A program made the position numbers and the translations under genes. From positions 3,692,599 to 3,756,598 of the forward strand of contig NZ_CP145809.1 of NCBI RefSeq assembly GCF_038049925.1: a stretch of DNA of 64,000 nucleotides, read 5' to 3'. The stretch comes from Georgenia sp. M64 (GTDB lineage Bacteria > Actinomycetota > Actinomycetes > Actinomycetales > Actinomycetaceae). Positions within the stretch are counted from its first letter, which is position 1, and the number at the start of each line of letters is the position of its first letter. Of the stretch, positions 1-64,000 are shown piece by piece. Below the pieces are notes generated by a model, which worked only from the letters and a program-made list of their open reading frames with translations, had not been told where the DNA came from and did not search any database.

Positions 1-1
1 C

Positions 2-70
2 GACGATGACGACGACGCCTGGGACGACCACGGGCACGACGACGATGACGACGACTGGGACGACGACTGA
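2..70 (+). CDS. C-terminal tail of an Asp-rich protein (partial, 5' end outside window)
   Basis: Only the last 22 codons are present; the gene begins before the window. The tail is almost pure Asp broken by two Trp and two His residues (for example DDHGH then DDW). Its TGA (68-70) overlaps the ATG of the next gene, so it is the upstream member of the ApbE/ferric-reductase-like operon. Genes at this position in related operons often encode FMN-binding domain proteins that receive the flavin attached by ApbE, but nothing in the visible part proves that. The acidic His/Trp tail could bind metal. Confidence 0.6.
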   Translation, partial: DDDDDAWDDHGHDDDDDDWDDD

Positions 71-468
71 TGTCGACCCCGCAGCGGTCGTGGGCGGCAC
101 TCGTGCTGCTGCCTGCCACCGCCGGGCTCTTCGGCGGGACGCTGGCCTGGGCGGTCGACCACGACCCCTCGGGAGCCGCACCGCTCCCGACGACGATCTC
201 CCCGGCCGGGTCGCTCCCGGCCGGGGAGTCCGGGGTCGCCGAGCCTGTGACCGGCGCGGTCGTCGGACCCGGCGCGGCGGACGAGGACCTCGCCGAGCTG
301 GCCGGACGGATCTCCGAGGCCCGCGAGCGCATCGAGACGCTCCGCGCGACGCTCGAGGACCGGCCGGTCGCTCCGGCGCTCCCCGCCGCGCGGACGGGGG
401 ACGGCACCGCCCCGGCGGCCGGCACCGACACGGTCCCGCCGGTCGACGCGACCACGGGGGCGTCATGA
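70..468 (+). CDS. Small membrane-anchored protein of the ApbE operon, function unknown
   Basis: This is a 132-residue protein. An N-terminal hydrophobic segment (about residues 8-28, ALVLLPATAGLFGG...) should act as a signal anchor. A Pro/Ala/Gly-rich extracytoplasmic stretch follows, then a short charged helix around residues 75-97 (DLAELAGRISEARERIETL) with coiled-coil character, and a disordered Ala/Thr/Pro tail. No family is recognised. The ATG overlaps the upstream stop and the TGA overlaps the apbE ATG (465), so it is translationally coupled on both sides and probably belongs to the same membrane redox module. Confidence 0.75.
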   Translation: MSTPQRSWAALVLLPATAGLFGGTLAWAVDHDPSGAAPLPTTISPAGSLPAGESGVAEPVTGAVVGPGAADEDLAELAGRISEARERIETLRATLEDRPVAPALPAARTGDGTAPAAGTDTVPPVDATTGAS

Positions 469-1439
469 GCGCCGTCACGACCACCGCGCCGGCCGTGCGC
501 GAGTTCCGCTCGATGACCAGCCCCGTGCGGGTGACCCTCACCGACCCGGGCTCGGCCGCCCAGGAGCTGCTCGACGACGTCGAGACCGTCTTCACCGAGG
601 TCGCTCGAGACTGCACACGGTTCGGCCCGGTCGGCCCGCTCGTGGCGGCCAACGCCGACCCCGGCGCCTGGCACGACGCCCCACCCGCCCTGGCCCACGC
701 GCTGGTCCAGGCCCAGCGCGCGCACCGCGCCACCGACGGCCTGTTCGACCCGCGCGTGCTCGACGTCCTCACCGCCTGGGGCTACGACCGCACCCTGCCG
801 TTCACCGACGACGGACCAGGACCGGTGGTCGAGCCTCGCCGCACCGCCGCGGTAGCCGGTACCGCGCCGACGCCGTGGGAACCGCGGGTCGAGCGTCGCA
901 CGCACGGCTGGCGCATCCACCTCGGCGGCGTCCCGGTCGACCTCGGCGGCATCGGGAAGGGTCTCGCGGTCCGCTGGGCGGCGGCCTTCCTCGCCCGTGC
1001 CGGCCAGGCCTTCCTCCTCGACGCCGGGGGTGACCTCGCCGTGCGCGGCCCCGCCCCGCACGGCGGGCCCTGGCGCGTCGCGGTGGAGGACCCGGCCGGC
1101 GGTGGCCCGCGCCTCGTCCTCTCCCTCGACACCGGTGGGTGCGCGACGTCGTCGACCCGGCGTCGCCGCTGGGTCTGCGGGGAGCAGGCCGTCCACCACC
1201 TCGTCGACCCGCGCACCCGACGGCCCGGCGGCGCGGGCCTGGCCGCCGTGACGGTCGTCGCAGCCGACACCGCCTGGGCCGAGGTGTGGAGCAAGACCCT
1301 CTTCCTCGCGGGTGCCGACGGCGTGCGCGAGCGGGCGGCGGAGCTCGGGCTGGCTGCGGCGTGGGTGCGCGAGGACGGCGGCGTCGGCACCACCGCGGCC
1401 CTGGACGACCTCGTCATCTGGCGGCGGACCGATGGCTGA
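465..1439 (+). CDS. apbE: FAD:protein FMN transferase (ApbE family)
   Basis: 324 residues, normal for the family. ApbE enzymes move FMN from FAD onto a Thr/Ser of a partner flavoprotein, using Mg2+. Visible family motifs are FREFRSM-like opening strand residues, VDLGGIGKGLAV (about 158-169), a DAGGDLAVRG segment, GGCATSS, a HHLVDPRT block and the late AADTAWAEVWSKTLFL block containing the metal-binding Asp/Thr. There is no N-terminal signal peptide, so the protein may act in the cytoplasm or need another route. ATG at 465 overlaps the preceding stop, and the TGA overlaps the next gene's start at 1432. The likely flavinylation target is the partly visible upstream protein or another operon product (inference). 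Confidence 0.95.
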   Translation: MSAVTTTAPAVREFRSMTSPVRVTLTDPGSAAQELLDDVETVFTEVARDCTRFGPVGPLVAANADPGAWHDAPPALAHALVQAQRAHRATDGLFDPRVLDVLTAWGYDRTLPFTDDGPGPVVEPRRTAAVAGTAPTPWEPRVERRTHGWRIHLGGVPVDLGGIGKGLAVRWAAAFLARAGQAFLLDAGGDLAVRGPAPHGGPWRVAVEDPAGGGPRLVLSLDTGGCATSSTRRRRWVCGEQAVHHLVDPRTRRPGGAGLAAVTVVAADTAWAEVWSKTLFLAGADGVRERAAELGLAAAWVREDGGVGTTAALDDLVIWRRTDG

Positions 1440-2154
1440 GCGCGGGCGAAGGGGCCGCTCCCCCCGACCGCTCGCCCTCGCCGAGGGGGCGGCCGTCGTC
1501 CTCGTCGTCGTCGCCGGGGCGGTGTCGGTCGCCCTCGCCACGGTCCTGGTCCTCGACGTCGCGCAGGGCGAGACCGCCCTGTGGGTCCTGGGCCGGGCCA
1601 GCGGGGTGACGTCCTACGTGCTGCTCGTGGCGCTGGTGAGCACCGGCCTGCTCCTCGCCCACCCCTGGGCCCGGCGGCTGCGCCGTCCCCGGCCGACGAC
1701 GGTCCAGGCCGTGCACGTCTCCCTCGCCACGTTCACGCTCACCTTCACCGTGCTGCACGTGGCCGTCCTCGCCACCGACCCGTGGGCACAGGTCGGCTGG
1801 CGCGGCGCGCTGCTGCCGATGGCGTCGCAGTACCGCCCGGTCGCCGTCACGCTGGGGGTCCTCGCGCTCTGGTCGGGGCTGGTCACGGGGCTGACCGCGC
1901 GGCTGGCCGGGCACGCCGCCGCACGGGTGTGGTGGCCGGTGCACAAGGTCGCGGCCGGGGTGCTGGTGCTCGTGTGGGCGCACTCGGTCCTCGCGGGGAC
2001 CGACGCCGCCGCGCTGCGCGGCTTCTACCTCGCCACCGGTGCGCTCGTGACGGGCCTCGCGCTCACGCGGTACGCCGCCCGGACGCCCGCCGACCGGGTC
2101 CGCGAGCTCGGCCGACCACTGCCCGCGACCCGTCGCACAGGATCCCGACGATGA
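1432..2154 (+). CDS. Ferric reductase-like transmembrane protein (bis-heme b)
   Basis: 240 residues with about six predicted membrane helices. Two helices each carry a pair of His 12-13 residues apart (AVHVSL...VLHVAV and PVHKVA...WAHSVL), the classic arrangement for two stacked b hemes in ferric-reductase/NOX-type domains. There is no FAD/NAD-binding C-terminal domain, so it is the membrane electron carrier only, and electrons must come from partners such as the NuoF-like and ferredoxin products downstream. The start MAERGRRG at 1432 overlaps the apbE stop, and the TGA overlaps the next ATG (2151). Confidence 0.9.
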   Translation: MAERGRRGRSPRPLALAEGAAVVLVVVAGAVSVALATVLVLDVAQGETALWVLGRASGVTSYVLLVALVSTGLLLAHPWARRLRRPRPTTVQAVHVSLATFTLTFTVLHVAVLATDPWAQVGWRGALLPMASQYRPVAVTLGVLALWSGLVTGLTARLAGHAAARVWWPVHKVAAGVLVLVWAHSVLAGTDAAALRGFYLATGALVTGLALTRYAARTPADRVRELGRPLPATRRTGSRR

Positions 2155-3455
2155 CCACCACCGCTTCCGCCACCTCTCGCGCCACCACCCACGACGCAGG
2201 ACTCCTGCTGGACCCGGTGCGCCTGCCCCGCGCCTCCGCCGGCGCGTGGGCCGGCCCGCCCGAGGCCCTCGCCGCGCACGTCCGTCGTCTCGGTCCCCGC
2301 CCGGCCGGCGGGGCGTGGCTCCTCGCGACCATCGACGCCGCCGGCCTCACGGGGCACGGTGGCGCGCACGCCCCCACGGCGAGCCGGTGGCGCGCGGCCA
2401 TGGACGACGACGAGCCCGCCGTCCGCCGCCGACCCACCGCGGACGCCACACCCCGCCGCCCGCTCACCGCGGTGGCCAACGCCGCGGAGTCGGAGCCGCT
2501 CAGCGCCAAGGACGCCACGCTCCTGCGGCAGCGTCCGCACCTCGTCCTCGACGGGCTCGACCTCATGGCCGAGACCCTCGGTGCCGACCGCGCCGTGCTC
2601 TGGTTGCACGACGACGACCGCCCCACCCGCGCCGCCGTCGAGCTCGCCCTGCGGGATCGCCCCGTCGGCCGGGTGCCGGTCGAGGTCGCGGCCGCCCCGG
2701 CCCACTACCTCTCCGGCGAACGGTCCGCGATCGCCCGGGCCCTCGCCGGCGGACCGGTCCTGCCGCTGGGCCGGCCCGCGCCCGAGGTGCGGACGCGGTG
2801 GCCGCGCACGGTCGTCAGCAACGCCGAGACGCTGGCGAGGGCGGCACTCCTCGCCCGTGGCCTCCCGCCGCTGACCGGCCGGCTGCTCACGGTGCTGACG
2901 CCCGCCGGCCGGGAGGTCGTCGAGGTCCCGGCCGGAACTCCGGCCGACGTCGTCCTCGCCGGTGCGGGTTGGCGCGAGGCCCCGCAGGCGGTGCTGCTCG
3001 GCGGTTTCGGCGGAATCTGGGCGCCCTGGCACGCCGTCGCCACGTTCGACGAGGCGGCCCTGCGCCCGGCCGGGCTGAGCGCCGGGGCAGGCATCGTCGC
3101 CCCGCTGCCCCACGGCGCCTGCGGGCTCGCCGAGACCGCCGCGATCACCGGCTACCTCGCGGCGATGAGCGCGGGCCAGTGCGGGCCGTGCGTCTTCGGT
3201 CTGCCTGCCCTGGCCGACGACGTGCGCCGCCTCGCCGCCGGGACCGCCCGCCGCACCGCCCGTCTCGGTCGGCCCGACCGGCTCACCGAGGACCTCGACC
3301 TCGTCGCCGGTCGCGGGGGCTGCCACCACCCCGACGGCGCCGTCCGGCTCATCCGCTCGGCGCTGTCCACCTTCGCCGACGACGCCCACGCCCACTCCCG
3401 CGGCCGCGCCTGCCGGGTGGGCACGTTCATTCCGGTCCCGGTGGTGCGGTCATGA
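2151..3455 (+). CDS. NuoF-like iron-sulfur protein (NADH:ubiquinone oxidoreductase-F Fe-S region)
   Basis: 434 residues. The C-terminal half has the SLBB-like strand region (VEVPAGTPADVVLAG) and the NuoF Fe-S helical domain with SAGQCGPC and a later GGCHHPDG. In NuoF the cluster ligands follow ESCGxCxPC...C; here the first Cys position is Ala (SAGQCGPC), leaving three visible ligands. The N-terminal flavin/NADH motif GRGGAGFPTG is reduced to GHGGAHAPTA, so NAD(H) and FMN binding is doubtful. It probably passes electrons between the ferredoxin encoded next and the heme b membrane protein (inference). ATG overlaps the upstream stop, and the TGA overlaps the ferredoxin start. Confidence 0.85.
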   Translation: MTTTASATSRATTHDAGLLLDPVRLPRASAGAWAGPPEALAAHVRRLGPRPAGGAWLLATIDAAGLTGHGGAHAPTASRWRAAMDDDEPAVRRRPTADATPRRPLTAVANAAESEPLSAKDATLLRQRPHLVLDGLDLMAETLGADRAVLWLHDDDRPTRAAVELALRDRPVGRVPVEVAAAPAHYLSGERSAIARALAGGPVLPLGRPAPEVRTRWPRTVVSNAETLARAALLARGLPPLTGRLLTVLTPAGREVVEVPAGTPADVVLAGAGWREAPQAVLLGGFGGIWAPWHAVATFDEAALRPAGLSAGAGIVAPLPHGACGLAETAAITGYLAAMSAGQCGPCVFGLPALADDVRRLAAGTARRTARLGRPDRLTEDLDLVAGRGGCHHPDGAVRLIRSALSTFADDAHAHSRGRACRVGTFIPVPVVRS

Positions 3456-3664
3456 GCGGTGGGGTGCTGCGCGTCGACCCCGTCGCGTGCGACGGCGTCG
3501 GGGCTTGTGCACTCGCCGCGCCCGCGCTGGTCGACCTCGACCGGTGGGGCTACCCGCTCCTTCCCCGCCGCGACCTCGCCAGTGCGGACATGCCGGCCGC
3601 GCGTGCCGCTGCGCGAGCATGCCCACGCAGGGCCCTGTGGCTGGAGGAGGCCGCGGCCGGCTGA
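3452..3664 (+). CDS. 3Fe-4S-type ferredoxin
   Basis: A 70-residue soluble ferredoxin. The cysteines are CDGVGAC (two Cys six apart) and a C-terminal ACPRRAL, the three-ligand pattern typical of actinobacterial 3Fe-4S ferredoxins that serve P450s and other oxidoreductases. Its ATG at 3452 overlaps the stop of the NuoF-like gene, so it closes a five- or six-gene translationally coupled operon. It is the likely mobile electron donor or acceptor for the NuoF-like/heme b pair. Confidence 0.9.
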   Translation: MSGGVLRVDPVACDGVGACALAAPALVDLDRWGYPLLPRRDLASADMPAARAAARACPRRALWLEEAAAG

Positions 3665-4157
3665 CCGACCGGCGCAGGCTCCCGGTGCGCCCCCGCCCAG
3701 GTCGCATCGGACTTCACTGCGTGGTCGGGTTGCCCCGGTTCGCTCCCCGCAGCGCCAGGTCTCGGGCCACAAGTCCTGCACCGGGCAGGACGTTGGCCCC
3801 TTCCAGCCCCCCGGAAGTGAGGGCGTACCTTCGATCTTGGGGGGCCAGGGCCCGCACGGGCCTGGGGCTCGACAACTGAGGGGCCGCCATGACACGGCAG
3901 GCTCCGGGCCGCATCTTCCGGCCCGCGCCGCGCGGCTGGTGCTGCGCGCACCACCTCGGCAGTGGCCGAGGCCCGCCGGCCCACGGCACGCGGTGAGACG
4001 CGCCCCGCGGTGCACCCGCGGAGCGCGTCAGCAGCGGATCGAGCGGACGGCCCTACCGCTGCCTCCATGCTACGCGCGCATCGCCCCGTCATCGGCGCGG
4101 TCGCGCCATCCGAACCAGGATCGCGGGCGCGCTCGCGCGCGCCCTGATGGAGGAATC
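3665..4157 (+). promoter_or_regulatory. 493-bp leader region of the SipW-type locus with a possible short upstream ORF
   Basis: No convincing long gene lies here. A hairpin-like GC block (about 3847-3870) is followed by a short ORF, 3889-3996, preceded by GAGGGG. Its 35-residue product contains WCC and HH and could be a leader peptide. A perfect 8-bp stem with a TCGC loop (4125-4132/4137-4144) lies just before the GGAGGA ribosome site and ATG of the TasA-like gene, where it could affect translation. Function is inferred only from position. Confidence 0.35.
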
Positions 4158-4757
4158 ATGTTCAACCGCAAGAAGTTCGCAGGTCTCGCCAGCACAGCCG
4201 CCGTCGGCCTCGCCCTCGTGGGCGTGGGCACCGGCGCGCAGTGGGCAGACTCGGTCGACGCCGTCGAGGACCTCACCACCGGCACCGCCGACCTCCAGAT
4301 CATCGACGCCTACGCCCTCTCGGGCGCACCCGAGAGCATCGTCATCGCCGCCGACGGCGACTCCGTCACCTTCACGACGCCGCTCGAGGATGGTTCGTTC
4401 TCCTACATCCAGGACGTCATCATCCAGAACGTCGGGTCACTGCCGATGAAGGCCGCGTGGTACGAGGTTGATGTCGCGGGTGACCTGGAGCTCACCGACA
4501 ACGTCATCATGAGGCTGAACGACGTGCGTGACGCTGCGGACGGCGTCAACGGCCCCGCCAGCGGTTCCCACCTCTACAAGAGCCCCGGCTATGCCATGCC
4601 CGCCGGTTCGACCACGACCCTGTGGTTCGACTTCTGGACCGACACCGTCCTGCCGGACGCCGCCCAGGGCAAGTCCATGACCGTCACCGTCACCTTCCAC
4701 GGCGTGGACGGCGACGGCGGCACCCCGATGCTCGAGATCCCTGAGGTGCGCAGCTAG
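4158..4757 (+). CDS. SipW-dependent-type exported protein (TasA/CalY-like)
   Basis: 199 residues. The N-terminus (KKFAGLASTAAVGLALVGVG followed by GAQWADS) is the unusual late-cleaved signal of SipW-dependent proteins, where W-x-D/S follows the hydrophobic core. The mature part is a Thr/Val/Asp-rich beta protein (DLTTGTADLQI, then strands with IQNVGSLPMKAAW), resembling TasA/camelysin-type matrix proteins. The start is set by a GGAGGA site 4 nt before ATG 4158. A dedicated ER-type signal peptidase gene follows. A strong hairpin between the two genes probably lets this substrate be made in excess over the peptidase. A fibre-forming or surface matrix role is inferred from the family. Confidence 0.85.
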   Translation: MFNRKKFAGLASTAAVGLALVGVGTGAQWADSVDAVEDLTTGTADLQIIDAYALSGAPESIVIAADGDSVTFTTPLEDGSFSYIQDVIIQNVGSLPMKAAWYEVDVAGDLELTDNVIMRLNDVRDAADGVNGPASGSHLYKSPGYAMPAGSTTTLWFDFWTDTVLPDAAQGKSMTVTVTFHGVDGDGGTPMLEIPEVRS

Positions 4758-4765
4758 CCATCACG

Positions 4766-4791
4766 GTGCCGGCCCGCCTTCGGGCCGGCAC
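4766..4791 (+). terminator. Hairpin after the TasA-like gene
   Basis: Perfect 11-bp stem (GTGCCGGCCCG / CGGGCCGGCAC) with a CCTT loop, 9 nt after the stop. No U-tract follows, so it may be a partial terminator or an mRNA-stabilising hairpin between substrate and peptidase genes. Confidence 0.7.
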
Positions 4792-4856
4792 CCACCGGCG
4801 GTCCGGTGGTGACAGCACCGGACTCGCCGTCCAGAAGGACCGATGAGGGAGGCGAG

Positions 4857-5495
4857 ATGCCGCGGACCACGGACCACCGCGGACCCACGCCACGATCCGG
4901 CCGGGCCGCCCCACGACCGCGCGGGCTCCCGCCCGCGCTCCGCACGGCGGCCCGCCGGCTCAGCACACTGGCGCTGGTCGCGGCGGTGCTCGTGGTCGCG
5001 GTGTCCGCCACCGCGGTCGTCACGGGCCGGTGGCAGGCCCACCCTGTGCTGTCCGGAAGCATGGAACCCGACCTCCCGGTCGGCTCCATCGCCGTGGTGC
5101 AGCGGGTCCCGACCGCCGACCTCGCCGTCGGCGACGTCATCACCTTCCGTGACCCGGGCGACGCCGACGAGCTCATCACCCACCGCATCGTCTCCATCAC
5201 CGTCCTCGACGGGGAGCGCGTGTACGAGACCAAGGGCGACGCGAACGACGACCCAGACCCGTGGCAGGTGACCCTGCGCGGCGAGGACTCCTACCGCCTC
5301 GCCGCCGCCGTCCCCTACCTCGGCTACAGCGTCGTCGCCGTCCGGCAGCCGGAGGCCAGGAGTGCGCTCATCGTGGCCGGTGCCGGCGTCGTGCTGTACG
5401 CCCTGGTGTCGCTGTTCCTGCCCGACCAGTGGTGGCGAGGACGGGTCCGCGCCGCCCACCCCGTCCCCGTAAGAGAAAGTGAGGACGCGCCATGA
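4857..5495 (+). CDS. Signal peptidase I, SipW (ER) type
   Basis: 212 residues. One N-terminal helix (about 40-62) precedes the catalytic LSGSMEPDLPVGS block; THRIVSI carries the His that replaces the usual Lys in ER-type (SipW) peptidases; TKGDANDDPDPW is the conserved Asp box; a second helix sits near the C-terminus. It should cleave the two neighbouring SipW-type precursors at the outer membrane face. ATG 4857 is preferred over an in-frame GTG at 4806 because GGGAGGCG lies directly upstream. The last codons overlap the start of the next gene (5492). Confidence 0.93.
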   Translation: MPRTTDHRGPTPRSGRAAPRPRGLPPALRTAARRLSTLALVAAVLVVAVSATAVVTGRWQAHPVLSGSMEPDLPVGSIAVVQRVPTADLAVGDVITFRDPGDADELITHRIVSITVLDGERVYETKGDANDDPDPWQVTLRGEDSYRLAAAVPYLGYSVVAVRQPEARSALIVAGAGVVLYALVSLFLPDQWWRGRVRAAHPVPVRESEDAP

Positions 5496-6067
5496 GCCGC
5501 GCCCGACTCCCGGTCCGCACCAAGCTCGCATGGAGCGCGAGCCTCCTCCTCGCCGCCGTGCTGGGTGCCGGCCTCGCGGGCCAGGGCACCTACGCCGTCT
5601 GGTCCGACAGCGTGGCGGTCACGCACACCATCACCACCGGCCATCTCAAGCTCAAGATCGTCGCGGTCGACGGAGCCGCCCTCGACGTCCCGGCGGACGA
5701 GTACGCCCTCGCCGACGACGTGCGCGGCTCGCAGGTGGACCTCACCCGCGTGGTCGAGATCCGCAACGACGGCACGCTCCCCGTCGCCGTCCTCACCCTG
5801 ACGACGACGCCATCGCCCGACGACGTCGCCGTCCTGGCCGAGGAGCTCACGCTCGAGGTGCGGGTGACTGACGAGTCCGGTGACGCCGTCAGCGCGGCGA
5901 CGCTCGCCTCCTGGGAGTCGTCCGGCCCCGCCGACCTCGGCCTCCCGACGACGATGGAACCGGGCGAGGCCGTGCTCGTCACGCTTCACGTCACGGGCAC
6001 GCTCACCGGGCACGAGAAGGACTCCGGCGTCCAGCCGGTGTACACCTTCACCGGTCTGGAGTCGTGA
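5492..6067 (+). CDS. SipW-dependent-type exported protein, second substrate
   Basis: 191 residues. The signal region (KLAWSASLLLAAVLGAGLAG, then GTYAVWSDS) matches the alternate signal type, and the mature part opens with HTITTGHLKLKIV, a common start of these beta-sandwich proteins. RNDGTLPVAVLTLT and EPGEAVLVTLHV are typical strands. The ATG overlaps the end of the peptidase gene, indicating coupled translation and a substrate-enzyme pair. No catalytic motif is visible; a structural surface role is inferred. Confidence 0.85.
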   Translation: MSRARLPVRTKLAWSASLLLAAVLGAGLAGQGTYAVWSDSVAVTHTITTGHLKLKIVAVDGAALDVPADEYALADDVRGSQVDLTRVVEIRNDGTLPVAVLTLTTTPSPDDVAVLAEELTLEVRVTDESGDAVSAATLASWESSGPADLGLPTTMEPGEAVLVTLHVTGTLTGHEKDSGVQPVYTFTGLES

Positions 6068-6089
6068 GCCGTCGGCGCTCGGCGGCCCG

Positions 6090-6149
6090 GTGCAGCCGGT
6101 CAGCGGCCGCGTCGGCTTGGTGCCGCCGGTCAGCGGCCGCGTCGGGGAA
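6090..6149 (+). repeat. Two tandem 30-bp repeats
   Basis: Units 6090-6119 and 6120-6149 share an identical 20-bp core, CCGGTCAGCGGCCGCGTCGG (6096 and 6126). They lie just after the second SipW substrate and run into the end of the convergent small gene. Function unknown. Confidence 0.7.
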
Positions 6150-6351
6150 GGCCGGCCAGCCGGGCCCCGAGGTAGCCGACGACGGCCCCGCCGACGAGCA
6201 GCCTGGCGGTGAGGTACCACCGGCCGGGCGACTGCTCGCCGTAGACGCCGAGCGCCGCAGCGAGACCGACGACGACGAAGACCAGCGCCGCCACGATCAG
6301 CACCCAGCCGGCGACAGTGCGCAGGGATGCGCCGCCGCGCCTCGCGCTCAC
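6130..6351 (-). CDS. Small membrane protein, two helices
   Basis: 73 residues with two clear hydrophobic segments (about 12-34, VAGWVLIVAALVFVVVGLAA, and 49-66, ARLLVGGAVVGYLGA) flanked by Arg. No family is recognised. It is convergent with the SipW operon, and its 3' end overlaps one 30-bp repeat. The membrane pattern and codon position bias support a real gene, but there is no functional clue. Confidence 0.55.
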   Translation of the reverse strand: MSARRGGASLRTVAGWVLIVAALVFVVVGLAAALGVYGEQSPGRWYLTARLLVGGAVVGYLGARLAGLPRRGR

Positions 6352-6415
6352 CGGTCAGCACCCGTCATCACGCCACATCCGACCGTGCCCGTCGCCACGC
6401 CGCATCCGTTCGTCG

Positions 6416-6544
6416 AGTTGGGGGTTGTTGCTGCCCGACCGTCCTCCGGACTGCAACAAACCCACAACTCGGCGCCGCGCATCCCCGCACGACTCGGGCC
6501 CCTCAACACCCCGCAGCTCGGCGCCGCGCATCCCCGCACGACTC
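6416..6544. repeat. Imperfect inverted repeat plus paired 28-bp direct repeats
   Basis: AGTTGGGGGTTGTTGC (6416-6431) and GCAACAAACCCACAACT (6454-6470) form a 16-17-bp stem with one bulge. Then a 28-bp sequence starting CTCGGCGCCGCGCATCCCC occurs identically at 6468-6495 and 6517-6544. The block sits just 3' of the truncated epimerase gene, and no gene is seen in it. It may be a family of dispersed intergenic repeats or a rearrangement scar. Confidence 0.7.
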
Positions 6545-6565
6545 CGCGCCGCGGACTACCCGCGG

Positions 6566-7415
6566 TCACACCCCCGCCAGCTCCGGCTCGAAGTCCGGCA
6601 TCCGCGCCCCGAGCCCGAAGAACGCCTCGATCGCGGCGACCACCCGCTCCCCCGCCCGGCCGTCCCCGTAGGGGTTCACCGCCCGGGACATCGCCGCGTA
6701 CGCGTCCGGGTCCGTGGCCAGCTGGGCGACGGCGGCGACCACCGCCTCCTCCTCCGTCCCCACGAGGCGGACCGTCCCGGCCTCGACCGCCTCGGGCCGT
6801 TCGGTGTTCTCACGCAGCACGAGCACCGGCTTGCCGAGCGCCGGGGCCTCCTCCTGCACGCCACCGGAGTCGGTGACGACGATCGACGACGCCGCCACGA
6901 CCGCGGTGAACTCCCCGTACGGCAGCGGCTCGGTGACCACCACGTTGCCCAGACCGGCCACGGCCGGCAGCAACGCCTCCCGCCCGGTGGGGTTGCGGTG
7001 CACGGGCAGGACGAAGGTGTGCCCGGGCAGCATCAGCGCCAGGCGGGCGACCGCCCGGCCGATCCCCGCCATCGGGGCGCCCCAGCTCTCGCGCCGGTGG
7101 ACGGTGACGAGCACCAGCGGCCGCCCGGCGGCCATCGCCGCACGCAGCCGGGGGTCGGTGACAGTGGTGGGACGTCCCACCGCGTGCAGGAGGGCGTCGA
7201 TGACCGTGTTGCCCGTGACGACGACGTCACCGGCGTCCACGTGCTCGCGCACGAGGTTCGCCCGCGCACCCGCCGTCGGTGCCAGGTGCAGCGAGGTCAC
7301 CTGAGAGGTCACCCAGCGGTTCGCCTCCTCGCGGAACGGCGAGGAGAGGTCGCCGCTGCGCAGCCCGGCCTCGAGGTGGAACACGGGCACGCGCCGGTGG
7401 AAGGCCGCCCCGCCA
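6566..7415 (-). pseudogene. wecB: UDP-N-acetylglucosamine 2-epimerase, 5'-truncated remnant
   Basis: The C-terminal two-thirds of a WecB-type epimerase is intact: VFHLEAGLRSGDL, SPFREEANRW, TGNTVIDALL, HRRESWG, TDSGGVQEEAPALGKPVL, ERPEAVEAGT and NPYGDGRAGER. Homology begins at AAFHRRVP and stops there. The first roughly 95-100 residues, which contain the opening Rossmann strand and part of the UDP-GlcNAc site, are missing, and the DNA upstream is instead the end of an intact YibE/F gene. The longer in-frame extension into that gene is an out-of-frame shadow. This is probably a deletion or recombination scar, and the product is unlikely to be active. Direct repeats lie just beyond its 3' end. 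Confidence 0.8.
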
Positions 7416-7422
7416 TCGGGTC

Positions 7423-8559
7423 TCAGTGCCGTCGCGGCTGCCGGCGGACGAGGACGGCGGCGATGCCGGTCGTGATGGGGATCGCCAGGACGAGCCCGAT
7501 CGAGGACACGAGCGTTCGGACGACCTCCTCCGCGATGTCGCCGGACATCACCGTGTCGAGCGGCGCCCGGTCCCACAGGCTGGCGACGATGAGCAGGGGC
7601 AGAGCGGTGCCGACGTAGGCGAAGGCAAGGGTGTAGACCGTCGAGGCGATGTGGTCGCGGCCGATCCGCATGCCGCGTCCGAAGAGCCGCCGGCGCGACG
7701 CCCGTGGGTCGGCGGCGTGCAGCTCCCACACGGCCGAGGCCTGCGTGATGGTGACGTCGTTGAGCGCGCCGAGGCCGGCGATGACGATGCCCGCGAGCAC
7801 GAGGTCACTCAGCCGCACCCCGGGGAAGGACTCCTGGATGATCGGCACGCCGTCGCCCGAACCGGTGAGCTCGGCCGCCCGGGTGCCCCACGCGGCGAGC
7901 GCGATCGTGATGGCGAGACCGGCAAAGGTGCCCAGCAGCGCCGTCGTCGTGCGGATGGAGATGCCGTGGGCGAGGTACACCGCCAGGAACATCATCGCCG
8001 AGGAGCCCACGAGCGCGACGAGGAAGGGCGACTGCCCCACCATGATCGCGGGCAGCACGAAGTACACGGTGACCGCCAGGGAACCCACCAGGCCCACGAC
8101 GGCGGCCAGGCCCCGCCCGCGGGCCACCACGGCGACGGACAGCAGGTAGGCCAGCGCGAGCCAGAGCACCGGCGACCGGCGGTCGAAGTCCCAGAACGAG
8201 TACTCCCCGCCCTCCGGACCGGGCGAGGCGACCTTGACCCGGTCACCCGCGTCCGCCTCGGCGGCCAGCGCGGGGGGAAGCTGGACCGGAACCTGGTCAC
8301 CCTCGTCGGCGCCGCTCGTCAGCTCGACGACGATGGTCTGCCCCGGCGGCGTGGCCACCCGTTCGACGACGCCGTTCTCGATCGTCACACCCTCCACCGT
8401 CAGCGGCATCGACCCGACCGGGGTCTCCCCGCGTGGCCACAGCACCACCAGGCCGACGATCGTGGCGAGAAGCAGCGGGAGCACGAACGCGGCCAGCACC
8501 GTGCGCACCCGACGGGCCTCCCCCGTCTCGAGCCGGACCTCACCGTGACCGTGCGCCAT
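7423..8559 (-). CDS. YibE/F family membrane protein
   Basis: 378 residues. An N-terminal helix precedes an extracytoplasmic beta-type domain (about 45-125), then seven or so helices with family blocks such as TVYFVLPAIMVGQSPFL, HGISIRTTTALLGT and LNDVTITQASAVWEL. YibE/F proteins are multi-pass membrane proteins of unknown transport role. The gene starts 20 bp inside the end of the histidine kinase gene, so it follows it in one transcript. Its stop abuts the truncated epimerase. Confidence 0.9.
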   Translation of the reverse strand: MAHGHGEVRLETGEARRVRTVLAAFVLPLLLATIVGLVVLWPRGETPVGSMPLTVEGVTIENGVVERVATPPGQTIVVELTSGADEGDQVPVQLPPALAAEADAGDRVKVASPGPEGGEYSFWDFDRRSPVLWLALAYLLSVAVVARGRGLAAVVGLVGSLAVTVYFVLPAIMVGQSPFLVALVGSSAMMFLAVYLAHGISIRTTTALLGTFAGLAITIALAAWGTRAAELTGSGDGVPIIQESFPGVRLSDLVLAGIVIAGLGALNDVTITQASAVWELHAADPRASRRRLFGRGMRIGRDHIASTVYTLAFAYVGTALPLLIVASLWDRAPLDTVMSGDIAEEVVRTLVSSIGLVLAIPITTGIAAVLVRRQPRRH

Positions 8560-9703
8560 GGTTCCCCTCCTCCCGACCGACGACGCGCGCCGGCGTGACC
8601 GACACGGGCAGGGTGACGGTGAACCGTGCGCCCGCGCCGGGCCCGTCGCTCGCGGCCCGGACCGTGCCGCCGTGAGCCTCGACGATCGCCCGGACGATCG
8701 CCAGCCCCACCCCTGAGCCGCCGCGGGTGCGGTCCCGCGCCGAGTCCACCCGGTAGAACCGCTCGAACAGGTGCGGGAGGTGCTCGGCGCTGACGCCCTC
8801 GCCGTCGTCGGCGACCGTCACGGCCACGCCCGGGCCGATCCGGCGGGCCTCGAGGGCGACGTGCCCCCCGGCCGGGGTGTGCCGCAGGGCGTTGTCGAGG
8901 AGGTTGGTCAGGACCTGCCCGAGCCGGTCGGCGTCGGCGTCGAGCACCACGGACCGAGCGTCCGGTGCCGCCCGGACGGCCAGGTCGACGCCGAGCTCGG
9001 CGAACCGCCCCGCGGCCTGCGCGTGCGCGGCGTCCACGACCGTGCCGACGCCCACCGGCGCGCGGCGCATCGCCAGGCGCCCCTCCTCCGCGGTGGTCAC
9101 CAGGGCGACGTCCTCGGCGAGGCGGGCCAGCCGGACGACCTGGCCCCGCAGCATCGCGACCGTCTCGGCGTCGGCCGGCTGGACGCCGTCGGCGATCGCC
9201 TCGAGGTAGGCCTCGAGGGTGGCGACCGGCGTGCGCATCTCGTGCGCGAGGTCACCGAGCATCCGGCGGCGGCCGGACTCCACCGAGCCGAGATCTGCGG
9301 CCATGGTGTTGAAGGCAGCGGCGAGCTCGTCGAACTCGCGGCCGATGCCCACCGCCGGCACGCGCGCGGAGTGGTCGCCGGCCGCGACCCGTCCCGCGGC
9401 CGTCGTCGCGAGGGTGAGGGACCGAGCGGCCCGGCGGGCGATGAAGGCGCTGACCGCGGCGGCGGCGAGCACACCGGCGACCAGGCCGAGCGTGAGGGAC
9501 AGGCCCGCGGCGTCGGCGAAGGCGCGCTCGGCGTGCAGGACGGCGTCGGGGTCGTCCACGCCACTGACCGCCAGGTGGTCGTGGAAGACCGACGGCCCGA
9601 CCAGGGCGGCGATCGCCCAGGCCGTCGCCGCGACGACGAGCACCGCCGCGACCGTGGCCGCGAGCAGTCGCGGCGCGAGGCCCCACGACGCCGCCCGTCT
9701 CAC
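8540..9703 (-). CDS. Sensor histidine kinase
   Basis: 387 residues. Two membrane helices (about 11-33 and 69-91) flank a short extracytoplasmic loop of about 35 residues, then a HAMP region, the H-box LGDLAHEMRTPVATLEAY, N-box NLLDNALRHTP, G1 VADDGEGVS, F-box LFERFYRVD and G2 GGSGVGLAIVRAI. All catalytic motifs are intact. It overlaps the response regulator stop by 4 bp, forming a standard two-component operon. The short sensing loop and the redox/copper-type neighbourhood suggest an envelope or metal signal, but this is inference. Confidence 0.95.
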   Translation of the reverse strand: MRRAASWGLAPRLLAATVAAVLVVAATAWAIAALVGPSVFHDHLAVSGVDDPDAVLHAERAFADAAGLSLTLGLVAGVLAAAAVSAFIARRAARSLTLATTAAGRVAAGDHSARVPAVGIGREFDELAAAFNTMAADLGSVESGRRRMLGDLAHEMRTPVATLEAYLEAIADGVQPADAETVAMLRGQVVRLARLAEDVALVTTAEEGRLAMRRAPVGVGTVVDAAHAQAAGRFAELGVDLAVRAAPDARSVVLDADADRLGQVLTNLLDNALRHTPAGGHVALEARRIGPGVAVTVADDGEGVSAEHLPHLFERFYRVDSARDRTRGGSGVGLAIVRAIVEAHGGTVRAASDGPGAGARFTVTLPVSVTPARVVGREEGNHGARSR

Positions 9704-10404
9704 GTCCCCGGCCCCATGCGGTACCCCACCCCGCGGACCGTACGCACGAACACCGGCGCCGCCGGGTCGTCACCGAGCTTGCGGCGCAGGTGCCCGATGT
9801 GGACGTCGACGAGGTGCTCGTCGCCCACCCAGCCCGGCCCCCACACCTCCTCGATGAGGCGGCGGCGGGAGAAGACCATGGCCGGCCGGGCCACGAGGGC
9901 GGCCAGGACGTCGAACTCGGTGCGCGTCAGCTCCACCGGCTCGCCGTCGACATCGACCTCGCGACCGGGCAGGTCCAGGCGCAGCCGGCCGATCCGCACC
10001 GGCTCGGCACCGGCGGGCTGCGCGGCCCGGGGGCGGCGCAGCATCGCACGCACGCGGGCGAGGAGCTCGCGCGGGCTGAACGGCTTGGTGACGTAGTCGT
10101 CGGCGCCGACGGACAGCCCGACCAGCTTGTCCACCTCCTCCGCGCGGGCGGTGAGCATGACGATGTAGCAGTCGGAGAACGACCGGACCGCGCGGCACAC
10201 CTCGATCCCGTCGACGCCCGGCAGGCCGAGGTCGAGCACGATCACCGTGGGCCGCCACGTTCGGGCGTGCTCGACCGCGCTCGCGCCGTCACCGACGACC
10301 GCGACGTCGAACCCGTCCCGCTCGAAGTACCCGGCGACCAGCCGGGCGAGCGGGGCCTCGTCGTCGACGACGAGGATGCGCGGCGGCGGGTCCGTGGCTC
10401 TCAC
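9700..10404 (-). CDS. OmpR-family response regulator
   Basis: 234 residues from the GTG at 10404. The receiver domain has the acidic pair VVDDE, phospho-acceptor Asp in VLDLGLPG, MLTAR and the TKPFSPRELLARV Lys. The C-terminal winged helix includes ELTRTEFDVLAALV, HIGHLRRKLGD and RTVRGVGYRM. An in-frame GTG at 10470 would add 22 residues unlike the family, so 10404 is preferred even though no clear ribosome site precedes it (possibly leaderless). It pairs with the overlapping kinase gene. Confidence 0.93.
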   Translation of the reverse strand: MRATDPPPRILVVDDEAPLARLVAGYFERDGFDVAVVGDGASAVEHARTWRPTVIVLDLGLPGVDGIEVCRAVRSFSDCYIVMLTARAEEVDKLVGLSVGADDYVTKPFSPRELLARVRAMLRRPRAAQPAGAEPVRIGRLRLDLPGREVDVDGEPVELTRTEFDVLAALVARPAMVFSRRRLIEEVWGPGWVGDEHLVDVHIGHLRRKLGDDPAAPVFVRTVRGVGYRMGPGT

Positions 10405-10522
10405 CCGGACATTGTGCGGGCCGAGGTACCCGCACGCCGAACCTGGTGCGGACCCGGGCCCGATGTTCACCGGATCTTCAGGGTTGGCGTCCTGGTCGTG
10501 CCGGTGGGCGGGCCGCCTCCGC

Positions 10523-11113
10523 TCACAGGCGCGAGGTGACCTCCTCGAGCAGGTCGGCGGGGGCGAGCCACATCGAGGGGTACTCGCCCTGCCACCGCTG
10601 GACGCCGTCGGCGTCGACGAGGACGAAGCCGTGCCCGGGCAGCCCCTCGTGCATCCCGGTGCCGAGCACGCCGTACGCCTCGGAGACGGTGCCGTCGTCG
10701 AGGAGGTAGGGGGTGGTGGCCCCGTACGTCTGCAGGTCGGGCAGGATCTGCTCAGCCGTGTTCATGACGATCGGGAGCACCTCGATCCCGGCCTCGGCGA
10801 AGCCCGGCTCCTGCTCGATCGCGGTCATCTGCACGGTGCACGAGCCGCACCCGGCCCCCTCGTTGAAGTACAGGACCACGGGCGAGCCGCGCAGCTCGGA
10901 CAGGGTGACGCTCCCGCCGTCCGTGGTCGGCAGGGTGAAGTCCGGTGCCGTCCGGACGGCGTCGCTGTCGGTGGCCCGGGCGCCGAGGAGGGCGGCGACG
11001 GCGACGGTCACCACGACGAGCAGGCCCACGACCCAGGCGATCCGGGCCCGGCGCTCCCGCCGGGAGGGGGTCACGCCCGGGTGGGCCGGGGCGGGAGCGG
11101 TGCGTGCGGTCAT
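10523..11113 (-). CDS. Membrane-anchored redoxin (AhpC/TSA-like thioredoxin fold)
   Basis: 196 residues. A single N-terminal helix (about 25-45) anchors a thioredoxin-fold domain outside the membrane: APDFTLPTTDGGSVTLSEL, then FNEGAGCGSCTVQM with a CGSC active site where peroxiredoxins have one Cys. The family role is thiol-disulfide exchange or peroxide reduction. The ATG (11113) overlaps the stop of the CcdA-like gene, and with the glutaredoxin-like gene upstream this makes a three-gene relay taking electrons across the membrane to an outside thiol acceptor. Confidence 0.9.
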   Translation of the reverse strand: MTARTAPAPAHPGVTPSRRERRARIAWVVGLLVVVTVAVAALLGARATDSDAVRTAPDFTLPTTDGGSVTLSELRGSPVVLYFNEGAGCGSCTVQMTAIEQEPGFAEAGIEVLPIVMNTAEQILPDLQTYGATTPYLLDDGTVSEAYGVLGTGMHEGLPGHGFVLVDADGVQRWQGEYPSMWLAPADLLEEVTSRL

Positions 11114-12075
11114 CGGACCAGGCCTTCCGGACGTGTGGGGTGGGAGGACGTGTCGTCGGCCGGCTCGGGGGTCGCCGGACCTGTCCCCGGCGCGTCCCCG
11201 TCCGGGCGGGCGCCGCGGCGCCGGTCCCGGAGCGTGGCGACGACGAACACCAGGGCGAGCAGGAGCAGCGCCGCGCCGAGGACGGGCTCGGGGACCGGTG
11301 CCAGGCGGTCCTGGAGCGCGCCGAAGATCCGCGCGAGCCCGGCACCGACCGACTCCTGCGCCGCCGTGCCGCCGGTCATGTCGGGGCTGCCGGCGAGGGC
11401 GATGACGCCCGCACCCATGACGGCGAACGCGACGGCGACGACGATGTTGAGGGTGTTCGTCACGAGCACGCGGCCGGCGAGGCGGATGCGCACCAGCCGC
11501 GCCCGGAAGAGCTTGCGCTCGCCCAGCCGCGCCCGGTCCCACACCAGGGCCATGACGAAGAGGGGGAAGACCATGCCGAAGACGTACGCGAGGCCGAGCA
11601 CGAGACCTCCGGCGGCCGAGCCGGACAGCGCCGAGAGGGTCATCACGCCGGCGAGGACGGGGGCGCAGCACGAGGAGGCGATGCCGGCGAAGACCCCGAG
11701 GGCGAAGAAGCTGGCGGTGTCACCGCGGGAGGTGTCCGGTGCGCGCAGGAAGCCGGGCAGGGACCACATGCGCCCCGAGAGCGACAGGGCCGCCAGGGCG
11801 AGCATGAGGAGCCCGCCCGCCCAGTACAGCGGTGCGTGGTAGCGCGCGATCGCCCCGGCCACCAGGCTCATCCCGAGCGTGATGGGCACCAGGACGAGCG
11901 CGAGGCCGGCGGTGAAGACGAACGTGAGCGGCAACAGCTTCCACCGGTGGTTGCGCACCGCGCCGGCGAGGTAGCTCGGCGCGAGGAAGACGATGCAGCA
12001 CGGCGCGAAGAGGGCCACGCCACCGGCGAGGAAGGCGGCGAGGACGCTGCCGGTGGCGAGGAGCTCGGTGCCCAT
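11110..12075 (-). CDS. CcdA/DsbD-type membrane thiol transporter
   Basis: 321 residues with about seven to eight helices. Conserved Cys occur in LFAPCCIVFLAPSYL and ASSCCAPVLAGVM, matching the two half-repeats of the CcdA/cytochrome c biogenesis transmembrane family that carries reducing power outward. The C-terminal tail is long, charged and Pro-rich. The ATG (12075) overlaps the stop of the glutaredoxin-like gene, and the stop overlaps the redoxin start. Its likely partners are these two neighbours rather than a cytochrome c system, since no ResB/ResC is present here. Confidence 0.9.
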   Translation of the reverse strand: MGTELLATGSVLAAFLAGGVALFAPCCIVFLAPSYLAGAVRNHRWKLLPLTFVFTAGLALVLVPITLGMSLVAGAIARYHAPLYWAGGLLMLALAALSLSGRMWSLPGFLRAPDTSRGDTASFFALGVFAGIASSCCAPVLAGVMTLSALSGSAAGGLVLGLAYVFGMVFPLFVMALVWDRARLGERKLFRARLVRIRLAGRVLVTNTLNIVVAVAFAVMGAGVIALAGSPDMTGGTAAQESVGAGLARIFGALQDRLAPVPEPVLGAALLLLALVFVVATLRDRRRGARPDGDAPGTGPATPEPADDTSSHPTRPEGLVR

Positions 12076-12362
12076 CAGCGGGCTCCGGCCGCGGCACGGC
12101 GCGACCGCTCGGCCAGCGCCTTGAGCAGCTTGCGGCGCGGGAGGCGCCCGGCGCTGAACCGGGCGCCGTCGAGGAGGACGAGGGGGTTCATCGCCGGGCG
12201 GTGCTCGGCGGCGAGCCGCCGGCCCTCCGGGGACTCGAGCTCGACCACCTCGACGCGCAGCGGCTGCACCGCCGCGATCTCCCGCAGCGCCTCCACGGCG
12301 TCGTCGCAGAGGTGGCACGCGGGGGCGTGCACCACCGTCAGCACCGGGACCTGACCGTCCAC
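12075..12362 (-). CDS. Glutaredoxin-like thiol protein
   Basis: 95 residues. The thioredoxin-fold core reads VLTVVHAPACHLCDDAVEAL with a CHLC active site near residue 17, then NPLVLLDGARFSAGRLPRRKL. The GTG at 12362 is chosen because GGAGGAGG sits about 6 nt upstream; a longer reading frame from 12449 adds a low-complexity leader. It is the first gene of the glutaredoxin-CcdA-redoxin operon and the likely cytoplasmic reductant. Confidence 0.85.
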   Translation of the reverse strand: MDGQVPVLTVVHAPACHLCDDAVEALREIAAVQPLRVEVVELESPEGRRLAAEHRPAMNPLVLLDGARFSAGRLPRRKLLKALAERSRRAAAGAR

Positions 12363-12491
12363 GCCGGACCTCCTCCAGGCCGGCTCGCTCGCGCCGGCGT
12401 CCAGGCCGGCTCGGGCGCCGGTCCGCTCCGGCAAGCCTGACCCCCGCACCCAGGGGGTCTGATCACGCTGCGGTCAAGAATCGATGAAGAT

Positions 12492-12516
12492 CCCGGCGGG
12501 GGCGTGCCCCGCCGGG
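12492..12516 (-). terminator. Terminator hairpin of the DUF305 gene
   Basis: Perfect 10-bp stem CCCGGCGGGG / CCCCGCCGGG with a GCGTG loop, only 6 nt beyond the DUF305 stop on the minus strand. Confidence 0.8.
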
Positions 12517-12522
12517 AGAAGG

Positions 12523-13191
12523 TCACAGACCGGCGAGCAGCTCCTCCATCTCGGCGATCTCCGCCTCCTGGTCGGCGATGATCTGCTCCGCGAGCGCGAG
12601 CGCGGCAGGATCAGCTCCCTCGTCGAGCTGCCCCTCAGCCATCTCGATCGCTCCGCGGTGGTGCTCGATCATGAGCTCGAGGAAGCGCCGGTCGAGGTCG
12701 GCGCCCTCGGCGCTCTCCAGCTCGGCCATCGCCTCCTCCTGGCTCAGCCCGCCCATGTCCATGCCGCCGTGGTCCATCCCGGCCATGTCCTCCTCGGCCG
12801 CCCCGGCCTCGCCCCAGGCGTCGAGCCAGGAGGTCATGAGGTCGATCTCCGGTCCCTGGGCTGCACTGATCCGCTCGCCGAGGGCACGCACCTCCTCGGT
12901 GCTCGCGTCCGAGGCGGCCAGCTCGGCCATCTCGATCGCACCCTCGTGGTGGACGATCATCATCTGCGCGAACTCGGTGTCGGCGTCGTTGTGCGCGGCG
13001 TCCGTCATGGACTCGTCCGTCGTGGACTCGCTGGTGGCCTCGTCGGCCGCCCCGGTCGCCGCTGTGGTGGTCGATGCCGTGGTCGGCGTCGCTGCGGGGT
13101 CGGCCGCCTCCGAGCAGGCGCCCAGGACGAGGACGGTGGCGAGGGTTGCGGCGGCAACCGCGGATCGGCGGTTCGTGAGGGAGCGGAGCAT
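12523..13191 (-). CDS. DUF305 family lipoprotein
   Basis: 222 residues. The signal ends in a lipobox (VLVLGACS), so Cys 26 is probably lipidated. After a Thr/Ala linker come two copies of the DUF305 unit: FAQMMIVHHEGAIEMAELA and FLELMIEHHRGAIEMAEGQ, each with an HH pair, separated by a Met/His-rich patch (MAGMDHGGMDMGG) suggestive of copper binding. DUF305 proteins often accompany copper-handling genes, and a multicopper oxidase lies 3 kb away. It is transcribed alone and has its own terminator. Confidence 0.93.
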   Translation of the reverse strand: MLRSLTNRRSAVAAATLATVLVLGACSEAADPAATPTTASTTTAATGAADEATSESTTDESMTDAAHNDADTEFAQMMIVHHEGAIEMAELAASDASTEEVRALGERISAAQGPEIDLMTSWLDAWGEAGAAEEDMAGMDHGGMDMGGLSQEEAMAELESAEGADLDRRFLELMIEHHRGAIEMAEGQLDEGADPAALALAEQIIADQEAEIAEMEELLAGL

Positions 13192-13473
13192 GAGCCTGCC
13201 TTCTTTCGGACGTGGTGGGTGTCGTGGCGCCGACGCGGCGCGACGCCGGCCCGCAGCAGGGTCAGGCTCGACGACCGCGCCGGGACGCGCAAGCGGGTAG
13301 GGCCGAGTTCGTCAGTTCTTCATGAACGACGTGGCCGCCGCACGTCGTGTCCTCATGGACGACGGGACTGCCGCGGGAGTTGATGATGTTTCGATGAAGG
13401 CCGTTACCGCAGCGTGACTTCGCCGGCCCGGCGCGGATAGCGTGACGTCCGCCGGCACGCCGCCCGGCCCCGG

Positions 13474-13622
13474 ACGGACGTCGAACCCTGCTGCCGCCCG
13501 CGGACACCGACACCGCAGCAGGGGCGGGGGAACCACGCACGTGGCCCCCCGGGGCCTTGGGGTCAAGCGCGAGTCCTCGCGCCGGCAGCTCTCCCGCCGA
13601 ACCCGACAGCTCACCTCGCAGA
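13474..13622 (+). promoter_or_regulatory. c-di-AMP riboswitch (ydaO/yuaA type)
   Basis: Conserved blocks of this class appear in order: GGGGGAACCACG (13525-13536), TTGGGGTCAAGCGCGAG (13557-13573) and the diagnostic 3' end CCGCCGAACCCGACAGCTCACC (split over 13594-13615), followed by TCGCAGACG. A closing pairing CCCTGCTG / CAGCAGGG brackets the 5' part. The element ends 14 nt before an NlpC/P60 hydrolase start, the classic actinobacterial setting, where c-di-AMP turns off wall hydrolase expression. The rest of the 445-bp gap (13192-13636) holds the divergent promoters, and no other gene is seen there. Confidence 0.85.
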
Positions 13623-13636
13623 CGACCAGGAGAACT

Positions 13637-14455
13637 GTGACCACACACGCACGGCACCGTGCCGCGCTCCGCCCGTCCACGCCGCTCACCGTCGCCCTCG
13701 AGGGGGTCCCCGTCCGTCGCGGTCTCGCCGCGATGGCGTCCTCCGGCCTCGTCCTGACCATGGCCGCGACCTCGGCCACCGCCACCCCCGAGGCGTCCTC
13801 GCTACCCAACGTCGACGTCCGAGCCGCGACGAGCGAGGCCCTGACCGCGATGGTCACCACACCGACCGTCAAGGTCCCGGCGGACATCGTCTGGACCGTC
13901 GACGACGTCGCGACGGCCCAGGCCGCTCCACCGCCCGCGCCCGAGCCGGAGCCGGTGCCGGCGGCCGCCGCTCCGGTCGACCGCACCTCGGCCGCGGTCT
14001 CACGCTCGGCCGAGCGCGCCGCGCCGATCGCCGCCGCGGCCGAGCGCGCCGCGCCGATCGCCGCCGCGGCCGAGCCCGCGCCGGTCGCCGAGCCCGCCCC
14101 CGCACCTGCCGCCGCACTGAGCGGGGAAGCCGTGGTCGCGTACGCCCGACAGTTCCTGGGTGTGCCGTACGTGTGGGGCGGGACGACCCCCGCGGGTTTC
14201 GACTGCTCCGGGTTCACGAGCTACGTGTACGCCCAGTTCGGCGTCGCGCTGCCGCGCACCTCTGCCGCGCAGGCAACGATCGGCACCCGGGTCTCGGCCG
14301 CCGACGCACGGCCCGGGGACCTCGTCACCTGGCCCGGGCACGTCGGCATCTACACGGGCAACGGGAACAACATCGCCGCCCGCCAGCCGGGGACACCGCT
14401 GACCGAGGGCCCGATCTACAACTCCAGCCCCACATTCATCCGCGTCACCGGGTGA
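13637..14455 (+). CDS. NlpC/P60 cell-wall hydrolase
   Basis: 272 residues from GTG 13637, which has AGGAGA 4 nt upstream. A long N-terminal signal region (RRGLAAMASSGLVLTMAATS) leads to a low-complexity Ala/Pro/Glu linker with a duplicated AERAAPIAAA unit (30-bp DNA repeat near 14011-14070). The catalytic domain (about 162-272) holds DCSGFTSYVY (Cys nucleophile) and WPGHVGIYTGNG (His). It cuts peptide stems of peptidoglycan outside the cell. The c-di-AMP riboswitch directly upstream links it to wall turgor and turnover control. Confidence 0.93.
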   Translation: MTTHARHRAALRPSTPLTVALEGVPVRRGLAAMASSGLVLTMAATSATATPEASSLPNVDVRAATSEALTAMVTTPTVKVPADIVWTVDDVATAQAAPPPAPEPEPVPAAAAPVDRTSAAVSRSAERAAPIAAAAERAAPIAAAAEPAPVAEPAPAPAAALSGEAVVAYARQFLGVPYVWGGTTPAGFDCSGFTSYVYAQFGVALPRTSAAQATIGTRVSAADARPGDLVTWPGHVGIYTGNGNNIAARQPGTPLTEGPIYNSSPTFIRVTG

Positions 14456-14528
14456 CCGGCCCCACGGGCGTGTGCCCGGCGCAGTGCCCCTGCTCGGGCA
14501 CCGCCGTGGCCACCTGCCCGGGGCTGGG

Positions 14529-14577
14529 TCGGCCGGACCGCTGAGGGACTCCTGGCCTCGGCACCCGGTCCGGCCGA
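14529..14577. terminator. Bidirectional terminator-like inverted repeat
   Basis: 12-bp perfect arms TCGGCCGGACCG (14529-14540) and CGGTCCGGCCGA (14566-14577) between the converging NlpC/P60 and F510_1955-type genes. The 25-nt loop is long, so the function is tentative. Confidence 0.55.
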
Positions 14578-14596
14578 TGCCTTCAGCGTCGGCGAC

Positions 14597-15628
14597 TCAG
14601 GAGATGGCGTCCCAGGTCTGGCCGCTGTCCCGGCTGCGGAGCACCACGGCGTCGACGGCGGCCAGGAGGGTCTCCTCGTCGAGGGCCATGAACGCCTCCG
14701 GGGCTCCGCCGGGACTTCCCGCGACGTGCCAGGTGCCGTCCTGGAGCGACCAGACCGTCCCGTCCAGACCCAGGCCGACCAGGGCCGCCCCGGCGTGGTC
14801 GACGAGCAGCAGCGGCTCGGGAGGCTGGTGGTCGTGCGGACCGAAGGTGGCGCCGCCGTCGTCGGAGACGACCAGGCCGGCGTCGGTCGTGGCGACGAGC
14901 CGGCCGTCCGCGGTGGGGTCGGCGTCGAGATCGCGCAGGCCGAGCACGGCCCCGCCGCTCCACGAGGCTCCGCCGTCGTCGCTGCGCAGCACCGTGCCGG
15001 TCGTGGCGTCGAAGCCGTAGACGTGCTCGCCGGTGGCGGTGAGCGAGTGGAAGTCCACCTGCCCGCCGAGGGCGAGCTCGGTCCAGCTGAGCCCGCCGTC
15101 GGTGCTGGCGAGGACGCCGAGGTTCGCGTTGCCGGGTTCGTCCGGCCCGGGGTGGCCGCTGATGAGGAACGTGCCCGGTCCGGCCGCCGTCAGCGCCATG
15201 ACGTCCTGGCGGTCCTCACCCACGGCGTACGCGGCGCCGTCGAGAAGCACGAACAGCCCGTGGTGGGTGCCGGCGTAGACCCGGCCGTCCGCCTCGTCGA
15301 TGGCGAGGTCGTGCACGTGGCCGAGGTCCGCCGCGGTGGCTGGTGTCGAGGTGGCGAGCAGCCTCGCCGCGCTGGGTTCGGCGGCGCCTGCAGGCGCTGC
15401 GTCGTCGGTGGCGTCCACCCCGAGCGCGGCGGCTCCGGCGGCACCGTCGACACCGGCCCCGCGCGGTGCGTCCTCGACGGCGGCCCCGGAGGCGTCCGAC
15501 GTGACCGCGAGCTCGACCCTTGCGACGTCGCCGGCGTCCCCGCCGGCCGCGCACGACGTGAGCAGCGCTGCCGCGAGCGCAGGCACGACCACGCGGCCGA
15601 GCCGGCCGGGCGTGCGGTGGTCAGGCAT
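14597..15628 (-). CDS. F510_1955-type glycosylhydrolase-like lipoprotein (Asp-box beta propeller)
   Basis: 343 residues. A lipobox ending LLTSCAAG follows a short signal; after an Ala/Asp-rich spacer come repeated blades with Asp-box motifs: ASTDGGLSWTEL, RSDDGGASWSGG, VSDDGGATFGP and RSRDSGQTWD. HVHDLAIDEADGRVYAGTHHGLF is the characteristic opening of the F510_1955 family, annotated as exo-sialidase-like but of unproven activity. In actinobacteria these proteins sit with DUF305 and multicopper oxidase genes, as here. Confidence 0.85.
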   Translation of the reverse strand: MPDHRTPGRLGRVVVPALAAALLTSCAAGGDAGDVARVELAVTSDASGAAVEDAPRGAGVDGAAGAAALGVDATDDAAPAGAAEPSAARLLATSTPATAADLGHVHDLAIDEADGRVYAGTHHGLFVLLDGAAYAVGEDRQDVMALTAAGPGTFLISGHPGPDEPGNANLGVLASTDGGLSWTELALGGQVDFHSLTATGEHVYGFDATTGTVLRSDDGGASWSGGAVLGLRDLDADPTADGRLVATTDAGLVVSDDGGATFGPHDHQPPEPLLLVDHAGAALVGLGLDGTVWSLQDGTWHVAGSPGGAPEAFMALDEETLLAAVDAVVLRSRDSGQTWDAIS

Positions 15629-15753
15629 GACGTCCTCGGGGGTCCACGGGGGCGGTCACCGCCCCGGCCCCGCCCAGTCAGGGGCCGGCCCTTACGATGG
15701 CCGCCCGGACCGGGTCGGGTCAAGACGGTCAGCGGGTGCTGGGGGCATCGTCG

Positions 15754-15783
15754 TCGACACCCGTGACCGCACGGGTGTCGACA
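15754..15783. promoter_or_regulatory. 13-bp perfect palindrome in the divergent promoter region
   Basis: GTCGACACCCGTG (15754-15766) and CACGGGTGTCGAC (15771-15783) separated by ACCG, in the 282-bp gap between the F510_1955-type gene and the SHOCT/oxidase operon. Just after it the element TTCGTGAAG occurs within GTGAAGAGTTCGTGAAG (15793-15809). It could be a repressor operator or a transcript hairpin; similar ATGAA/GTGAAG elements occur near 12483 and 13393. Confidence 0.5.
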
Positions 15784-15910
15784 CACGGCTGTCGTGAAGA
15801 GTTCGTGAAGCCTGCGCCCGGAGCCGCCGGGCCCGGCCCGCCCCGGCATACGCTCGACGTGCGGGCCGCGCTCGGACGAGCGCCACGGCCCGCACCGGGA
15901 GGGGACAGCG

Positions 15911-16252
15911 ATGATGTGGGACGGCTGGGGCATGGGCGGCTCGATGGGGTGGGGCTGGCTCTTCTGGCTGCTGCTCGTCGTCGGGATCGTCCTGCTCGTG
16001 GTCCTCGTGGTCAGACTCCTCGGAGGTGGCGTCGACCGCGGCGGCGATCGCGCCCTGCCGCCGCCGGGCACCGCCGGGCCGTCGGGTGAGCCGTGGCAGC
16101 CGGGTGAACCGGGCCGGCCGGGTCACCATGGTTCCTCGTGGCCGTCCGGTCCGGGTGCTTCACGGGCGCGGGAGATCCTCGCCGAGCGCTACGCGCGCGG
16201 CGAGATCGACACCGCCGAGTACGAGGAGCGGCTCCAGCGGCTGCAGGACTGA
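15911..16252 (+). CDS. SHOCT-domain membrane protein
   Basis: 113 residues. The N-terminus is Met/Trp/Gly rich (MMWDGWGMGGSMGWGW) and runs into one membrane helix (about 16-37). A Pro/Gly linker leads to the C-terminal SHOCT motif AREILAERYARGEIDTAEYEERLQRL (quoted positions about 84-111, key residues L, RYA, GEI, EYE). SHOCT is a short oligomerisation or binding helix pair. Its TGA overlaps the ATG of the oxidase leader at 16252. Confidence 0.85.
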   Translation: MMWDGWGMGGSMGWGWLFWLLLVVGIVLLVVLVVRLLGGGVDRGGDRALPPPGTAGPSGEPWQPGEPGRPGHHGSSWPSGPGASRAREILAERYARGEIDTAEYEERLQRLQD

Positions 16253-17745
16253 TGCGCCCCCTCACCAGACGGCAGGCCCTCGTCCTCGGCGCCGCGGGCG
16301 TGGGCAGCGTCGTCGTCGGCGGCATCGGCGCCGCGCAGACCCCGCTGCCCTGATCCGCCGCGCCGCCGGACGCCCACGGGCCGGGCGGGCGCGCGGGAGG
16401 CGGCGTCACCCCGGGCGCCGACGGCGCGACGCTCACCGAGCCGGTCGTGCTCGCGAGCGAGGGCGGCGTCCTCGAGCTCGAGCTGGAGATGGCGGAGCGC
16501 GAGGTGAGGCTCGGCGACGTCACCGCCCGGCTTCTCACGTACAACGGCACGGTGCCGGGCCCGACGCTGCTGCTGCGCCCGGGCGACATCCTGCGGGTCC
16601 GCCTCGTCAACCGGCTCGACGACGTCACGAACCTCCACGTCCACGGCCTGCACGTCTCCCCGGAGGGCAACGGCGACAACCCGTTCCTCGCAATCGAACC
16701 CGGGGAGAGCTTCGACTACGAGATCGCGCTCCCCGACGACCACCCGACGGGCACGTTCTGGTACCACCCCCACCACCACGGGATGGTGGCGGACCAGATG
16801 TTCGCCGGCCTCTACGGCGCCATCGTCGTCGAGGACGACCTGCCGGCCGGCCGGGTCCTCGTCGTCTCGGATCTCTCTCTCACCGCCGACGGCGCAGTGC
16901 GGCAGGTGTCCATGCCCGAGCGGATGATGGGCCGTGAGGGCGAGACCGTCCTCGTCAACGGCCAGGTCCGGCCGAGGATCACGGCCGCACCGGGCGAGCG
17001 GCAGCGCTGGCGGGTGGTCAACGCCTGCACCTCCCGCCACCTCCGGCTCGAGCTCGAGGGTCAGGAGGTGACGGTGCTCGGGGTCGACCTCGGCCGCGAG
17101 GCCGAGCCGCCGTCGCTCGGCGACCTGCTCCTCGCGCCCGGCAACCGGGCGGACCTGCTCGTCACCGCCGCCGAGGGCACGGCGACCCTGCGGGCCCTGC
17201 CCCACGACCGGGGCGGGATGATGGGGATGATGGGCGGGGCGACCACCTCCTCGGAGCCGGTCACGCTCGCGACCCTCGAGGTGGCGGGGCCGGCGGCGGA
17301 GCCACCGGCCGAGCTCCCGCCGGCCGGTGACGTCCGGGACCTGCGCGACGTCGAGCCGGCCGCCCGCCGCACCCTGACCTTCACCATGGGCATGGGCCGC
17401 GGCCGGGGACCGGGCGGGATGACCTTCGGCTTCGACGGTCGCGGGTTCGACGCCGAGCGCACGGACCAGGAGGTCGCGGCCGGCGCCGTCGAGGAGTGGG
17501 TCATCGACAACCCCACCCCGATGGACCACCCGTTCCACCTGCACGTGTGGCCGATGCAGGTGGTGGAGGCGGCCGGCGCCGCCGTCGCGGCCCCCACGTG
17601 GCGCGACGTCGTCGCCGTCCCGGCGGGCTCACGCGTGGTGGTGCGGGTGCCGTTCGAGGACCTCACCGGCCGGACCGTCTACCACTGCCACATCCTCGAC
17701 CACGAGGACGCCGGGATGATGGGCGTCGTCGACGTGCGGGCCTGA
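16252..17745 (+). pseudogene. Multicopper oxidase interrupted by an in-frame stop after its Tat signal
   Basis: The frame opens at ATG 16252 with a twin-arginine leader (PLTRRQALVLGAAGVGS) but meets TGA at 16351-16353. After that stop the same frame is open for 463 codons and encodes a complete three-domain laccase/SufI-like oxidase: HVHGLHVSP, FWYHPHHHGMVADQMFAGLYG, HPFHLHVWP and HCHILDHEDAGMMG, giving all four copper-site motifs including the T1 Cys. Possible restart codons such as GTG 16447 would yield a protein without an export signal, whereas this family loads copper and works outside the membrane. A point mutation (TGG or CGA to TGA), a sequencing error or readthrough are the options. 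It is coupled to the SHOCT gene. Confidence 0.8.
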
Positions 17746-17775
17746 GGCTTCGACGCACGTCCGAGGACGCCGGAG

Positions 17776-17800
17776 GGCCGGCCACCCGCGGTGACCGGCC
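17776..17800. terminator. Hairpin between converging oxidase and DUF4190-like genes
   Basis: GGCCGGCCAC / GTGACCGGCC, 10-bp stem with one mismatch and a CCGCG loop, placed midway between two converging stops. Confidence 0.65.
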
Positions 17801-17811
17801 CCCGCAGGACG

Positions 17812-18315
17812 TCAGATCGTGCTCATCGACTCCATCGACGCCACGCCGAGGACGACGAAGAGGATGAGCGCGATGACCCCGAGGATGCCGAGGATGGTGC
17901 CGATCCAGCCCAGGACCTTGCCCGCGGTGGCGGGCTTGCCGAGGCGCTCCGCCTTGCCGGACTGCCACAGGGCGAGCGGGCCGAAGATGATCGGCATGAG
18001 AACGACCCCGAGGATGCCGAACACCAGGGACAGGGTGACGGCCTTGTCGGCGTCGACGCTCTGCTGGGAGTACTGCATCGGCGCGGCCGGGGCCACCGGC
18101 GCGCCGTACTGCGAGCCGTAGCCCTGCTCGTAGGAGCCGGTCTGGCCGTACTGCTGCTGGCCGTACCCGCCCTGGTCGTAGGTGGGGGTCTGGCCGTACT
18201 GGCTGCCGTACTGCTGGCTGCCGGTCTGGTGGGCGCCGGCGGAGTCGGCGGAGGGGGCGCCGTAGGCGTCGGGGCTGTTCGACCCCTGGCTGCTGTCGCG
18301 GGTCCAGTCGGACAT
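17812..18315 (-). CDS. DUF4190-like membrane protein with Gln/Tyr/Gly-rich N-terminus
   Basis: 167 residues. The first 95 residues are low-complexity, with many GQQYGQ/GSQYG-type units. Two hydrophobic helices follow (about 99-117 and 135-158; VFGILGVVLMPIIFGPLALW and LGWIGTILGILGVIALIL) with KAERLGKPATAGKVLG between them, as in DUF4190-type proteins. Such proteins are common in actinobacteria and their function is unknown. Confidence 0.85.
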   Translation of the reverse strand: MSDWTRDSSQGSNSPDAYGAPSADSAGAHQTGSQQYGSQYGQTPTYDQGGYGQQQYGQTGSYEQGYGSQYGAPVAPAAPMQYSQQSVDADKAVTLSLVFGILGVVLMPIIFGPLALWQSGKAERLGKPATAGKVLGWIGTILGILGVIALILFVVLGVASMESMSTI

Positions 18316-18458
18316 GGGTGTGGTCTCCTCAGGGGAAGGGGTCGGGCATCTGCCTCGGCCTCAAGCGAACCACACGCGATGCCCGGAATGCCCCGCAAAC
18401 GCGCCGCACGCGCCGGGCGGGTCACTGAAGCGCCCCAGGGTCATTGCCGCGACGACCG

Positions 18459-18464
18459 TAGGAT
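18459..18464 (+). promoter_or_regulatory. Consensus -10 element TAGGAT
   Basis: TAGGAT lies 9 nt before ATG 18474, which would leave a 5' leader of about 2-3 nt. No ribosome site is visible, so the transporter mRNA is probably leaderless or nearly so. Confidence 0.5.
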
Positions 18465-18473
18465 CTCACCATC

Positions 18474-19118
18474 ATGAGCGCGCCCACCCACCTCAGCCCG
18501 GCCCAGACCGAGGCCGTCACGCGGCGCGGCCTTCGCCTCGCCCGGTTCACCGTCGGCTACAACGTGGTGGAGGGCGCCGTGGCGATCACGGCCGGGCTCG
18601 CCGCGGGCCTGGTCTCGGTGGTGGGGTTCGGCATCGACTCGGCCATCGAGTCCATCTCGGGCGTCCTCGTCGCGCTGCGCCTCTCTGCGCGCCTGCGGCA
18701 CGGCGAGGCCGACGAGCACAAGGAGCGCATCGCGCTGCAGCTCGTCGCCGTGACCTTCTTCCTGCTGGCCGCGTACGTGACCGTCGAGGGGATCCGCAGC
18801 CTCGTCGGCGGCGAGACGCCGGACGCCTCCCCCGTGAGCATCGGCCTGCTCGTCGCCTCGATCGTCGTCATGCCGCTGCTGGCCGCCGCGAAGCGACGGG
18901 TGGGCATGCAGCTCGGCGGCGACCGGCTCATCCTCGCCGACGCCGCCGAGACGCGGATCTGCGTGCTCCTGTCGGTCTCCACGCTTCTGGGGGTGGGCCT
19001 GTTCCAGCTCACCGGTGCCGCGTGGCTCGACCCGGTGGCCGGGTTCGTCATCGCGGCCTTCGCCGTCCACGAGGGGCTGGAGGCCTGGGAGGGCGAGCTC
19101 GTCGAGGACGAGGACTGA
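18474..19118 (+). CDS. Cation transporter-like membrane protein (CDF-related)
   Basis: 214 residues with about five to six helices. FTVGYNVVEGAVAITAGLAAG and GFGIDSAIESISGVLVALRL resemble helices of cation diffusion facilitators, including the Asp/Glu-containing helix (GIDSAIES) where metal-binding acids sit, and LADAAETRICV matches the second acidic helix. It lacks the C-terminal cytoplasmic CDF domain, so it is a short version. Substrate unknown; a divalent metal is likely. Confidence 0.85.
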   Translation: MSAPTHLSPAQTEAVTRRGLRLARFTVGYNVVEGAVAITAGLAAGLVSVVGFGIDSAIESISGVLVALRLSARLRHGEADEHKERIALQLVAVTFFLLAAYVTVEGIRSLVGGETPDASPVSIGLLVASIVVMPLLAAAKRRVGMQLGGDRLILADAAETRICVLLSVSTLLGVGLFQLTGAAWLDPVAGFVIAAFAVHEGLEAWEGELVEDED

Positions 19119-19127
19119 CCGCAGCGA

Positions 19128-19153
19128 GGGCCGGGTCATGGTGGACCCGGCCC
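19128..19153. terminator. Bidirectional terminator hairpin
   Basis: Perfect 10-bp stem GGGCCGGGTC / GACCCGGCCC with an ATGGTG loop, between the converging transporter and CNNM genes. Confidence 0.75.
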
Positions 19154-19180
19154 CTCGCCGTCGTCGAGCCCGCCGGCGCC

Positions 19181-20218
19181 TCAGTCGCGCCGGGTGGCGT
19201 CGCGAACCTCGCCCACGAGCTCCTCGAGCACATCCTCCAGGGCGACGACGCCGAGCAGCGCGCCGCCCTCCTCCACCGCCGCGAGGTGGGCGCCCTCGCG
19301 CTGCATGACCCGCATGACGGTGCGCAGCGAGTCGTCCGAGCGCACCTGGGACAGGGCGCGCAGCCGGGCCGCCGCGACCGGCAGGTCCCGGTCGGCCGGG
19401 TCGGTGGTGAGCAGGTCCTTGACGTGGACGTACTCACGCATCGCACCGTCGCCGGAGCGGATCGGGAAGCGCGAGAAGCCGGTGGTGGCGCTCAGCTCCT
19501 CCAGCTCGGCGACGGTGGACTCGCGTGTGGTGGTGACCAGCTCGGCCGAGGGCAGGAGCACCTGGGACACCGTGCGCTCCTCGAAGCCGAGCGCGCCGAT
19601 GAGCAGCTGGAGCTCCTCCTCGTCCAGGAAGCCCTCCCGGCCGGACTCGGCGACCAGGCCGGCCACCTCGTCGCGGGTGAAGGCGGTGGTCACCTCGTCC
19701 TGCGGGGCGACCCGCAGGAGACGCAGCACGACGTTCGCGGACTCGTTGAGGATCCACACGACCGGCCGGACGACCCACACGATGCCGTAGAGGATCGGCC
19801 CGAGGACGAGCGCGGAGCGGTCGGGTCCGGCCAGGGCGATGTTCTTCGGGACCATCTCGCCGAGCACCATGTGGAAGAACACCACGATCGCCAGGGCGAT
19901 CGTGAACGCGACCGGGTGCACGAGCCCCTCGGGCACCCCGAGCGAGGCGAAGACCGGCTCGAGCAGGTGGGCCAACGCGGGCTCGGCGATGGCGCCCAGC
20001 CCCAGGGAGCTGACGGTGATGCCCAGCTGGGCGCCGGCCATCATGAGCGAGACCCGCTCCATGGCGCGCAGGGTCACGCGGGCCACGCGTGAGCCCTCCG
20101 CGGCGCGCGGCTCGATCTGGGTGCGCCGGGCGGAGATGAGCGCGAACTCGGCCCCCACGAAGAACGCGTTGGAGATCAGCAGCCCCAGGGCCACCAGGAG
20201 TGCGGTTCCGGTGCTCAT
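19181..20218 (-). CDS. CNNM/CorC-type transporter-associated protein (DUF21 + CBS)
   Basis: 345 residues. The N-terminal DUF21 domain has three to four helices (ALLVALGLLISNAFFVGAEF, then GAQLGITVSSLGLGAI and VFFHMVLGEMVPKNIAL). It is followed by two CBS motifs (TVSQVLLPSAELV and LLGVVALEDVLEELVGEV). These proteins are linked to Mg2+/Co2+ handling; the old name hemolysin is misleading. There is no C-terminal CorC domain, unlike its neighbour. The ATG (20218) overlaps the upstream stop by 4 bp, so the pair is co-translated and may form a heterodimer. Confidence 0.93.
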   Translation of the reverse strand: MSTGTALLVALGLLISNAFFVGAEFALISARRTQIEPRAAEGSRVARVTLRAMERVSLMMAGAQLGITVSSLGLGAIAEPALAHLLEPVFASLGVPEGLVHPVAFTIALAIVVFFHMVLGEMVPKNIALAGPDRSALVLGPILYGIVWVVRPVVWILNESANVVLRLLRVAPQDEVTTAFTRDEVAGLVAESGREGFLDEEELQLLIGALGFEERTVSQVLLPSAELVTTTRESTVAELEELSATTGFSRFPIRSGDGAMREYVHVKDLLTTDPADRDLPVAAARLRALSQVRSDDSLRTVMRVMQREGAHLAAVEEGGALLGVVALEDVLEELVGEVRDATRRD

Positions 20219-21579
20219 CGGCGGGCCTCCTCGGCGCCGTGGTCGAGCGGCAGGAGGCGGACCCCGGCGACCCGGTGGTGGTCCATGCGCACCACGGTGG
20301 CGCGCACCTCGACGGTGCGGCGGCCGACGTGCTCGACGTCGGAGTGGTCCGCGCACTCCAGGACCACCTCGTCGCCGACCTCGGGCAGGCGCCCGAGGAG
20401 CTCGGTGACGAGTCCGCCGACGGTGTCGGAGTCCTCACCCTCGGGCAGCTCGAGGTCGATGAGGTCGCTGACCTCGTCGGGGCGCAGCAGACCGGAGACG
20501 GTGAGGCTGCCGTCGGCGCCGCGGTGGTGACGCCGTTCGCCGTCGTCCTGCTCGTCCTCGATCTCCCCGACGATCTCCTCCAGGAGGTCCTCGAGGGTGA
20601 CGATGCCGGCGGTGCCGCCGTACTCGTCGACGACGACGGCCATCTGCAGGCCGGCGTCGCGCAGCGTGGCCAGGAGCGGGTCGAGCTCCATGGTCTCCGA
20701 GACGGCCTGCGGCTCGACCATGACGTCGCCGATCGGCCGCTCGCCCCGCTCGGCGGCGGGCACCGAGAGGGCGTGCTTGAAGTGGACGAACCCGACGACG
20801 CGGTCGACGGTGTCGACGATCACCGGGAAGCGGCCGTGGCCGGTGGCGCTGGCCTGGGCGATGACCTCCGCGACCGGGTCGTCGGCGCGGAGGAAGTGCA
20901 CCCGGGTGCGCGGGGTCATGACGTCCCCGGCGCTGTGGTGACCGAACTCGATGGAGCGCATGACGAGTTCCGCCGTCGGCCGGTCCAGGGTGCCCTGGCG
21001 GTGGGAGCGGTCGACGAGGGAGGACAGCTCCTGGGCCGTGCGCGCCGAGGCGAGCTCCTCGCGCGGCTCGATGCCCATGGCCCGCAGGACCAGGTTCGCG
21101 GCGCCGTTGAGGAACCGGATGACCGGCCCCGCGACGGTCGCGAAGATCTTCTGGGGCAGCGCGACGGCGCGGCCCACCCGCAGCGGCTCGGCGATGGCCC
21201 AGTTCTTGGGCACGAGCTCGCCGACGATCATCTGCACGTAGGTGACGACGACGAGGGCGAGGGTGAGGGACAGGCCGGTGATCGCGGCGTCGGGCAGGCC
21301 GGTCAGGCCCAGCGGGCCGCGCAGCAGCGTGGCCAGGGACGGCTCGGCGAGCGCGCCGACGAGCAGCGAGGTCACGGTGATGCCCAGCTGGGCGCCGGAG
21401 AGCTGGGTGGACAGCGTCTTGAGGCCGCCGAGGAGGGAGCGCGAGCGCTTGTCCCCACCCTCGGCCTCCCGCTCGACGGTGGCCCGGTCGACGGTGATGT
21501 AGGCGAACTCGACGGCGACGAAGATCGCGTTGGCGAGGATGAGGACGAGTGCGATCGCGAGGAGGAGCCACTCGGTCAT
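20215..21579 (-). CDS. CNNM/CorC-type protein (DUF21 + CBS + CorC_HlyC)
   Basis: 454 residues. The DUF21 membrane part (LLLAIALVLILANAIFVAVEF, QLSGAQLGITVTSL, MIVGELVPKNWAI) is followed by CBS motifs (GDVMTPRTRVHFL and YGGTAGIVTLEDLLEEIVGEI) and the C-terminal CorC_HlyC beta domain (LPEGEDSDTVGGLVTELLGRLPEVGDEV). It is full length for the family. It is the larger partner of the overlapping gene downstream. Its ATG overlaps the stop of a small ORF that carries the promoter. Confidence 0.93.
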   Translation of the reverse strand: MTEWLLLAIALVLILANAIFVAVEFAYITVDRATVEREAEGGDKRSRSLLGGLKTLSTQLSGAQLGITVTSLLVGALAEPSLATLLRGPLGLTGLPDAAITGLSLTLALVVVTYVQMIVGELVPKNWAIAEPLRVGRAVALPQKIFATVAGPVIRFLNGAANLVLRAMGIEPREELASARTAQELSSLVDRSHRQGTLDRPTAELVMRSIEFGHHSAGDVMTPRTRVHFLRADDPVAEVIAQASATGHGRFPVIVDTVDRVVGFVHFKHALSVPAAERGERPIGDVMVEPQAVSETMELDPLLATLRDAGLQMAVVVDEYGGTAGIVTLEDLLEEIVGEIEDEQDDGERRHHRGADGSLTVSGLLRPDEVSDLIDLELPEGEDSDTVGGLVTELLGRLPEVGDEVVLECADHSDVEHVGRRTVEVRATVVRMDHHRVAGVRLLPLDHGAEEARR

Positions 21580-21707
21580 GCGCTCACCCGCCGGGTGGCA
21601 GGGGCGGGGCGACGATGGTGGCCCGGACTGTCAGGGTCCGAGCTGTCCGCGGCCTCGGCCACGGGGATCCCACCGGCGCCCGGACGGGCGTCAGGGTTCT
21701 GGTTCAC
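21576..21707 (-). CDS. Possible 43-residue leaderless upstream ORF
   Basis: GTG at 21707 is preceded by TACAGT (21714-21719, minus strand) with exactly 6 nt between, the layout of actinobacterial leaderless genes. The product is a hydrophilic, Pro/Ala/Asp-rich 43-mer with no known domain. Its TGA overlaps the ATG of the CNNM/CorC gene (21579), so translation of this ORF would feed ribosomes into the transporter gene, which has no strong ribosome site of its own. It may be a leader peptide rather than a functional protein. Confidence 0.45.
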   Translation of the reverse strand: MNQNPDARPGAGGIPVAEAADSSDPDSPGHHRRPAPATRRVSA

Positions 21708-21711
21708 GCCT

Positions 21712-23037
21712 CTACTGTACGGAACGCCGGCGCAGCGGCCTCCGGCCGGGTGCGGCGACGGCGGCGTCACCGGGTTCGCGGTCGCACACCTCGTCCGGGC
21801 CGCGGTCCGGGTCGGTGGCGCGCCACTCCTTGAGGGCCGCCCAGGCGACGGCGGCGATCGGCACCGCCAGGAGCGCACCCACGATGCCGGAGACGATCGT
21901 CCCGGCGGTCAGGGCGAGGAGGATCGCCAGGGGGTGCAGCGCGAGCGCCTTGCCGATGACGACCGGGGCGAGGAGGTCGCCCTCGAGCTGGTTCACGCCG
22001 ATGACGACGGCGACGACGATGAGCGCCGTCACCGGGCCGTTGGCGACCAGGGCGATGAGGGCGGCGAGGGTGCCCGCGAGGGTGGCGCCGATGAGAGGGA
22101 TGAACGCGCCCAGGAACACGATGGTCGCCAGCGGCAGGGCCAGCGGGACGCCGAGGATGACCAGGGCGACCCCGATGACGACGGCGTCGACGAGCGCGAC
22201 GACGGCCGTGCCCCGGACGTACCCGCCGAGGACGGTCACCGAGCGCTCCCCGATCCGCCAGACCCGCGGGCGGACGTCCTCGTCGAGCGGGCGCAGGAAG
22301 AACCCGAAGATGCCGCGGCCGTCCTTGAGGAGGAAGAAGAGGATGACGATGCCGAGCAGCAGTCCGGCCACCACCTCGATGGCGGCGGAGGCCCCGGCGA
22401 TCGCCCCACCCTGGACGGTGTCGGACGTGAGGAACTCGGTGAGCTGCTCGCGGGCGGCGGTGATCTGCTCCTCGCTGATCCCGAGCGGGCCGGTGGCGAG
22501 GTAGTCCTGAAGCTGGTCGAGGCCGCGCTCGGCGCCCTCGACGAGCTGGTCGGACTCGTCGCGGATCTCCCGGCCGACGAGCCACAGGATCGTGCCCAGG
22601 CCACCGAGCCCGACGATGAGCGTGGCCCACGTGGCCAGGGCGTTGGGCCAGCCGTGACGGCGGAGGAAGGCCACCGCCGGGCTCATCGCCGCGGCGAGGA
22701 TGGTGACGATGAGGATCGGGATGACGAGCAGCTTGAGCTCGCGCAGCCCGATGACGAGGACGGTGGCGAGGCCGAGGACGAGCAGGACCTGCGCGGCGCG
22801 GATGGCCGCTCGGCCCAGGCTGTCCTCCCAGATCCCCCGGCGACGGCGCCGCGAGCCCTGGGTGATCGCGGCGGCAGCGCCGGAGGCGGCTGCGGGGGGT
22901 GCCGTGCCGGCGGTGACGCCGGGCTGGGCGGCTGCGGCGCCGGGTGTCCGGGGGGCGGCGACACCGGGCGCGGACGACGTCGCGGTTCCCGGGGTCTTCG
23001 TGGCGGCGTCACGGGAGCGCGGTCTGCGGATCTTCAC
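21712..23037 (-). CDS. AI-2E family transporter (PerM-like permease)
   Basis: 441 residues. A 65-residue Ala/Pro/Gly tail precedes the usual eight-helix AI-2E/PerM fold, with landmarks LKLLVIPILIVTILAAAMSP, LLGIVILFFLLKDGRGI, PLIGATLAGTLAALIALVANG and NQLEGDLLAPVVIGKALALHPLAIL. Substrates of most members are unknown. Its stop lies in the promoter segment of the next gene. Upstream is a repeat-rich 302-bp gap. Confidence 0.93.
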   Translation of the reverse strand: MKIRRPRSRDAATKTPGTATSSAPGVAAPRTPGAAAAQPGVTAGTAPPAAASGAAAAITQGSRRRRRGIWEDSLGRAAIRAAQVLLVLGLATVLVIGLRELKLLVIPILIVTILAAAMSPAVAFLRRHGWPNALATWATLIVGLGGLGTILWLVGREIRDESDQLVEGAERGLDQLQDYLATGPLGISEEQITAAREQLTEFLTSDTVQGGAIAGASAAIEVVAGLLLGIVILFFLLKDGRGIFGFFLRPLDEDVRPRVWRIGERSVTVLGGYVRGTAVVALVDAVVIGVALVILGVPLALPLATIVFLGAFIPLIGATLAGTLAALIALVANGPVTALIVVAVVIGVNQLEGDLLAPVVIGKALALHPLAILLALTAGTIVSGIVGALLAVPIAAVAWAALKEWRATDPDRGPDEVCDREPGDAAVAAPGRRPLRRRSVQ

Positions 23038-23178
23038 CGCCCCAGGCTTGCACCCCCGCCGCCGCGCGGCACGTCAGGGGCCGCGGGTGGTCCCCCGTCG
23101 CTACCGGGCGGGTGAGCTCCCAGCAATGCACCGCCCCGCAGCCGCGCCGGCCTGCCGAGCGGTTCCCTCGTGCATGAG

Positions 23179-23282
23179 CGATCCCTCTGGCGCCACTTCC
23201 TCCGCCGCGAGCGATCCCTGCGTCGCCCAACGATCCCTCCGGCGCCACTTCCTCCGCCGCGAGCGATCCCTGCGTCGCCCAA
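23179..23282. repeat. Two tandem 52-bp repeats
   Basis: Copies 23179-23230 and 23231-23282 differ at one position (CCCTCTGG versus CCCTCCGG). Each contains CGATCCCT twice and CTTCCTCCGCCGCGAG once. A third partial copy (CGATCCCTCCGTCGCC) starts at 23283 and forms the left arm of the adjoining hairpin. The block lies in the 302-bp non-coding gap 23038-23339 upstream of the AI-2E-type gene, and no gene is seen there. Confidence 0.85.
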
Positions 23283-23283
23283 C

Positions 23284-23341
23284 GATCCCTCCGTCGCCGA
23301 GCGAGAGCGGTGTGCGGGGATCTCTCGGCGACGGAGGGATC
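23284..23341 (-). terminator. 17-bp inverted repeat ending at the next gene's stop codon
   Basis: GATCCCTCCGTCGCCGA (23284-23300) and TCGGCGACGGAGGGATC (23325-23341) are perfectly complementary with a 24-nt loop. The right arm overlaps the stop of the gene at 23340, so it probably terminates that minus-strand transcript. It shares sequence with the 52-bp repeat. Confidence 0.65.
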
Positions 23342-23660
23342 AGTCGCGACCGAGCATCCCGTTGCGCCGATCACCCAACGGCGCCCACCGGCCGCGGTCG
23401 CGCCGCTCCACGGCGGCGCGGCCGGTCGAGGCCAGCGCGGCGACCTCGGCGACGGCGGCATCCGCGGCAGTCAGGGCCTCGCCGTCGTCCGCGGCGGTGA
23501 ACCGGACCGTCACGACGGCGCGGCCGGCGACGACGGCGAGGTCGCGCGCCTCGACGCTGACGAGCCTGGCGACGGCGTTCGACGCGGCGGGCAGCACGCT
23601 CTCGGGCGCCACCCCGGGGTTGAGCAGGCCGACGGGGACGCGGACGCGGTAGGACGGCAC
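23340..23660 (-). CDS. Conserved hypothetical protein, about 106 residues
   Basis: A soluble alpha/beta-looking protein (MPSYRVRVPVGLLNPGVAPE; AVARLVSVEARDLAVVAGRAVVTVRF; ADAAVAEVAAL). No membrane segment or catalytic motif is visible. Its order of strands and helices looks like a small regulatory or binding domain, but no family can be named with confidence. It ends in a hairpin. Confidence 0.7.
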   Translation of the reverse strand: MPSYRVRVPVGLLNPGVAPESVLPAASNAVARLVSVEARDLAVVAGRAVVTVRFTAADDGEALTAADAAVAEVAALASTGRAAVERRDRGRWAPLGDRRNGMLGRD

Positions 23661-23726
23661 CGGCGTCAGCCTACGTCCGTCGTCGTGCCGCCCTCGGCCC
23701 AGTGGTGGTGGAGGCGGTCCGCACGG

Positions 23727-24581
23727 TCAGGCGAGCGGTGCGACCGAGCCCTGCTCGACCGAGCTCTCGACGAGGTGCAGGCGGGTGACGAGTCGCTGGG
23801 CGAGCTGGTTCGGGGGCCAGCAGATGTACGTGGAGAGCTGGTAGACGTCCTCGCTCGGGCTCTCCCGGTAGACCTTGTCGTCGATGTTGAGGTCCGACTC
23901 GTACAGGGCGAAGCTGCCCTCGGCGTCCTCCGGCGGGACCACCTCGTAGACGTACCGGTAGACCAGGTCCGGCTCGCTGGGGTGCGGCGTCCAGATGGTC
24001 ACCCGGTCCCCGACCTCCATGACGCCGCTGGCGCCGGCGACCCGGCCCTCGTGCTCCTCGCCGTTGAGCGCCACGGAGCCGTCGATGCCCAGCACGTTGT
24101 GCAGACCGATGACGAGCTCGTTGGGGTCGGTGATGGTGTCGATGACCGCGCCCATCATGAGCAGCCGGTTGCCGTCCCGCGGGTCGACCATGGCCGTCAG
24201 CCGCAGGACGGCCTTCTCGCCCGCCGCCGGGCGGTCGTAGTCGCCGCCGAAGAAGGCGTCGTAGGCGGAGTCGGCCATGACGGCGGACTCCGAGGTCCGG
24301 TCGCCGCGGTACTCCATCTCGATCGCGCCGACGAAGTCCTCGTGACCGAAGATGCCCGGGTCCAGGGGCGGCGGTGCCTCTCCCGGGTCGGCCTCAGCCT
24401 GCTGGGTCACCCCCGTGGTCTCGGCCGGGTGCTCACCGGCCGTCTCGCCGGCCTCCCGGGAGGACTCAGCGGCGGAGAGGGCGGGAGTCGGTTCGGGGTC
24501 GTTGCTGCACGCCGCCAGGCCGACGGCGGCCGCGAGCGCGAGGCCCAGCACTGCCGCCGCGCTGCTCCTACGTGGGTTCAT
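23727..24581 (-). CDS. Lipoprotein with a possible sortase-like C-terminus
   Basis: 284 residues. The signal ends AAVGLAACS, a good lipobox. A Glu/Thr/Pro linker runs to about residue 75. The C-terminal half has a beta-rich segment with GDRVTIW, YRYVYEVVPPEDAE and then STYICWPPNQLAQRLVTRLHLV. This order (GD-V strand, YRV...VPP, T-Cys, RLVV/T-R) resembles class E sortases around the catalytic Cys and Arg. The catalytic His cannot be placed with certainty (LHN near 160 or EEHEG near 175), and overall similarity is weak, so this is only a possibility. Otherwise it is an unknown lipoprotein. Confidence 0.75.
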   Translation of the reverse strand: MNPRRSSAAAVLGLALAAAVGLAACSNDPEPTPALSAAESSREAGETAGEHPAETTGVTQQAEADPGEAPPPLDPGIFGHEDFVGAIEMEYRGDRTSESAVMADSAYDAFFGGDYDRPAAGEKAVLRLTAMVDPRDGNRLLMMGAVIDTITDPNELVIGLHNVLGIDGSVALNGEEHEGRVAGASGVMEVGDRVTIWTPHPSEPDLVYRYVYEVVPPEDAEGSFALYESDLNIDDKVYRESPSEDVYQLSTYICWPPNQLAQRLVTRLHLVESSVEQGSVAPLA

Positions 24582-24710
24582 CGTCGCGTCCTCACAGCCG
24601 TGTGCGTCTCGTCACCAGTGGAGCACAGCACCGCGCGGCAGCGTGGCCGGTTGACGCACCCGGAAGGGAACGCGCCGGACGCGCGCGACCACGGCACCAC
24701 CGGGTGGGAA

Positions 24711-24741
24711 GAGGGACCGCACCGCAACGGTGCGATCCCTC
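24711..24741 (-). terminator. Hairpin downstream of the small secreted protein gene
   Basis: GAGGGACCGCACC / GGTGCGATCCCTC, 13-bp stem with one mismatch and a GCAAC loop. Confidence 0.65.
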
Positions 24742-24778
24742 CCCCGGACGGACAACCTCGCCACCGCGAGTCCAGGAA

Positions 24779-24798
24779 CGGGGCGCCCCAGAGCCCCG
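24779..24798 (-). terminator. Proximal short hairpin
   Basis: CGGGGC / GCCCCG with an 8-nt loop, 12 nt after the stop of the small secreted protein gene. It forms a double terminator with the stem at 24711-24741. Confidence 0.5.
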
Positions 24799-24809
24799 CG
24801 TCCCGGACG

Positions 24810-25028
24810 TCAGCGGGTCTGCAGCGTCCGGATGACCTTCTGCGTGGGAGCAGGGGTCGGCTTGGGCGTGGGCTTCTTGTCGTCGTCGTCCGGGCAGACG
24901 CCGCCGTACTCGGGAGCCTCGGCCTCGCAGGACTGGTCGGCGACGTGGCCGTCGGCGAAGGCTGCGCCGGGGATGGCGACAAGCGCGGCGACGGCGGCGA
25001 TGGACACGACGGTGCGGGAGAGCTTCAT
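24810..25028 (-). CDS. Small secreted protein
   Basis: 72 residues from ATG 25028. A Sec signal (KLSRTVVSIAAVAALVAIPG, cleavage near AFA-DG) is followed by a short acidic mature part with two Cys (SCEAEAPEYGGVC), a DDDDKK stretch and Lys/Pro/Thr repeats (KPTPKPTPAPT). The Cys pair could form a disulfide loop. An upstream in-frame ATG (25040) has no ribosome site, whereas GAGG precedes the chosen start. Function unknown. It lies directly downstream of the DUF4012 gene at the edge of the EPS cluster. Confidence 0.75.
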   Translation of the reverse strand: MKLSRTVVSIAAVAALVAIPGAAFADGHVADQSCEAEAPEYGGVCPDDDDKKPTPKPTPAPTQKVIRTLQTR

Positions 25029-25080
25029 GATGTGCCTCATTCAGTCAGGGGCTAATCTCGACAACCGTAGCGCAAGCCTC

Positions 25081-26943
25081 TCAGCATGGGGAGTCGTTCA
25101 CGACGACTTCTGTCGGGCTCGCGAGCGGCGTCGTCCGGACCTGGGCCGGGGCGTCCTGACCTGCGGCGGTCTCGACGTCGACCTCGAGGACGTGGGACGC
25201 CCCGGGGGTCAGGGTCACGCGGGTGACCGAGACGACCATGCCCTCGTGGGCGTAGAAGCCGGTCACCGACTCCTCCGAGCCGTCGAGCCGCACGGCATCG
25301 ATCCGCCCGCCGGCGGGGCTGTAGACCATGACGTTGGTCCACACCTCACCGGGCGTCAGCCAGCCGCGGCCGGTGAGCTGGTCGGGGTAGGAGCTGACCT
25401 CCTCGGGGGCGGTGGAGGCGATGTCCAGGGTCAGGGTGAGCGCCCGGGCGCCGTCGGACAGGCACGAGGTCCGCTCGACCGTGACCGCGGTGTCGAGGTA
25501 GTAGCTCATCTTCGTGGCGCTGGCGTCGTTGAGGTAGACACCGAGCTCGGGTGCGCCGTCGACCTCGCCGAGCAGCTCGCCGCTCAGCACGGTCCCGGAC
25601 AGCAGGCTCTGCTCGCGCGGGTCTGAGGACCACAGCATCAGCCGGCCCTCGTCGGCGGACGACGCCAGGGCGGGCAGGAGCGCGGCGGGGTTCCCGCCGC
25701 CGGCGAGGAGCCTGGTGAAGGCGGCCCTGGCGGCGTCGGCGAAGACGGCGTCCTGCTCCTCGGCGCGGAAGAGCTCGACGTAGACCTCGTTGAGGAGCAC
25801 GCGCGCGGCGTTGTCCCCGTCCAGGCGCCGGCCGTCGGCGAGCTCGACCGGTCCGGTGACCCCCAGCACCCGCTGCAGGACCACCGGGTCGACGGAGACG
25901 ACGCCGTCGACGTGCTCCCCGCGCGCCCCGGTCCACATGGCGCTGACGATCTCCGCGGTGCGCGGGAAGTCCGGCGTCATCGAGGGGTTGGCCCCGAACA
26001 CGGCCAGCCGCTCGGTGAAGAGGTCCGTCTCCTCCGCGGTGAGCTCCACGACCGGCTCCTCCGTGCTGAAGGGTCCGGCTCCGAACTGCTCCCCGAGGGT
26101 GATCGACCCGTCACTGGCGGTGAGCGAGATCCACGCGCCGAGGATGCCGCCGGTGGCGCGCGCCTCCGCCGGGTTCTGGGCGACGAGCACGTAGCGGCGC
26201 TCGCCGTAGGCGCCGAGCATCGAGGGCAGGAGCTGGACCGCGCGGGACGCCGTCGCCGTCGTCATCGCGAGGTCGTCGACCATCCCCCGCAGCTCGGTGA
26301 GCGGGCCGCGGACCTCCGGCAGCACCCGCTCGGAGTCGGCGGCGGCGAGGCGGATCGCCGCTTCCCGCACCTCGTCGTCGGCGGCGGTGACCCGGGGGGC
26401 GATCTCGATGAACGGGTCGAGCTCGATCCGGCCCTCCTGCGGGGAGAGGACCGCGGGGTCGAGGACGGCGGTGGCGTCCGCGAGCTCGGGAAGGGCACCG
26501 GTGGCGAGACCGTCGACCACCTCGGTGACGGTCTGGACGGCCTTGACGCTGGCGCCGACGACGGGCATCCGGGCGGCGAGCCACCAGTGCGGCCCGTGGG
26601 TGTCGGCGCGTGCCTCCGCGGCGTCGGACCGGAGACGGTCGAGGGTGGTCGCCGCGGCCTCGCGGTCGCCGTCGAGGACCTGGGTGCGCAGGGTCCCGAC
26701 GGCGGAGCCCGCCGTGCGCAGGCTCGCCTGCGCCCGCAGCGCGTCCAGGCCCACGAGGACGGCGGAGAGGACGAGGACGAGGATCGCGAGCGTGAGGATG
26801 AGGGCGACCCACCGCCCCGGGTGACGGCGCCGCGGTGGGCGCCCCGGGCGACCGCGCCGACGCCGGCGGGCCGGGCGGCCGTCGACCGGCGCGGCGGCGG
26901 GCGCGTCGTCGACCGTCGCCGCGGTGCGCCGGGGGTCGGTCAT
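25081..26943 (-). CDS. DUF4012 domain membrane protein
   Basis: 620 residues. An Arg-rich cytoplasmic head (GRPARRRRRGRPGRPPRR) and one helix (about 45-67) anchor a large extracytoplasmic domain. DUF4012 landmarks are YVLVAQNPAEARATGGILGAWI, DGVVSVDPVVLQRVLGVTGPVEL, LNEVYVELF and YLNDASATKMSYYLD. DUF4012 proteins are regularly found in actinobacterial EPS and glycan clusters, and their role is unknown. It is divergent from the first glycosyltransferase and shares its operator-rich promoter region. Confidence 0.92.
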   Translation of the reverse strand: MTDPRRTAATVDDAPAAAPVDGRPARRRRRGRPGRPPRRRHPGRWVALILTLAILVLVLSAVLVGLDALRAQASLRTAGSAVGTLRTQVLDGDREAAATTLDRLRSDAAEARADTHGPHWWLAARMPVVGASVKAVQTVTEVVDGLATGALPELADATAVLDPAVLSPQEGRIELDPFIEIAPRVTAADDEVREAAIRLAAADSERVLPEVRGPLTELRGMVDDLAMTTATASRAVQLLPSMLGAYGERRYVLVAQNPAEARATGGILGAWISLTASDGSITLGEQFGAGPFSTEEPVVELTAEETDLFTERLAVFGANPSMTPDFPRTAEIVSAMWTGARGEHVDGVVSVDPVVLQRVLGVTGPVELADGRRLDGDNAARVLLNEVYVELFRAEEQDAVFADAARAAFTRLLAGGGNPAALLPALASSADEGRLMLWSSDPREQSLLSGTVLSGELLGEVDGAPELGVYLNDASATKMSYYLDTAVTVERTSCLSDGARALTLTLDIASTAPEEVSSYPDQLTGRGWLTPGEVWTNVMVYSPAGGRIDAVRLDGSEESVTGFYAHEGMVVSVTRVTLTPGASHVLEVDVETAAGQDAPAQVRTTPLASPTEVVVNDSPC

Positions 26944-27014
26944 GGCGTCATCGTAGGAGCGGCCGCTGACGCAGGTGCCCGCTTTCGTCGCACCGAACCG
27001 CCTCCGGTGTGACC

Positions 27015-27071
27015 CGCCTCACCCCGCCTCACCCTCTGTGCCAGAGGGGGTGAAAGCGGGATATCACCCCC
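27015..27071. promoter_or_regulatory. Operator cluster at the head of the EPS region
   Basis: CGCCTCACCC occurs twice back to back (27015-27024, 27025-27034), followed by the palindrome GGGGGTGA (27046-27053)-N10-TCACCCCC (27064-27071). A -10-like TATCGAT follows near 27090. The block lies in the 211-bp gap between DUF4012 and the first glycosyltransferase. The same decamer and palindrome are present before the response regulator gene at 59342. Confidence 0.6.
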
Positions 27072-27154
27072 GTTTTCATCCTCGCGGCTATCGATGTGCG
27101 CGCGCCGCTGGGGGTCAATGGGGTTGTCAGTTCGGCGACTGGGGGCGCATCAGA

Positions 27155-28396
27155 ATGACTCGCGGAGTTGTCCTCGCACACGACTATGCGACGCAGCGTG
27201 GCGGCGCGGAGCGTGTGGCCCTCATGCTGGCCCAGGCGTTCCCGGGCTCGCCCATGTACACGACGCTGTACGACCCGAAGGGAACCTTCCCCGAGTTCGG
27301 CGACATCGACCTGCGCACGAGCGGCCTCGACCGCCTCTCCCTCCTGCGCCGCAGCCACCGGCTGGCGCTGCCCCTGCTCGCGCCGGCGGTCAGCTCCCAG
27401 AAGGTGGTGGGCGACGTCCTCGTGGCCAGCTCCACGGGCTGGGCGCACGGCTACCGCGGCGCCAAGCACACGGTGGTGTACTGCCACGCCCCCGCCCGCT
27501 GGCTCTACCAGCGCGATCGGTACCTCGGCTCGCACACCAACCCCGGCCTCTCCGGCCGCGCCGTCCACATGATCTCCGCCGCGGCGCTGGGCGGGCTGTC
27601 GGGGCGCCTGCGCCGGTGGGACGCCCGCGCGGCCGCGCACGCCGACCTCTACCTCGCCAACTCCACGGTCACCCAGCGGGCGATCGCCGAGACGTACGGC
27701 ATCGAGGCGCAGGTCCTCTCCCCGCCGCCGGCCCTCATGCCCGCCGGCGGCGAGCGGGCCGTGCCGGGCGTCGAGCCCGGTTTCGTGCTCTGTGTGGCAC
27801 GGCTCATGCCGTACAAGAACGTCGACGCCGTCATCGCCGCGGTCAACTCCCTGCCCGACGTCCGCCTCGTCGTGGTCGGCGCCGGGCCCGACCGGCCACG
27901 GCTGGAGGCCATGGCCGGCGAGCGCGTCCGCCTCCTGGGCCGGGTCGACGACGACGAGCTGCGCTGGCTCTACCGCAACAGCGCCGCACTCGCGGCCGCG
28001 TCGTACGAGGACTACGGGCTCTCCCCGCTCGAGGCCGGCGCGTTCGGCAAGCCCTCGGTCGTGCTGCGCGACGGCGGCTACCTCGACACGGTGGTCGAGG
28101 GCCGCAACGGCGTGTTCTTCGACGCCCCCCGCGCCGACGCCATCGCCGACGCCCTCGTCGAGGCCCTCGAGCGCCCCTGGGACCGCCGCCTCATCGAGAT
28201 GCACGTGGCGCACTTCGGCGTCGAGAGCTTCAACCACCGGCTGCGCATCGCCGTCGGGCGATTCCTGCCGCAGCCGCTCACCGCCTCCCAGCCCGGCGCG
28301 AACCACCTGGCGACGTCGCTCGGCGCCGACGAGCCCATGGCTGCGCGGATCGCGGAGAAGCGCGTCACGCGCGCGCGGCACCGAGCGGCGGCCTGA
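27155..28396 (+). CDS. GT4-family glycosyltransferase
   Basis: 413 residues. It opens VVLAHDYATQRGGAERVALML, a GT-B start with the GGAE loop. The C-terminal nucleotide-sugar domain has FVLCVARLMPYKNVDAVIAAV and the E-x7-E region in SYEDYGLSPLEAGAFGKPSV. It resembles mannosyl- or GDP-sugar-type transferases of EPS clusters; the sugar cannot be told from sequence alone. ATG 27155 has a GGGGG tract 9-10 nt upstream. Its TGA overlaps the start of the LCP gene. Confidence 0.93.
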   Translation: MTRGVVLAHDYATQRGGAERVALMLAQAFPGSPMYTTLYDPKGTFPEFGDIDLRTSGLDRLSLLRRSHRLALPLLAPAVSSQKVVGDVLVASSTGWAHGYRGAKHTVVYCHAPARWLYQRDRYLGSHTNPGLSGRAVHMISAAALGGLSGRLRRWDARAAAHADLYLANSTVTQRAIAETYGIEAQVLSPPPALMPAGGERAVPGVEPGFVLCVARLMPYKNVDAVIAAVNSLPDVRLVVVGAGPDRPRLEAMAGERVRLLGRVDDDELRWLYRNSAALAAASYEDYGLSPLEAGAFGKPSVVLRDGGYLDTVVEGRNGVFFDAPRADAIADALVEALERPWDRRLIEMHVAHFGVESFNHRLRIAVGRFLPQPLTASQPGANHLATSLGADEPMAARIAEKRVTRARHRAAA

Positions 28397-29586
28397 TGAC
28401 GCCGCGCCCCGCCACCGCCGACCCGCCGGGCGGCCTGCTCCTGGCGCAGCCCGACGGACGGCTCCCGGACGGGCGGGTTCCGGGCCCGTCCGCCGACGAC
28501 CACGCGCCTGTCGGCGGCGCACCTGACGCCCGCCGCACGCGCCGGGTGCTCGTCGCCGTCGCCGCCGTCGTCGCGGTCCTCGGCGTGGTGCTCGTCGGGG
28601 TGGTCGTGACCGTCCAGCAGCGGGTGGGTGAGGCGGTCGAGTGGCTCGACGACCCCTTCCTCGCCCTGCCCTCCCGGCCCCCTGCGGCCGGCGCCGCGGG
28701 CGAGCAGGCCCCGGACCCGGCCGCAGGCTCCGCCGCCGTCGCCGCGACCGGCGCGCCGCTGACCGTGCTCATCCTCGGCTCGGACAGCCGGATCTCGGCG
28801 GGCGACCCGGACCAGTGGGCGTACGGCGCCCAGCGCACCGACGCGATCATGCTCGCCCAGCTCTCCGGCGACCGCGAGAACCTCACCGTGATGTCGCTCC
28901 CGCGCGACTCCTGGGTGGAGGTGCCCGGGCACGGGCCGGCGAAGCTCAACGCCGCGTTCTCCTGGGGCGGGCCGACCCTGATGATCCAGACGGTCGAGCA
29001 GCTGACCGGCGTGCGGGTGGACCACTTCGCCGTCGCTGACTTCGAGTCGTTCTCCCGTCTGACCGACACCCTCGGCGGTGTCGAGCTGACCCTGCCCGAG
29101 GGCCTGGACACCCGCGGGCAGGTGTACCCGCCCGGCACCCATGTGCTCGACGGGGAGGCGGCCCTGGCCTACACGCGTGAGCGGTACGGCCTGCCCGGCG
29201 GCGACTTCGACCGGGTCCAGCGCCAGCAGAACTGGCTGCGAGCGATCGTCGAGTCGGCGGTGGACAAGAACGTCCTCGCCAACCCGGTGCGCACGGCGGG
29301 ACTCGTCACCGTCGTGGCGGAGTCCCTCGCCGTCGACGGCGGGCTGGGTGTGGACCAGATGCGCGCCATCGCCCTGGACCTCAACGGGATGGAGCGCGAG
29401 GACGTCCTCTTCGTCACCGCCCCGCACCTGGGGACCGGGTGGAGCCCGGACGGCACCCAGTCGATCGTCCGGCTCGACGACGCCCGGCTCGCCGAGGTCT
29501 CCCGCGCCTTCGCGGAGGACCGGGTGGCCGAGCTCCTCAAGGCCCGGCCCGACCTGGCCACCGTGCTCGGCGAGGAGGTGCGGTGA
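28396..29586 (+). CDS. LytR-CpsA-Psr (LCP) family glycopolymer-wall ligase
   Basis: 396 residues. A cytoplasmic tail of about 48 residues and one helix (VLVAVAAVVAVLGVVLVGVV) lead to the LCP catalytic domain: LTVLILGSDSR, QRTDAIMLAQL, VMSLPRDSWVEVPG, KLNAAFSWGG, DTLGGVEL and LAYTRERYGLPGGDFDRVQRQQ, with the conserved Asp and Arg residues for Mg2+ and pyrophosphate. These enzymes transfer undecaprenyl-linked glycopolymers to peptidoglycan, so the EPS may be partly wall-anchored. It is coupled to both neighbours by stop/start overlaps. Confidence 0.95.
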   Translation: MTPRPATADPPGGLLLAQPDGRLPDGRVPGPSADDHAPVGGAPDARRTRRVLVAVAAVVAVLGVVLVGVVVTVQQRVGEAVEWLDDPFLALPSRPPAAGAAGEQAPDPAAGSAAVAATGAPLTVLILGSDSRISAGDPDQWAYGAQRTDAIMLAQLSGDRENLTVMSLPRDSWVEVPGHGPAKLNAAFSWGGPTLMIQTVEQLTGVRVDHFAVADFESFSRLTDTLGGVELTLPEGLDTRGQVYPPGTHVLDGEAALAYTRERYGLPGGDFDRVQRQQNWLRAIVESAVDKNVLANPVRTAGLVTVVAESLAVDGGLGVDQMRAIALDLNGMEREDVLFVTAPHLGTGWSPDGTQSIVRLDDARLAEVSRAFAEDRVAELLKARPDLATVLGEEVR

Positions 29587-31445
29587 CCGTGCGCGCGCGC
29601 GAGATCGTCGACCTCCTCGCCGGAGAGTCCCCCGCCCGGCGCCGCCGTCACCCGAGCGGGCTGCGCCTGGTCCAGGGCAGCCTCTCGGCGCCCTCCCCCG
29701 AACCGGCGGCGGGCACCGGCCGGCACCGCGCCGCGGTCGAGGAGGACGTGGCGGCGGGCCGTGCCCCGGCGAGCCCGGCCGTCGCCGGGTCGATCGCCAG
29801 TCCCACCACCGCCGGCCCCGTCACCAGCCCCACCACCGCCGGGCGGCTCACCGACCCGCCTGCCGGCCCCATGCTCCCCGGCCCGCCCGCGGGCGCACCT
29901 GTCGACGAGCCGCAGCCCGTGGCCGTATCCCCAGCGCGTGACGCCCCCGTCCGGCTGGCCCCTCAGACTCCCGGTCCCCAGGCCGGGAATGGCGTGGCGC
30001 CGTCGTTTCCTTCCCCCAGGGACGACGGCGTCACTCCGCCCTGGTACGGCAGGTACCGCACCGTCCTCCTCGTCGTCGACGCCACGATGGTCACGCTCAC
30101 CCTGCTCGCCGCCCAGTTCGCCCGGTTCGGTGTCCGCGGTGCGGAGGGCCGCGTGTTCGTGGCGGGTGAGCTCTTCTCGTACGCCGTCGTCGGCGCCGCC
30201 TTCGCCGCGGTGTGGATGCTGGCGCTGTCCGCCAACGAGTCCCGCAACCGCCGCGTGGTCGGGGCCGGGCTCGACGAGTACCGCAAGGTCGTGACGGGCA
30301 CCTTCACCGCCTTCGGGATCGTCGCGATCGGCTCCTACCTCCTCCAGATCGAGCTCTCCCGCGTCTACTTCGCTGTCGCGTTCCCGTTGGGCCTCGCCTT
30401 CGTCCTCCTCGGTCGGCTCGCCCTGCGGATCCACCTCGGGGCCCGGCGCCGCGAGGGCCGGCACATGACCGGCGTCGTCGTCGTCGGCAGCCGGCCCGAG
30501 ATCCGCCGTGCGCTGGACGAGCTGCGCCGCAACCCCGAGGCCGGGTACCGCGCCGTCGCCGTCTCGATCGTCGACGCCCAGGACGACGCGGACCGCCACG
30601 ACGGCCTTCCGCACGTCCCGCGCCGGAACCTGCGGGCCTTCGTCGACACCCCGGCCGTCGGAGCCGTCGTCGTCGCCGGCGGCCTGCCCCGCATGGACAT
30701 CCGGCTGCTCGCCTGGGAGCTGGAGAACACCCACGTCGAGCTCATGCTCGTCTCCCAGCTCACCGACGTCGCCGGGCCGCGGGTCCACGCCAGCCCGGCC
30801 CACAACCTCCCGATGGTCCACGTGGACCTGCCGCAGTACTCAGGCTTCAACCACCTCGCCAAGCGCGCGCTCGACGTCGTCGTCGCGTCCCTGATCCTCG
30901 TCGCGATGGCTCCCGTGCTCGCCCTCGTGGCCCTGGCCATCAAGCTCGAGGACGGCGGACCGGTGATCTTCCGGCAGCTGCGGGTGGGGCAGAACGGCGA
31001 GACCTTCACCATGCACAAGCTCCGCTCGATGGCCCTCGACGCCGAGGATCGGCTGGCGGAGCTGCGCGGTCACGACGACGGCAACGGCGTGCTGTTCAAG
31101 ATGCGGGACGACCCGCGGGTCACTCGTGTCGGACGCCTCATCCGCCGGTTCTCCCTCGACGAGTTCCCCCAGTTCTTCGACGTGCTGCTCGGACGGATGT
31201 CCGTCGTGGGGCCGCGGCCGCCGCTGCCGTGCGAGGTGGAGGGGTACGCCGGGCACGTGCGCCGGCGCCTGCTCACCCGGCCGGGAATCACCGGCCTGTG
31301 GCAGGTGAGCGGCCGCTCGGACCTGTCCTGGGAGGACGGCGTCCGGCTGGACCTGGCGTACGTGGAGAACTGGTCGGTCGCCGGTGATCTCATCATCATC
31401 CTCAAGACCGCCAAGGCCGTCATCAGCGCCCGCGGCGCCTACTGA
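29583..31445 (+). CDS. Polyprenyl glycosylphosphotransferase (EPS-initiating enzyme)
   Basis: 620 residues from GTG 29583. After a 150-residue Pro/Ala-rich tail come four helices and a CoA-binding-like loop (GVVVVGSRPEIRRALDEL), then the catalytic bacterial sugar transferase domain: a membrane segment (DVVVASLILVAMAPVLALVA), KLEDGGPVIFRQLRVGQNG, FTMHKLRSM, DDPRVTRVGRLIRRFSLDEFPQ, MSVVGPRPPLPCEVEGY and RPGITGLWQVSGRS. It places the first sugar-phosphate on undecaprenyl phosphate. All catalytic motifs are present. Confidence 0.95.
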   Translation: MTVRAREIVDLLAGESPARRRRHPSGLRLVQGSLSAPSPEPAAGTGRHRAAVEEDVAAGRAPASPAVAGSIASPTTAGPVTSPTTAGRLTDPPAGPMLPGPPAGAPVDEPQPVAVSPARDAPVRLAPQTPGPQAGNGVAPSFPSPRDDGVTPPWYGRYRTVLLVVDATMVTLTLLAAQFARFGVRGAEGRVFVAGELFSYAVVGAAFAAVWMLALSANESRNRRVVGAGLDEYRKVVTGTFTAFGIVAIGSYLLQIELSRVYFAVAFPLGLAFVLLGRLALRIHLGARRREGRHMTGVVVVGSRPEIRRALDELRRNPEAGYRAVAVSIVDAQDDADRHDGLPHVPRRNLRAFVDTPAVGAVVVAGGLPRMDIRLLAWELENTHVELMLVSQLTDVAGPRVHASPAHNLPMVHVDLPQYSGFNHLAKRALDVVVASLILVAMAPVLALVALAIKLEDGGPVIFRQLRVGQNGETFTMHKLRSMALDAEDRLAELRGHDDGNGVLFKMRDDPRVTRVGRLIRRFSLDEFPQFFDVLLGRMSVVGPRPPLPCEVEGYAGHVRRRLLTRPGITGLWQVSGRSDLSWEDGVRLDLAYVENWSVAGDLIIILKTAKAVISARGAY

Positions 31446-31503
31446 GGCTGCGATGCTGCAGCCACGCCGGGTCAACCGGTCGGCCGGGCGGGAGGGCGGC
31501 AGC

Positions 31504-32862
31504 GTGGGACGTCGGCTGGTGGTGGTGGCGTCGACGTTCCCCGCGAGCGCGGACGACCCGGTGCCCGCCTTCGTCCGCGACCAGGTCCAGGCGATGCACC
31601 GGCTCGACCCGGCGCTGGAGATCCACGTCCTCGCCCCGCACGACCCCCGCTCGCAGACCCGTGGACTGACCACCCACGAGCACTTCGTCGAGCACCGCTT
31701 CCACTACTTCTGGCCGCGCCGCGCACAGCGGCTCGCGGGGCGGGGCATCTTGCCGGCACTGCAGGAGAACCCGTTGCTGTACGGGCTCGTGCCGTTCCTC
31801 TTCGTCGGGGAGTTCCTGGCGCTGGTCCGACTGATCCGCCGCGTCCGCCCCGACCTCGTCTACGCCCACTGGTTCACCCCGCAGGGCGTCACGGCATGCT
31901 GGGCCTGCGCGCTCACCCGGGTGCCGTTCGTGTTCACCACTCACGCCGCCGACGTCGCGGTGTGGGGCAAGGTGCCGGGGCTAGGGCCCCGGGTGGTGCG
32001 GTGGCACGCCCGCCGGGCGCGCAGCGTCTCGGCGGTGAGCCGGCGCTCGCTCGAGCGGCTCGGCGCGTTCTTCCCGGCCAGGGAGTGGGACCGGCGCTCG
32101 TCCGACGTGCCGATCCTGCCGATGGGGGTGGACACGGTGCAGGTACTCCCCGGCGCGGTGGCCCCGCTCGCCTCGCCCTCGCCGTCGCCGGCGGCCGGGG
32201 ACGTCCCGCCGACGATCCTCTTCCTCGGCCGGCTCGCCGAGAAGAAGGGGGTCGCCTACCTCCTCGAGGCCTTCGCCGACGTGCGCGGGTCGCTGCCCGG
32301 GTGGCGCCTCGTCGTCGCCGGGGACGGACCGTTGCTCGGCGACCTGCAGGAGCAGGCCACGAGCCTCGGGCTCTCGGACTCGGTCGAGTTCACCGGCTAC
32401 GTCGCCGGCACTCGCAAGTCCGAGCTCCTCACCGCGGCGACCGTCCACGTCGTGCCGTCGATCATCACGGACACCGGGGACGCCGAGGGGCTGCCCGTCT
32501 CCCTGCTCGAGGGGCTCGCGCACGGGCGTACCTGCGTCGCGACCGCCGAGAGCGGCGCGGACGACATCCTCGTCGACGGCGTCAACGGCTTCCTCGTGCC
32601 GCACCGCGACGCCGGGGCGCTCGGCCGGGCGCTCGTCCGCGCCGCGACGATGCCTCACACCGAGCGGGCGGCGATGAGGGCGGAGGCCGTCGCGACTGCG
32701 GCGGCGTTCGCGTGGCCGGAGGTCGCCGGGCGGTACCTGGAGTGGCTGTTCCCGGGGCCGGCCGCAGCGGGCGGGACCACCCCCACGGCCGCTGCCGAGG
32801 CCTGCACGCCGCCGGTGCTGCCGGATGCTCAGCCCCCGACGGCGGCCCAGACGGCCGCGTGA
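31504..32862 (+). CDS. GT4-family glycosyltransferase
   Basis: 452 residues from GTG 31504, chosen because GGGAGGG lies 5-6 nt upstream and the fold begins right there (RRLVVVASTFP); ATG 31453 would add 17 unrelated residues. YAHWFTPQGV and TTHAADV mark the acceptor domain. ILFLGRLAEKKGVAYLLEAF and VPSIITDTGDAEGLPVSLLEGLAHG (key residues P-S, D-x3-EG-P, E) mark the donor domain. The last 45 residues are a Pro/Ala/Thr tail. It converges on and overlaps the next gene by 34 bp. Confidence 0.92.
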   Translation: MGRRLVVVASTFPASADDPVPAFVRDQVQAMHRLDPALEIHVLAPHDPRSQTRGLTTHEHFVEHRFHYFWPRRAQRLAGRGILPALQENPLLYGLVPFLFVGEFLALVRLIRRVRPDLVYAHWFTPQGVTACWACALTRVPFVFTTHAADVAVWGKVPGLGPRVVRWHARRARSVSAVSRRSLERLGAFFPAREWDRRSSDVPILPMGVDTVQVLPGAVAPLASPSPSPAAGDVPPTILFLGRLAEKKGVAYLLEAFADVRGSLPGWRLVVAGDGPLLGDLQEQATSLGLSDSVEFTGYVAGTRKSELLTAATVHVVPSIITDTGDAEGLPVSLLEGLAHGRTCVATAESGADDILVDGVNGFLVPHRDAGALGRALVRAATMPHTERAAMRAEAVATAAAFAWPEVAGRYLEWLFPGPAAAGGTTPTAAAEACTPPVLPDAQPPTAAQTAA

Positions 32863-33932
32863 CCAGCGGCGCTGCGTTCCCAGGTGAACCCCGCAGCACG
32901 CTCCCGCCCCCGTGCGACGAGAGCGTCCACGGCCGTGTCGCCCGACAGCGCCCAGAGGATGCCCTCGGCGATCTCCGCCGGCGTCGGCTCGACGAGGATG
33001 CCGCCGTCGCCGACCACCTCCGGCAACGAGGAGGTCCTTGCCGCGACGACCGGCACCCGCGCCGCCATCGCCTCGAGCGCCGGCAGGCCGAAGCCCTCGT
33101 AGAGGGACGGCACGACGACGGCGGACGCGCCGGCGAGCAGCCCGGCGATGAGACCGTCGGGAACCCGCCCGACCTGCCGGACCCCGGCGAGGTCCCGGAA
33201 GAGGGCGTCCCGGCGCGGGTGCGGCGGGCCGGCGAGGACGAGGGTGAGCTCCGGCCGGCTGCGGCGCACGGACGGCCACGCGGCGGCGAGCCCCTCCAGG
33301 TTCTTCCTTCGGGACGCACCGCCGGCGTGCAGCACGTAGGGACCTGTGACGCCGAGCCCGGCGAGCTGGTCGGGGGACGCGGCGGTGGCGTCGAGATAGC
33401 GGCTGTCGACCCCGTTGTGGACGACGACGGGGTCCACGACGCCGAGGAGGTCGACCGCCTCGGCCGCGGAGAACGCAGACACGCAGATGACCGCCGCCGC
33501 GCGCCGGATCTCCTCGGGCGCCGCGGCAACCGGGGCGGACTCGTCGGGGAACCGCCACGCGACGACGTCGTGAAGGGTGACGACGTCCAAAGGGGCAGGC
33601 GGCAGCTCGAGGGTCATGCGGTGCACGACGGCCCCGCGCGGGTACAGCGCGGCCCCCGCGAGGCGCCGCGTCCGGAGCCCGGCGCGACTGAGCGGGCCCA
33701 TCGGCAGCCGCTTGTTGCCCGGCAGGGTCGAGCGCATGGACCTGGCCACGAGGCGCGAGACCCGCCAGGTTTCTGACGGCTGGCCGCGCGCCGCACCTTC
33801 GGCCGTCACGCCGTCCGCTGCGGTCGTCACGCCCGCCAGCGCGGACACGGCCCGTGCCGCGATCTCCTCCTGGTAGACCTGCGCCCCCATCGGCGCGCCG
33901 ACGGCGGTCGTGGCCAGGACGAGCTGCGGCAT
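32829..33932 (-). CDS. GT4-family glycosyltransferase
   Basis: 367 residues from ATG 33932 (GAGGGG 7 nt upstream). LHDVVAWRFP and AAVICVSAFSAAEAVDLLGV belong to the acceptor domain. VLHAGGASRRKNLEGLAAAW and VVPSLYEGFGLPALEAMAARVPV belong to the donor domain with the usual E-x7-E pair. Mannosyltransferase-like members are common in this subgroup, but substrate assignment is not possible here. Confidence 0.92.
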   Translation of the reverse strand: MPQLVLATTAVGAPMGAQVYQEEIAARAVSALAGVTTAADGVTAEGAARGQPSETWRVSRLVARSMRSTLPGNKRLPMGPLSRAGLRTRRLAGAALYPRGAVVHRMTLELPPAPLDVVTLHDVVAWRFPDESAPVAAAPEEIRRAAAVICVSAFSAAEAVDLLGVVDPVVVHNGVDSRYLDATAASPDQLAGLGVTGPYVLHAGGASRRKNLEGLAAAWPSVRRSRPELTLVLAGPPHPRRDALFRDLAGVRQVGRVPDGLIAGLLAGASAVVVPSLYEGFGLPALEAMAARVPVVAARTSSLPEVVGDGGILVEPTPAEIAEGILWALSGDTAVDALVARGRERAAGFTWERSAAGHAAVWAAVGG

Positions 33933-33964
33933 CAGTAGTCCCCTCGGTGGGTGGGCGCCGTCCC

Positions 33965-33970
33965 TATAGT
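33965..33970 (+). promoter_or_regulatory. -10 element TATAGT of a probable leaderless transcript
   Basis: TATAGT ends 5 nt before GTG 33976 and no ribosome site lies between, fitting transcription starting at the start codon. Confidence 0.5.
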
Positions 33971-33975
33971 GGCAG

Positions 33976-35133
33976 GTGAGAGGTTCCTTCGAGGCGGGGG
34001 TGGGCATGGCTCCTGGCCCGATCGCCCTGGTCGCCAGCTCCTACCACCCGCACGTCGGCGGGGTCGAGGAGCACGTCCGACAGGTGGCCGCCGAGCTCCG
34101 CCGTCGCGGGCGGCAGGTGGCGGTGTGGACAGTGGACCGGGGGGAGCATCTCGGAACCGCACAGGTCGACGGCGTAGAGGTGCGCTACCTCCCGTGCCCG
34201 CTGCCCTCGGCGTCTGTCGGCGGGGTGCTGCGCTTCATCCTCGCCCTTCCGCCCGCAGTGAGGGCCTGGCGGGCCGCCTACCGGGCGCTGCGACCCAGCG
34301 TGCTGCACGTGCAGTGCTTCGGGCCCAACGGGATCTGGGCCTGGGCGCTCGCGCGGCGCACGCGCACACCGCTGGTCATCAGCTCGCACGGCGAGACCTC
34401 CGGCGACGACCACAACGTCTTCGAGAAGTCGACGTTGCTCCGCTGGTCACTGGGCCGTGCCGTCCGCGACGCCTCCCTGACGACCGGGTGCTCGGAGGTC
34501 GTCCTCGCCGACCTGCGGCGTCGTTTCGGTCTGGACGACGGCGTGGTGGTGCCCAACGGCGTCAACCTCGACGAGAAGCTGGACCCCGCACATGTGCAGG
34601 CCTGCGGGCCTGTCGTCCTCGCCCTGGGCCGCATCGAGCGCACCAAGGGTTTTGACCTGCTCCTGCGCGCCTTCGCCCGGGCGGACCTCCCACCAGGCAC
34701 CCGGCTCGCACTCGGGGGGGACGGCACCGAGGTCGCCGTCCTCCGCGCGCTCGTCACGGAGCTGGGGGTGGCCGATCAGGTGTCGTTCCTGGGGGTCCTC
34801 CGCCGCGATGGGGTCGCCGGCTGGCTCGACGCCGCCACGGTCCTCGTCGTGCCGAGCCGGTACGAAGCCTTCGGGATTGTCATCCTCGAGGCTTGGCGGG
34901 CGGGGACGCCGGTCATCGCGACATCGCGGGGCGGACCGGCCGAGATCGTCACCGAGGGGGTCGACGGGCTGCTCGTCGACCCCCTCGACGTCGACTCCCT
35001 CGCCGCTGCTCTCGCCACGCTGCTGCGGGACCGCGACCTGGCGCGCCGCCTCAGCGTGGCCGGCCGCCGCACCGTCGAGCGCTACACCTGGGCCCGGACG
35101 ACCGACAAGTACGAGGAGCTCTACCGACGATGA
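33976..35133 (+). CDS. GT4-family glycosyltransferase
   Basis: 385 residues. It opens IALVASSYHPHVGGVEEHVRQVA. The donor half has VVLALGRIERTKGFDLLLRAF, SFLGVLRRDGVAGWL and VVPSRYEAFGIVILEAWRAGTPV. The start is taken as GTG 33976 because of the -10 box directly upstream; ATG 34006 is an alternative that loses ten residues outside the conserved fold. The last base of its stop region overlaps the pyruvyl transferase ATG (35130), so the two are coupled. Confidence 0.92.
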   Translation: MRGSFEAGVGMAPGPIALVASSYHPHVGGVEEHVRQVAAELRRRGRQVAVWTVDRGEHLGTAQVDGVEVRYLPCPLPSASVGGVLRFILALPPAVRAWRAAYRALRPSVLHVQCFGPNGIWAWALARRTRTPLVISSHGETSGDDHNVFEKSTLLRWSLGRAVRDASLTTGCSEVVLADLRRRFGLDDGVVVPNGVNLDEKLDPAHVQACGPVVLALGRIERTKGFDLLLRAFARADLPPGTRLALGGDGTEVAVLRALVTELGVADQVSFLGVLRRDGVAGWLDAATVLVVPSRYEAFGIVILEAWRAGTPVIATSRGGPAEIVTEGVDGLLVDPLDVDSLAAALATLLRDRDLARRLSVAGRRTVERYTWARTTDKYEELYRR

Positions 35134-36041
35134 AGGGACCGCTTCTCTCGTACGACCAGGCCCCGCGGCGGCGAACGCGCATGCTGTTGCGCTTGGGAGC
35201 TGCGGCACTTCGACCAAGCCTCTACCCGAGCAGCCCCGTGGTCCCGGCCTACTGGTGGGACGGGCACCCCAACTTCGGCGACGGACTCACCTCATGGCTT
35301 CTGCCTCACTTTGGCGTGATCCCGGTACACCGTGTTCCCGGCCGGGCCGAGATGGTCGGTGTCGGCAGCATCATCGAGCACATGCCCGAGGACTTCTCCG
35401 GCGTGGTCTGGGGCTCTGGCCTCATGCACGACGAGCAACGACCGCTGCCTGGTGCCACCGTCCTGGCGGTACGCGGCGAGCTGACGCGTGCGCGTACCGC
35501 CGCACCCGCCGACACCCCGCTCGGTGACCCGGGCCTGCTCGTCTCGCACCTGATGCGCAGACCGCCGGTTCGGTGGCGCGTGGGTCTCGTGCCCCACGGC
35601 CACCACCGGTCGAACCGGGCCGTACTCGCGCTGGCCGAGCGGTACCCCCGTGACGTGCACCTCATCAACGTGCACGGGCGCACAGGAAGCGTGGTCCGCG
35701 AAATCGCGTCGTGCCGGTACGTCATCTCGTCCTCGCTCCATGGTGTGGTGGTCGCTGACGCGTTCGGGATTCCGGCCGCGTGGACGTCGCTGGAGCCGGA
35801 TCTGCCGGGTGGTACGTTCAAGTTCCGCGATCACGAGACCGTCGTCGGCGACGATCGATTCCTGGTCTTGGACGAGTCGTCCTCGCTCGAGGATCTCCTC
35901 GACCAGGTGCGCCCGGCGGACAGGAACAGGGTGGCCGCCGCCACCGGCGACCTTCAGCGCTCGGCCGCCCGCCTGCGCGAGCACTTCGCCGACCGGACGA
36001 TGCCCCCACCGCTGGCACTGAGCCGCATGCTCCGGTCGTGA
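35130..36041 (+). CDS. Polysaccharide pyruvyl transferase family protein
   Basis: 303 residues. YWWDGHPNFGDGLTSWLL is the typical opening, followed by VVWGSGLM, LAVRGELTRAR, LGDPGLLVSHL and the late SCRYVISSSLHGVVVADAFGIPAAW block. These enzymes add ketal-linked pyruvate from PEP to sugars, giving EPS or wall polymers negative charge. It follows a glycosyltransferase with a 4-bp overlap and precedes the ABC exporter. Confidence 0.92.
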   Translation: MKGPLLSYDQAPRRRTRMLLRLGAAALRPSLYPSSPVVPAYWWDGHPNFGDGLTSWLLPHFGVIPVHRVPGRAEMVGVGSIIEHMPEDFSGVVWGSGLMHDEQRPLPGATVLAVRGELTRARTAAPADTPLGDPGLLVSHLMRRPPVRWRVGLVPHGHHRSNRAVLALAERYPRDVHLINVHGRTGSVVREIASCRYVISSSLHGVVVADAFGIPAAWTSLEPDLPGGTFKFRDHETVVGDDRFLVLDESSSLEDLLDQVRPADRNRVAAATGDLQRSAARLREHFADRTMPPPLALSRMLRS

Positions 36042-36120
36042 GGATCGCCGTTCCGGCGCGGATCGACGCTGTTAGGCTCGACGACGAGGCTCCAGCAGGC
36101 CGAAGGCCGAGCCACGAGGG

Positions 36121-38025
36121 GTGAGGACGACCGTGCGCGACCTGCTCGGCAAGCTCAATGACATCTTCGACCGGCGGACCAAGCAGAAGCTCATCCTCGC
36201 GTCGGTGATGTCGATCGCGATCGCCCTTCTCGACACGATTGCGATCGCACTGGTCCTCCCGCTGGTCAACCTCGCCACCGGCGCTGCCGACGACGCCGGG
36301 TCGGCCGGGTTCGTTTCGCGCCTGCTGGGCGACCCAGAGCCGCAAACACTCACCCTCATCCTCACAATTGTGGTGGTGGCGCTCTTCATCCTCAAGGACC
36401 TCGGGGCGATGGCCTACACCTGGTGGATGGCCGGCTTCAAGGCGATCAACCGCGTCGACCTCTCCTCACGGCTGCTCCGCCACTTCCTCACATCCCCGTT
36501 CACCGTGGTCGCGCGGCGCAGCTCCTCGGAGATGATCCGCACGATGAACGACGCCGTCACCCAGGTGTTCGGGACCACGGTGTACGGGCTCATGGGCATG
36601 GTCTCCAACGTCACCTCGATCGCGGCCATCCTCACCGCCCTGCTCATCTCGGCCCCCGTCCCGACCCTCGTCGTCGCGGTCTACTTCGGCCTGGCCGCCC
36701 TTCTCTACCTCAGGGTCGTGAAGCCACGGGCGACCGCTGCCGGCGTCGTGGCCTCCGAGGCAGCCCGCGATGCGTGGCGCACCGCGCTGGCCGCGCTGGG
36801 CGGGATCAAGGAGCTCAACCTCCGCGGCACGCAGGAGCACTTCGTCAGGAACTACCGAGATGCGGCGATGCGGGGGGCGCGGGCCGGACGGACCGCTGAG
36901 TTCATCTCCGGGATGCCGCGGTACCTTCTCGAGATCCTCTTCATCGTGGCCGTCGGCATCATCCTCGTCGTGGGGATCAGCACGTCGGGACAGGATGCGA
37001 CCGCCGGTGGGACGATCGGCGTACTGGCGATGTTCGTCGCGGCGGGCTTCCGTGTGCTGCCCTCGGTGACCGGGCTGCTCGGCAACATTGGCGGACTGCG
37101 GTTCGGGGCCCGGTACCTCGACATCGTCCACACCGAGGTCACGGAGGCGCGGCGTATCGAGGAACGGCACGAGGAGGACGGGCCCCCCATCACGTTCGCC
37201 GAGGCGCTGCGCGTCGAGAAAGTCTCCTTCCGCTACCCCGACGGGTCGGCCGACGTCCTGAGTGGCGTCACACTGACCGTTCCGCACGGCAACTCGGTGG
37301 CCCTCGTCGGGGGCAGCGGCGCGGGAAAGACCACCCTGGTCGACATCATGCTCGGGCTGCACGACCCGACAAGCGGGCGAGTCGCCGTCGACGGGGCCGA
37401 CATCGCCGGACGTAAACGACGCTGGCAGGGCGGCATCGGATACGTGCCACAGGACGTCTACCTCCTCGATGCGACACTCGCGGAGAACATCGCCTTCGAC
37501 CAGGACCGGTCCGCGATCGACCGGGAGCTTCTCGCCAGTGCCATTGCGCAGGCCCAGCTGGACGAGCTCGTCAGCGAGCTCCCAAACGGCATCGACACGC
37601 CGATCGGCGAGAAGGGCTCGCGCCTCTCCGGTGGTCAACGCCAGCGTGTCGGCATCGCCCGGGCGCTGTACCGTCGCCCGCACCTCCTCGTCCTGGACGA
37701 GGCCACGTCCGCGCTGGACAACGAGACCGAGCACCGCATCGGCGAGACGATCACGGCGCTGCACGGGTCGATCACCGTGGTGATCGTCGCACACCGCCTC
37801 TCCACGGTGCGCGACTGCGACAGCATCGCGTTCATGAAAGTGGGCCGGATCGAGTGCACGGGCACATTCGAGGAGGTGCGCGCCAGCAACGCCGAGTTCG
37901 CCCGCCTCGTCACACTCGGGTCGCTCGAGCCCCTCGACGACTCCCGCCCCGACGACCACCGCAGCGCACAGGAGCCAGGCGAGCGCGTCACCTCTCCGAG
38001 CGAAATGCCGGGCCACGCCTTCTAG
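36121..38025 (+). CDS. ABC transporter, fused permease and ATPase (PglK/MsbA-like flippase)
   Basis: 634 residues. Six helices in the first 320 residues are followed by an ATPase domain with Walker A GGSGAGKTT, Q-loop YVPQDVYLLDAT, signature LSGGQRQRVGIARAL, Walker B LLVLDEATSALDNET and the H-loop VAHRLSTVRDC. The architecture and EPS context fit a flippase for lipid-linked oligosaccharides, and no Wzx-type flippase is seen elsewhere in the cluster. GTG 36121 is used; a second GTG at 36133 is possible. The 3' end overlaps the converging gene by 38 bp. Confidence 0.93.
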   Translation: MRTTVRDLLGKLNDIFDRRTKQKLILASVMSIAIALLDTIAIALVLPLVNLATGAADDAGSAGFVSRLLGDPEPQTLTLILTIVVVALFILKDLGAMAYTWWMAGFKAINRVDLSSRLLRHFLTSPFTVVARRSSSEMIRTMNDAVTQVFGTTVYGLMGMVSNVTSIAAILTALLISAPVPTLVVAVYFGLAALLYLRVVKPRATAAGVVASEAARDAWRTALAALGGIKELNLRGTQEHFVRNYRDAAMRGARAGRTAEFISGMPRYLLEILFIVAVGIILVVGISTSGQDATAGGTIGVLAMFVAAGFRVLPSVTGLLGNIGGLRFGARYLDIVHTEVTEARRIEERHEEDGPPITFAEALRVEKVSFRYPDGSADVLSGVTLTVPHGNSVALVGGSGAGKTTLVDIMLGLHDPTSGRVAVDGADIAGRKRRWQGGIGYVPQDVYLLDATLAENIAFDQDRSAIDRELLASAIAQAQLDELVSELPNGIDTPIGEKGSRLSGGQRQRVGIARALYRRPHLLVLDEATSALDNETEHRIGETITALHGSITVVIVAHRLSTVRDCDSIAFMKVGRIECTGTFEEVRASNAEFARLVTLGSLEPLDDSRPDDHRSAQEPGERVTSPSEMPGHAF

Positions 38026-38872
38026 GGACGCGCAGGGGGCTCAGGCGAGCGGAGAACGCCCTGCGGCTAGGCAGAACGGCCCTCGCGATGCTCACCGGTG
38101 TGAGAGGCGTCGGCGGCACGGCGAACTCCGCGCTCATGCGTGCACCCACCGGGCGACCGAGGCCGCCCATGCTGATGCCGGAGTGGTTCTCCCCGGTCCC
38201 CACGGCGTACAGGGCCCCGGGGAACGGCAGCGGCCTCAATGGGCTGCCGTGCGCGGCCAGGTACTCCACCACAGTGACGTGGGAGGCGAGGAGGTGGTGG
38301 AGTCGCGATCCGAACGCCTCGGCGATCTCCGCCTGTGTGACGCGGAGAGGGTCGAGGTCGGGCGCGCGGAAGAGGTCGGTCCGGACGATGTGTGACGTGC
38401 CGCAGTGCCGGTAGAACTCGGGCTGTGGCCGCACGGACGCCCGCTCGGCGCTATAACGCCAGCCCGAGGTCACGTACCAACCTGCGACGCCCGGGTTCCG
38501 GGCGACATGGGCCGCGATCTTCCGGCTGACGAAGTCGTCCGCGTCGACGGCCATCACGTGGGTGGGGCCGTGCTCACGTGCCGTCAGGAGTGCGACCGCC
38601 AACTTCGTTCCCTTGTCGAGCAGCACGGCCTCCCTGCCGGTCTGCGGCCCTTTGACGGCGGAGGGAGGTGGGAAGTCCACGCGTACGAACCGAGCGCCTG
38701 CGGGGAGCGTGAACGACGGCTCGCGGTTCCCGACAATCACCGCGACACGGTCCTGGACGGACTGTCCCGCCATCGAGCCGAGCGATGCCTGGAGCAGCGC
38801 TTCCACGCGACCGTAGTTGGCGGAGTTCTCCGGGTGCCGGAGCGACGTGATGAACGCAAGCAACTCGGTCAC
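37988..38872 (-). CDS. Putative GT-A glycosyltransferase-like protein of the EPS cluster
   Basis: About 294 residues. VAVIVGNREPSFTLPAGARFVRVDFPPP and GPTHVMAVDADDFVSRKIAAHV (a DADD metal-binding-like motif about 120 residues in) point to a GT-A nucleotide-sugar fold. QPEFYRHCGTSHIVRTDLF follows. The start is either GTG 38872 or TTG 38863; GGGAGG sits correctly for the TTG. The open frame upstream in the same phase belongs to the decayed WbsX relic, so a single 514-residue protein is unlikely. The sugar is unknown. Confidence 0.75.
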   Translation of the reverse strand: MTELLAFITSLRHPENSANYGRVEALLQASLGSMAGQSVQDRVAVIVGNREPSFTLPAGARFVRVDFPPPSAVKGPQTGREAVLLDKGTKLAVALLTAREHGPTHVMAVDADDFVSRKIAAHVARNPGVAGWYVTSGWRYSAERASVRPQPEFYRHCGTSHIVRTDLFRAPDLDPLRVTQAEIAEAFGSRLHHLLASHVTVVEYLAAHGSPLRPLPFPGALYAVGTGENHSGISMGGLGRPVGARMSAEFAVPPTPLTPVSIARAVLPSRRAFSARLSPLRVPRRRGPAFRSER

Positions 38873-38882
38873 CTCCCGCAGG

Positions 38883-39532
38883 TCAGGCTTTTCGGTTTGT
38901 GAGCTCGTCCTTGAGCACCTCGAGCCGCTGGTAACCGTACTCGAGATCCGGCTCGAGGTAGTTGCCCTCCGCCCACTCGTTCCAGACTTCACCCAGAGCA
39001 GCCGCTCCTGCCCGGGTCGGTCTGCGAGCGTCGTGACGGCGTCGCCGACGTGGACGCAGAAACGCTCCGGCAGCAGCGCGGCGAGTACGCACGGTAGTCC
39101 TCCACACCGGGATAGGTCTGCTCGATCAGCACCCGGTCGCGCGCGCCTTGCCAGATCGACGTCCAGGTCTCGTTCGCCCAGCGCAGGCAGCACCGTAAGG
39201 GCGGCCGCCCGGAGGTCAGCACAGCACGTCGGTGAAGGGCCGTTCGAGAATCCGGCGTCCGCCTCCGAACCAGTGGTGCCGGTAGCAGAACGCCTCGATC
39301 CCGTGCACCCCGGCAATCTCGGCCTCGGCCTCCCATGGCTCGAGCAGCCGCAGGTCGTAGAAGCCGAGGACGCCGGGCAGGTGCGGTTGGCGGTGGCCGG
39401 GGAAGCGCTTGCGCGCGCCGGCGACGTTGCGCCACTCGGTGAAGCCGGGACCCCCCACTCGTCGTTCTCCGGTACGGCGTGGAACTGCGGCAGGTAGAGG
39501 GCGGCGACGCGCGCCGCGGGCGCTCCGCTCAC
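38883..39532 (-). pseudogene. WbsX-like (GH99-like) glycan protein, frameshifted and internally deleted
   Basis: WbsX motifs lie in three different frames in the right order: AALYLPQFHAVPENDEW; then GFTEWRNVAGARKRFPGH, GIEAFCYRHHWFGGGRR; then LRWANETWTSIWQGARDRVL; and finally VWNEWAEGNYLEPDLEYGY near the C-terminus. The first shift lies at a run of six C on the plus strand (39451-39456), the second near 39216-39228, the third near 39070-39095. Between LLPERF and WNEWAEG roughly 150-200 residues are missing compared with the usual 350+ residue protein. GTG 39532 overlaps the upstream stop, so it was once a normal operon member. Confidence 0.85.
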
Positions 39533-40401
39533 TCACGCACCGCCAACAGTCGGACTGTGCGGGCCAGGACGGCCTGCTGTACCGGCCCGAGCACCGTGCG
39601 CCTCGACTCGATCAACGCTCGGAGCGGCGCGAGCTCGCGCACCATGCGCTCAGTTCCCGACTCGCGGGACCACAAGGCCTCCAGCCACGACGCTGGCACA
39701 CCGAAGTTGCGGTCGACGAACTCGTCGTAGGCGGCCCGAAGCGGGGGGTCGTCGAACGCGCTGCCGATGAAGTGCTGTTGCTTCGAGGTCTGCCGGGGGT
39801 GGTGGCGGTAGGCCAGGACCGGACGCGCCGTGCGTTGGAGACGAAGGCCGGCCGCCAGGGCGCGGAGCCACAGGTCGTGGTCTTCCGCGACAACGCTCCG
39901 GTAGCCGCCGGCCGCGTCGACTGCCGACCGGCGGGCGGCCATCGTCGGGTTGCAAAGGAGGTTGTGCACGAGGAGGTGCAACGGCATCGCCTCGGCCGAG
40001 ATCGGTAGCGGCAGGCCTGGCCGGATCCTCCGTGGGGTGTCCCAGAAGCTGATGATCGGGGAGAAGACGAGGTCGGCCCCGCCGCGCAGTGCCCTGAGCT
40101 GGGACCGGAACCGCCCGGTCAGGGTGACGTCGTCGGCATCCATCGACGCCACGTACTCGCTGTCGGTCCTGTCGAGCAGGAGCTGCCGCGCTGGTCCGAT
40201 GCCGGCGCTCACGTCGATGCGCTGGAGCCGCAGCCGCCGGTCCTCGAAGCCCGCGAGTGCGCCCCCGAGGTGCTCCCGCGATGCGTCGTCCAGGACCACG
40301 AGCTCCGCGTCGCGTGGGAGCGCGGCAAGCGTCGATCGCACTGCCAGTGGCAGGGTGCCGGCGGCGTCCCGAGCGGGGAGGTGCACCGAGATCAGCGGCA
40401 C
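39529..40401 (-). CDS. GT2-family glycosyltransferase
   Basis: 290 residues. It is a GT-A fold with ISVHLPARDAAGTLPLAVRS, VVLDDAS, SEYVASMDADDVTLTGRF (DxD) and VVAEDHDLWLRAL (catalytic ED). It starts ten bases inside the end of the upstream glycosyltransferase gene and ends overlapping the WbsX relic start, so it belongs to one minus-strand operon. Confidence 0.93.
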   Translation of the reverse strand: MPLISVHLPARDAAGTLPLAVRSTLAALPRDAELVVLDDASREHLGGALAGFEDRRLRLQRIDVSAGIGPARQLLLDRTDSEYVASMDADDVTLTGRFRSQLRALRGGADLVFSPIISFWDTPRRIRPGLPLPISAEAMPLHLLVHNLLCNPTMAARRSAVDAAGGYRSVVAEDHDLWLRALAAGLRLQRTARPVLAYRHHPRQTSKQQHFIGSAFDDPPLRAAYDEFVDRNFGVPASWLEALWSRESGTERMVRELAPLRALIESRRTVLGPVQQAVLARTVRLLAVRE

Positions 40402-41351
40402 TGCGCCGCCACCTCCCCCCAGAACCGCTCAAGCGAGCAGCGCTCCAGGACCTCTGCGCGGGCGGCCCGTCCGAGGGAGGACCGCAGCTCGGCGTCCGCG
40501 ATGAGACGGGTCAGAGCGGCACCGAGCGCCGCCGCGTCCCCGGGCGGGACCACCAGGGCGGTCTCGCCGTCACGGACGTAGTCCCGTGTGCCGTTGACCG
40601 CGGTGGCGACGACGGCCTTGCCGGCGGCCATGGCGTCGAGGAGCACCAGCGGGCCGGCAGGGAGGTCGGTCTCCTCCATGACCACCGCCACCACACTGGC
40701 CCGCGCGGCGAGCGAACGGCCGACCTCGGGCGGCGGCATCTCGACGACCTCGACGCGACCGCGGGACCGTTCCGGGACGTCAACGTCCCGTCCCGGGGCG
40801 ATCTTGGCCACCAGCCGCTGCTCATCCAGCGCGGCGACGAGCGTGCGCCAGTCCCGGTGCGCCCAGCCGGCCGAGTAGACGTAGCCGTCCTCACCGACGT
40901 CGGCCGGCACCTGGTCCGCGCGCACGGGCCACGGCACGAAGACGCACCGTTCCCGGGGCACGCCGAAGCGACGCGCGAGCATCGCGACGTCGCCGGAGCG
41001 GATCACGAGGAACCGGTCGATGCCTCGGAAGAGCAGGCTGGCGAGGCTGCGGGGAAGTTCGCGGCGGGGTGCGAGGAAGTCGAAGACGACCACTCTCGTC
41101 GAACGCGAGCGCACCTTGATCAGGAGGGCCGTGAGGGCGGCCTCGACACCGACGGTCGACAGGACGACGGCGTCGTATGCGCCTGCCCGCCATGCGAGGG
41201 AGGCCGCGTAAGCCAGCATCCCTCGACGGGTGGCCGCACGGGACAGGCCCCAGTCCGACCGTCGCCGCAGCAAGGTCAGCGTGACCTCACCGAGGTCGTC
41301 GGGCTCGCCGAGGTTCCACGTCCACGACGTCGACATCAGGACGTGCGACAT
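40392..41351 (-). CDS. GT4-family glycosyltransferase
   Basis: 319 residues, short for GT4. The acceptor half (DAVVLSTVGVEAALTALL) is reduced, while the donor half keeps YVYSAGWAHRDWRTLVAAL, VVMEETDLPAGPLVLLDAMAAGKAV and GTRDYVRDGETALVVPPGD. GGAGGG precedes ATG 41351, with a TAATCT -10-like box about 30 nt upstream (41381-41386, minus strand). It is the first gene of a four-gene minus-strand operon. Confidence 0.9.
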   Translation of the reverse strand: MSHVLMSTSWTWNLGEPDDLGEVTLTLLRRRSDWGLSRAATRRGMLAYAASLAWRAGAYDAVVLSTVGVEAALTALLIKVRSRSTRVVVFDFLAPRRELPRSLASLLFRGIDRFLVIRSGDVAMLARRFGVPRERCVFVPWPVRADQVPADVGEDGYVYSAGWAHRDWRTLVAALDEQRLVAKIAPGRDVDVPERSRGRVEVVEMPPPEVGRSLAARASVVAVVMEETDLPAGPLVLLDAMAAGKAVVATAVNGTRDYVRDGETALVVPPGDAAALGAALTRLIADAELRSSLGRAARAEVLERCSLERFWGEVAAQCR

Positions 41352-41439
41352 CGCCCTCCGTCCGTCGCCTGTCAGGAGTCAGATTATCGCCTGGCTATGG
41401 CGCACGGTGCGTTTTGGCCCAGTCCGCTTCTCCTTCACC

Positions 41440-41445
41440 TAGTGT
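41440..41445 (+). promoter_or_regulatory. -10 element TAGTGT of a probable leaderless gene
   Basis: TAGTGT followed by CCCCCC and then ATG 41452; exactly 6 nt separate box and start codon, and no ribosome site exists. Confidence 0.55.
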
Positions 41446-41451
41446 CCCCCC

Positions 41452-42522
41452 ATGCGAGTGCTGTGGTTGAGCGACGAGACACCCGACGTTGACGGTCAGG
41501 GTGGACAGAGACGTCAGTTCTTCCAAATCAAGGCGTTGCGTGACGCCGGACATGAAATCACGGTCGCATCCGTTATGGGGTCACAGTCAGACGACAACGT
41601 GAGAAGAATAGCAACAGTGCACCGCGTCCAGACCAGGATTGGTCCGCTGAGGAATTTGTTCGCGGGGGTTCAGACACGCAACAGTGTCGCAGGGGAATGG
41701 GATCGAATAGTTGTGGCTCATTCCGAGTCTTGGGTCCGTTGGGGGGATACTGCGAAGCGCCTCGGCGCCCCCACCCTCGTGGACATGCACAATGTCCTGA
41801 GCGCCTGGCATCGACAGCGAGGTGAATTTGATGTGGCGAGGCACTGGCACTCGATAGAGAGCGATATTGCAGCGAGGGCAACTATTAGCGTTTGCTCCCC
41901 GAAAGAAGCGGAGCGCCTTCGTCCGATCTCAGATGCAGCGATAATCCTTCCGCACGGAGTGGAGCCCTCAGAGTGGAGTAGGCCACCGAGCAGGTCGGCA
42001 CGCCCGAAACTCAAGTTATTCGGCAATTGGTACTGGCAACCGAATCGCGACGGTCTGGCGTGGTTCGCCGAGCGCGTCTGGCGAGAGCTGCCCGACGGAT
42101 TGTCGTGCGAGATCGCAGGAGCGGGCGCCGAATCAATTACCCTACCGCCAGGCGTCCGGGCGGTCGGTCGCGTCCCGAGTGTTTCCGAATTTCTCTCCGA
42201 CGCGCACCTTGTGGCAGTCCCGGTGCAGGGCGGTGTCGGCGCTCCGGTCAAGTACCTCGAGGCTCTCACTTCGGGCGTGCCGACCCTGGCCACGCTCGAT
42301 GCTGCCGCATTTGCTACTCCTGTTCCCACCTTCATCTCGGACAGTGCGGAAGAGTGGGTTAGTCACATTGGAGACGTTCTCAATCAACCGGAGATGCCAG
42401 CACGGGAAGCACTGACAATCCGCGCTTGGGCACTCCACGAAATGCACTGGGCTCGCACATCAGAGCCTCTCTTGGCATGGGTAGAGGATTCGTCGCGATC
42501 GCATGAACCCGAGCATGCTTGA
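41452..42522 (+). CDS. Glycosyltransferase of distinctly lower GC (GT4-like), probably acquired
   Basis: 356 residues. VLWLSDETPDVDGQGGQRRQFFQ is the acceptor-domain opening. LKLFGNWYWQPNRDGLAWFAERV and HLVAVPVQGGVGAPVKYLEALTSGVPTLAT carry the donor-domain features (G-x-G-x-P-x-K, E), as in GT4 proteins that use short acceptor chains. Codons such as ATA, TTA, ATT and GCA are frequent, unlike the GC-ending codons of all neighbours, and low GC continues past its end. It appears to be a recent arrival inserted between two minus-strand operons. Confidence 0.9.
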   Translation: MRVLWLSDETPDVDGQGGQRRQFFQIKALRDAGHEITVASVMGSQSDDNVRRIATVHRVQTRIGPLRNLFAGVQTRNSVAGEWDRIVVAHSESWVRWGDTAKRLGAPTLVDMHNVLSAWHRQRGEFDVARHWHSIESDIAARATISVCSPKEAERLRPISDAAIILPHGVEPSEWSRPPSRSARPKLKLFGNWYWQPNRDGLAWFAERVWRELPDGLSCEIAGAGAESITLPPGVRAVGRVPSVSEFLSDAHLVAVPVQGGVGAPVKYLEALTSGVPTLATLDAAAFATPVPTFISDSAEEWVSHIGDVLNQPEMPAREALTIRAWALHEMHWARTSEPLLAWVEDSSRSHEPEHA

Positions 42523-42854
42523 CGGCCATGTACGCAAACGTGCCACCAGGGGGTAGCGAGAAGGAGCGCGAGTCCAGCGACGATCCTCGCTGACGAGGAA
42601 AGATGGCCTGCCCTGGCCGATTGTTTCGCTAAGACCCCACGCCACGCATTACAGGCGCGCCAACAGTGGCGAGCCCCAATAGCGGTTACACACGAGTTCA
42701 CTCGAGATCACCGCCACAAGGCACGTTCTCGCGTCGGCGGGTGCGTGCCGTGCACCCCTTGGAACGACTGCAGATCTGCGATGACGCACCAGCGCATTGA
42801 GGTGCGTTCGAGGAAGTCGCGCGACGATCAAGACAGGGCCTCGAGGCCTGTCGG
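42523..42854. other. 332-bp lower-GC gap with no recognisable gene
   Basis: Between two converging stops. Only short frames without family motifs were found. Its composition matches the lower-GC glycosyltransferase to its left, so it is probably part of the same acquired segment or decayed DNA. Confidence 0.5.
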
Positions 42855-44102
42855 TCACCGCGGTCTCGCACGTCGATATACCGAAGCCGCCGCCCATTCT
42901 GCGAGGCGCACGCACGGGAACGCGTCGAATCCCGAGTTTCTGCACCAGGATGAGTAGCGGCGGAAAGCGAACTCACGGTCCAACACGGCACTCAGGAGGT
43001 CGTGCGTCCGATGCAACGCCTCACCCTGGACTGCCAGTGCGCTCCCGCGAGCGGCGTTGCTCAGGGAGCGTCGAACCTCGGGGCCGCTCAGGCCCTGAAG
43101 GGCGATTACCAGCGCCTCGACATCGCGTGGCGGAATCAGTACCCCCGTGACGCCGTCACCAACGAGCTCGAGCGGGCCGCCCTCGGCCATCGCCACGACG
43201 GGGCGCCCTCGAGTCAGGTACTGGAGGACGTTCTGCCCCAGGGGCTCAGGCTGCGTCGAGCACTGAACAGCGATGTCGAGGCTGTCGATGAACGCGCCGA
43301 CGTCCCGGACGTGTCCGTGGAACACCACCCGCTCCGCGACCCCGAGCTCAGTGGCGAGCTGGCGCAGTCGGGCCAAATGGTCGGACTCACCGAAGAGGGG
43401 GGCGCCCGCCAGGTGCAACGTGACATCTTCACCCGGGTACGCGAGCGCGAACGCCTTGATGAGGAGGTCTTGCCCCTTCCACGGCGAGATCCGGGCGACC
43501 ATACCGATCCGTTCGACCTTCAGCCGCGGAGCCGGGGGCTCACCGGAGGAGACATCACCCACCGGGCTGTGAATAACGGAGGTGAGCCCCGACAGGGGCG
43601 CACAGCGCTCCGCCAGTTCTAGCGTGTACCTCGAGTTCGCGACGACGGCCGCCGCCCGGGGGAGCACCAGACGGGTCATCGCCTTATACCCCGTCGTCCC
43701 GAGCGCCTGCCGCGAGACGGCGTCACGGAGGTGGACGACCACGGGCTTGCGCAGCAACGCGCCGACGACGGTGGTGTACACCGCCGAGCGCGCCGAGTTG
43801 GCGTAGAGCACATCCGCGCGACGCACCTCTTGGCGTAGCACGAGGGCGCCGACCTGCCGCATGACGTCCAGGGCATGGCGAACCTGAGAGTGAAGCTCAG
43901 CGCTACCCGCCCCAGGCCGCAGTGTCGGCCCAGCGCGGACCACCCCCACTGGGCCGCCCCGCGATAGCGCGGCGTACGCCCCCAGTGGCCCGCGGGGTAC
44001 CACGAGGCTCGCGTCCCAACCGGCGCTGGCCGCCAGCAACCGCGAAAGGGCGAGCTGGGCACCACCGGGCACGGTCGTGTGGTCCGTGAACACGACGCGC
44101 AC
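42855..44102 (-). CDS. GT4-family glycosyltransferase
   Basis: 415 residues from GTG 44102, one base after the upstream stop. VVFTDHTTVPGGAQLALSRLL is the GT-B opening. IGMVARISPWKGQDLLIKAFA, FHGHVRDVGAFIDSLDI and CSTQPEPLGQNVLQYLTRGRPVVA mark the donor domain. The C-terminal 35 residues (RYSSWCRNSGF...) run into the lower-GC segment and look unlike the family, so the natural end may have been altered. Confidence 0.88.
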   Translation of the reverse strand: MRVVFTDHTTVPGGAQLALSRLLAASAGWDASLVVPRGPLGAYAALSRGGPVGVVRAGPTLRPGAGSAELHSQVRHALDVMRQVGALVLRQEVRRADVLYANSARSAVYTTVVGALLRKPVVVHLRDAVSRQALGTTGYKAMTRLVLPRAAAVVANSRYTLELAERCAPLSGLTSVIHSPVGDVSSGEPPAPRLKVERIGMVARISPWKGQDLLIKAFALAYPGEDVTLHLAGAPLFGESDHLARLRQLATELGVAERVVFHGHVRDVGAFIDSLDIAVQCSTQPEPLGQNVLQYLTRGRPVVAMAEGGPLELVGDGVTGVLIPPRDVEALVIALQGLSGPEVRRSLSNAARGSALAVQGEALHRTHDLLSAVLDREFAFRRYSSWCRNSGFDAFPCVRLAEWAAASVYRRARPR

Positions 44103-44103
44103 G

Positions 44104-45240
44104 TCAGCTGCCTCCCGCGACACGTGCCACGACCTCGGCCATCTGCTCGGTCCGCTCCCGCCACGTCGGCACACCCAGCGCCACGCCGTCACACGGCGAG
44201 TGGCCCCAAGGGTCTACCACCCGGACGGCCTCGGTCGTGGCCAGGACCGCGCGGGCGAAACCGTCCCGGTCCGTCACGGTGACCAGCGGGTCGGTGGAGT
44301 CCCGGAACCCGGCCACGGGGGTGCTCACCACGGGCCGGCGGGCGGCGGCGTACTCGTAGAGCTTGATGGGGTCGAGGCTGTCGGTGAAGTCGTCGACGAC
44401 GTGCGGGACGACGAGGACGTCGGCGTGCCGCAGGTAGGCGGGGACGTCGCGGCGGTCGCGCGGGCCGAGGAGCACCGCCCCGGCGTGCGTGAGCAGGTCG
44501 AGGTCCGCCGGTGGCAGCGGCGCTGGGCCCACCAGGGCGAGCCCGCCGGGGCCGAGGGCACGGGCGACCTCGGCGCAGAGCTCGACGTCGATGCGGTCCC
44601 GGTGGACCGTGCCGACGTAGACGGCGACCGGCGCGGGCGGCAGATCGGCGGGCCGCGCGACGGGACCGGTGTACCCGGCCGTGTCGACAGCGTTGGGGAC
44701 GAGCGTGACGGGCCGGACAGCGCCCTTGGTCCGGGCCAGGTGCGGCGAGCAGACCACGACCTCGGCGCACCGGTCGAGCAGCACGCCCTCGTCCCGCAGG
44801 AGCCGGTCGTGCTCGGCGGGGGTGCGTCGGGCGGCCACCCAGTCGTCGGTGACGTCGTAGAGCGCAGGCCATCCGGTGAGTGCGAGGACGGCGGCGCCCG
44901 CGGGGTCGTTGACCCACAGGACGGGGTGCCCCATCCCCAGCCGCCGCGCGGCTCTGCGCACGACGTCGGCGAGACGGCGGTCGGCGCCCGGGTCCGTCCG
45001 TCGTGGCAGCCACTTCGTGGGCTCGAGGAGCCAGAGCCGTTCGGTCGTGGGCTCCCGGCGGAGGCCGCGGCCGCGCCCGGGGGAACGACCGGACGCGAGG
45101 GCATGCAGCGGGTCGGCCGCGGGCTCCACGAAGAGCACGCGGAGCGACGGGTCGCGCCGGAGCAGGCCCGCGACGAGGTGCTGGTTGCGGCGCCAGACCG
45201 CGTCCCAGACCTCCAGGGAGAGGACCACCAGCTCTGTCAC
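44104..45240 (-). CDS. GT4/GT1-type glycosyltransferase
   Basis: 378 residues. It opens LVVLSLEVWDAVWRRNQHLV, a start seen in teichuronic-acid/TuaH-like transferases. LYDVTDDWVAARRTPAEHDRL, AVYVGTVHRDRIDVELCAEVA and SLDPIKLYEYAAARRPVVSTPVAG (family K-x-x-E-Y-x-A) follow. The stop and start overlap neighbouring genes, so it is part of the long 42.9-50.7 kb minus-strand operon. Confidence 0.92.
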   Translation of the reverse strand: MTELVVLSLEVWDAVWRRNQHLVAGLLRRDPSLRVLFVEPAADPLHALASGRSPGRGRGLRREPTTERLWLLEPTKWLPRRTDPGADRRLADVVRRAARRLGMGHPVLWVNDPAGAAVLALTGWPALYDVTDDWVAARRTPAEHDRLLRDEGVLLDRCAEVVVCSPHLARTKGAVRPVTLVPNAVDTAGYTGPVARPADLPPAPVAVYVGTVHRDRIDVELCAEVARALGPGGLALVGPAPLPPADLDLLTHAGAVLLGPRDRRDVPAYLRHADVLVVPHVVDDFTDSLDPIKLYEYAAARRPVVSTPVAGFRDSTDPLVTVTDRDGFARAVLATTEAVRVVDPWGHSPCDGVALGVPTWRERTEQMAEVVARVAGGS

Positions 45241-46250
45241 AGCACGCTCCGGTAGACGGCCTCGGTGGCCCGCTGCTGCTCCGCCACGGTGAACCGTTGT
45301 TGTTGGGTGAGGCGCAGGGCACTCCCGTACGTGTCACGGCGGCCCTGGTCAGCTGCGAGTTCCCGGAGGAGCCGGGCCGCGACGTCGACGTCTCCCGGTG
45401 GGAAGAGCGCCGCACCCTGGGTGGAGCCGACCGTCTCGAGGTGTCCGCCGGCCGCGGCCGCGACCACCGGCAGGCCCGCGGCCATCGCCTCGAGCACACT
45501 CATCCCCAGCCCTTCGAGGGGGCACGGCGCCAGGAGTACAGCCGCCGCCGCCATCCGGTCCTGCACGTCGTGGCGCCGGCCCAGGAAGCGCACCGAGCCT
45601 GGTGATGCCTGCGCAGCGGCCTGCCGCTCGAGCCGCGCCCGCTCGGCACCGGGGCCCACCACGTCCATCGACCAGCCCTGCTCCGCCAGCCCGCTTCGGG
45701 CGAAGGCCTCGACCGCGACCGCCGTCTGCTTCTCCGGCTGAAGTCGCTGCACCACGAGGACGGTGCGGTCACGCTCGGCGGCGGGACGGCCGGGAGGTCG
45801 GACCGGCACCCCGGTCGGGACGACCGTGCTCGTGCCCTCGACGGAGCGCGCGACGTAGGAGCTGATGGCGATCTGCGCCGCCAGTCGGTGCTCGATCACC
45901 CGAGCGGCTGTGCGGGCCAGGGCCTCTGAGCCCCGCCGTCCGGCGAAATGGCGGGTGGCGACCACCGGACTCCTGCCGAACGGATCGGCCAGGACCGCCG
46001 CGAGCTCGGCCGCCGTCATATGGACGTGCAGGACGTCGTAGCCCCGCCACCGCCCAATCGCAGCCGCCGTCTGGGTCACCGTCCGCGCCGGACGGTGCGG
46101 CACGGTGTCGAGGAGGCCGGCCATCGCCGTCGGGTCCCCACCGACGACGGCCACCCGATGCCCTGCTCGCTCCTGCTCGACGGCCAAGGAGGCGATGTGA
46201 CGCTCGACCCCCGCGAACCCGTCCGACCGCACGGCGTGCAGGACCCTCAT
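45237..46250 (-). CDS. GT4-family glycosyltransferase
   Basis: 337 residues. MRVLHAVRSDGFAGVERHIA opens the acceptor domain. VLVVQRLQPEKQTAVAVEAFA, RFLGRRHDVQDRMAAAAV and APCPLEGLGMSVLEAMAAGLPVV form the donor site with E-x7-E. ATG 46250 overlaps the upstream stop. A longer open frame to 46469 runs inside the neighbouring gene and is rejected. Confidence 0.92.
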   Translation of the reverse strand: MRVLHAVRSDGFAGVERHIASLAVEQERAGHRVAVVGGDPTAMAGLLDTVPHRPARTVTQTAAAIGRWRGYDVLHVHMTAAELAAVLADPFGRSPVVATRHFAGRRGSEALARTAARVIEHRLAAQIAISSYVARSVEGTSTVVPTGVPVRPPGRPAAERDRTVLVVQRLQPEKQTAVAVEAFARSGLAEQGWSMDVVGPGAERARLERQAAAQASPGSVRFLGRRHDVQDRMAAAAVLLAPCPLEGLGMSVLEAMAAGLPVVAAAAGGHLETVGSTQGAALFPPGDVDVAARLLRELAADQGRRDTYGSALRLTQQQRFTVAEQQRATEAVYRSVL

Positions 46251-47383
46251 CCCGGTTGCGCCGCTCTGGACTGGACCACGTGGTCCACCACTGCGAGGTA
46301 CTCGCGCGCTACGGCCGCCCAGGAGTGGGCTTCCGCGGTTCTGCGAGCCGCGTGTGCCATGGACGACGGGCCCTCCCGCAGAAGGTCGAGGATGCGGCCT
46401 CTGATCTGTTGCGCCGAGCCGTCCACGACGTACCCGTTCACCCCCTGAAGGATGACGTCGGGGACGCAACCTGTCGAGGTGGCCACCACGGGCAGCCCCG
46501 AGGCCAATGCTTCGAGCACCACGAGCCCGTACGACTCGTAGGAACTGGGGAAGACCAGTGCATCAGCGGCATGGAAGTACGCACGGGGGTCTTCGCACGA
46601 CCCCACCGCCTGGACGCGCGCGCCGAGCCCGCGCGCATGTGAGCTGCGTCGGAGGGCGTCCACGGCGGTCACCGACCCGCCCACGACAATGAGCCGGACA
46701 TTTTCGGGGAGCTCCGCGAGGGCGTCGAGCACAACGGGCAGTCCTTTGCGCTCGTGCTCGTGACCGACGAAGAGAAGCGCGAGATCCTCGTGGGCGAGCG
46801 ACAGCGACTGCCGCGCCGAGGTGCGCTCCGCATCGCTGGGCGGGCGGTATCGATCGACGTCGACTCCGTTGCCGATCACGAGGGTGCGCGGCCGAATCCC
46901 GGGGTATGTGCGCCGCAGATCGACGTCCTCCCGTTCGGTGAGGTTGACGACGGTCTGGTGAACGGTTCCCCGGTAGCGGATGTGGTCACGCGCGGCTGTG
47001 AACAGGTGGAGCGGGTTGCGCACCATCCGACGCACGTAGTTTCCTCTGGCCCGCATGGCCACCTGGAGGATTCCGTGATTGACGTACACATCCCCTGCGA
47101 CGACGTCGTTGTGGCAGATCGTGACGACGTCGGAGCGCCTCGCGTACCGGCGGCGAACGAGAACGGTGCCGACCGTGGAGAACCAGGTCACGCGGAGGGC
47201 GTGGGCGCCCTGCCGCACCCAGCCGCGCCCAGTCTCGGGGATCCAGTCACCGCGCGCATCTTTCATCGTGAAGCGCTCGGTCCGCACGCCGGCTCTCTCG
47301 AACTCCTGCTCGAGATGGAAGGCCACTGCCTCGACACCACTGCCCGGCCTTATCGCCGGTGCGATCTGTGCAATCACCGTCAT
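46247..47383 (-). CDS. GT4-family glycosyltransferase
   Basis: 378 residues. IAQIAPAIRPGSGVEAVAFHLE opens the fold. DVYVNHGILQVAMRARGNY is an acceptor-domain segment. LLFVGHEHERKGLPVVLDALA and FPSSYESYGLVVLEALASGLPVVAT form the donor site. The ATG overlaps the stop of the polymerase gene (47380). Confidence 0.92.
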   Translation of the reverse strand: MTVIAQIAPAIRPGSGVEAVAFHLEQEFERAGVRTERFTMKDARGDWIPETGRGWVRQGAHALRVTWFSTVGTVLVRRRYARRSDVVTICHNDVVAGDVYVNHGILQVAMRARGNYVRRMVRNPLHLFTAARDHIRYRGTVHQTVVNLTEREDVDLRRTYPGIRPRTLVIGNGVDVDRYRPPSDAERTSARQSLSLAHEDLALLFVGHEHERKGLPVVLDALAELPENVRLIVVGGSVTAVDALRRSSHARGLGARVQAVGSCEDPRAYFHAADALVFPSSYESYGLVVLEALASGLPVVATSTGCVPDVILQGVNGYVVDGSAQQIRGRILDLLREGPSSMAHAARRTAEAHSWAAVAREYLAVVDHVVQSRAAQPG

Positions 47384-48684
47384 GTCGCCGCCCGGACGAG
47401 CGCGGACTCCAGGCGCTCGCGCTCCACAGCCCACTGCTGTGCGCCGAGACATATCCCCGCCACCACGAAAGGAACCGACACCTGGACAGCTGACCAGAAG
47501 AGATCGAACTGGGCCTGGGTGAGGCGGACGAGGAGGATCGAGAAGGCGAGGGTCCCGTAGGTGGGGTCGAGCCGCCAGAGGACGATGAGCCCGCCGAGCA
47601 TGAGGAGCAGGAACCCCGCCAGTCCGACGACGCCGGCGGAGGTGAGGACCTCCAGCTCGGCGTTGGGTGGCTGGGCGGTCTCGGCCCCGATCCACCACCG
47701 CAGCCCCACGCCCGCCCACGGGTTCTCGAGCCACACGTGCCAGGCGTCCGCGAGGAACGTGGCTCGCTGAGCGAGGGAGTTGTGCCGACCGCTCTCGATG
47801 TCCTCCTGGATGAGCGAGGCGACGAAGAGCACGGCGGGCACCAGGGCGAAGACGATGAGCTTGGAGCGGCGGCGGTGCGGGTCGCGGCGGAGGGCGATGA
47901 CGAGCAGGCCGAGACCGATCCCCACGAGGGCCTGGCGCGACTGGGCAAGTATCACTCCGGCAACGGACGCCCAGAACAGGGCCATGGCCCACCGCTTCGA
48001 CCACCCCAGCCACACCGGACGGGCATAGGCGATGACCGCGACGAACCCGAGGGCCGTGCCCACGAAGTTCTTGTGCATCCCGTACGGCCAGGAGGGGTAG
48101 ACGGGCGAGAAGTTCCCTCCTGCGAACTGGAGGACGCCCTGGCCGATCGTCACCAGGGCCAGCAGCCCCCCCGTGAGGAGGAGCAGCGTCAGACCCGCCC
48201 GTGCGAACCCCCGCCGGCCCACGGCCCAGCCCACCACCAGGGCGCCGGCCACGAGCAGCCAGGCGTGGAACCACTCCACGGTGTTGGCCAGCGCCGGGTT
48301 GGCGATCACCGTGAAGAGCGTGCTCGCCTGGTAGGCGGCGGAGAACCACAGGAGCGTCCGCATGGGCGGGCTGTACGGCCGCGGGGCGAGCAGCACCGCC
48401 GGCCAGAACGCCACCGCCAGGATGAGGTCGGAGAAGGACAGGTCGACCCCGCCGAGGTCGGCCCGGGCCACGACGAGCATCCCCGGCATCGCCAGAAGGG
48501 GCAGGGCGGCCGGCTCCACCAGCGACAGGCCGATCGCGAGTACGACGGCTCCCAGCGCCACGGCGACGAACGGCCGCTCGGGCAGGAACCACCCGGCGGC
48601 CAGGAGGAGCGCCACGACGGCCGGGACCGCCGTCACCCACAGCGCCACCTCCCGCACCCGCGGTGAGATCTCGACGGCGGTCAT
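47380..48684 (-). CDS. O-antigen ligase/Wzy-like EPS polymerase
   Basis: 434 residues with about 11-12 helices. The Wzy_C-type region carries SQSRQALVGIGLGLLVIAL-like residues (AQSRQALVGIG), followed by a loop NPWAGVGLRWWIGAETAQPPNAELEVLTSAGVVG (key residues G-x-G, H/N-x-E-L) typical of O-antigen ligases. It polymerises or transfers undecaprenyl-linked repeat units outside the membrane. It is the only such protein in the cluster, so the EPS is probably made by a Wzy-dependent-like route with an ABC flippase. Confidence 0.92.
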   Translation of the reverse strand: MTAVEISPRVREVALWVTAVPAVVALLLAAGWFLPERPFVAVALGAVVLAIGLSLVEPAALPLLAMPGMLVVARADLGGVDLSFSDLILAVAFWPAVLLAPRPYSPPMRTLLWFSAAYQASTLFTVIANPALANTVEWFHAWLLVAGALVVGWAVGRRGFARAGLTLLLLTGGLLALVTIGQGVLQFAGGNFSPVYPSWPYGMHKNFVGTALGFVAVIAYARPVWLGWSKRWAMALFWASVAGVILAQSRQALVGIGLGLLVIALRRDPHRRRSKLIVFALVPAVLFVASLIQEDIESGRHNSLAQRATFLADAWHVWLENPWAGVGLRWWIGAETAQPPNAELEVLTSAGVVGLAGFLLLMLGGLIVLWRLDPTYGTLAFSILLVRLTQAQFDLFWSAVQVSVPFVVAGICLGAQQWAVERERLESALVRAAT

Positions 48685-50660
48685 GGGGACACCTCCACCC
48701 GGACCGGCCCACGGCGGTATAGCCGTGCGCGACGGCGCGCGGCGGCGCGCCGGTCACCGCCAAGCACGAGCCCCCGCACGCTCGCCCCGAGGACCTGGCC
48801 GGCACGGGCCACCGCCCAGCCGACGTCGCCGTGGTGCTTGCGGAGGTACCGCTCCTGCGACGCGTGGAAGTGCCGTTCCCGTGCTGCCTCGTCCTGGCTC
48901 GTCGCCGCTCCGGCGTGCCGGGCGACGACGTCCTCGACGGCCGTGTGGCGCCAGCCGAGTCGTGTGGCGCGGCGCGCCCAGTCGGTCTCCTCGGCGTAGA
49001 GGAAGAAGCGCTCGTCGAACAGCCCCACCTGCGCCAGGGCCTCGGCGCGGAGCAGCAGGACCGAGCCGATGACGAAGTCCGTCCCGCGCCGGAGACGGCC
49101 GAGGCCGAGCGCCTCGAGCCACGTCCCGCCCGGGGTGGGGAACGGCCAGCCCACCCGCGCTCGACGGCCTGCGTCGTCCGCCTGCGCGGGCGCGACCGAG
49201 GCGAGGTCGGGGGCCGCGCGGAGCGCGCGCTGGAGGCGGATCACGTCGTCGGGCGCGACCTCGGCGTCAGGGTTGAGCAGGAGGACGTCGGCGCCGGGCT
49301 GCAGGCGATCGGCGAGGCCGACATTGACGCCCGCGGCGAACCCGCCGTTGCGGCCGGGGTCGAGGTAGCGCACGCCCAGATCTGTGCACACCGCTCGCAC
49401 CTGCGACGAGGAGGAGTTGTCGACCACCGTCACCGGCAGGCCGGCGATCGGCACCAGCGCGCGGCGCAGCAGGTTGGGCGTCCCGAAAGCGACAACCACG
49501 ACCTCGACCCCCGGTGCCACGGCCGGCGGCTGGCGGGTCACCCGCCGGTACATCGTGAGATACCGCTCGGCGACCGCCGCCCAGTCGCACCCGGCGGCAC
49601 GGCGAAGTCCTGCCGCGCGCATGCGCCTCGCCAGGTCCGTGTCCAGGCCCGCCCTGAGCAGGGCCTCACGCAGCGCCACCGCGTCTCCCGGCGGGACGAG
49701 CAGGCCCGCCTCGCCGACGACGTCGGGCAGCGCTCCGGAGTCGCTCGCCACCACCGGGGTCCCGCAGGCCATCGCCTCGACGGCGACACGGCCGAACTGC
49801 TCGCGCCAGCCGCGTGTGTCGAGGGATGGCACGGCCAGGACGTCGAGGCTCCGGTAGAAGTCGGGCAGATCGTCGGCCGCGAGCGAGCCGACGAGCTCGA
49901 CACGGTGGCCCGCGGCAGCCGCCCGCTCACGCAGCGACTCCAGGTCCGGGCCTTCCCCGGCAACCCGGAGGGCGAGCCGCGGATCGCCGACCACCGCGTC
50001 GAGGAGGACGTCGACACCCTTGTGCGGCGCGAGCCGACCGACGTAGCCGACCCGCACCCCCGGCCCACCGTCCAGAGCCGGCCCCTTCGTCGATCCCCCC
50101 ACCACGGAGGCGGTGACCGGGTCGGGTGCCGACGGTGCGAACTGGTCCGTGTCGACGCCCAGCGGGATGACGTCGGCCACCCCGGGGAAGCCCTTGCGGA
50201 CGACGATCCGGCCGGCCTCGGCGTTGCACACGCTCACCCCGGAGGCGTGCCGCAGTGCCCAGCGCTCGAACCAGCGGAACGGCGGCGGGTAGCGCTTGTC
50301 GATGTTCTGCGCCGAGTACAGGACGTACGGCGCCCGCACCCGCCGCAGGGAACGCAGGAGCAGGATCTCGGCCGTCGCGAGCGCGAACGGCTCCTCGTGG
50401 ATGTCCAGGACGTCCCACCCGCGGCCGAGCGCCCGCCACAGCGGGCGCGGGTCGTAGATGAACAGCGCGGGGTGGCTGCCCACGGTGGCAACACCCTCGA
50501 CCGCCTCGCCCGGACGGGGCCTCAGCGTCACCAGGGCGCCGCCGACGTCCCAGCGCGAGGCGCTCAGGAGCTCGACGTCCACCCCGCGGGCGCGCAGCAG
50601 CCGCTCGCGCTCGCGCCACGCGTCGGTGACGGCGCTGTGGGAGATGCGCAGCACCCGCAC
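48681..50660 (-). CDS. Fused GT4-GT2 bifunctional glycosyltransferase
   Basis: 659 residues in two full catalytic domains. Residues 1-375 are GT-B/GT4 (VRVGYVGRLAPHKGVDVLLDAV, VPSLDTRGWREQFGRVAVEAMACGTPVVA in two conserved blocks). Residues about 385-610 are GT-A/GT2 (VEVVVVAFGTPNLLRRALVP, DVLLLNPDAEVAPDDVI and LFDERFFLYAEETDWARRA, rhamnosyltransferase-like). A basic C-terminal tail (GDRRAAARRRARLYRR) may bind the membrane. One chain could add two consecutive sugars. It is the first gene of the minus-strand operon and is divergent from the tyrosine kinase gene. Confidence 0.93.
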   Translation of the reverse strand: MRVLRISHSAVTDAWRERERLLRARGVDVELLSASRWDVGGALVTLRPRPGEAVEGVATVGSHPALFIYDPRPLWRALGRGWDVLDIHEEPFALATAEILLLRSLRRVRAPYVLYSAQNIDKRYPPPFRWFERWALRHASGVSVCNAEAGRIVVRKGFPGVADVIPLGVDTDQFAPSAPDPVTASVVGGSTKGPALDGGPGVRVGYVGRLAPHKGVDVLLDAVVGDPRLALRVAGEGPDLESLRERAAAAGHRVELVGSLAADDLPDFYRSLDVLAVPSLDTRGWREQFGRVAVEAMACGTPVVASDSGALPDVVGEAGLLVPPGDAVALREALLRAGLDTDLARRMRAAGLRRAAGCDWAAVAERYLTMYRRVTRQPPAVAPGVEVVVVAFGTPNLLRRALVPIAGLPVTVVDNSSSSQVRAVCTDLGVRYLDPGRNGGFAAGVNVGLADRLQPGADVLLLNPDAEVAPDDVIRLQRALRAAPDLASVAPAQADDAGRRARVGWPFPTPGGTWLEALGLGRLRRGTDFVIGSVLLLRAEALAQVGLFDERFFLYAEETDWARRATRLGWRHTAVEDVVARHAGAATSQDEAARERHFHASQERYLRKHHGDVGWAVARAGQVLGASVRGLVLGGDRRAAARRRARLYRRGPVRVEVSP

Positions 50661-50835
50661 GTGGAGGGCTCCCTTCGCCTCACGTCACGCTACAGCTCCC
50701 CCGGCGGCCGCCGTCGGGGAATCGGCCCGCCGGAGCGAGCCCGCCGTCCGGAACCGGCCCGGCGGATTCGGGTCCTGGCCTCTGAGCGTTATGCGATGAT
50801 GCGAACCACTGCCCCCCGAGCGTGGGAGTCCGATC

Positions 50836-52389
50836 GTGCAGTTTCGCGAGTTCCTGGCAATCCTCGGTCGGCGCTGGCTGACGATCGCGGCGAGCACCCT
50901 GATCGTGCTGGCGGCGGCCGCAGCCGCCACGCTCTCCATCCCACCGACCTACACCGCGACGGCACGCGTCTTCTTCTCCGCGGAATCTCCCGAGACCGAG
51001 GACGGCGCCGCCGGGGGCACGTACGTCATTACCAGCTCCGACCTCACCACGTACGTCGAGGTCGTCAGTTCGCCTGTGGTGCGCGACCCGCTGCGAACCG
51101 ACCTGGGACTGACCGAAGGTTTCGGACTCGCCGCGAGCATCCCCGGCGGCTCTCCAATGCTCGACATCACCGCAACAGCCGGCGACGCCGCCACCGCGGC
51201 TGAGATCGCCAATGCCGCCGGGCCCACACTGGCCGAGGTTGCCGGTGACTTCTCGCCTCTCTTGGCCAACGCCGGGCAGAGCGTCACAGCCACTGCTCTG
51301 AGCCCCGCGCGCATCCCAGGTTCACCCAGCTCGCCCGATATCGAGAGAAACCTGCTCCTCGGCGCGCTAACTGGCCTCATGCTCGGGGTCGGGCTCGCGC
51401 TCGCCCGGCAGGGTCTGGACACGAAGGTGCGGTCCGAGTCCGACATCAAGGCGCTGTCTGACCGCCCCATCCTTGGCGTCGTGCCGTTCAGCCGGGCGTC
51501 CCGCCAGGATCCGTTGGTCATGGAGACGGACCCGCACGGTCCGCACGCCGAGGCCCTTCGTCGGTTGCGAACGAACCTCCTCTTCGTCGACGTCACCACG
51601 CGGAAGCACTCCTTCGTCGTCACCTCGGCGGTGCCCGGCGAAGGCAAGACCACCACTGCCGTCAACCTGGCCCTCGCGATGGCCGACGCCGGCTCACGGG
51701 TTCTTCTCGTCGACGCGGATCTTCGCAACCCCTCCGTAGCGTCGACGATGGGGCTCGAGGGGTCCGTGGGCCTGACAACGATCCTCCTGGGACGCGCGAC
51801 CGCCGATGACGTCGTCCAGCGCTGGAAGGACACCTCGCTCCAGGTCCTGCCCGCCGGGCAGATACCACCCAACCCGAGCGAGCTGCTGGGTTCGGAGGCC
51901 ATGGCGACGCTCTTCCGCGAGCTGAGCGCCAAGGCGGACTTCGTCATCGTGGATTCGCCGCCCGTCGTGCCGGTGATCGACGCGGTGCTCCTTACGCGCC
52001 TGACCGGTGGCGCCCTGCTCGTGGTGGGGGCCAACCGGACCCGCAAGCGTCATGTGTCGAGCGCACTGGAAGCGCTCGAGACGGTGGGTGCACCGGTCTC
52101 AGGTTTTTCCCTCAACATGGTTCAGGGCGGCTCGCGCGACGGGTACTACGGGTACCACAGGTATGGATCCAGACCGACCGAGGGGCGCACCGTCGCCACG
52201 GACGAGGAAGGCGAGTCAACCACCACTCCCCCCCTCCACCCCTCGGCTTCGGGCGGCGACCGCACCGGACGCGACACCACTCCCGCCCTCCACCGCGGCG
52301 GCGAGACGCAGAATCTCCAGTCCGCCGACGCCATGCAAGCGGTGGAGGAAATGGCGGCCTCACGCCGTCGAGGTCGCGGGCGCTCCTAA
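50836..52389 (+). CDS. EPS chain-length regulator/tyrosine autokinase (Wzz + BY-kinase)
   Basis: 517 residues from GTG 50836 (GGGAG about 9 nt upstream). A Wzz-like N-terminal part has two helices (about 15-37 and 175-192). A BY-kinase domain follows with Walker A VVTSAVPGEGKTTTAVNLA, Walker A' VLLVDADLRNPS and Walker B DFVIVDSPPVV. A Tyr cluster (DGYYGYHRYGS) about 70 residues before the end is the probable autophosphorylation site. Such kinases control polymer length and export by cycling phosphorylation, but no partner phosphatase gene is present in the window. Confidence 0.95.
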   Translation: MQFREFLAILGRRWLTIAASTLIVLAAAAAATLSIPPTYTATARVFFSAESPETEDGAAGGTYVITSSDLTTYVEVVSSPVVRDPLRTDLGLTEGFGLAASIPGGSPMLDITATAGDAATAAEIANAAGPTLAEVAGDFSPLLANAGQSVTATALSPARIPGSPSSPDIERNLLLGALTGLMLGVGLALARQGLDTKVRSESDIKALSDRPILGVVPFSRASRQDPLVMETDPHGPHAEALRRLRTNLLFVDVTTRKHSFVVTSAVPGEGKTTTAVNLALAMADAGSRVLLVDADLRNPSVASTMGLEGSVGLTTILLGRATADDVVQRWKDTSLQVLPAGQIPPNPSELLGSEAMATLFRELSAKADFVIVDSPPVVPVIDAVLLTRLTGGALLVVGANRTRKRHVSSALEALETVGAPVSGFSLNMVQGGSRDGYYGYHRYGSRPTEGRTVATDEEGESTTTPPLHPSASGGDRTGRDTTPALHRGGETQNLQSADAMQAVEEMAASRRRGRGRS

Positions 52390-52394
52390 GTGCC

Positions 52395-53108
52395 TTACCA
52401 GGTGAGGCCGCCGTCGAGAGATACAAGGAGCTCGGTCCCCACCCACAGCCACACTGCGGTACCCGCGCGCGCCACCGCGACCCCGTCTGCTTCAACCGCC
52501 GTCGCACAACCGCTCGCCGCGCCGACGGCCTCGGCTTCGGGGGCCATCGAGGCGACCGCGATACCCTCGCAGGCCGCGGAGCGCGTAGCGATGACATACC
52601 CCTTCACGTCTGTGCTCACGGCGACGGCCGGGCCGTCGGTGGTCACGGGCGCCCACGAGGCGCCCGCGTCGTCAGTGCGCTGAACGCTTCCGTCCGTGCA
52701 CCGTATGAGCGCGCGCGGGACGTCCAAGCCGTCCAGGGTCGCTGCACCACCGGCACAGGGGGTGTCCGCCTCCCCGAGTGGCGTCATCATCCGGCTCGGA
52801 TTGATCGGCATGAGGTACCACGAGCCGGCGAGAAGATCGGACCGGTCCTCCCACACCTCACCATCCGCCGATGTCACGTACCGCGGCGCACAGTCGGCGT
52901 CACCACCGATCACCGCCACAGGACCGTCGCCCGTTATCCGGATCCGCGTTACCGGACCAAGGTCGAGGCCCACAGACGTCCAGGTCCGGCCAGCGTCGAG
53001 GGTGCGCTCGACCAGCGGTGGAGTGCCACACCTGCCGCCCTCGGTCCGCCACGCCTCGACGTCGCTGGCCGCCGCTAGGATCCGAGACGCACGGGGGGAG
53101 GGATCCCT
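52395..53108 (-). pseudogene. BNR/Asp-box membrane protein, C-terminal part (split by IS21)
   Basis: Frame open from the IS junction at 53108 to TAA 52395-52397. Asp-box repeats: TLDAGRTWTSVG, TSADGEVWEDRS, RTDDAGASWAPV and a final SLDGGLTW directly before the stop, pointing to a small sialidase-like propeller half. The first residues after the junction read RDPSPRASRILAAAS. Joining to the N-terminal part at 55764-55963, with the insertion and one target copy removed, restores one 302-residue frame. The native role is unknown; its neighbour is the BY-kinase of the EPS cluster. Confidence 0.92.
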
Positions 53109-53243
53109 TGTTGGCGGCCACGGGAGACTGCCCGGAGGCGGCCAGATAGCTGCCCGGTGGCGGTCGTGAGAGTTGCCCGCTGACGGTCATGGGATCTGCC
53201 CGACACGACATTCCTGCCCTGCCGCGCTGACGCGGTTCGGGGC

Positions 53244-53294
53244 CCCTCCTCGGGTGCGATGGCGGTGCTGAAGCGCCCATCGCCCCGAGGAGGG
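53244..53294 (+). promoter_or_regulatory. Hairpin that buries the istA ribosome site
   Basis: CCTCCTCGGGTGCGATGG (53245-53262) pairs with CCATCGCCCCGAGGAGG (53277-53293), one bulge. The right arm includes the GAGGAGGG ribosome site of istA (GTG 53300). It would block translation of transcripts reading in from outside, as known for other insertion sequences. Confidence 0.65.
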
Positions 53295-53299
53295 ACAAC

Positions 53300-54832
53300 G
53301 TGAAGTCTGCCGAGGAGATCATGGAAATTCTCGAAGCGTTTGATCTGACTGGTTCGTACAGGGACGCCGGCGAGCTCGCCGGGGTCTCCCATCACACCGT
53401 CGCCCGATACGTCGCCGCTCGTGACGCGGGACGGTTGAGCGAGAGGCCGGCGGCCCGTCCGCAGCTGATCGATGAGTTCTTGCCCAAGGTCGAGGAGTGG
53501 GTGGACAAGAGCAACGGCAAGATCCGCGCCGACATCGCCCATGACAAGCTGGTTGCCCTGGGATTCACCGGGTCGGAGCGGACAACCCGCCGGGCGGTCG
53601 CGGCGGTGAAGAAGGCTTACCGGCAGGGCAGGGCCCGGGTGCATCGGCCCTGGGTCACCGAGCCGGGGCTGTGGTTGCAGTACGACTTCGGTGACGGCCC
53701 GGTCATCGACGGCGCGCGGACGGTGTTGTTCTGCGCGTGGCTGGCGTGGTCGAGGTTCCGGGTCGTGCTGGCGATCAGGGACAAGACGATGCCGAGCGTG
53801 TTCGCCGCCCTGGACCAGGTCTTCCGGGTTCTGGGTGGGGTGCCGACGTATGTGCTGACCGACAACGAGAAGACCGTCACCGTCGAGCACATCGCCGGGA
53901 TGGCGGTGCGGAACCCGCAGATGGTGGCCTTCGCCCGGCACTACGGGGTCAGCGTGCTCACGTGCGAGCCGGCCGACCCGGCAAGCAAGGGCGGGACGGA
54001 GGCCACGGTCAAGGTCGCCAAGGCCGACCTGGTCCCGAAGGAGACGAACCTGCTGCCCGGTTACGCCTCGTTCGCCGAGCTCGAGGCGGCCTGTCAGGCG
54101 TTCACCGATCTGGTCAATCACCGGGTCCACCGGGTCACCCGGCGGGTCCCGGCGGAGATGCTGGCCGAGGAACGCGCCCGCCTGCATGCCCTGCCGGCGG
54201 CCCCGCACACGGTCGCGTTCGGGCTGACACGGCAGGTGCCGGCGAACTCCCCGATGGTGACCTTCGAGGCCGGGCAGTACTCCGTGCCGCATCACCTCCT
54301 CGGGGAGAGGGTGTGGGTCCGCACCTACGGCGCCGGGCCTGGGGAGCAGGTCGTCATCGTCCACGCCGGCGAGTCCGGCCCGGTCGAGGTCGCCCGCCAC
54401 GCCCGCGCCACACCGGGCTCCCCGAGCATCGACGACGCGCACTTCCCGCCCGCCCCGGCCGGTGCCCTGGAGCGCCGGCCGCGTCCGAAGAGCGCCGCGG
54501 AGATCGAGTTCCTCGCCCTGGGTGACGGGGCCCGGCTCTGGCTGAGCGAGGCCGCCGCGGCCGGCACGACGAAGATGCGGGTCAAGATGGCCGAGGCCGT
54601 CGCCCTGGCCAAGCTCTTCGATCCCGGTGAGGTCGACTGGGCCCTGGGCCACGCCGCCGTCCACGCCCGCTTCGCCGAGGCCGACCTGCCCTCGATCCTG
54701 AACCACGCGGGCACGAGCGACGGTGAGGTCCACCGCGCCGGGGAGGACCGCTCCTTGACCCAGGGCACCGCCGGCTGGGCCGCCCTGGGCCAGCAACCGC
54801 CCGCCAGCCCCGGCGTCGAGGAGGTGGCCTGA
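53300..54832 (+). CDS. istA: IS21-family transposase IstA
   Basis: 510 residues from GTG 53300. An N-terminal helix-turn-helix (SYRDAGELAGVSHHTVARYV) binds the terminal repeats. The integrase-fold core has catalytic Asp in LQYDFGDGP and VLTDNEKTV, and Glu in KGGTEATVKVAK, giving an intact DDE triad. A C-terminal Mu-transposase-like beta domain follows (VTFEAGQYSVPHHLLGERV). The length is normal for the family. The stop overlaps the istB ATG. Confidence 0.96.
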   Translation: MKSAEEIMEILEAFDLTGSYRDAGELAGVSHHTVARYVAARDAGRLSERPAARPQLIDEFLPKVEEWVDKSNGKIRADIAHDKLVALGFTGSERTTRRAVAAVKKAYRQGRARVHRPWVTEPGLWLQYDFGDGPVIDGARTVLFCAWLAWSRFRVVLAIRDKTMPSVFAALDQVFRVLGGVPTYVLTDNEKTVTVEHIAGMAVRNPQMVAFARHYGVSVLTCEPADPASKGGTEATVKVAKADLVPKETNLLPGYASFAELEAACQAFTDLVNHRVHRVTRRVPAEMLAEERARLHALPAAPHTVAFGLTRQVPANSPMVTFEAGQYSVPHHLLGERVWVRTYGAGPGEQVVIVHAGESGPVEVARHARATPGSPSIDDAHFPPAPAGALERRPRPKSAAEIEFLALGDGARLWLSEAAAAGTTKMRVKMAEAVALAKLFDPGEVDWALGHAAVHARFAEADLPSILNHAGTSDGEVHRAGEDRSLTQGTAGWAALGQQPPASPGVEEVA

Positions 54833-55641
54833 TGACCACCACGACCACACGCACGAGCGTGCCGGCCCTGGGAGTGCCGTCCGCGCCGCCGCTACCCGGC
54901 GACCTCGAGGCCCTGCTCCGCCGGCTGCGCCTGCCCCACATCCGCCACCAGGCACCCGAGGTCATCGCCACCGCCAAGGCCCAACGCTGGGAACCCGTCG
55001 AGGTTCTACGGGCCCTGTTCGCCGAGGAGGCCGCCGGCCGGGACCGGGCCTCCCTGGCCACCCGCCGGACCGCGGCCGGGTTCCCCACCGGCAAGACGTT
55101 CGACGCCTGGGACGAGGCCGCGTCCTCGATCCCGGTCCCGACCCAGCACGCGCTACGGACCCTGGAGTGGGTCCACCGCAAGGAGAACCTCGTCGTCTGC
55201 GGGCCGTCGGGGACCGGGAAGACGTTCCTGCTCGAGGCCCTGGGGCACCAAGCCGTCGAGCAAGGCCTGCGGGTCTCGTGGTTCACCCTCGAAGACCTCG
55301 GCGCCCTCCTGCGCAGGCACCGCGCCGACGACACCGTCACCAAGGCCATCGCGAAGGTGCTGCGCGCCGACCTCGTGGTCGTCGACGACATCGGCCTCCT
55401 CCCGGTCGCCACCGACGCCGCCGAGGGCCTCTACCGCCTCGTCGACGCCGCCTACGAGAAACGAGCCGTCGCGATCAGCTCCAACCTCCACCCCGCCGGG
55501 TTCGACGAGCTCATGCCCAAGACCATCGCCACCGCGACCGTCGACCGGCTCCTCCACCACGCCCACGTCTGCCAGACCAGCGGCGAGTCCGTCCGCCTGT
55601 CCCAGGCCCTCTCCGGTCGAGGAGTGACGCCCTTGGCCTGA
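54832..55641 (+). CDS. istB: IS21 helper ATPase IstB
   Basis: 269 residues, AAA+ fold: Walker A CGPSGTGKTFLLEALGH, Walker B DLVVVDDIGLLPV, sensor-type AISSNLHPAGFDELM and a C-terminal VRLSQAL tail. IstB assembles on target DNA and activates IstA. ATG 54832 overlaps the istA stop (TGATG), the usual coupling. Confidence 0.96.
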   Translation: MTTTTTRTSVPALGVPSAPPLPGDLEALLRRLRLPHIRHQAPEVIATAKAQRWEPVEVLRALFAEEAAGRDRASLATRRTAAGFPTGKTFDAWDEAASSIPVPTQHALRTLEWVHRKENLVVCGPSGTGKTFLLEALGHQAVEQGLRVSWFTLEDLGALLRRHRADDTVTKAIAKVLRADLVVVDDIGLLPVATDAAEGLYRLVDAAYEKRAVAISSNLHPAGFDELMPKTIATATVDRLLHHAHVCQTSGESVRLSQALSGRGVTPLA

Positions 55642-55763
55642 CCACCCGGGCCGGTGATGGCCAGCCCCTGGGCAGATCCCATGGCCATCACCGGGCAGAT
55701 CCCGTGACCGTCACCGGGCAGGTCTCACGACCGCCCCTGGGCAGTTCCCACTGTCCCTTGACA

Positions 55764-55963
55764 TCCCTGGACGGAACAGGGACAGGGTCCTCGGTCGGGA
55801 CGGAGCTCGAAGGCGTTGTGGTGGTACCGCCGAGATCTTCGGCTGGGGCGGGTTCCGCGTCGGACCCGAACAACCCGAAGAGCCGACCGATGAGCACGGC
55901 ATTCAGCGCAAGCAGGGCGATCAGGCCGGCATAGGCAGCCAGCCGCCATCGGGATCGACCCAT
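55764..55963 (-). pseudogene. BNR/Asp-box membrane protein, N-terminal part (split by IS21)
   Basis: ATG 55963 begins a short basic head (GRSRWR) and one membrane helix (LAAYAGLIALLALNAVLIG), then a Pro/Thr linker ending DPVPVPSRD exactly at the IS junction. The frame matches the C-terminal fragment at 52395-53108 across the TCCCT duplication. As it stands the reading frame continues only about 25 residues into the IS end. Confidence 0.92.
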
Positions 55964-56020
55964 GCGTCGGAGCGTAACGGCGCCGCTACCGGCCCGGGAC
56001 CCCGATATTGGGTGCGATGC

Positions 56021-56320
56021 CTACCGGCCGGTGTCCGTTTCGCGTCTCTCGAGCAGTCCGAGCGAAACCAGCTCAGAGACGAACGCCTTGACCTGAGCCT
56101 CGATCGCGGCCGGCTTCTGCTCCGCCCGGACGGCTACGCGCTCCACCAGTCCGGCCTCGGGTTGCCCAGCGACCTCCGTCCAGATCAGCCCCGACACACC
56201 CGTGAGCGCGTACAGCGGACCCGTCGGGAGCTTCGCAAGGTACACATCGGCGGGGTGGACCTCGTCGGCCTCCACCACTGCGGCCACGTCTCGGGGCAGC
56301 CGGTACACCCACCGGCTCAT
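56021..56320 (-). CDS. PqqD-like peptide-binding (RRE-type) protein
   Basis: 99 residues. WVYRLPRDVAAVVEADEVHPADVYLAKLPTG, LTGVSGLIWTEVAG and VKAFVSELVSLGLLERR follow the PqqD pattern: three N-terminal strands, then a helical bundle ending in L-x-x-x-G-L-L/V. PqqD-like proteins bind leader peptides and present them to modifying enzymes. Its ATG (56320) overlaps the nucleotidyltransferase stop by 4 bp. It is the last gene of a four-gene operon whose kinase also ends in a PqqD-like domain. Confidence 0.85.
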   Translation of the reverse strand: MSRWVYRLPRDVAAVVEADEVHPADVYLAKLPTGPLYALTGVSGLIWTEVAGQPEAGLVERVAVRAEQKPAAIEAQVKAFVSELVSLGLLERRETDTGR

Positions 56321-57195
56321 CGTGGACGACCTCGACGCACGCGGGCTCCGACGACGCCGACCTGCTCCCTCAGACCGCGGAGGGGGCGCGCGAAGAACTC
56401 CTTGACGATGTCCCACCTCGTCGGGGCGCGCCCCAAGACGTGTGCGAGGTGCGGGACATTGACGAGTGGCGCACGCAGGATGAGCGCAGCTGCGCCACGG
56501 AGGCTGGGAGCGGCCCGTACCCGGGCAGTCCATTCCTGCAGCCTTGTGCCCCCTTGGGAGGCGATCCGCCACAGGCTGTAATCGCGAGCACCCCGGAACT
56601 GCTCGAGGTTGCCCGTCCCGGCCGCGAATGCGACGTCGGCGTGAAGCCGGCGAACCAGCTCCTCGCAGTCCCTCATCACCTCCGAGGGCAGGGACGCCAA
56701 CGTCCCAAGTGTCTCCGTGTTCTGTCCTCTCCCACCCCGCGCGGAGTTCAGGACCAGTAGCAACACCTGTGCCGGCACGCTGGGGACCGGGCAGGCGACG
56801 CCCGCGATCTCCACAGACTGGCACCCGGCCCAGAGAACGTCGAACGCCTCGGTGGGATCGATGCCGATGCCGGGGAAGAGCTGGTGGACGTCGACCGATC
56901 CCCACGTCTCGTGGGTCAGGGTCGTCGCGTGCGCGAAGGGCGAGCCGGAGGTAAACGTGCCGTGCGCCGTCCAACCGATTGCCCGCATCTCCTCGATCAG
57001 TCCACGAGCGGAGGCCGGCCTCACGATGACGTCAGCATCATTGCCAGCCCGAACGAACGGCCTGATCAGAGGTGACCACGCCCACCCCTTGATGTGAAGG
57101 ACGTCGATCTCGAGGCGGTCAGCGAGGTGCTGCACCACGGCATGGCCGAATGCGACGCGGACCCGCAGGTCCACCGACACCTCGGGCGAAGTCAC
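56317..57195 (-). CDS. Nucleotidyltransferase family protein (NTP_transf_5-like)
   Basis: 292 residues. IDVLHIKGWAWSPLIRP and GNDADVIVRPASARGLIEEM match the family core (K-G and N/S-D-x-D metal-binding motif), and SVDVHQLFPGIG supplies the third acidic strand. Such proteins sit beside PqqD and HPr-kinase-like genes in EPS-linked and some lasso-peptide clusters, where a role in extending a phosphoryl group has been proposed or shown for individual members. The substrate is unknown. It is coupled to the PqqD gene. Confidence 0.85.
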   Translation of the reverse strand: MTSPEVSVDLRVRVAFGHAVVQHLADRLEIDVLHIKGWAWSPLIRPFVRAGNDADVIVRPASARGLIEEMRAIGWTAHGTFTSGSPFAHATTLTHETWGSVDVHQLFPGIGIDPTEAFDVLWAGCQSVEIAGVACPVPSVPAQVLLLVLNSARGGRGQNTETLGTLASLPSEVMRDCEELVRRLHADVAFAAGTGNLEQFRGARDYSLWRIASQGGTRLQEWTARVRAAPSLRGAAALILRAPLVNVPHLAHVLGRAPTRWDIVKEFFARPLRGLREQVGVVGARVRRGRPR

Positions 57196-57248
57196 GACCT
57201 CATGCTAGAAGCCGGCGCGAACGGGCGGGGTCGGTCCGAAGACCGCCG

Positions 57249-58484
57249 TCATGGGACGGCCGTCGATGTGGCTGCAGAGCGCGAGAGCAGTGAGCCGAGG
57301 CGTTGCGGAGCTCCGCGCACGACCACGCCGGCCTGCACCATATGCTCGACCGCCTCGTGCACCTGTGCACGGGCCTCGGGGTGTGGTCCGTGAACGTCGA
57401 CCACGACCTCCACCAGGTTGTCGAGCGTCGGTTGATCGACGGCGGCCTGCCAGATCGTCAACCCGATACCGCTCAGTCGCACCGGGGTTCGCCCGAGAAG
57501 GACGAGAGCCTCGCCCTCGACGATGACGGCATCCGTCCACGGCGTCCGCCGGACCCGGCCATCGAGCAGACCCCACCTCATGTCCTCGCCATCGTAGGGC
57601 TCACCGGCGGGTCGCCACACCGACGCGCGTGGTTCCTCTGTCACCAGCTGCCGGAGGATCCCGGCCGCGGCGGAGACCTCGCTGTAGTGCAACCTCTTGG
57701 CGCCGCCGCAGGCGTCCAGAAGCGTACTCAGCTGGATGAACGGCCGGGAGAAGGACGTCACGTCGACCGACAACTGGGCAAGCTCGAGTAGCCCGTCGAT
57801 CAGCGGGACCGACTCCACCCACGGGGTTGTCACATCGTTGTCACGTTCCAGGAGCACGACTGCTCGGAGCCTCAGGTCGGCCGGGCATCTCCTCAGGCCG
57901 AGCGCGTCCGGGCCGTGCTGGGTCTTGATGCTGGGGTGCATCTCCGATACCAGGGAGAGCGGCTTGGGATACGCGATGACCTTGCCGAGCGGAGTGATCC
58001 CCACGGCCTCGTCAGTGACATATCCGAACTCGGAGGTCGTCAACGCGATCGCCGCGGTGGTCTTGCCGCTCCCTGAAGGGCCGACGAGGGCGATGACGTC
58101 CCCGTCGTCGGTGGCAACGCCGCAGCCGTGGACCACCCACAGACTGCCGCTCGCCGCGCGTGCTGCGAGCGTGGTGATGTTCGTCGCGAGCCGGTAGCCG
58201 AAGGTTGGGACGTCGGGAGCGCCAGGAGCCTCGACAACGGCGAGCACGTCGACGTCTTCCTCCCGAGCGCTGCAGCGTGCCCACTCGGCCGCGAGGAGAT
58301 TCCTCGTGTCTGCCTGGTCGCAACGGATCCGCACACGGGAGCCGAGCACAGCGATCTCCAGCTCGTAGTCCGGGGACTCGGCTTCGCTGTCGGTCAGTGC
58401 ACGGGCAGAGCTCACGGGGGCAGCCGAACGACCGCGGTCACTGGCCGGCGTACGAGCGCCGAACTCCAAACTTCCGCTTCCCAC
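57249..58484 (-). CDS. HPr-kinase-like P-loop protein fused to a PqqD-like domain
   Basis: 411 residues. The kinase part (about 45-310) has WVVHGCGVATDDGDVIALVGPSGSGKTTAAIAL (strand plus Walker A), YVTDEAVGI (Walker-B/DD-like) and AVVLLERD, as in HprK-related kinases. The last 85 residues (DAVIVEGEALVLLGRTPVRLSGIGLTIWQAA ... AVEHMVQAGVVVRG in separate blocks) repeat the PqqD-like fold seen in the stand-alone protein at 56021. GTG 58484 follows the upstream stop by 3 nt; an internal GTG at 58415 is a possible alternative. It probably phosphorylates a peptide or protein bound through its own PqqD-like domain (inference). Confidence 0.82.
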   Translation of the reverse strand: MGSGSLEFGARTPASDRGRSAAPVSSARALTDSEAESPDYELEIAVLGSRVRIRCDQADTRNLLAAEWARCSAREEDVDVLAVVEAPGAPDVPTFGYRLATNITTLAARAASGSLWVVHGCGVATDDGDVIALVGPSGSGKTTAAIALTTSEFGYVTDEAVGITPLGKVIAYPKPLSLVSEMHPSIKTQHGPDALGLRRCPADLRLRAVVLLERDNDVTTPWVESVPLIDGLLELAQLSVDVTSFSRPFIQLSTLLDACGGAKRLHYSEVSAAAGILRQLVTEEPRASVWRPAGEPYDGEDMRWGLLDGRVRRTPWTDAVIVEGEALVLLGRTPVRLSGIGLTIWQAAVDQPTLDNLVEVVVDVHGPHPEARAQVHEAVEHMVQAGVVVRGAPQRLGSLLSRSAATSTAVP

Positions 58485-58487
58485 CTA

Positions 58488-59075
58488 TCAGGTATTCGGT
58501 AGCCACTGCGCGAAGTTCGGCGTGTCGACGTTCTGGTACGGCGACGGCGGCTTCTGAGAGTTGCAGTCGGCGATGTTGACACCGATCAGGAGATCGGTGA
58601 TCGAGCCCGAGTCCGTCGGCGGGTCGGTCACGCCGTTCTCGTCTCCAGCCGTCCAGGTGTAGTCGAGCTCAAGGTCGAACGAGGCGGCTGTGTCGCTCGG
58701 CTGTGAGTTGACAACCAGGACGTAAGACTCGCCCGGAGCGAAGGTGCGCCCCGGGATCGGAGGGAACACCACGTCCGCTCCGCTGCTCGCATTAGGAGTG
58801 AGGACCACGTCACTGATGGTGATGTACACCCCGGTGGTGTTCGTGAATACCAACTCGAAGTGATAGACCTTGGAGTTCGAGAACTTGCAGGCACCCTCGA
58901 CGGCCGTCACCTCGACCGGCGGCGGTTCAGGAGAGAAGCCCGCATATGCAGGCACCGCGGTCGCCACAGCGACCACTGGGACCGACCAGGCGGCGCCGGC
59001 GAGCACCGTCCGGCGGCTCATCCCGCGCTTCTCCTGCTGCTCGCCCGAACCTGTAGCGTCCATGTTCTCAGCCAT
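58488..59075 (-). CDS. Tat-exported beta-rich protein, head gene of the kinase/PqqD operon
   Basis: About 195 residues from ATG 59075 (GTG 59084 is an alternative). The twin-arginine leader KRGMSRRTVLAGAAWSVPVV ends at AYA. The mature part is a beta-sandwich-like domain (VYHFELVFTNTTGVYITISDVVL; GRTFAPGESYVLVVN; SFDLELDYTW) with two Cys (GACKFS and ADCNSQ), and a Ser/Thr/Pro/Asn tail ending NFAQWLPNT. No enzyme motif is visible. As first gene of the operon it is the obvious candidate substrate or partner of the modifying genes, but this is unproven. Confidence 0.8.
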   Translation of the reverse strand: MAENMDATGSGEQQEKRGMSRRTVLAGAAWSVPVVAVATAVPAYAGFSPEPPPVEVTAVEGACKFSNSKVYHFELVFTNTTGVYITISDVVLTPNASSGADVVFPPIPGRTFAPGESYVLVVNSQPSDTAASFDLELDYTWTAGDENGVTDPPTDSGSITDLLIGVNIADCNSQKPPSPYQNVDTPNFAQWLPNT

Positions 59076-59209
59076 CTCGCTCACAACCCCCAACGGTCGA
59101 CGCACTCCCCAACGTACCGGCCGGTCGGCCGACCAGACCGCACTTTCGTGGTCGTCTGCACAGCACACCACCGACGGTCATCCCGGTCACCGTGCCACCG
59201 GGTGAATAT

Positions 59210-59287
59210 GGGGGTGAATTCCACGCCTCACCCTCCGGATGATGCAGGGTGATACGGACCCCACAGCAGGCGTGACACGCCTCACCC
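59210..59287. promoter_or_regulatory. Operator cluster before the orphan response regulator
   Basis: GGGGGTGA (59210-59217)-N10-TCACCCTC (59228-59235) and two copies of CGCCTCACCC (59224-59233, 59278-59287), matching the elements at 27015-27071. They lie in the 266-bp divergent gap between the Tat protein operon and the regulator. A separate 12-bp palindrome, GGTCGGCCGACC (59123-59134), lies nearer the Tat gene. Confidence 0.6.
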
Positions 59288-59329
59288 GCGCCTGCCCCCG
59301 ACCTGCGGGACGATGTGGGTCCGCGTTGC

Positions 59330-59335
59330 TAGTTT
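59330..59335 (+). promoter_or_regulatory. -10 element TAGTTT of the leaderless regulator gene
   Basis: TAGTTT, then 6 nt, then GTG 59342; no ribosome site. Confidence 0.55.
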
Positions 59336-59341
59336 CACCCC

Positions 59342-60190
59342 GTGGGGGAAACCGGACGGGAGCGCACCGCCGTCGTCGTCGAGGACGACGCGGACGTCCG
59401 CCTGCTCCTCGCCGCGACGTTGAGCCAGGCCGGTTTCACCGTCCACACCGCCGGTTCGGGCGCCGACGGCGTCGCGGCGGTGCGCGAGCACGCCCCGGCC
59501 GTGGTCACCCTCGACCTCTCTTTGCCGGACATCGACGGCTTCGAGGTCTGCCGGCGGATCCGGGCGTTCTCCGACGCCTACGTCGTCATGCTCACCGGCC
59601 GCTCGGAGGAGATCGACACCCTCCTCGGCCTGGAGTCCGGCGCCGACGACTACCTCACGAAGCCCTTCCGCCCGCGCGAGCTTCGGGCTCGCGTCGAGGC
59701 GATGCTGCGCCGTCCGCGCCGCCCGGACGGGGCCACCGTGGACGCCGGGCCGGGAGCCGCCGCCGATACCGCGGCGACTGGGGGGAGCACCGGCGGGGCC
59801 CCGCCGGCCGGGCACCCCACCACGGCGTCGCCCGCCCAGACCGGGACGCCCCCTGCGCAGCCCGGGCACCTCAGCCACCACGGTCTGCGCGTGGACACCG
59901 CCGCCCGCATGGTCGACATCGACGGCACCCCGGTCCACCTCACCCGGAGCGAGTTCGACCTGCTGGCCGCCCTGGTCGCCGAGCCGAACCGGGTGCTGCG
60001 CAAGGCCGAGCTCGTCCGGCGCCTGTGGGGCCAGGACTACGACACCGGCACGCCGGTCCTTGACTCGGACCTGCGCACGGTCGAGGTCCACATGGCCAAC
60101 CTGCGCCGCAAGCTCGGCGACGACGCCGCGTCCCCGCGGTTTGTCGTCACGGTGCGCGGGGTCGGGTACCGCCTCGCCCCGGCGGTCTGA
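59342..60190 (+). CDS. Orphan OmpR-family response regulator with a long linker
   Basis: 282 residues. The receiver domain has acidic VVEDDAD, phospho-acceptor in TLDLSLPDIDG, VVMLTGRSEEID and LTKPFRPRELRARV. A disordered 55-residue Gly/Ala/Pro/Thr linker (about 125-180) joins it to a winged-helix DNA-binding domain (VHLTRSEFDLLAALV, VEVHMANLRRKLGD, VTVRGVGYRL). No kinase gene is adjacent. The next gene, convergent, ends in an HPt-like domain. The shared operators suggest that this protein regulates itself and the EPS cluster. Confidence 0.93.
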   Translation: MGETGRERTAVVVEDDADVRLLLAATLSQAGFTVHTAGSGADGVAAVREHAPAVVTLDLSLPDIDGFEVCRRIRAFSDAYVVMLTGRSEEIDTLLGLESGADDYLTKPFRPRELRARVEAMLRRPRRPDGATVDAGPGAAADTAATGGSTGGAPPAGHPTTASPAQTGTPPAQPGHLSHHGLRVDTAARMVDIDGTPVHLTRSEFDLLAALVAEPNRVLRKAELVRRLWGQDYDTGTPVLDSDLRTVEVHMANLRRKLGDDAASPRFVVTVRGVGYRLAPAV

Positions 60191-60222
60191 CTCCGACCGG
60201 ACCCCAGCACGGCTCAGGGCGC

Positions 60223-60245
60223 CTCCCGCGTCCGGACCGCGGGAG
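60223..60245. terminator. Bidirectional hairpin between converging genes
   Basis: CTCCCGCG / CGCGGGAG, 8-bp perfect stem, 7-nt loop, between the regulator and signal peptidase-HPt stops. Confidence 0.65.
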
Positions 60246-60254
60246 CGCACCTGC

Positions 60255-61454
60255 TCAGGGGGCGAACATCGCCCCGGCGGTCCCCACGCGCAGGTGCTCG
60301 GCGAGCGCCCGCTGGGTCTCGTTGGTGAGGTCCATGAGCCGGCGCAGCTCCCGGTCGGCCACGGCCATGTCGCCGCGCCGGCCCGCCTCGGCGACGAGCT
60401 GGGCGTGCCGGGCGAGCGCCGCTGCCCCCACCATCGAGGCGGAGGTGTGCAGGCTCAGGGCCGCCACGTGCACCTCCTCGGCGTCGCCGGCGACGACGGC
60501 GCGCGCCACCCGGTTGCACGAGTCGCCCAACCGCTTGAGGTAGGCCAGGCCGAAGCCGGACGCGGCGTCGTCGCCGACGTCGTGGGCAAGGGTGCCCAGG
60601 GCCGCGGGGTCGAGGATCATGTCGTCTTCTCCGGTCCGGTCGGCGTCCGTCGGCACGCCGTGCCCGGCGTCGACGTCCTGCGGGCCGGCGGGGGCGTCGT
60701 GGGCACGCCGGCCGGCAGACCGGTCGGCCGCGGCGCGTACGAGCTGGATCCCCGCATAGCCCAAGAGTGCCACGGCCAGCGCGGCCGTGCCGGTGCGCTT
60801 CTGGTCCCCGTCCAGCGCCGTCGCGAGGTAGCCGGCGTAGGGGATGTGGTAGCGGACCACGCCCCTGACCTGCGTCGCCGTGAGCGGCCACGGGTCGGCG
60901 GCGTCGTTCGCGTCGCCCCGGGTCGTCAGGACCACGGTGCCGTCCGCGGCGACGGCGCGCGCCACGACCCGGTGGGTGACGAGGGTCGGGTCGTTCGGGT
61001 AGGGCATGACGGTGACGACGTCACCGGGCGCGAGGGCCGCCGTCGCCGCCTCGCCCCGCACGGGCTCGACGACCACCTGGCTGCCGGTGGGGATGGTCGG
61101 CTCCATCGAGCCCGACAGGATCGTCAGCGGCACCCAGCCGGCCAGGTGCGGGACGACGACCATCGCCAGGGCCAGGGCCGCGACGACGGCGAGCGCGAGC
61201 CATCCGGCGACGGTGACCACGGCGCGCGCACCGAGATGAATCGCGCCTCGGCGCACCTCCGCCTGCGGCCCGGCAAGCTCGGCGTCGGGCCCGGCGTCGG
61301 GCTCGGCGGCGACGGCGAGGTGCCGGAGGTCCGACGACGGCGCGCGATGTGCGCCGAGGCCGAGACGGTCGACATCAACCCGGTCCCGGAGCCCATCGGC
61401 CTCGGCGCTCCGCTCACCGTCGGGCTCGGCGACGCCGGTGGTCAGGGCCGCCAT
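60255..61454 (-). CDS. SipW-type signal peptidase continuous with a C-terminal HPt-like domain
   Basis: 399 residues in one open frame. Residues 1-75 are hydrophilic. A helix (about 77-102) precedes the ER-type peptidase core: LSGSMEPTIPTGS (Ser), THRVVARAV (His) and TTRGDANDAADPWPL (Asp box). A second helix (ALAVALLGYAGIQLV) and a 45-residue linker follow. The last 120 residues are an all-helical HPt-like domain with ALSLHTSASMVGA where HPt proteins have A-H-x-L-K-G-S; the phospho-His site is Leu and the Lys is His. GGAGAAG precedes the in-frame ATG at the linker end (MILDPAALG), so the HPt part may also be made separately. The ATG overlaps the substrate gene's stop. Confidence 0.85.
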   Translation of the reverse strand: MAALTTGVAEPDGERSAEADGLRDRVDVDRLGLGAHRAPSSDLRHLAVAAEPDAGPDAELAGPQAEVRRGAIHLGARAVVTVAGWLALAVVAALALAMVVVPHLAGWVPLTILSGSMEPTIPTGSQVVVEPVRGEAATAALAPGDVVTVMPYPNDPTLVTHRVVARAVAADGTVVLTTRGDANDAADPWPLTATQVRGVVRYHIPYAGYLATALDGDQKRTGTAALAVALLGYAGIQLVRAAADRSAGRRAHDAPAGPQDVDAGHGVPTDADRTGEDDMILDPAALGTLAHDVGDDAASGFGLAYLKRLGDSCNRVARAVVAGDAEEVHVAALSLHTSASMVGAAALARHAQLVAEAGRRGDMAVADRELRRLMDLTNETQRALAEHLRVGTAGAMFAP

Positions 61455-62842
61455 CACACGCCTCCCGCCGGGCCGAGGCAGCTGACGTTGCCGCTCTGGC
61501 CGCGAACCTCGGCGGTGACCGCCTGCGCGCCGCGGACCACGCCGCCGGCGGCGGTCTCGGCGACGAGGACGAGGTCGAAGCGGTCGGCCGTGGCGACGGG
61601 GATCGCGCCGACGGTGAGGTCGAGGGTGCGCGCCCCGGGCGCCGTCAGCGCGGTGAGCCGGGTCCACGGACCCAGGGTGTCGCCGGTCCCCGTCGCCGTC
61701 CGGGTGCGGGCGAGGACGTGCCAGGAGCGCACGGCCGCGCCGGACCACGTCCAGCCCAGCGCCGCACCGGCGTTGGAGTTGTAGGAGGAGCAGGTCAGGG
61801 TGAGCCCGGCGTCGGACGCGGGGGTGGGCACGGTGAAGGTGGCGCCGGTGACGGTGGTGGCGGGGAGCGTCCAGCCGCCCGCCGCGACACCGGTGCCCGT
61901 GACCGTCGTCGTCGCGACGACGGCGCGCCCGGGCAGCGCGAGGCTGAGCAGCACGGGGTCGGCGGGAGCGACAGCGAGGCACAGGGCCATGGCCGCGCCG
62001 GGCGCGAGGACCTCGGTGCCGGTCAGCGGGGCCGTGGCGGCGCAGGAGGAGCCGTCGGTGCCGCGTGCGAGGCCCACGCGGAGCGCCGGGGCGAGGGCGG
62101 CGGCCTCCGCGGCGGTGGTGCCGGGGCCGGCGACCAGGGTGGGGGCGCTCGCCCGCCACGCCAGGCTGGTCTCGGCGGCGGCGGACGTCAGACGCGTGCC
62201 GCCGGGGACGGGGGTGGCGGACAGTTGCAGCCGGTCGGTCGTGACGGCGGGCAGCGCCGTGGCGGTCGCGGCGGACCAGGTGCCGCCCGCGTCCTGGGTG
62301 AGGGACCAGGCCAGGGCCGGGGTCGCGGTCTCGCCCTGGAGGTAGGCGCCCCACGCACTCGCCCCGGGTCCCACCGGGAGGGTGAGCGTGGCGGTCAGCG
62401 GACCGGCGTTCGCGGGGACGACCCGCCAGGACCCGGCCGCGACCGGCACGGGGGCCGGGCCGTTCGCGGCGGAGAGGGCGACCGCCGCGTGGGCGATGAG
62501 CTCGGCGGGCAGGGACCCGGCGCCGGTGGCCGAGGGGGTGAGCGTGAGGACGGCGCTGAGGCCGTCTCCGGCCATCGCCAGGTCGCCGCCCGCCTCGACG
62601 ACGAGCGTGTCACCGGGCAGCAGACGCCGGTCGCCGAGGGACGTGGTGACGTCCGCCCGCGGGCTGCCGGGCCGGTCGAGGTGCAGCCGGGCGGCGCCGC
62701 CGGTGACGGCGAGCCGGCCGGAGGTGAGCTGCGCCCCGCCCACCTCCCGGGCGTCCGACCAGCCCGCGTAGCTGCCGCCGTTGCCCGCGAGGAGGGCGAC
62801 GGCGAGCACGCCCGCGGCGGCGGCGCTCAGGAGGCGGGACAT
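61454..62842 (-). CDS. SipW-type exported protein, large beta-rich substrate
   Basis: 462 residues. The alternate signal is SAAAAGVLAVALLAGNGGS followed by YAGWSDAREVGGAQLTSG, with the W-S-D landmark after the core. The mature chain is Ala/Thr/Val-rich with repeated beta segments and four Cys (SSCAATAP, ALCLAVAP, LTCSSYNSN, VSCLGPAGG) that may form disulfides. WHVLARTRTATGTGD looks like part of a fibronectin-type strand set. It is coupled to the signal peptidase-HPt gene by an ATGA overlap and is its probable substrate. Confidence 0.85.
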   Translation of the reverse strand: MSRLLSAAAAGVLAVALLAGNGGSYAGWSDAREVGGAQLTSGRLAVTGGAARLHLDRPGSPRADVTTSLGDRRLLPGDTLVVEAGGDLAMAGDGLSAVLTLTPSATGAGSLPAELIAHAAVALSAANGPAPVPVAAGSWRVVPANAGPLTATLTLPVGPGASAWGAYLQGETATPALAWSLTQDAGGTWSAATATALPAVTTDRLQLSATPVPGGTRLTSAAAETSLAWRASAPTLVAGPGTTAAEAAALAPALRVGLARGTDGSSCAATAPLTGTEVLAPGAAMALCLAVAPADPVLLSLALPGRAVVATTTVTGTGVAAGGWTLPATTVTGATFTVPTPASDAGLTLTCSSYNSNAGAALGWTWSGAAVRSWHVLARTRTATGTGDTLGPWTRLTALTAPGARTLDLTVGAIPVATADRFDLVLVAETAAGGVVRGAQAVTAEVRGQSGNVSCLGPAGGV

Positions 62843-62849
62843 CGGGTCG

Positions 62850-63395
62850 TCAGGCGATCTTCTGCTCGAGGGTGATCTGGAAGTCGGCGAGCTCGGCGGT
62901 CGCGTCCTGGGCGCGCTGGCCCCAGGCCGCTTCCGCGTCGTCCACCGTGGGGAAGGTGATGGTCGCGACGACGGTGTACTCGCCGCTGTCGGTGATCGTC
63001 GTGCCGTCCTGACCGTTGACCTGGACCTCGACGGTCAGGCCCTCGGCGAGAGCGACGTCGGCCTCGGCCTCGGCCGCCGCGGTGACGGCGGTCGGCAGGG
63101 TGGTGGCCAGCTCGGCCTCGAGCCCGTCGCCGGCCAGTGCGACGTCGACCGTGGCGGTGTAGGTGAGGACCGAGCCGGGGATGACGAGGTAGTCGTCGAT
63201 GGCGATCTCCTCGCCGCCCGCGGTCCAGACGACGCTGGCCTCGTCGACCCGCAGGTGGCCCGAGGTGATGGTGGCGCCCCCGAGGTCCTCGGTGTCCGAC
63301 CAGGTGGCGAACGAGCCGCCGCCGGCGGCGAGGAGGGCGATACCGGCGACGCCGGCGAGGACGGCCTTGCGGGTGCGGGTGCGGGGGGCGCTCAT
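62850..63395 (-). CDS. SipW-type (alternate signal) exported protein
   Basis: 181 residues from ATG 63395 (GGAAGAGAAG upstream; the longer frame to 63479 is rejected). Signal RKAVLAGVAGIALLAAGGGS, then FATWSDTEDLGGATITSGHL, the most typical landmark of this export class. The mature part is acidic with beta strands and a helix-prone AAAEAEADVALAEG stretch. It is the first gene of the second SipW locus and probably a TasA-like surface protein. Confidence 0.88.
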   Translation of the reverse strand: MSAPRTRTRKAVLAGVAGIALLAAGGGSFATWSDTEDLGGATITSGHLRVDEASVVWTAGGEEIAIDDYLVIPGSVLTYTATVDVALAGDGLEAELATTLPTAVTAAAEAEADVALAEGLTVEVQVNGQDGTTITDSGEYTVVATITFPTVDDAEAAWGQRAQDATAELADFQITLEQKIA

Positions 63396-63505
63396 GGTCT
63401 TCTCTTCCGGCTCGGTGCGCCGGCGTGTCTGCCGGGCTGCTGGTGAGAAGACTCGCGGGCGTCCCTCAGGACCGGGCACCGTCGCGGTTCATGTCCGCTC
63501 AAGAT

Positions 63506-63526
63506 CACCTCAAGAGCAGTGAGGTG
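63506..63526 (-). terminator. Short hairpin after the GGDEF-like gene
   Basis: CACCTCA / TGAGGTG with a 7-nt loop, 5 nt beyond the stop at 63531 on the minus strand. Confidence 0.45.
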
Positions 63527-63530
63527 CGTC

Positions 63531-64000
63531 TCAGGCCCGGGCCACCCGGTTCCCGCCGGCCGCCGTCGCCGAGCGCGAGAGGTCCCGCGCGGCGTCGCAC
63601 ATGGCCTCGAGGTCGAAGCCGTGGTCCGCGGCGTCGACGACGCCGACGCTCGCGGTGACCCGCATGTGCCCGCCGGGCACGGGCACGGGGGTGTCGATGA
63701 GCTCCTTGCGCAGCTCCTCGGCCCACTCGTGCGCCTCCTCCACCGTGCAGCCGGTGAGGACCACCTGGAAGGCCCGCCCGTCGAGGGCGTCCCGGCCGAG
63801 GACCGCCCGCGCCGGCAGCACCATCTGCAGGACCTCCCCGCACACGGCCATCGCCTGCTCCGCGCACCTCGCGCCGAACGCCGCTCCGAGGGTCTGCACG
63901 CCCTCGGGCGCGACCGCGACGAGGACGGCGGGGCGCCCGGTGCCGCGGGCGCCGTCGAGCACGTCCTGCGCGCGGCGGGGGAACGTGCGCGAGGTCCGGG
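63531..64000 (-). CDS. Degenerate GGDEF-domain protein (partial, N-terminus outside window)
   Basis: The frame is open to the window edge, and its start lies beyond 64000. TFPRRAQDVLDGARGTGRPAVLVAV corresponds to the early GGDEF region (usually LTGLPNRR). GRDALDGRAFQVVLTG sits where R-x-GGDEF-x-x-L is expected, so the catalytic signature is lost. VTASVGVVDAADHGFDLEAMCDAARDLSRSATAAGGNRV matches the C-terminal S-x-G-V...AD...A...G-x-N-R-V block (quoted in part as key residues). It probably senses or binds rather than makes c-di-GMP. It is upstream of the second SipW locus on the same strand. Confidence 0.75.
   Translation of the reverse strand, partial: RTSRTFPRRAQDVLDGARGTGRPAVLVAVAPEGVQTLGAAFGARCAEQAMAVCGEVLQMVLPARAVLGRDALDGRAFQVVLTGCTVEEAHEWAEELRKELIDTPVPVPGGHMRVTASVGVVDAADHGFDLEAMCDAARDLSRSATAAGGNRVARA

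Follow-up and report, generated by a model that had tools for sequence, protein, structure and literature searches.

The closest described relatives of the locus analyzed here are the clusters for phosphorylated or glycosylated lasso peptides (paeninodin, pseudomycoidin psmK/psmN and bsf), which resemble it by enzyme type in carrying a kinase, a nucleotidyltransferase-type enzyme and a PqqD-fold RRE. In the available part of the pseudomycoidin report, PsmK is the phosphorylating enzyme and the hexoses on its phospho-Ser are attributed to PsmN, whose true activity is left unsettled (PMC9266682). The excerpted TfuB1 report places the YxxP motif plus Leu in a hydrophobic cleft (PMC6784204). According to the excerpted bsf report, BsfK modifies Ser3, 19 residues past the Tyr of YxxPxL, and Ala at the Tyr, Pro and Leu of this motif left BsfA phosphorylation undiminished (PMC10368454). 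Recruitment of the kinase thus need not depend on the motif.

Three other systems are comparable. The HPr-rel-A loci (TIGR04352 HprK-related kinase A, TIGR04353 PqqD_rel_X) have the same pair of kinase and PqqD genes. The Tat proofreading chaperones TorD, DmsD and NapD are cytoplasmic proteins that bind Tat signal peptides before export. The PEP-CTERM/EpsH (exosortase) system, in the part of its report that was available, combines one machine with many scattered, unrelated exported proteins carrying a short terminal tag, and is tied to producers of exopolysaccharide (EPS) (PMC1569441).

We analyzed a window of 64,000 nucleotides from Georgenia sp. M64, in which a predicted Tat-exported protein is encoded with a kinase/PqqD fusion, a nucleotidyltransferase-fold protein (NTP) and a stand-alone PqqD protein. 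Its leader shares an aromatic-x-x-P-x-aliphatic motif with the lasso leaders, the spacing of YxxPxL being identical to that of W-x-x-P-x-[V/I/L]. Unlike the lasso clusters, the set shows no cyclase, leader protease or small precursor, its cargo is large exported proteins led by a Tat signal peptide, and it carries two RRE domains, one of them fused to the kinase. Unlike in PEP-CTERM, where the tag is a C-terminal PEP motif with a membrane helix, the shared tag is N-terminal within the Tat signal, and the machine, in place of a membrane transpeptidase, is a kinase/NTP/RRE set that presumably works in the cytoplasm. As with the Tat chaperones, a cytoplasmic protein is proposed here to bind the Tat signal before export, but it has the PqqD fold and is coupled to modifying enzymes.

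The existence of the system and its tag is well supported, and the set is probably a leader-guided protein-modification system acting on secreted proteins. It goes by no name in Pfam, NCBIfam or PADLOC, nor among the matches listed in the open-licence PMC literature. Its parts are of known kinds, and the pairing of tag and machine seems undescribed and new.

The four-gene set and its predicted folds

The first-pass annotation described four close-packed minus-strand genes, and its coordinates are correct (Table 1). Gaps of 3 bp and 53 bp separate the first three genes. The NTP and stand-alone PqqD genes overlap as ATGA. A defence system was considered and rejected, PADLOC giving one weak P-loop match alone (E=0.002).

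Table 1. Positions of the genes, domains and proposed sites within the window
Feature	Position	Strand	Length or basis
Tat-exported leader-bearing protein, putative substrate	58488..59075	-	195 aa; ORF and sequence
W-x-x-P-x-V motif, residues 30-35 of Tat signal peptide, putative site of RRE docking	58971..58988	-	conservation
Ser48, mature residue +3 if cleavage follows A45, candidate acceptor	58932..58934	-	Ser conservation
HPr-kinase-like P-loop kinase with C-terminal PqqD (RRE-like) domain	57249..58484	-	411 aa
Walker A GPSGSGKT, kinase residues 135-142	58059..58082	-	S137, G138, G140, K141 and T143 in at least 90% of 28 sequences
PqqD/RRE domain, kinase C-terminus, residues about 311-390	57315..57554	-	profile match to TbiB1 5v1u (E=3.8e-5); hhalign; secondary structure
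NTP_transf_5-like nucleotidyltransferase-fold protein	56317..57195	-	292 aa
Stand-alone PqqD/RRE-like protein	56021..56320	-	99 aa; Pfam PqqD over cut-off
Wzz/Wzc-like chain-length protein, neighbouring polysaccharide locus (context)	50836..52389	+	Pfam Wzz (E=5e-9) and P-loop domain

The kinase is predicted to have the fold of the HPr kinase/phosphatase superfamily, with a PEPCK-like P-loop fold, a Walker A and a catalytic acid. Its AF2 model (pLDDT 86.6) matched PEPCK (E=9e-7) and HPrK 1knx (9.5e-4) in Foldseek, with modest TM-scores of only 0.2-0.4. The P-loop and the D-E residues are kept in at least 90% of the 28 sequences. The curated cut-offs exclude membership in the NCBIfam HPr-rel-A families: the kinases scanned, those of the window and of four relatives, reach 19.5-29.6 bits where TIGR04352 demands 200, and the scanned PqqD partners that matched at all reach 17.6-32.2 bits where 35 is required.

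The PqqD fold that had been proposed for the kinase C-terminus is borne out by profile and model. Against Pfam PqqD this region scores 16.6 bits (E=0.01), below the gathering cut-off of 23.4, and the weakness is settled by hhalign, which aligns it to the stand-alone PqqD family with a probability of 98.4 (E=9e-15), against 0.5 and 0.7 for two unrelated pairs used as controls. Residues 318-384 are modelled as three strands and then three helices with pLDDT >90.

The stand-alone protein passes the Pfam PqqD (PF05402) cut-off with 28.5 bits. The best PDB match of its family profile is TbiB1 (5v1u/5v1v, E=1.4e-13), followed by the lasso PqqD 9x90 (1e-10) and TfuB1 (2e-6), and the PQQ-type PqqD ranks behind these lasso types (2e-4). 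By profile comparison, the PqqD domains are closest to the leader-binding domains of lasso peptides, and the stand-alone one is of the B1 RRE type. By analogy, they may bind the Tat leader.

The NTP protein matches Pfam NTP_transf_5 (PF14907) with E=9e-6 and 25.9 bits, below the gathering cut-off of 31.2, but its modelled fold (AF2 pLDDT 90.7) and DxD are consistent with this family. KG and DxD are invariant among 20 homologues. The Foldseek matches of the model are nucleotidyltransferases, namely MenT1, LnuA, ANT(2'') and FKRP, and a sequence search gave no solved relative of the family. A scan of the genome collection found no relative with the window protein as query and four Knoellia/Janibacter loci with a closer set of three NTP sequences.

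A conserved Tat leader on unrelated exported proteins

The window Tat protein has the RR motif, hydrophobic core and A-x-A site of a predicted Tat signal peptide, and belongs to no Pfam or NCBIfam family. It matches the leader HMM, in which it is itself included, with E=5.6e-17 and is the sole match in its genome at E<=0.01. A plasmid search with it gave no match.

The leader mostly follows RR-x7-W-x-x-P-x-[V/I/L]-x6-P-A-x-A and then Ser at the signal-peptidase site. This conservation extends past the Tat consensus, and the mature parts are unrelated. W30, P33 and P42 are invariant across 17 aligned leader proteins. Among the 96 leader proteins compared, the W and P counts are inflated because many of these proteins belong to loci that had been retrieved with the leader pattern or the leader model (62 proteins when counted apart). 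At the loci fetched for the kinase or NTP, RR..W is in register in 36/40 leader proteins, and these 36 have P at +3 in all and V/I/L at +5 in 33. The alignment of 91 leaders, selected for RR..W, has RR in 91 and A at W+15 in 86.

A model of the N-terminal half of the leader has W, P and V/I/L in 37 of 42 matches, the other five being four copies out of register, in which the motif is present, and one true exception. The exception comes from locus L044, which has three leader-like proteins with L or I where W is expected. The motif falls in the signal peptide's hydrophobic core, and constraints from Tat or the membrane might also keep it conserved there.

Outside the leader, the proteins align poorly and share no family. 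Nine of ten leader proteins scanned against Pfam were without match, an RCC1-type protein being the sole match, and none of nine scanned against NCBIfam scored above cut-off.

The Ser after the leader is also conserved. It stands at W+17 in 77/91 leaders and within W+16 to +19 in 90/91, the window protein having it at W+18. At the loci fetched for the kinase or NTP, the corresponding counts are 31/36 and 36/36 of the RR..W leaders, and with a leader model stripped of its mature columns Ser+17 is still found in 74/87. A control of 40 signal-like ORFs picked by a crude pattern, 12 of them with RR, had it in 10. Signal peptidase might itself prefer a Ser close to where it cleaves. Its usual distance of 17 from W compares with 19 from Tyr for BsfA in the excerpted report. 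A C-terminal Thr/Ser of the Tat protein was dropped as acceptor because the C-termini are not conserved.

Co-occurrence of leader and machinery

The set is recurrent within the order, in many cases close to EPS genes, and tag and machinery occur together in many actinobacteria. By single-sequence searches with fixed thresholds, the kinase was called in 51 and the NTP in 42 of 297 genomes of the order. The leader model (A3), built from 16 proteins adjoining kinase or NTP genes, finds the leader (E<=1e-4) in 42/42 genomes with the NTP and 16/255 without (p=3e-38). The leader is present in 53/57 genomes with kinase or NTP versus 5/240 with neither, and in 39/43 versus 5/240 after the removal of the 14 model-building genomes. 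Permutation within genera reproduced the link in 0/20000 trials, so chance clustering is rejected.

The grouping of the Tat protein with the other three genes, on which the first-pass annotation leaned, is thereby upheld. Its reading of the arrangement as a phosphoryl/nucleotidyl system that modifies a secreted protein or EPS stands in part: co-occurrence and PqqD fold agree with it, and it overlooked the main point, the conservation of the Tat leader as a tag on many unrelated proteins.

In 38 NTP-bearing neighbourhoods, a second PqqD lies within 3 kb (or in tandem on the kinase) in 33, the kinase within 10 kb in 27 and a leader protein within 10 kb in 20, and all four parts are together in only 14. 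A hand tally among the matches listed found the leader protein >20 kb from the machinery or on another contig in at least 28 of the 57 genomes with the system. In 15 of these 28 it is on the same contig, and in the remaining 13, some of them fragmented assemblies, on a different one.

Exceptions occur on both sides. Five genomes (G011, G076, G090, G103 and G222) make up the 5/240, and profile searches of them found no kinase and one partial NTP match (G090, 49/295 positions). Four kinase-bearing genomes are without the leader, among them G122 with a weak NTP match. Outside the order, family f45 has eight genomes with a leader match at E<=1e-3, and the kinase is present in each of them. G419 and G327, also outside it, have leader matches of 1e-5 and 7e-5, and G516 has one of 1.6e-7 without kinase or NTP.

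Proposed modification and rival explanations

For a leader-guided modification system, the chemistry of the kinase and NTP enzyme can be read by analogy with PsmK/PsmN and BsfK. Exported surface proteins whose mature domains are unrelated would share the special Tat signal peptide followed by Ser. While the precursor is still cytoplasmic, the two RRE-like domains would bind the W-x-x-P-x-aliphatic strip, much as B1 proteins of lasso systems grip YxxPxL in their leaders. Next, the kinase would phosphorylate the substrate, most likely at the conserved Ser beside the signal-peptidase site, and the NTP-fold enzyme would add a sugar or nucleotide to this phosphate. Export via Tat and loss of the signal peptide would follow, leaving the group at or close to the new N-terminus, where it might attach the protein to the EPS of the neighbouring locus.

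Taken whole, the detailed version is one that we would sooner doubt than assert: the RRE reads a Tat signal in RiPP style, a phosphate-linked sugar or nucleotide is built on the cleavage-site Ser of folded proteins before export, and the product is an N-terminal EPS handle, a counterpart of PEP-CTERM/exosortase. If it is true, leader recognition by RREs extends from small peptide natural products to the general tagging of full-size exported proteins, whose leader is the Tat signal peptide. A class of actinobacterial surface proteins, most of them assigned to no family, would share one modification and perhaps be anchored by it in biofilm polysaccharide. A single kinase deletion would then be expected to change the mass of many proteins together.

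Rather unlikely, though foremost among the rivals, is that the kinase/NTP/PqqD set modifies EPS or a lipid-linked precursor and the leader proteins are matrix proteins that only bind the same polysaccharide and are carried along with it. A sequence cluster of Wzz/Wzc-type proteins is represented in 28 and one of bacterial sugar transferases in 17 of 59 neighbourhoods, one representative of each confirmed by Pfam. These neighbourhoods were picked (the window, 40 of 56 other kinase places and 18 NTP places), so their counts are not unbiased, whereas those of the 297 genomes are. Moreover, 27/29 genomes with the leader have Wzz, and the NTP model weakly resembles FKRP, a ribitol-phosphate transferase. 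This rival leaves unexplained the PqqD domains, whose nearest solved relatives bind peptide leaders, and the sharply conserved leader on otherwise unrelated proteins. EPS is also not sufficient for the leader, because 98 of 125 genomes with Wzz are without it. In these 125, from a comparison of 184 genomes (taken to be G000-G183), the leader is in 24/26 with the system versus 3/99 without, which rejects plain EPS co-occurrence as the sole cause.

Still less likely, the PqqD domains are Tat-signal chaperones that retain leader proteins until a phosphorylation switch tied to the EPS BY-kinase/phosphatase cycle frees export, the kinase controlling export and not decorating the cargo. A low-molecular-weight (LMW) tyrosine phosphatase domain is fused ahead of the kinase at two loci (L055 and L058) and encoded by a separate adjoining gene at a third (L063), and PqqD on Tat signals would parallel the known Tat chaperones. 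Such a switch explains neither the NTP enzyme, whose 42 genomes all have the leader, nor the placement of Ser after the leader.

The absence of a lasso cyclase and protease noted in the first annotation agrees with our searches. None of the scanned window genes around the set is a lasso gene, and in four genomes (G000, G030, G150 and G028) every Asn_synthase match is at a genomic place away from the set and no match to Transglut_core3 exceeds its cut-off; the other neighbourhoods were covered by representative Pfam scans and inspection by eye. In place of a small precursor with a YxxPxL leader, the cargo found is full-size exported proteins with W-x-x-P-x-[VIL] inside the Tat signal. Although phosphorylated lasso clusters carry the same enzyme types as extra genes, according to the available parts of their reports (PMC10368454, PMC9266682), a degenerate or unrecognised lasso/RiPP cluster or a chance neighbourhood of common parts is very improbable, given the lack of these genes beside the set, a co-occurrence far above chance and a length of 163-475 residues, counted from the leader onward, in 23 scattered cargo proteins.

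Cassette and surroundings

The four-gene layout proposed in the first-pass annotation is borne out with the same coordinates by the ORFs and the sequence (table below). In Pfam, the 99-residue protein is a PqqD above the cut-off, the 292-residue protein ("NTP") matches NTP_transf_5 below the cut-off (E=9e-6), and the C-terminus of the 411-residue protein ("kinase") gives a weak PqqD match. The Georgenia genome is a single 4.18 Mb contig with a single-copy kinase, two further matches being weak P-loop hits.

Left of the cassette, beyond an IS21-like insertion, lies a polysaccharide locus, which encodes glycosyltransferases, a protein resembling O-antigen ligases and another of Wzz/Wzc-like type. 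The element seems to interrupt a gene, of which two ORF fragments are left. On the other side is a response regulator, and a related regulator recurs near the fetched loci L042, L046 and L053. The two proteins farther on had no significant match in a Pfam scan and look like a further surface-protein locus.

Features of the cassette, its surroundings and variant loci (bare coordinates, the window; L handles, fetched neighbourhoods)
Feature	Position	Strand	Remark
Tat protein	58488-59075	-	3 bp before kinase gene
Kinase gene, 411 residues	57249-58484	-	53 bp before NTP gene
NTP gene, 292 residues	56317-57195	-	stop overlaps start of PqqD gene
Stand-alone PqqD gene, 99 residues	56021-56320	-	last of the four genes
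IS21-like element	53150-55744		between cassette and EPS locus
istA/istB-type ORFs	53300-55641		named by eye
Terminal inverted repeats of element	53150-53202, 55692-55744		imperfect
Gene fragment	55688-55963		N-terminus membrane-anchor-like
Gene fragment	52395-52973		weak BNR repeat match
Response regulator	59342-60190		Response_reg and Trans_reg_C; divergent, directly upstream of operon
Two proteins	61454-62842, 62850-63479	-	signal-peptide-like N-termini
Kinases with two tandem PqqD domains	L046:8870-10261, L053:8715-10088, L065:8741-10078
Phosphatase domain fused ahead of kinase	L055:9066-10976, L058:8275-9918		low-molecular-weight type (Pfam)
Phosphatase gene adjoining kinase	L063:8151-8735		low-molecular-weight type (Pfam)
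Five tandem Tat proteins each	L058:10346-13909, L059:10197-13885		beside kinase; match Tat-protein profile
Kinase homologues, no recognisable P-loop	L038:3026-4213, L033:10239-11765		genome G030
Kinase homologue, intact P-loop	L033:7897-9207		genome G030

Folds of the kinase, NTP and PqqD proteins

The predicted kinase model (pLDDT 86.6) matches PEP carboxykinase (E=9e-7) and HPr kinase at rank 50 (E=9.5e-4), with TM-scores of 0.2–0.4 for these folds. Its P-loop, D-E pair and P-K-P-x-S motif are kept in at least 90% of 28 sequences. Residues 318–384 of the model form three strands and then three helices, and the C-terminal profile aligns with the stand-alone PqqD family at an hhalign value of 98.4 (E=9e-15), unrelated control pairs giving 0.5 and 0.7. 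The PqqD fold suspected there at first reading is thus supported by both the model's secondary structure and the profile alignment. The same profile matches TbiB1, a lasso-peptide RRE or PqqD-fold leader-binding element, with E=3.8e-5.

The best solved relatives of the stand-alone PqqD profile are likewise lasso RRE proteins, namely TbiB1 (E=1.4e-13), 9x90 (E=1e-10) and TfuB1 (E=2e-6); 9x8z, labelled just PqqD family protein, scores E=5e-9, and the PQQ-type PqqD ranks after the lasso RREs (2e-4 and 5e-4). The predicted NTP model (pLDDT 90.7) matches MenT1, LnuA, ANT(2'') and, more weakly, FKRP, and its K-G pair and D-x-D are invariant in 20 homologues.

Leader and machinery across genomes

Seventeen aligned Tat proteins are alike only in the signal peptide, here called the leader, with R21, R22, A29, W30, P33 and P42 invariant and the remainder divergent. 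A 35-column model built from 16 leaders was run on 297 genomes of the order, where the kinase is found in 51 and NTP in 42. The best leader E is bimodal, being at most 1e-4 in 58 genomes (57 of these at most 1e-7), with 19 further genomes between 1e-4 and 0.01.

At E≤1e-4, the leader occurs in 42/42 genomes with NTP versus 16/255 without it, and 11 of these 16 have the kinase. Taken together, 53 of the 57 genomes with kinase or NTP (system+) carry it versus 5 of the 240 with neither (p=9e-48). Hence, the co-occurrence of the Tat protein with the other genes, on which the first-pass annotation had staked its proposal, holds.

The link persists within the genera that contain both kinds of genome: for system+ versus system- genomes, the leader is found in 11/11 and 1/11 (g18), 5/5 and 0/7 (g35), 3/3 and 0/4 (g14), 1/1 and 0/22 (g15), 8/8 and 4/10 (g20), 1/1 and 0/1 (g72 and g21 each), 1/3 and 0/1 (g26), and 0/1 and 0/1 (g48). 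Within-genus shuffling reached the observed overlap in 0/20000 trials. Once the 14 source genomes of the model are removed, the leader remains in 39/43 system+ genomes. By hand count, the DNA pattern RR-x-[hydrophobic]-x-x-GAAW-x-x-P matched 49/297 genomes, 40 of them system+, and its reversed control 17.

Could exopolysaccharide be the sole reason for this link? Wzz/Wzc-type proteins do occur in 28 of the 59 annotated neighbourhoods (58 fetched and the window; type confirmed on representatives). Among 184 genomes, 125 carry Wzz, and within these the leader is in 24/26 system+ versus 3/99 system- genomes, which rules this out.

Around the NTP gene, a second PqqD domain is near in 33/38 neighbourhoods, the kinase lies within 10 kb in 27, a leader protein within 10 kb in 20, and all parts are held by 14. 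Within 10 kb of the kinase, the NTP gene is found in 27/49 and a leader protein in 20/49. The closest named loci among those fetched are of Knoellia and Janibacter.

The arrangement variants of kinase, PqqD and phosphatase are informative. The tandem-PqqD kinases look like the outcome of a fusion between the kinase and the stand-alone PqqD. In L063, L068 and others, a small gene of its own encodes the kinase-side PqqD. The tandem Tat proteins have mostly similar leaders and differing bodies. From their sequences, the G030 homologues lacking the P-loop are possibly pseudo-enzymes.

Four kinase-bearing genomes lack the leader, and none had an NTP match at the first threshold; one of them, G122, gave a weak match in a later profile search. 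Two of these four genomes, G122 and G190, have a kinase in a distinct setting common to six loci (L035, L036, L043, L045, L047 and L062). The kinase/PqqD fusions of these loci form a second group, beside an APP1-like phosphatase gene and with no NTP or leader protein nearby. This group is probably a paralogous branch with a different job. A formamidopyrimidine-DNA glycosylase-like gene is present in five of the six.

Conversely, no kinase was found in the leader-bearing genomes G011, G076, G090, G103 and G222, and NTP only partially, in G090; G516, of a family outside the order, has the leader with neither gene found. Their leader proteins may be relics, serve a different machine or be lineage Tat signals.

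Outside the order, 296 genomes of the class yielded seven additional ones with NTP. The leader is clear in five (E≤5e-8), weak in G498 (3e-4), where it adjoins the NTP gene, and doubtful in G354 (6e-4). The kinase is present in 8/8 leader-matched genomes of family f45. Weaker leader matches came from G419, G327, G481 and G533.

Leader motif, proposed modification and cargoes

The fetched DNA as a whole encodes 96 distinct leader proteins, of which 91 have RR and then W in register; many of their loci had been fetched by the leader pattern or model. After W in these 91, P follows at +3 in 90, V/I/L at +5 in 86, P at +12 in 89 and A at +15 in 86; Ser is at +17 in 77 and within +16 to +19 in 90, and conservation past +19 drops to background. 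In the loci fetched for kinase or NTP only, RR..W is found in 36/40 leader proteins, with P in 36, V/I/L in 33 and Ser within +16 to +19 in 36. The four exceptions comprise one protein with shifted spacing and three from L044 in which W is replaced by L or I. A leader model truncated ahead of the cleavage site still gave Ser at +17 in 74/87, and a crude control of other signal-like ORFs had Ser at mature +1 to +4 in 10/40.

The W-x-x-P-x-[VIL] of the Tat leaders is spaced like YxxPxL in the lasso leaders of actinobacteria, where YxxP and Leu occupy a hydrophobic cleft in TfuB1, an RRE (PMC6784204). However, phosphorylation of BsfA was not reduced when YxxPxL residues were replaced by Ala (PMC10368454), which weakens the motif argument.

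Phosphorylated lasso clusters have the same enzyme types acting together. PsmK phosphorylates Ser, and the addition of one or two hexoses to that phosphorylated Ser is attributed to PsmN, an annotated nucleotidyltransferase, although a host enzyme may be responsible (PMC9266682). The Ser3 phosphorylated by BsfK lies 19 residues past the YxxPxL Tyr, and a nucleotidyltransferase gene is likewise part of the BsfK cluster (PMC10368454). From these precedents, we infer an RRE-kinase-NTP scheme for the cassette: the RREs would hold the Tat precursor via its leader, the kinase would phosphorylate the cargo close to the cleavage site and the NTP enzyme would extend the phosphate group ahead of Tat export. 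The set is no lasso cluster itself: the first-pass annotation had noted the missing cyclase, and in four genomes (G000, G030, G150 and G028), Asn_synthase matches are on other contigs or megabases off, and the sole Transglut_core3 match is below cut-off and distant.

The cargoes, or leader-bearing proteins, are often scattered. At least 28 of the 57 system+ genomes encode one more than 20 kb from the kinase and NTP genes or on another contig. A genome has up to 12 in the order, among the matches listed, and up to 14 outside it. Twenty stretches chosen from the scattered matches gave 23 leader proteins, which are glycine-rich, RCC1-like or, in many cases, of no known family; 9 of 10 leader proteins scanned had no Pfam match. 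Such a pattern of one machine with many scattered cargoes is that through which PEP-CTERM/EpsH was discovered, by its many tagged proteins (PMC1569441).
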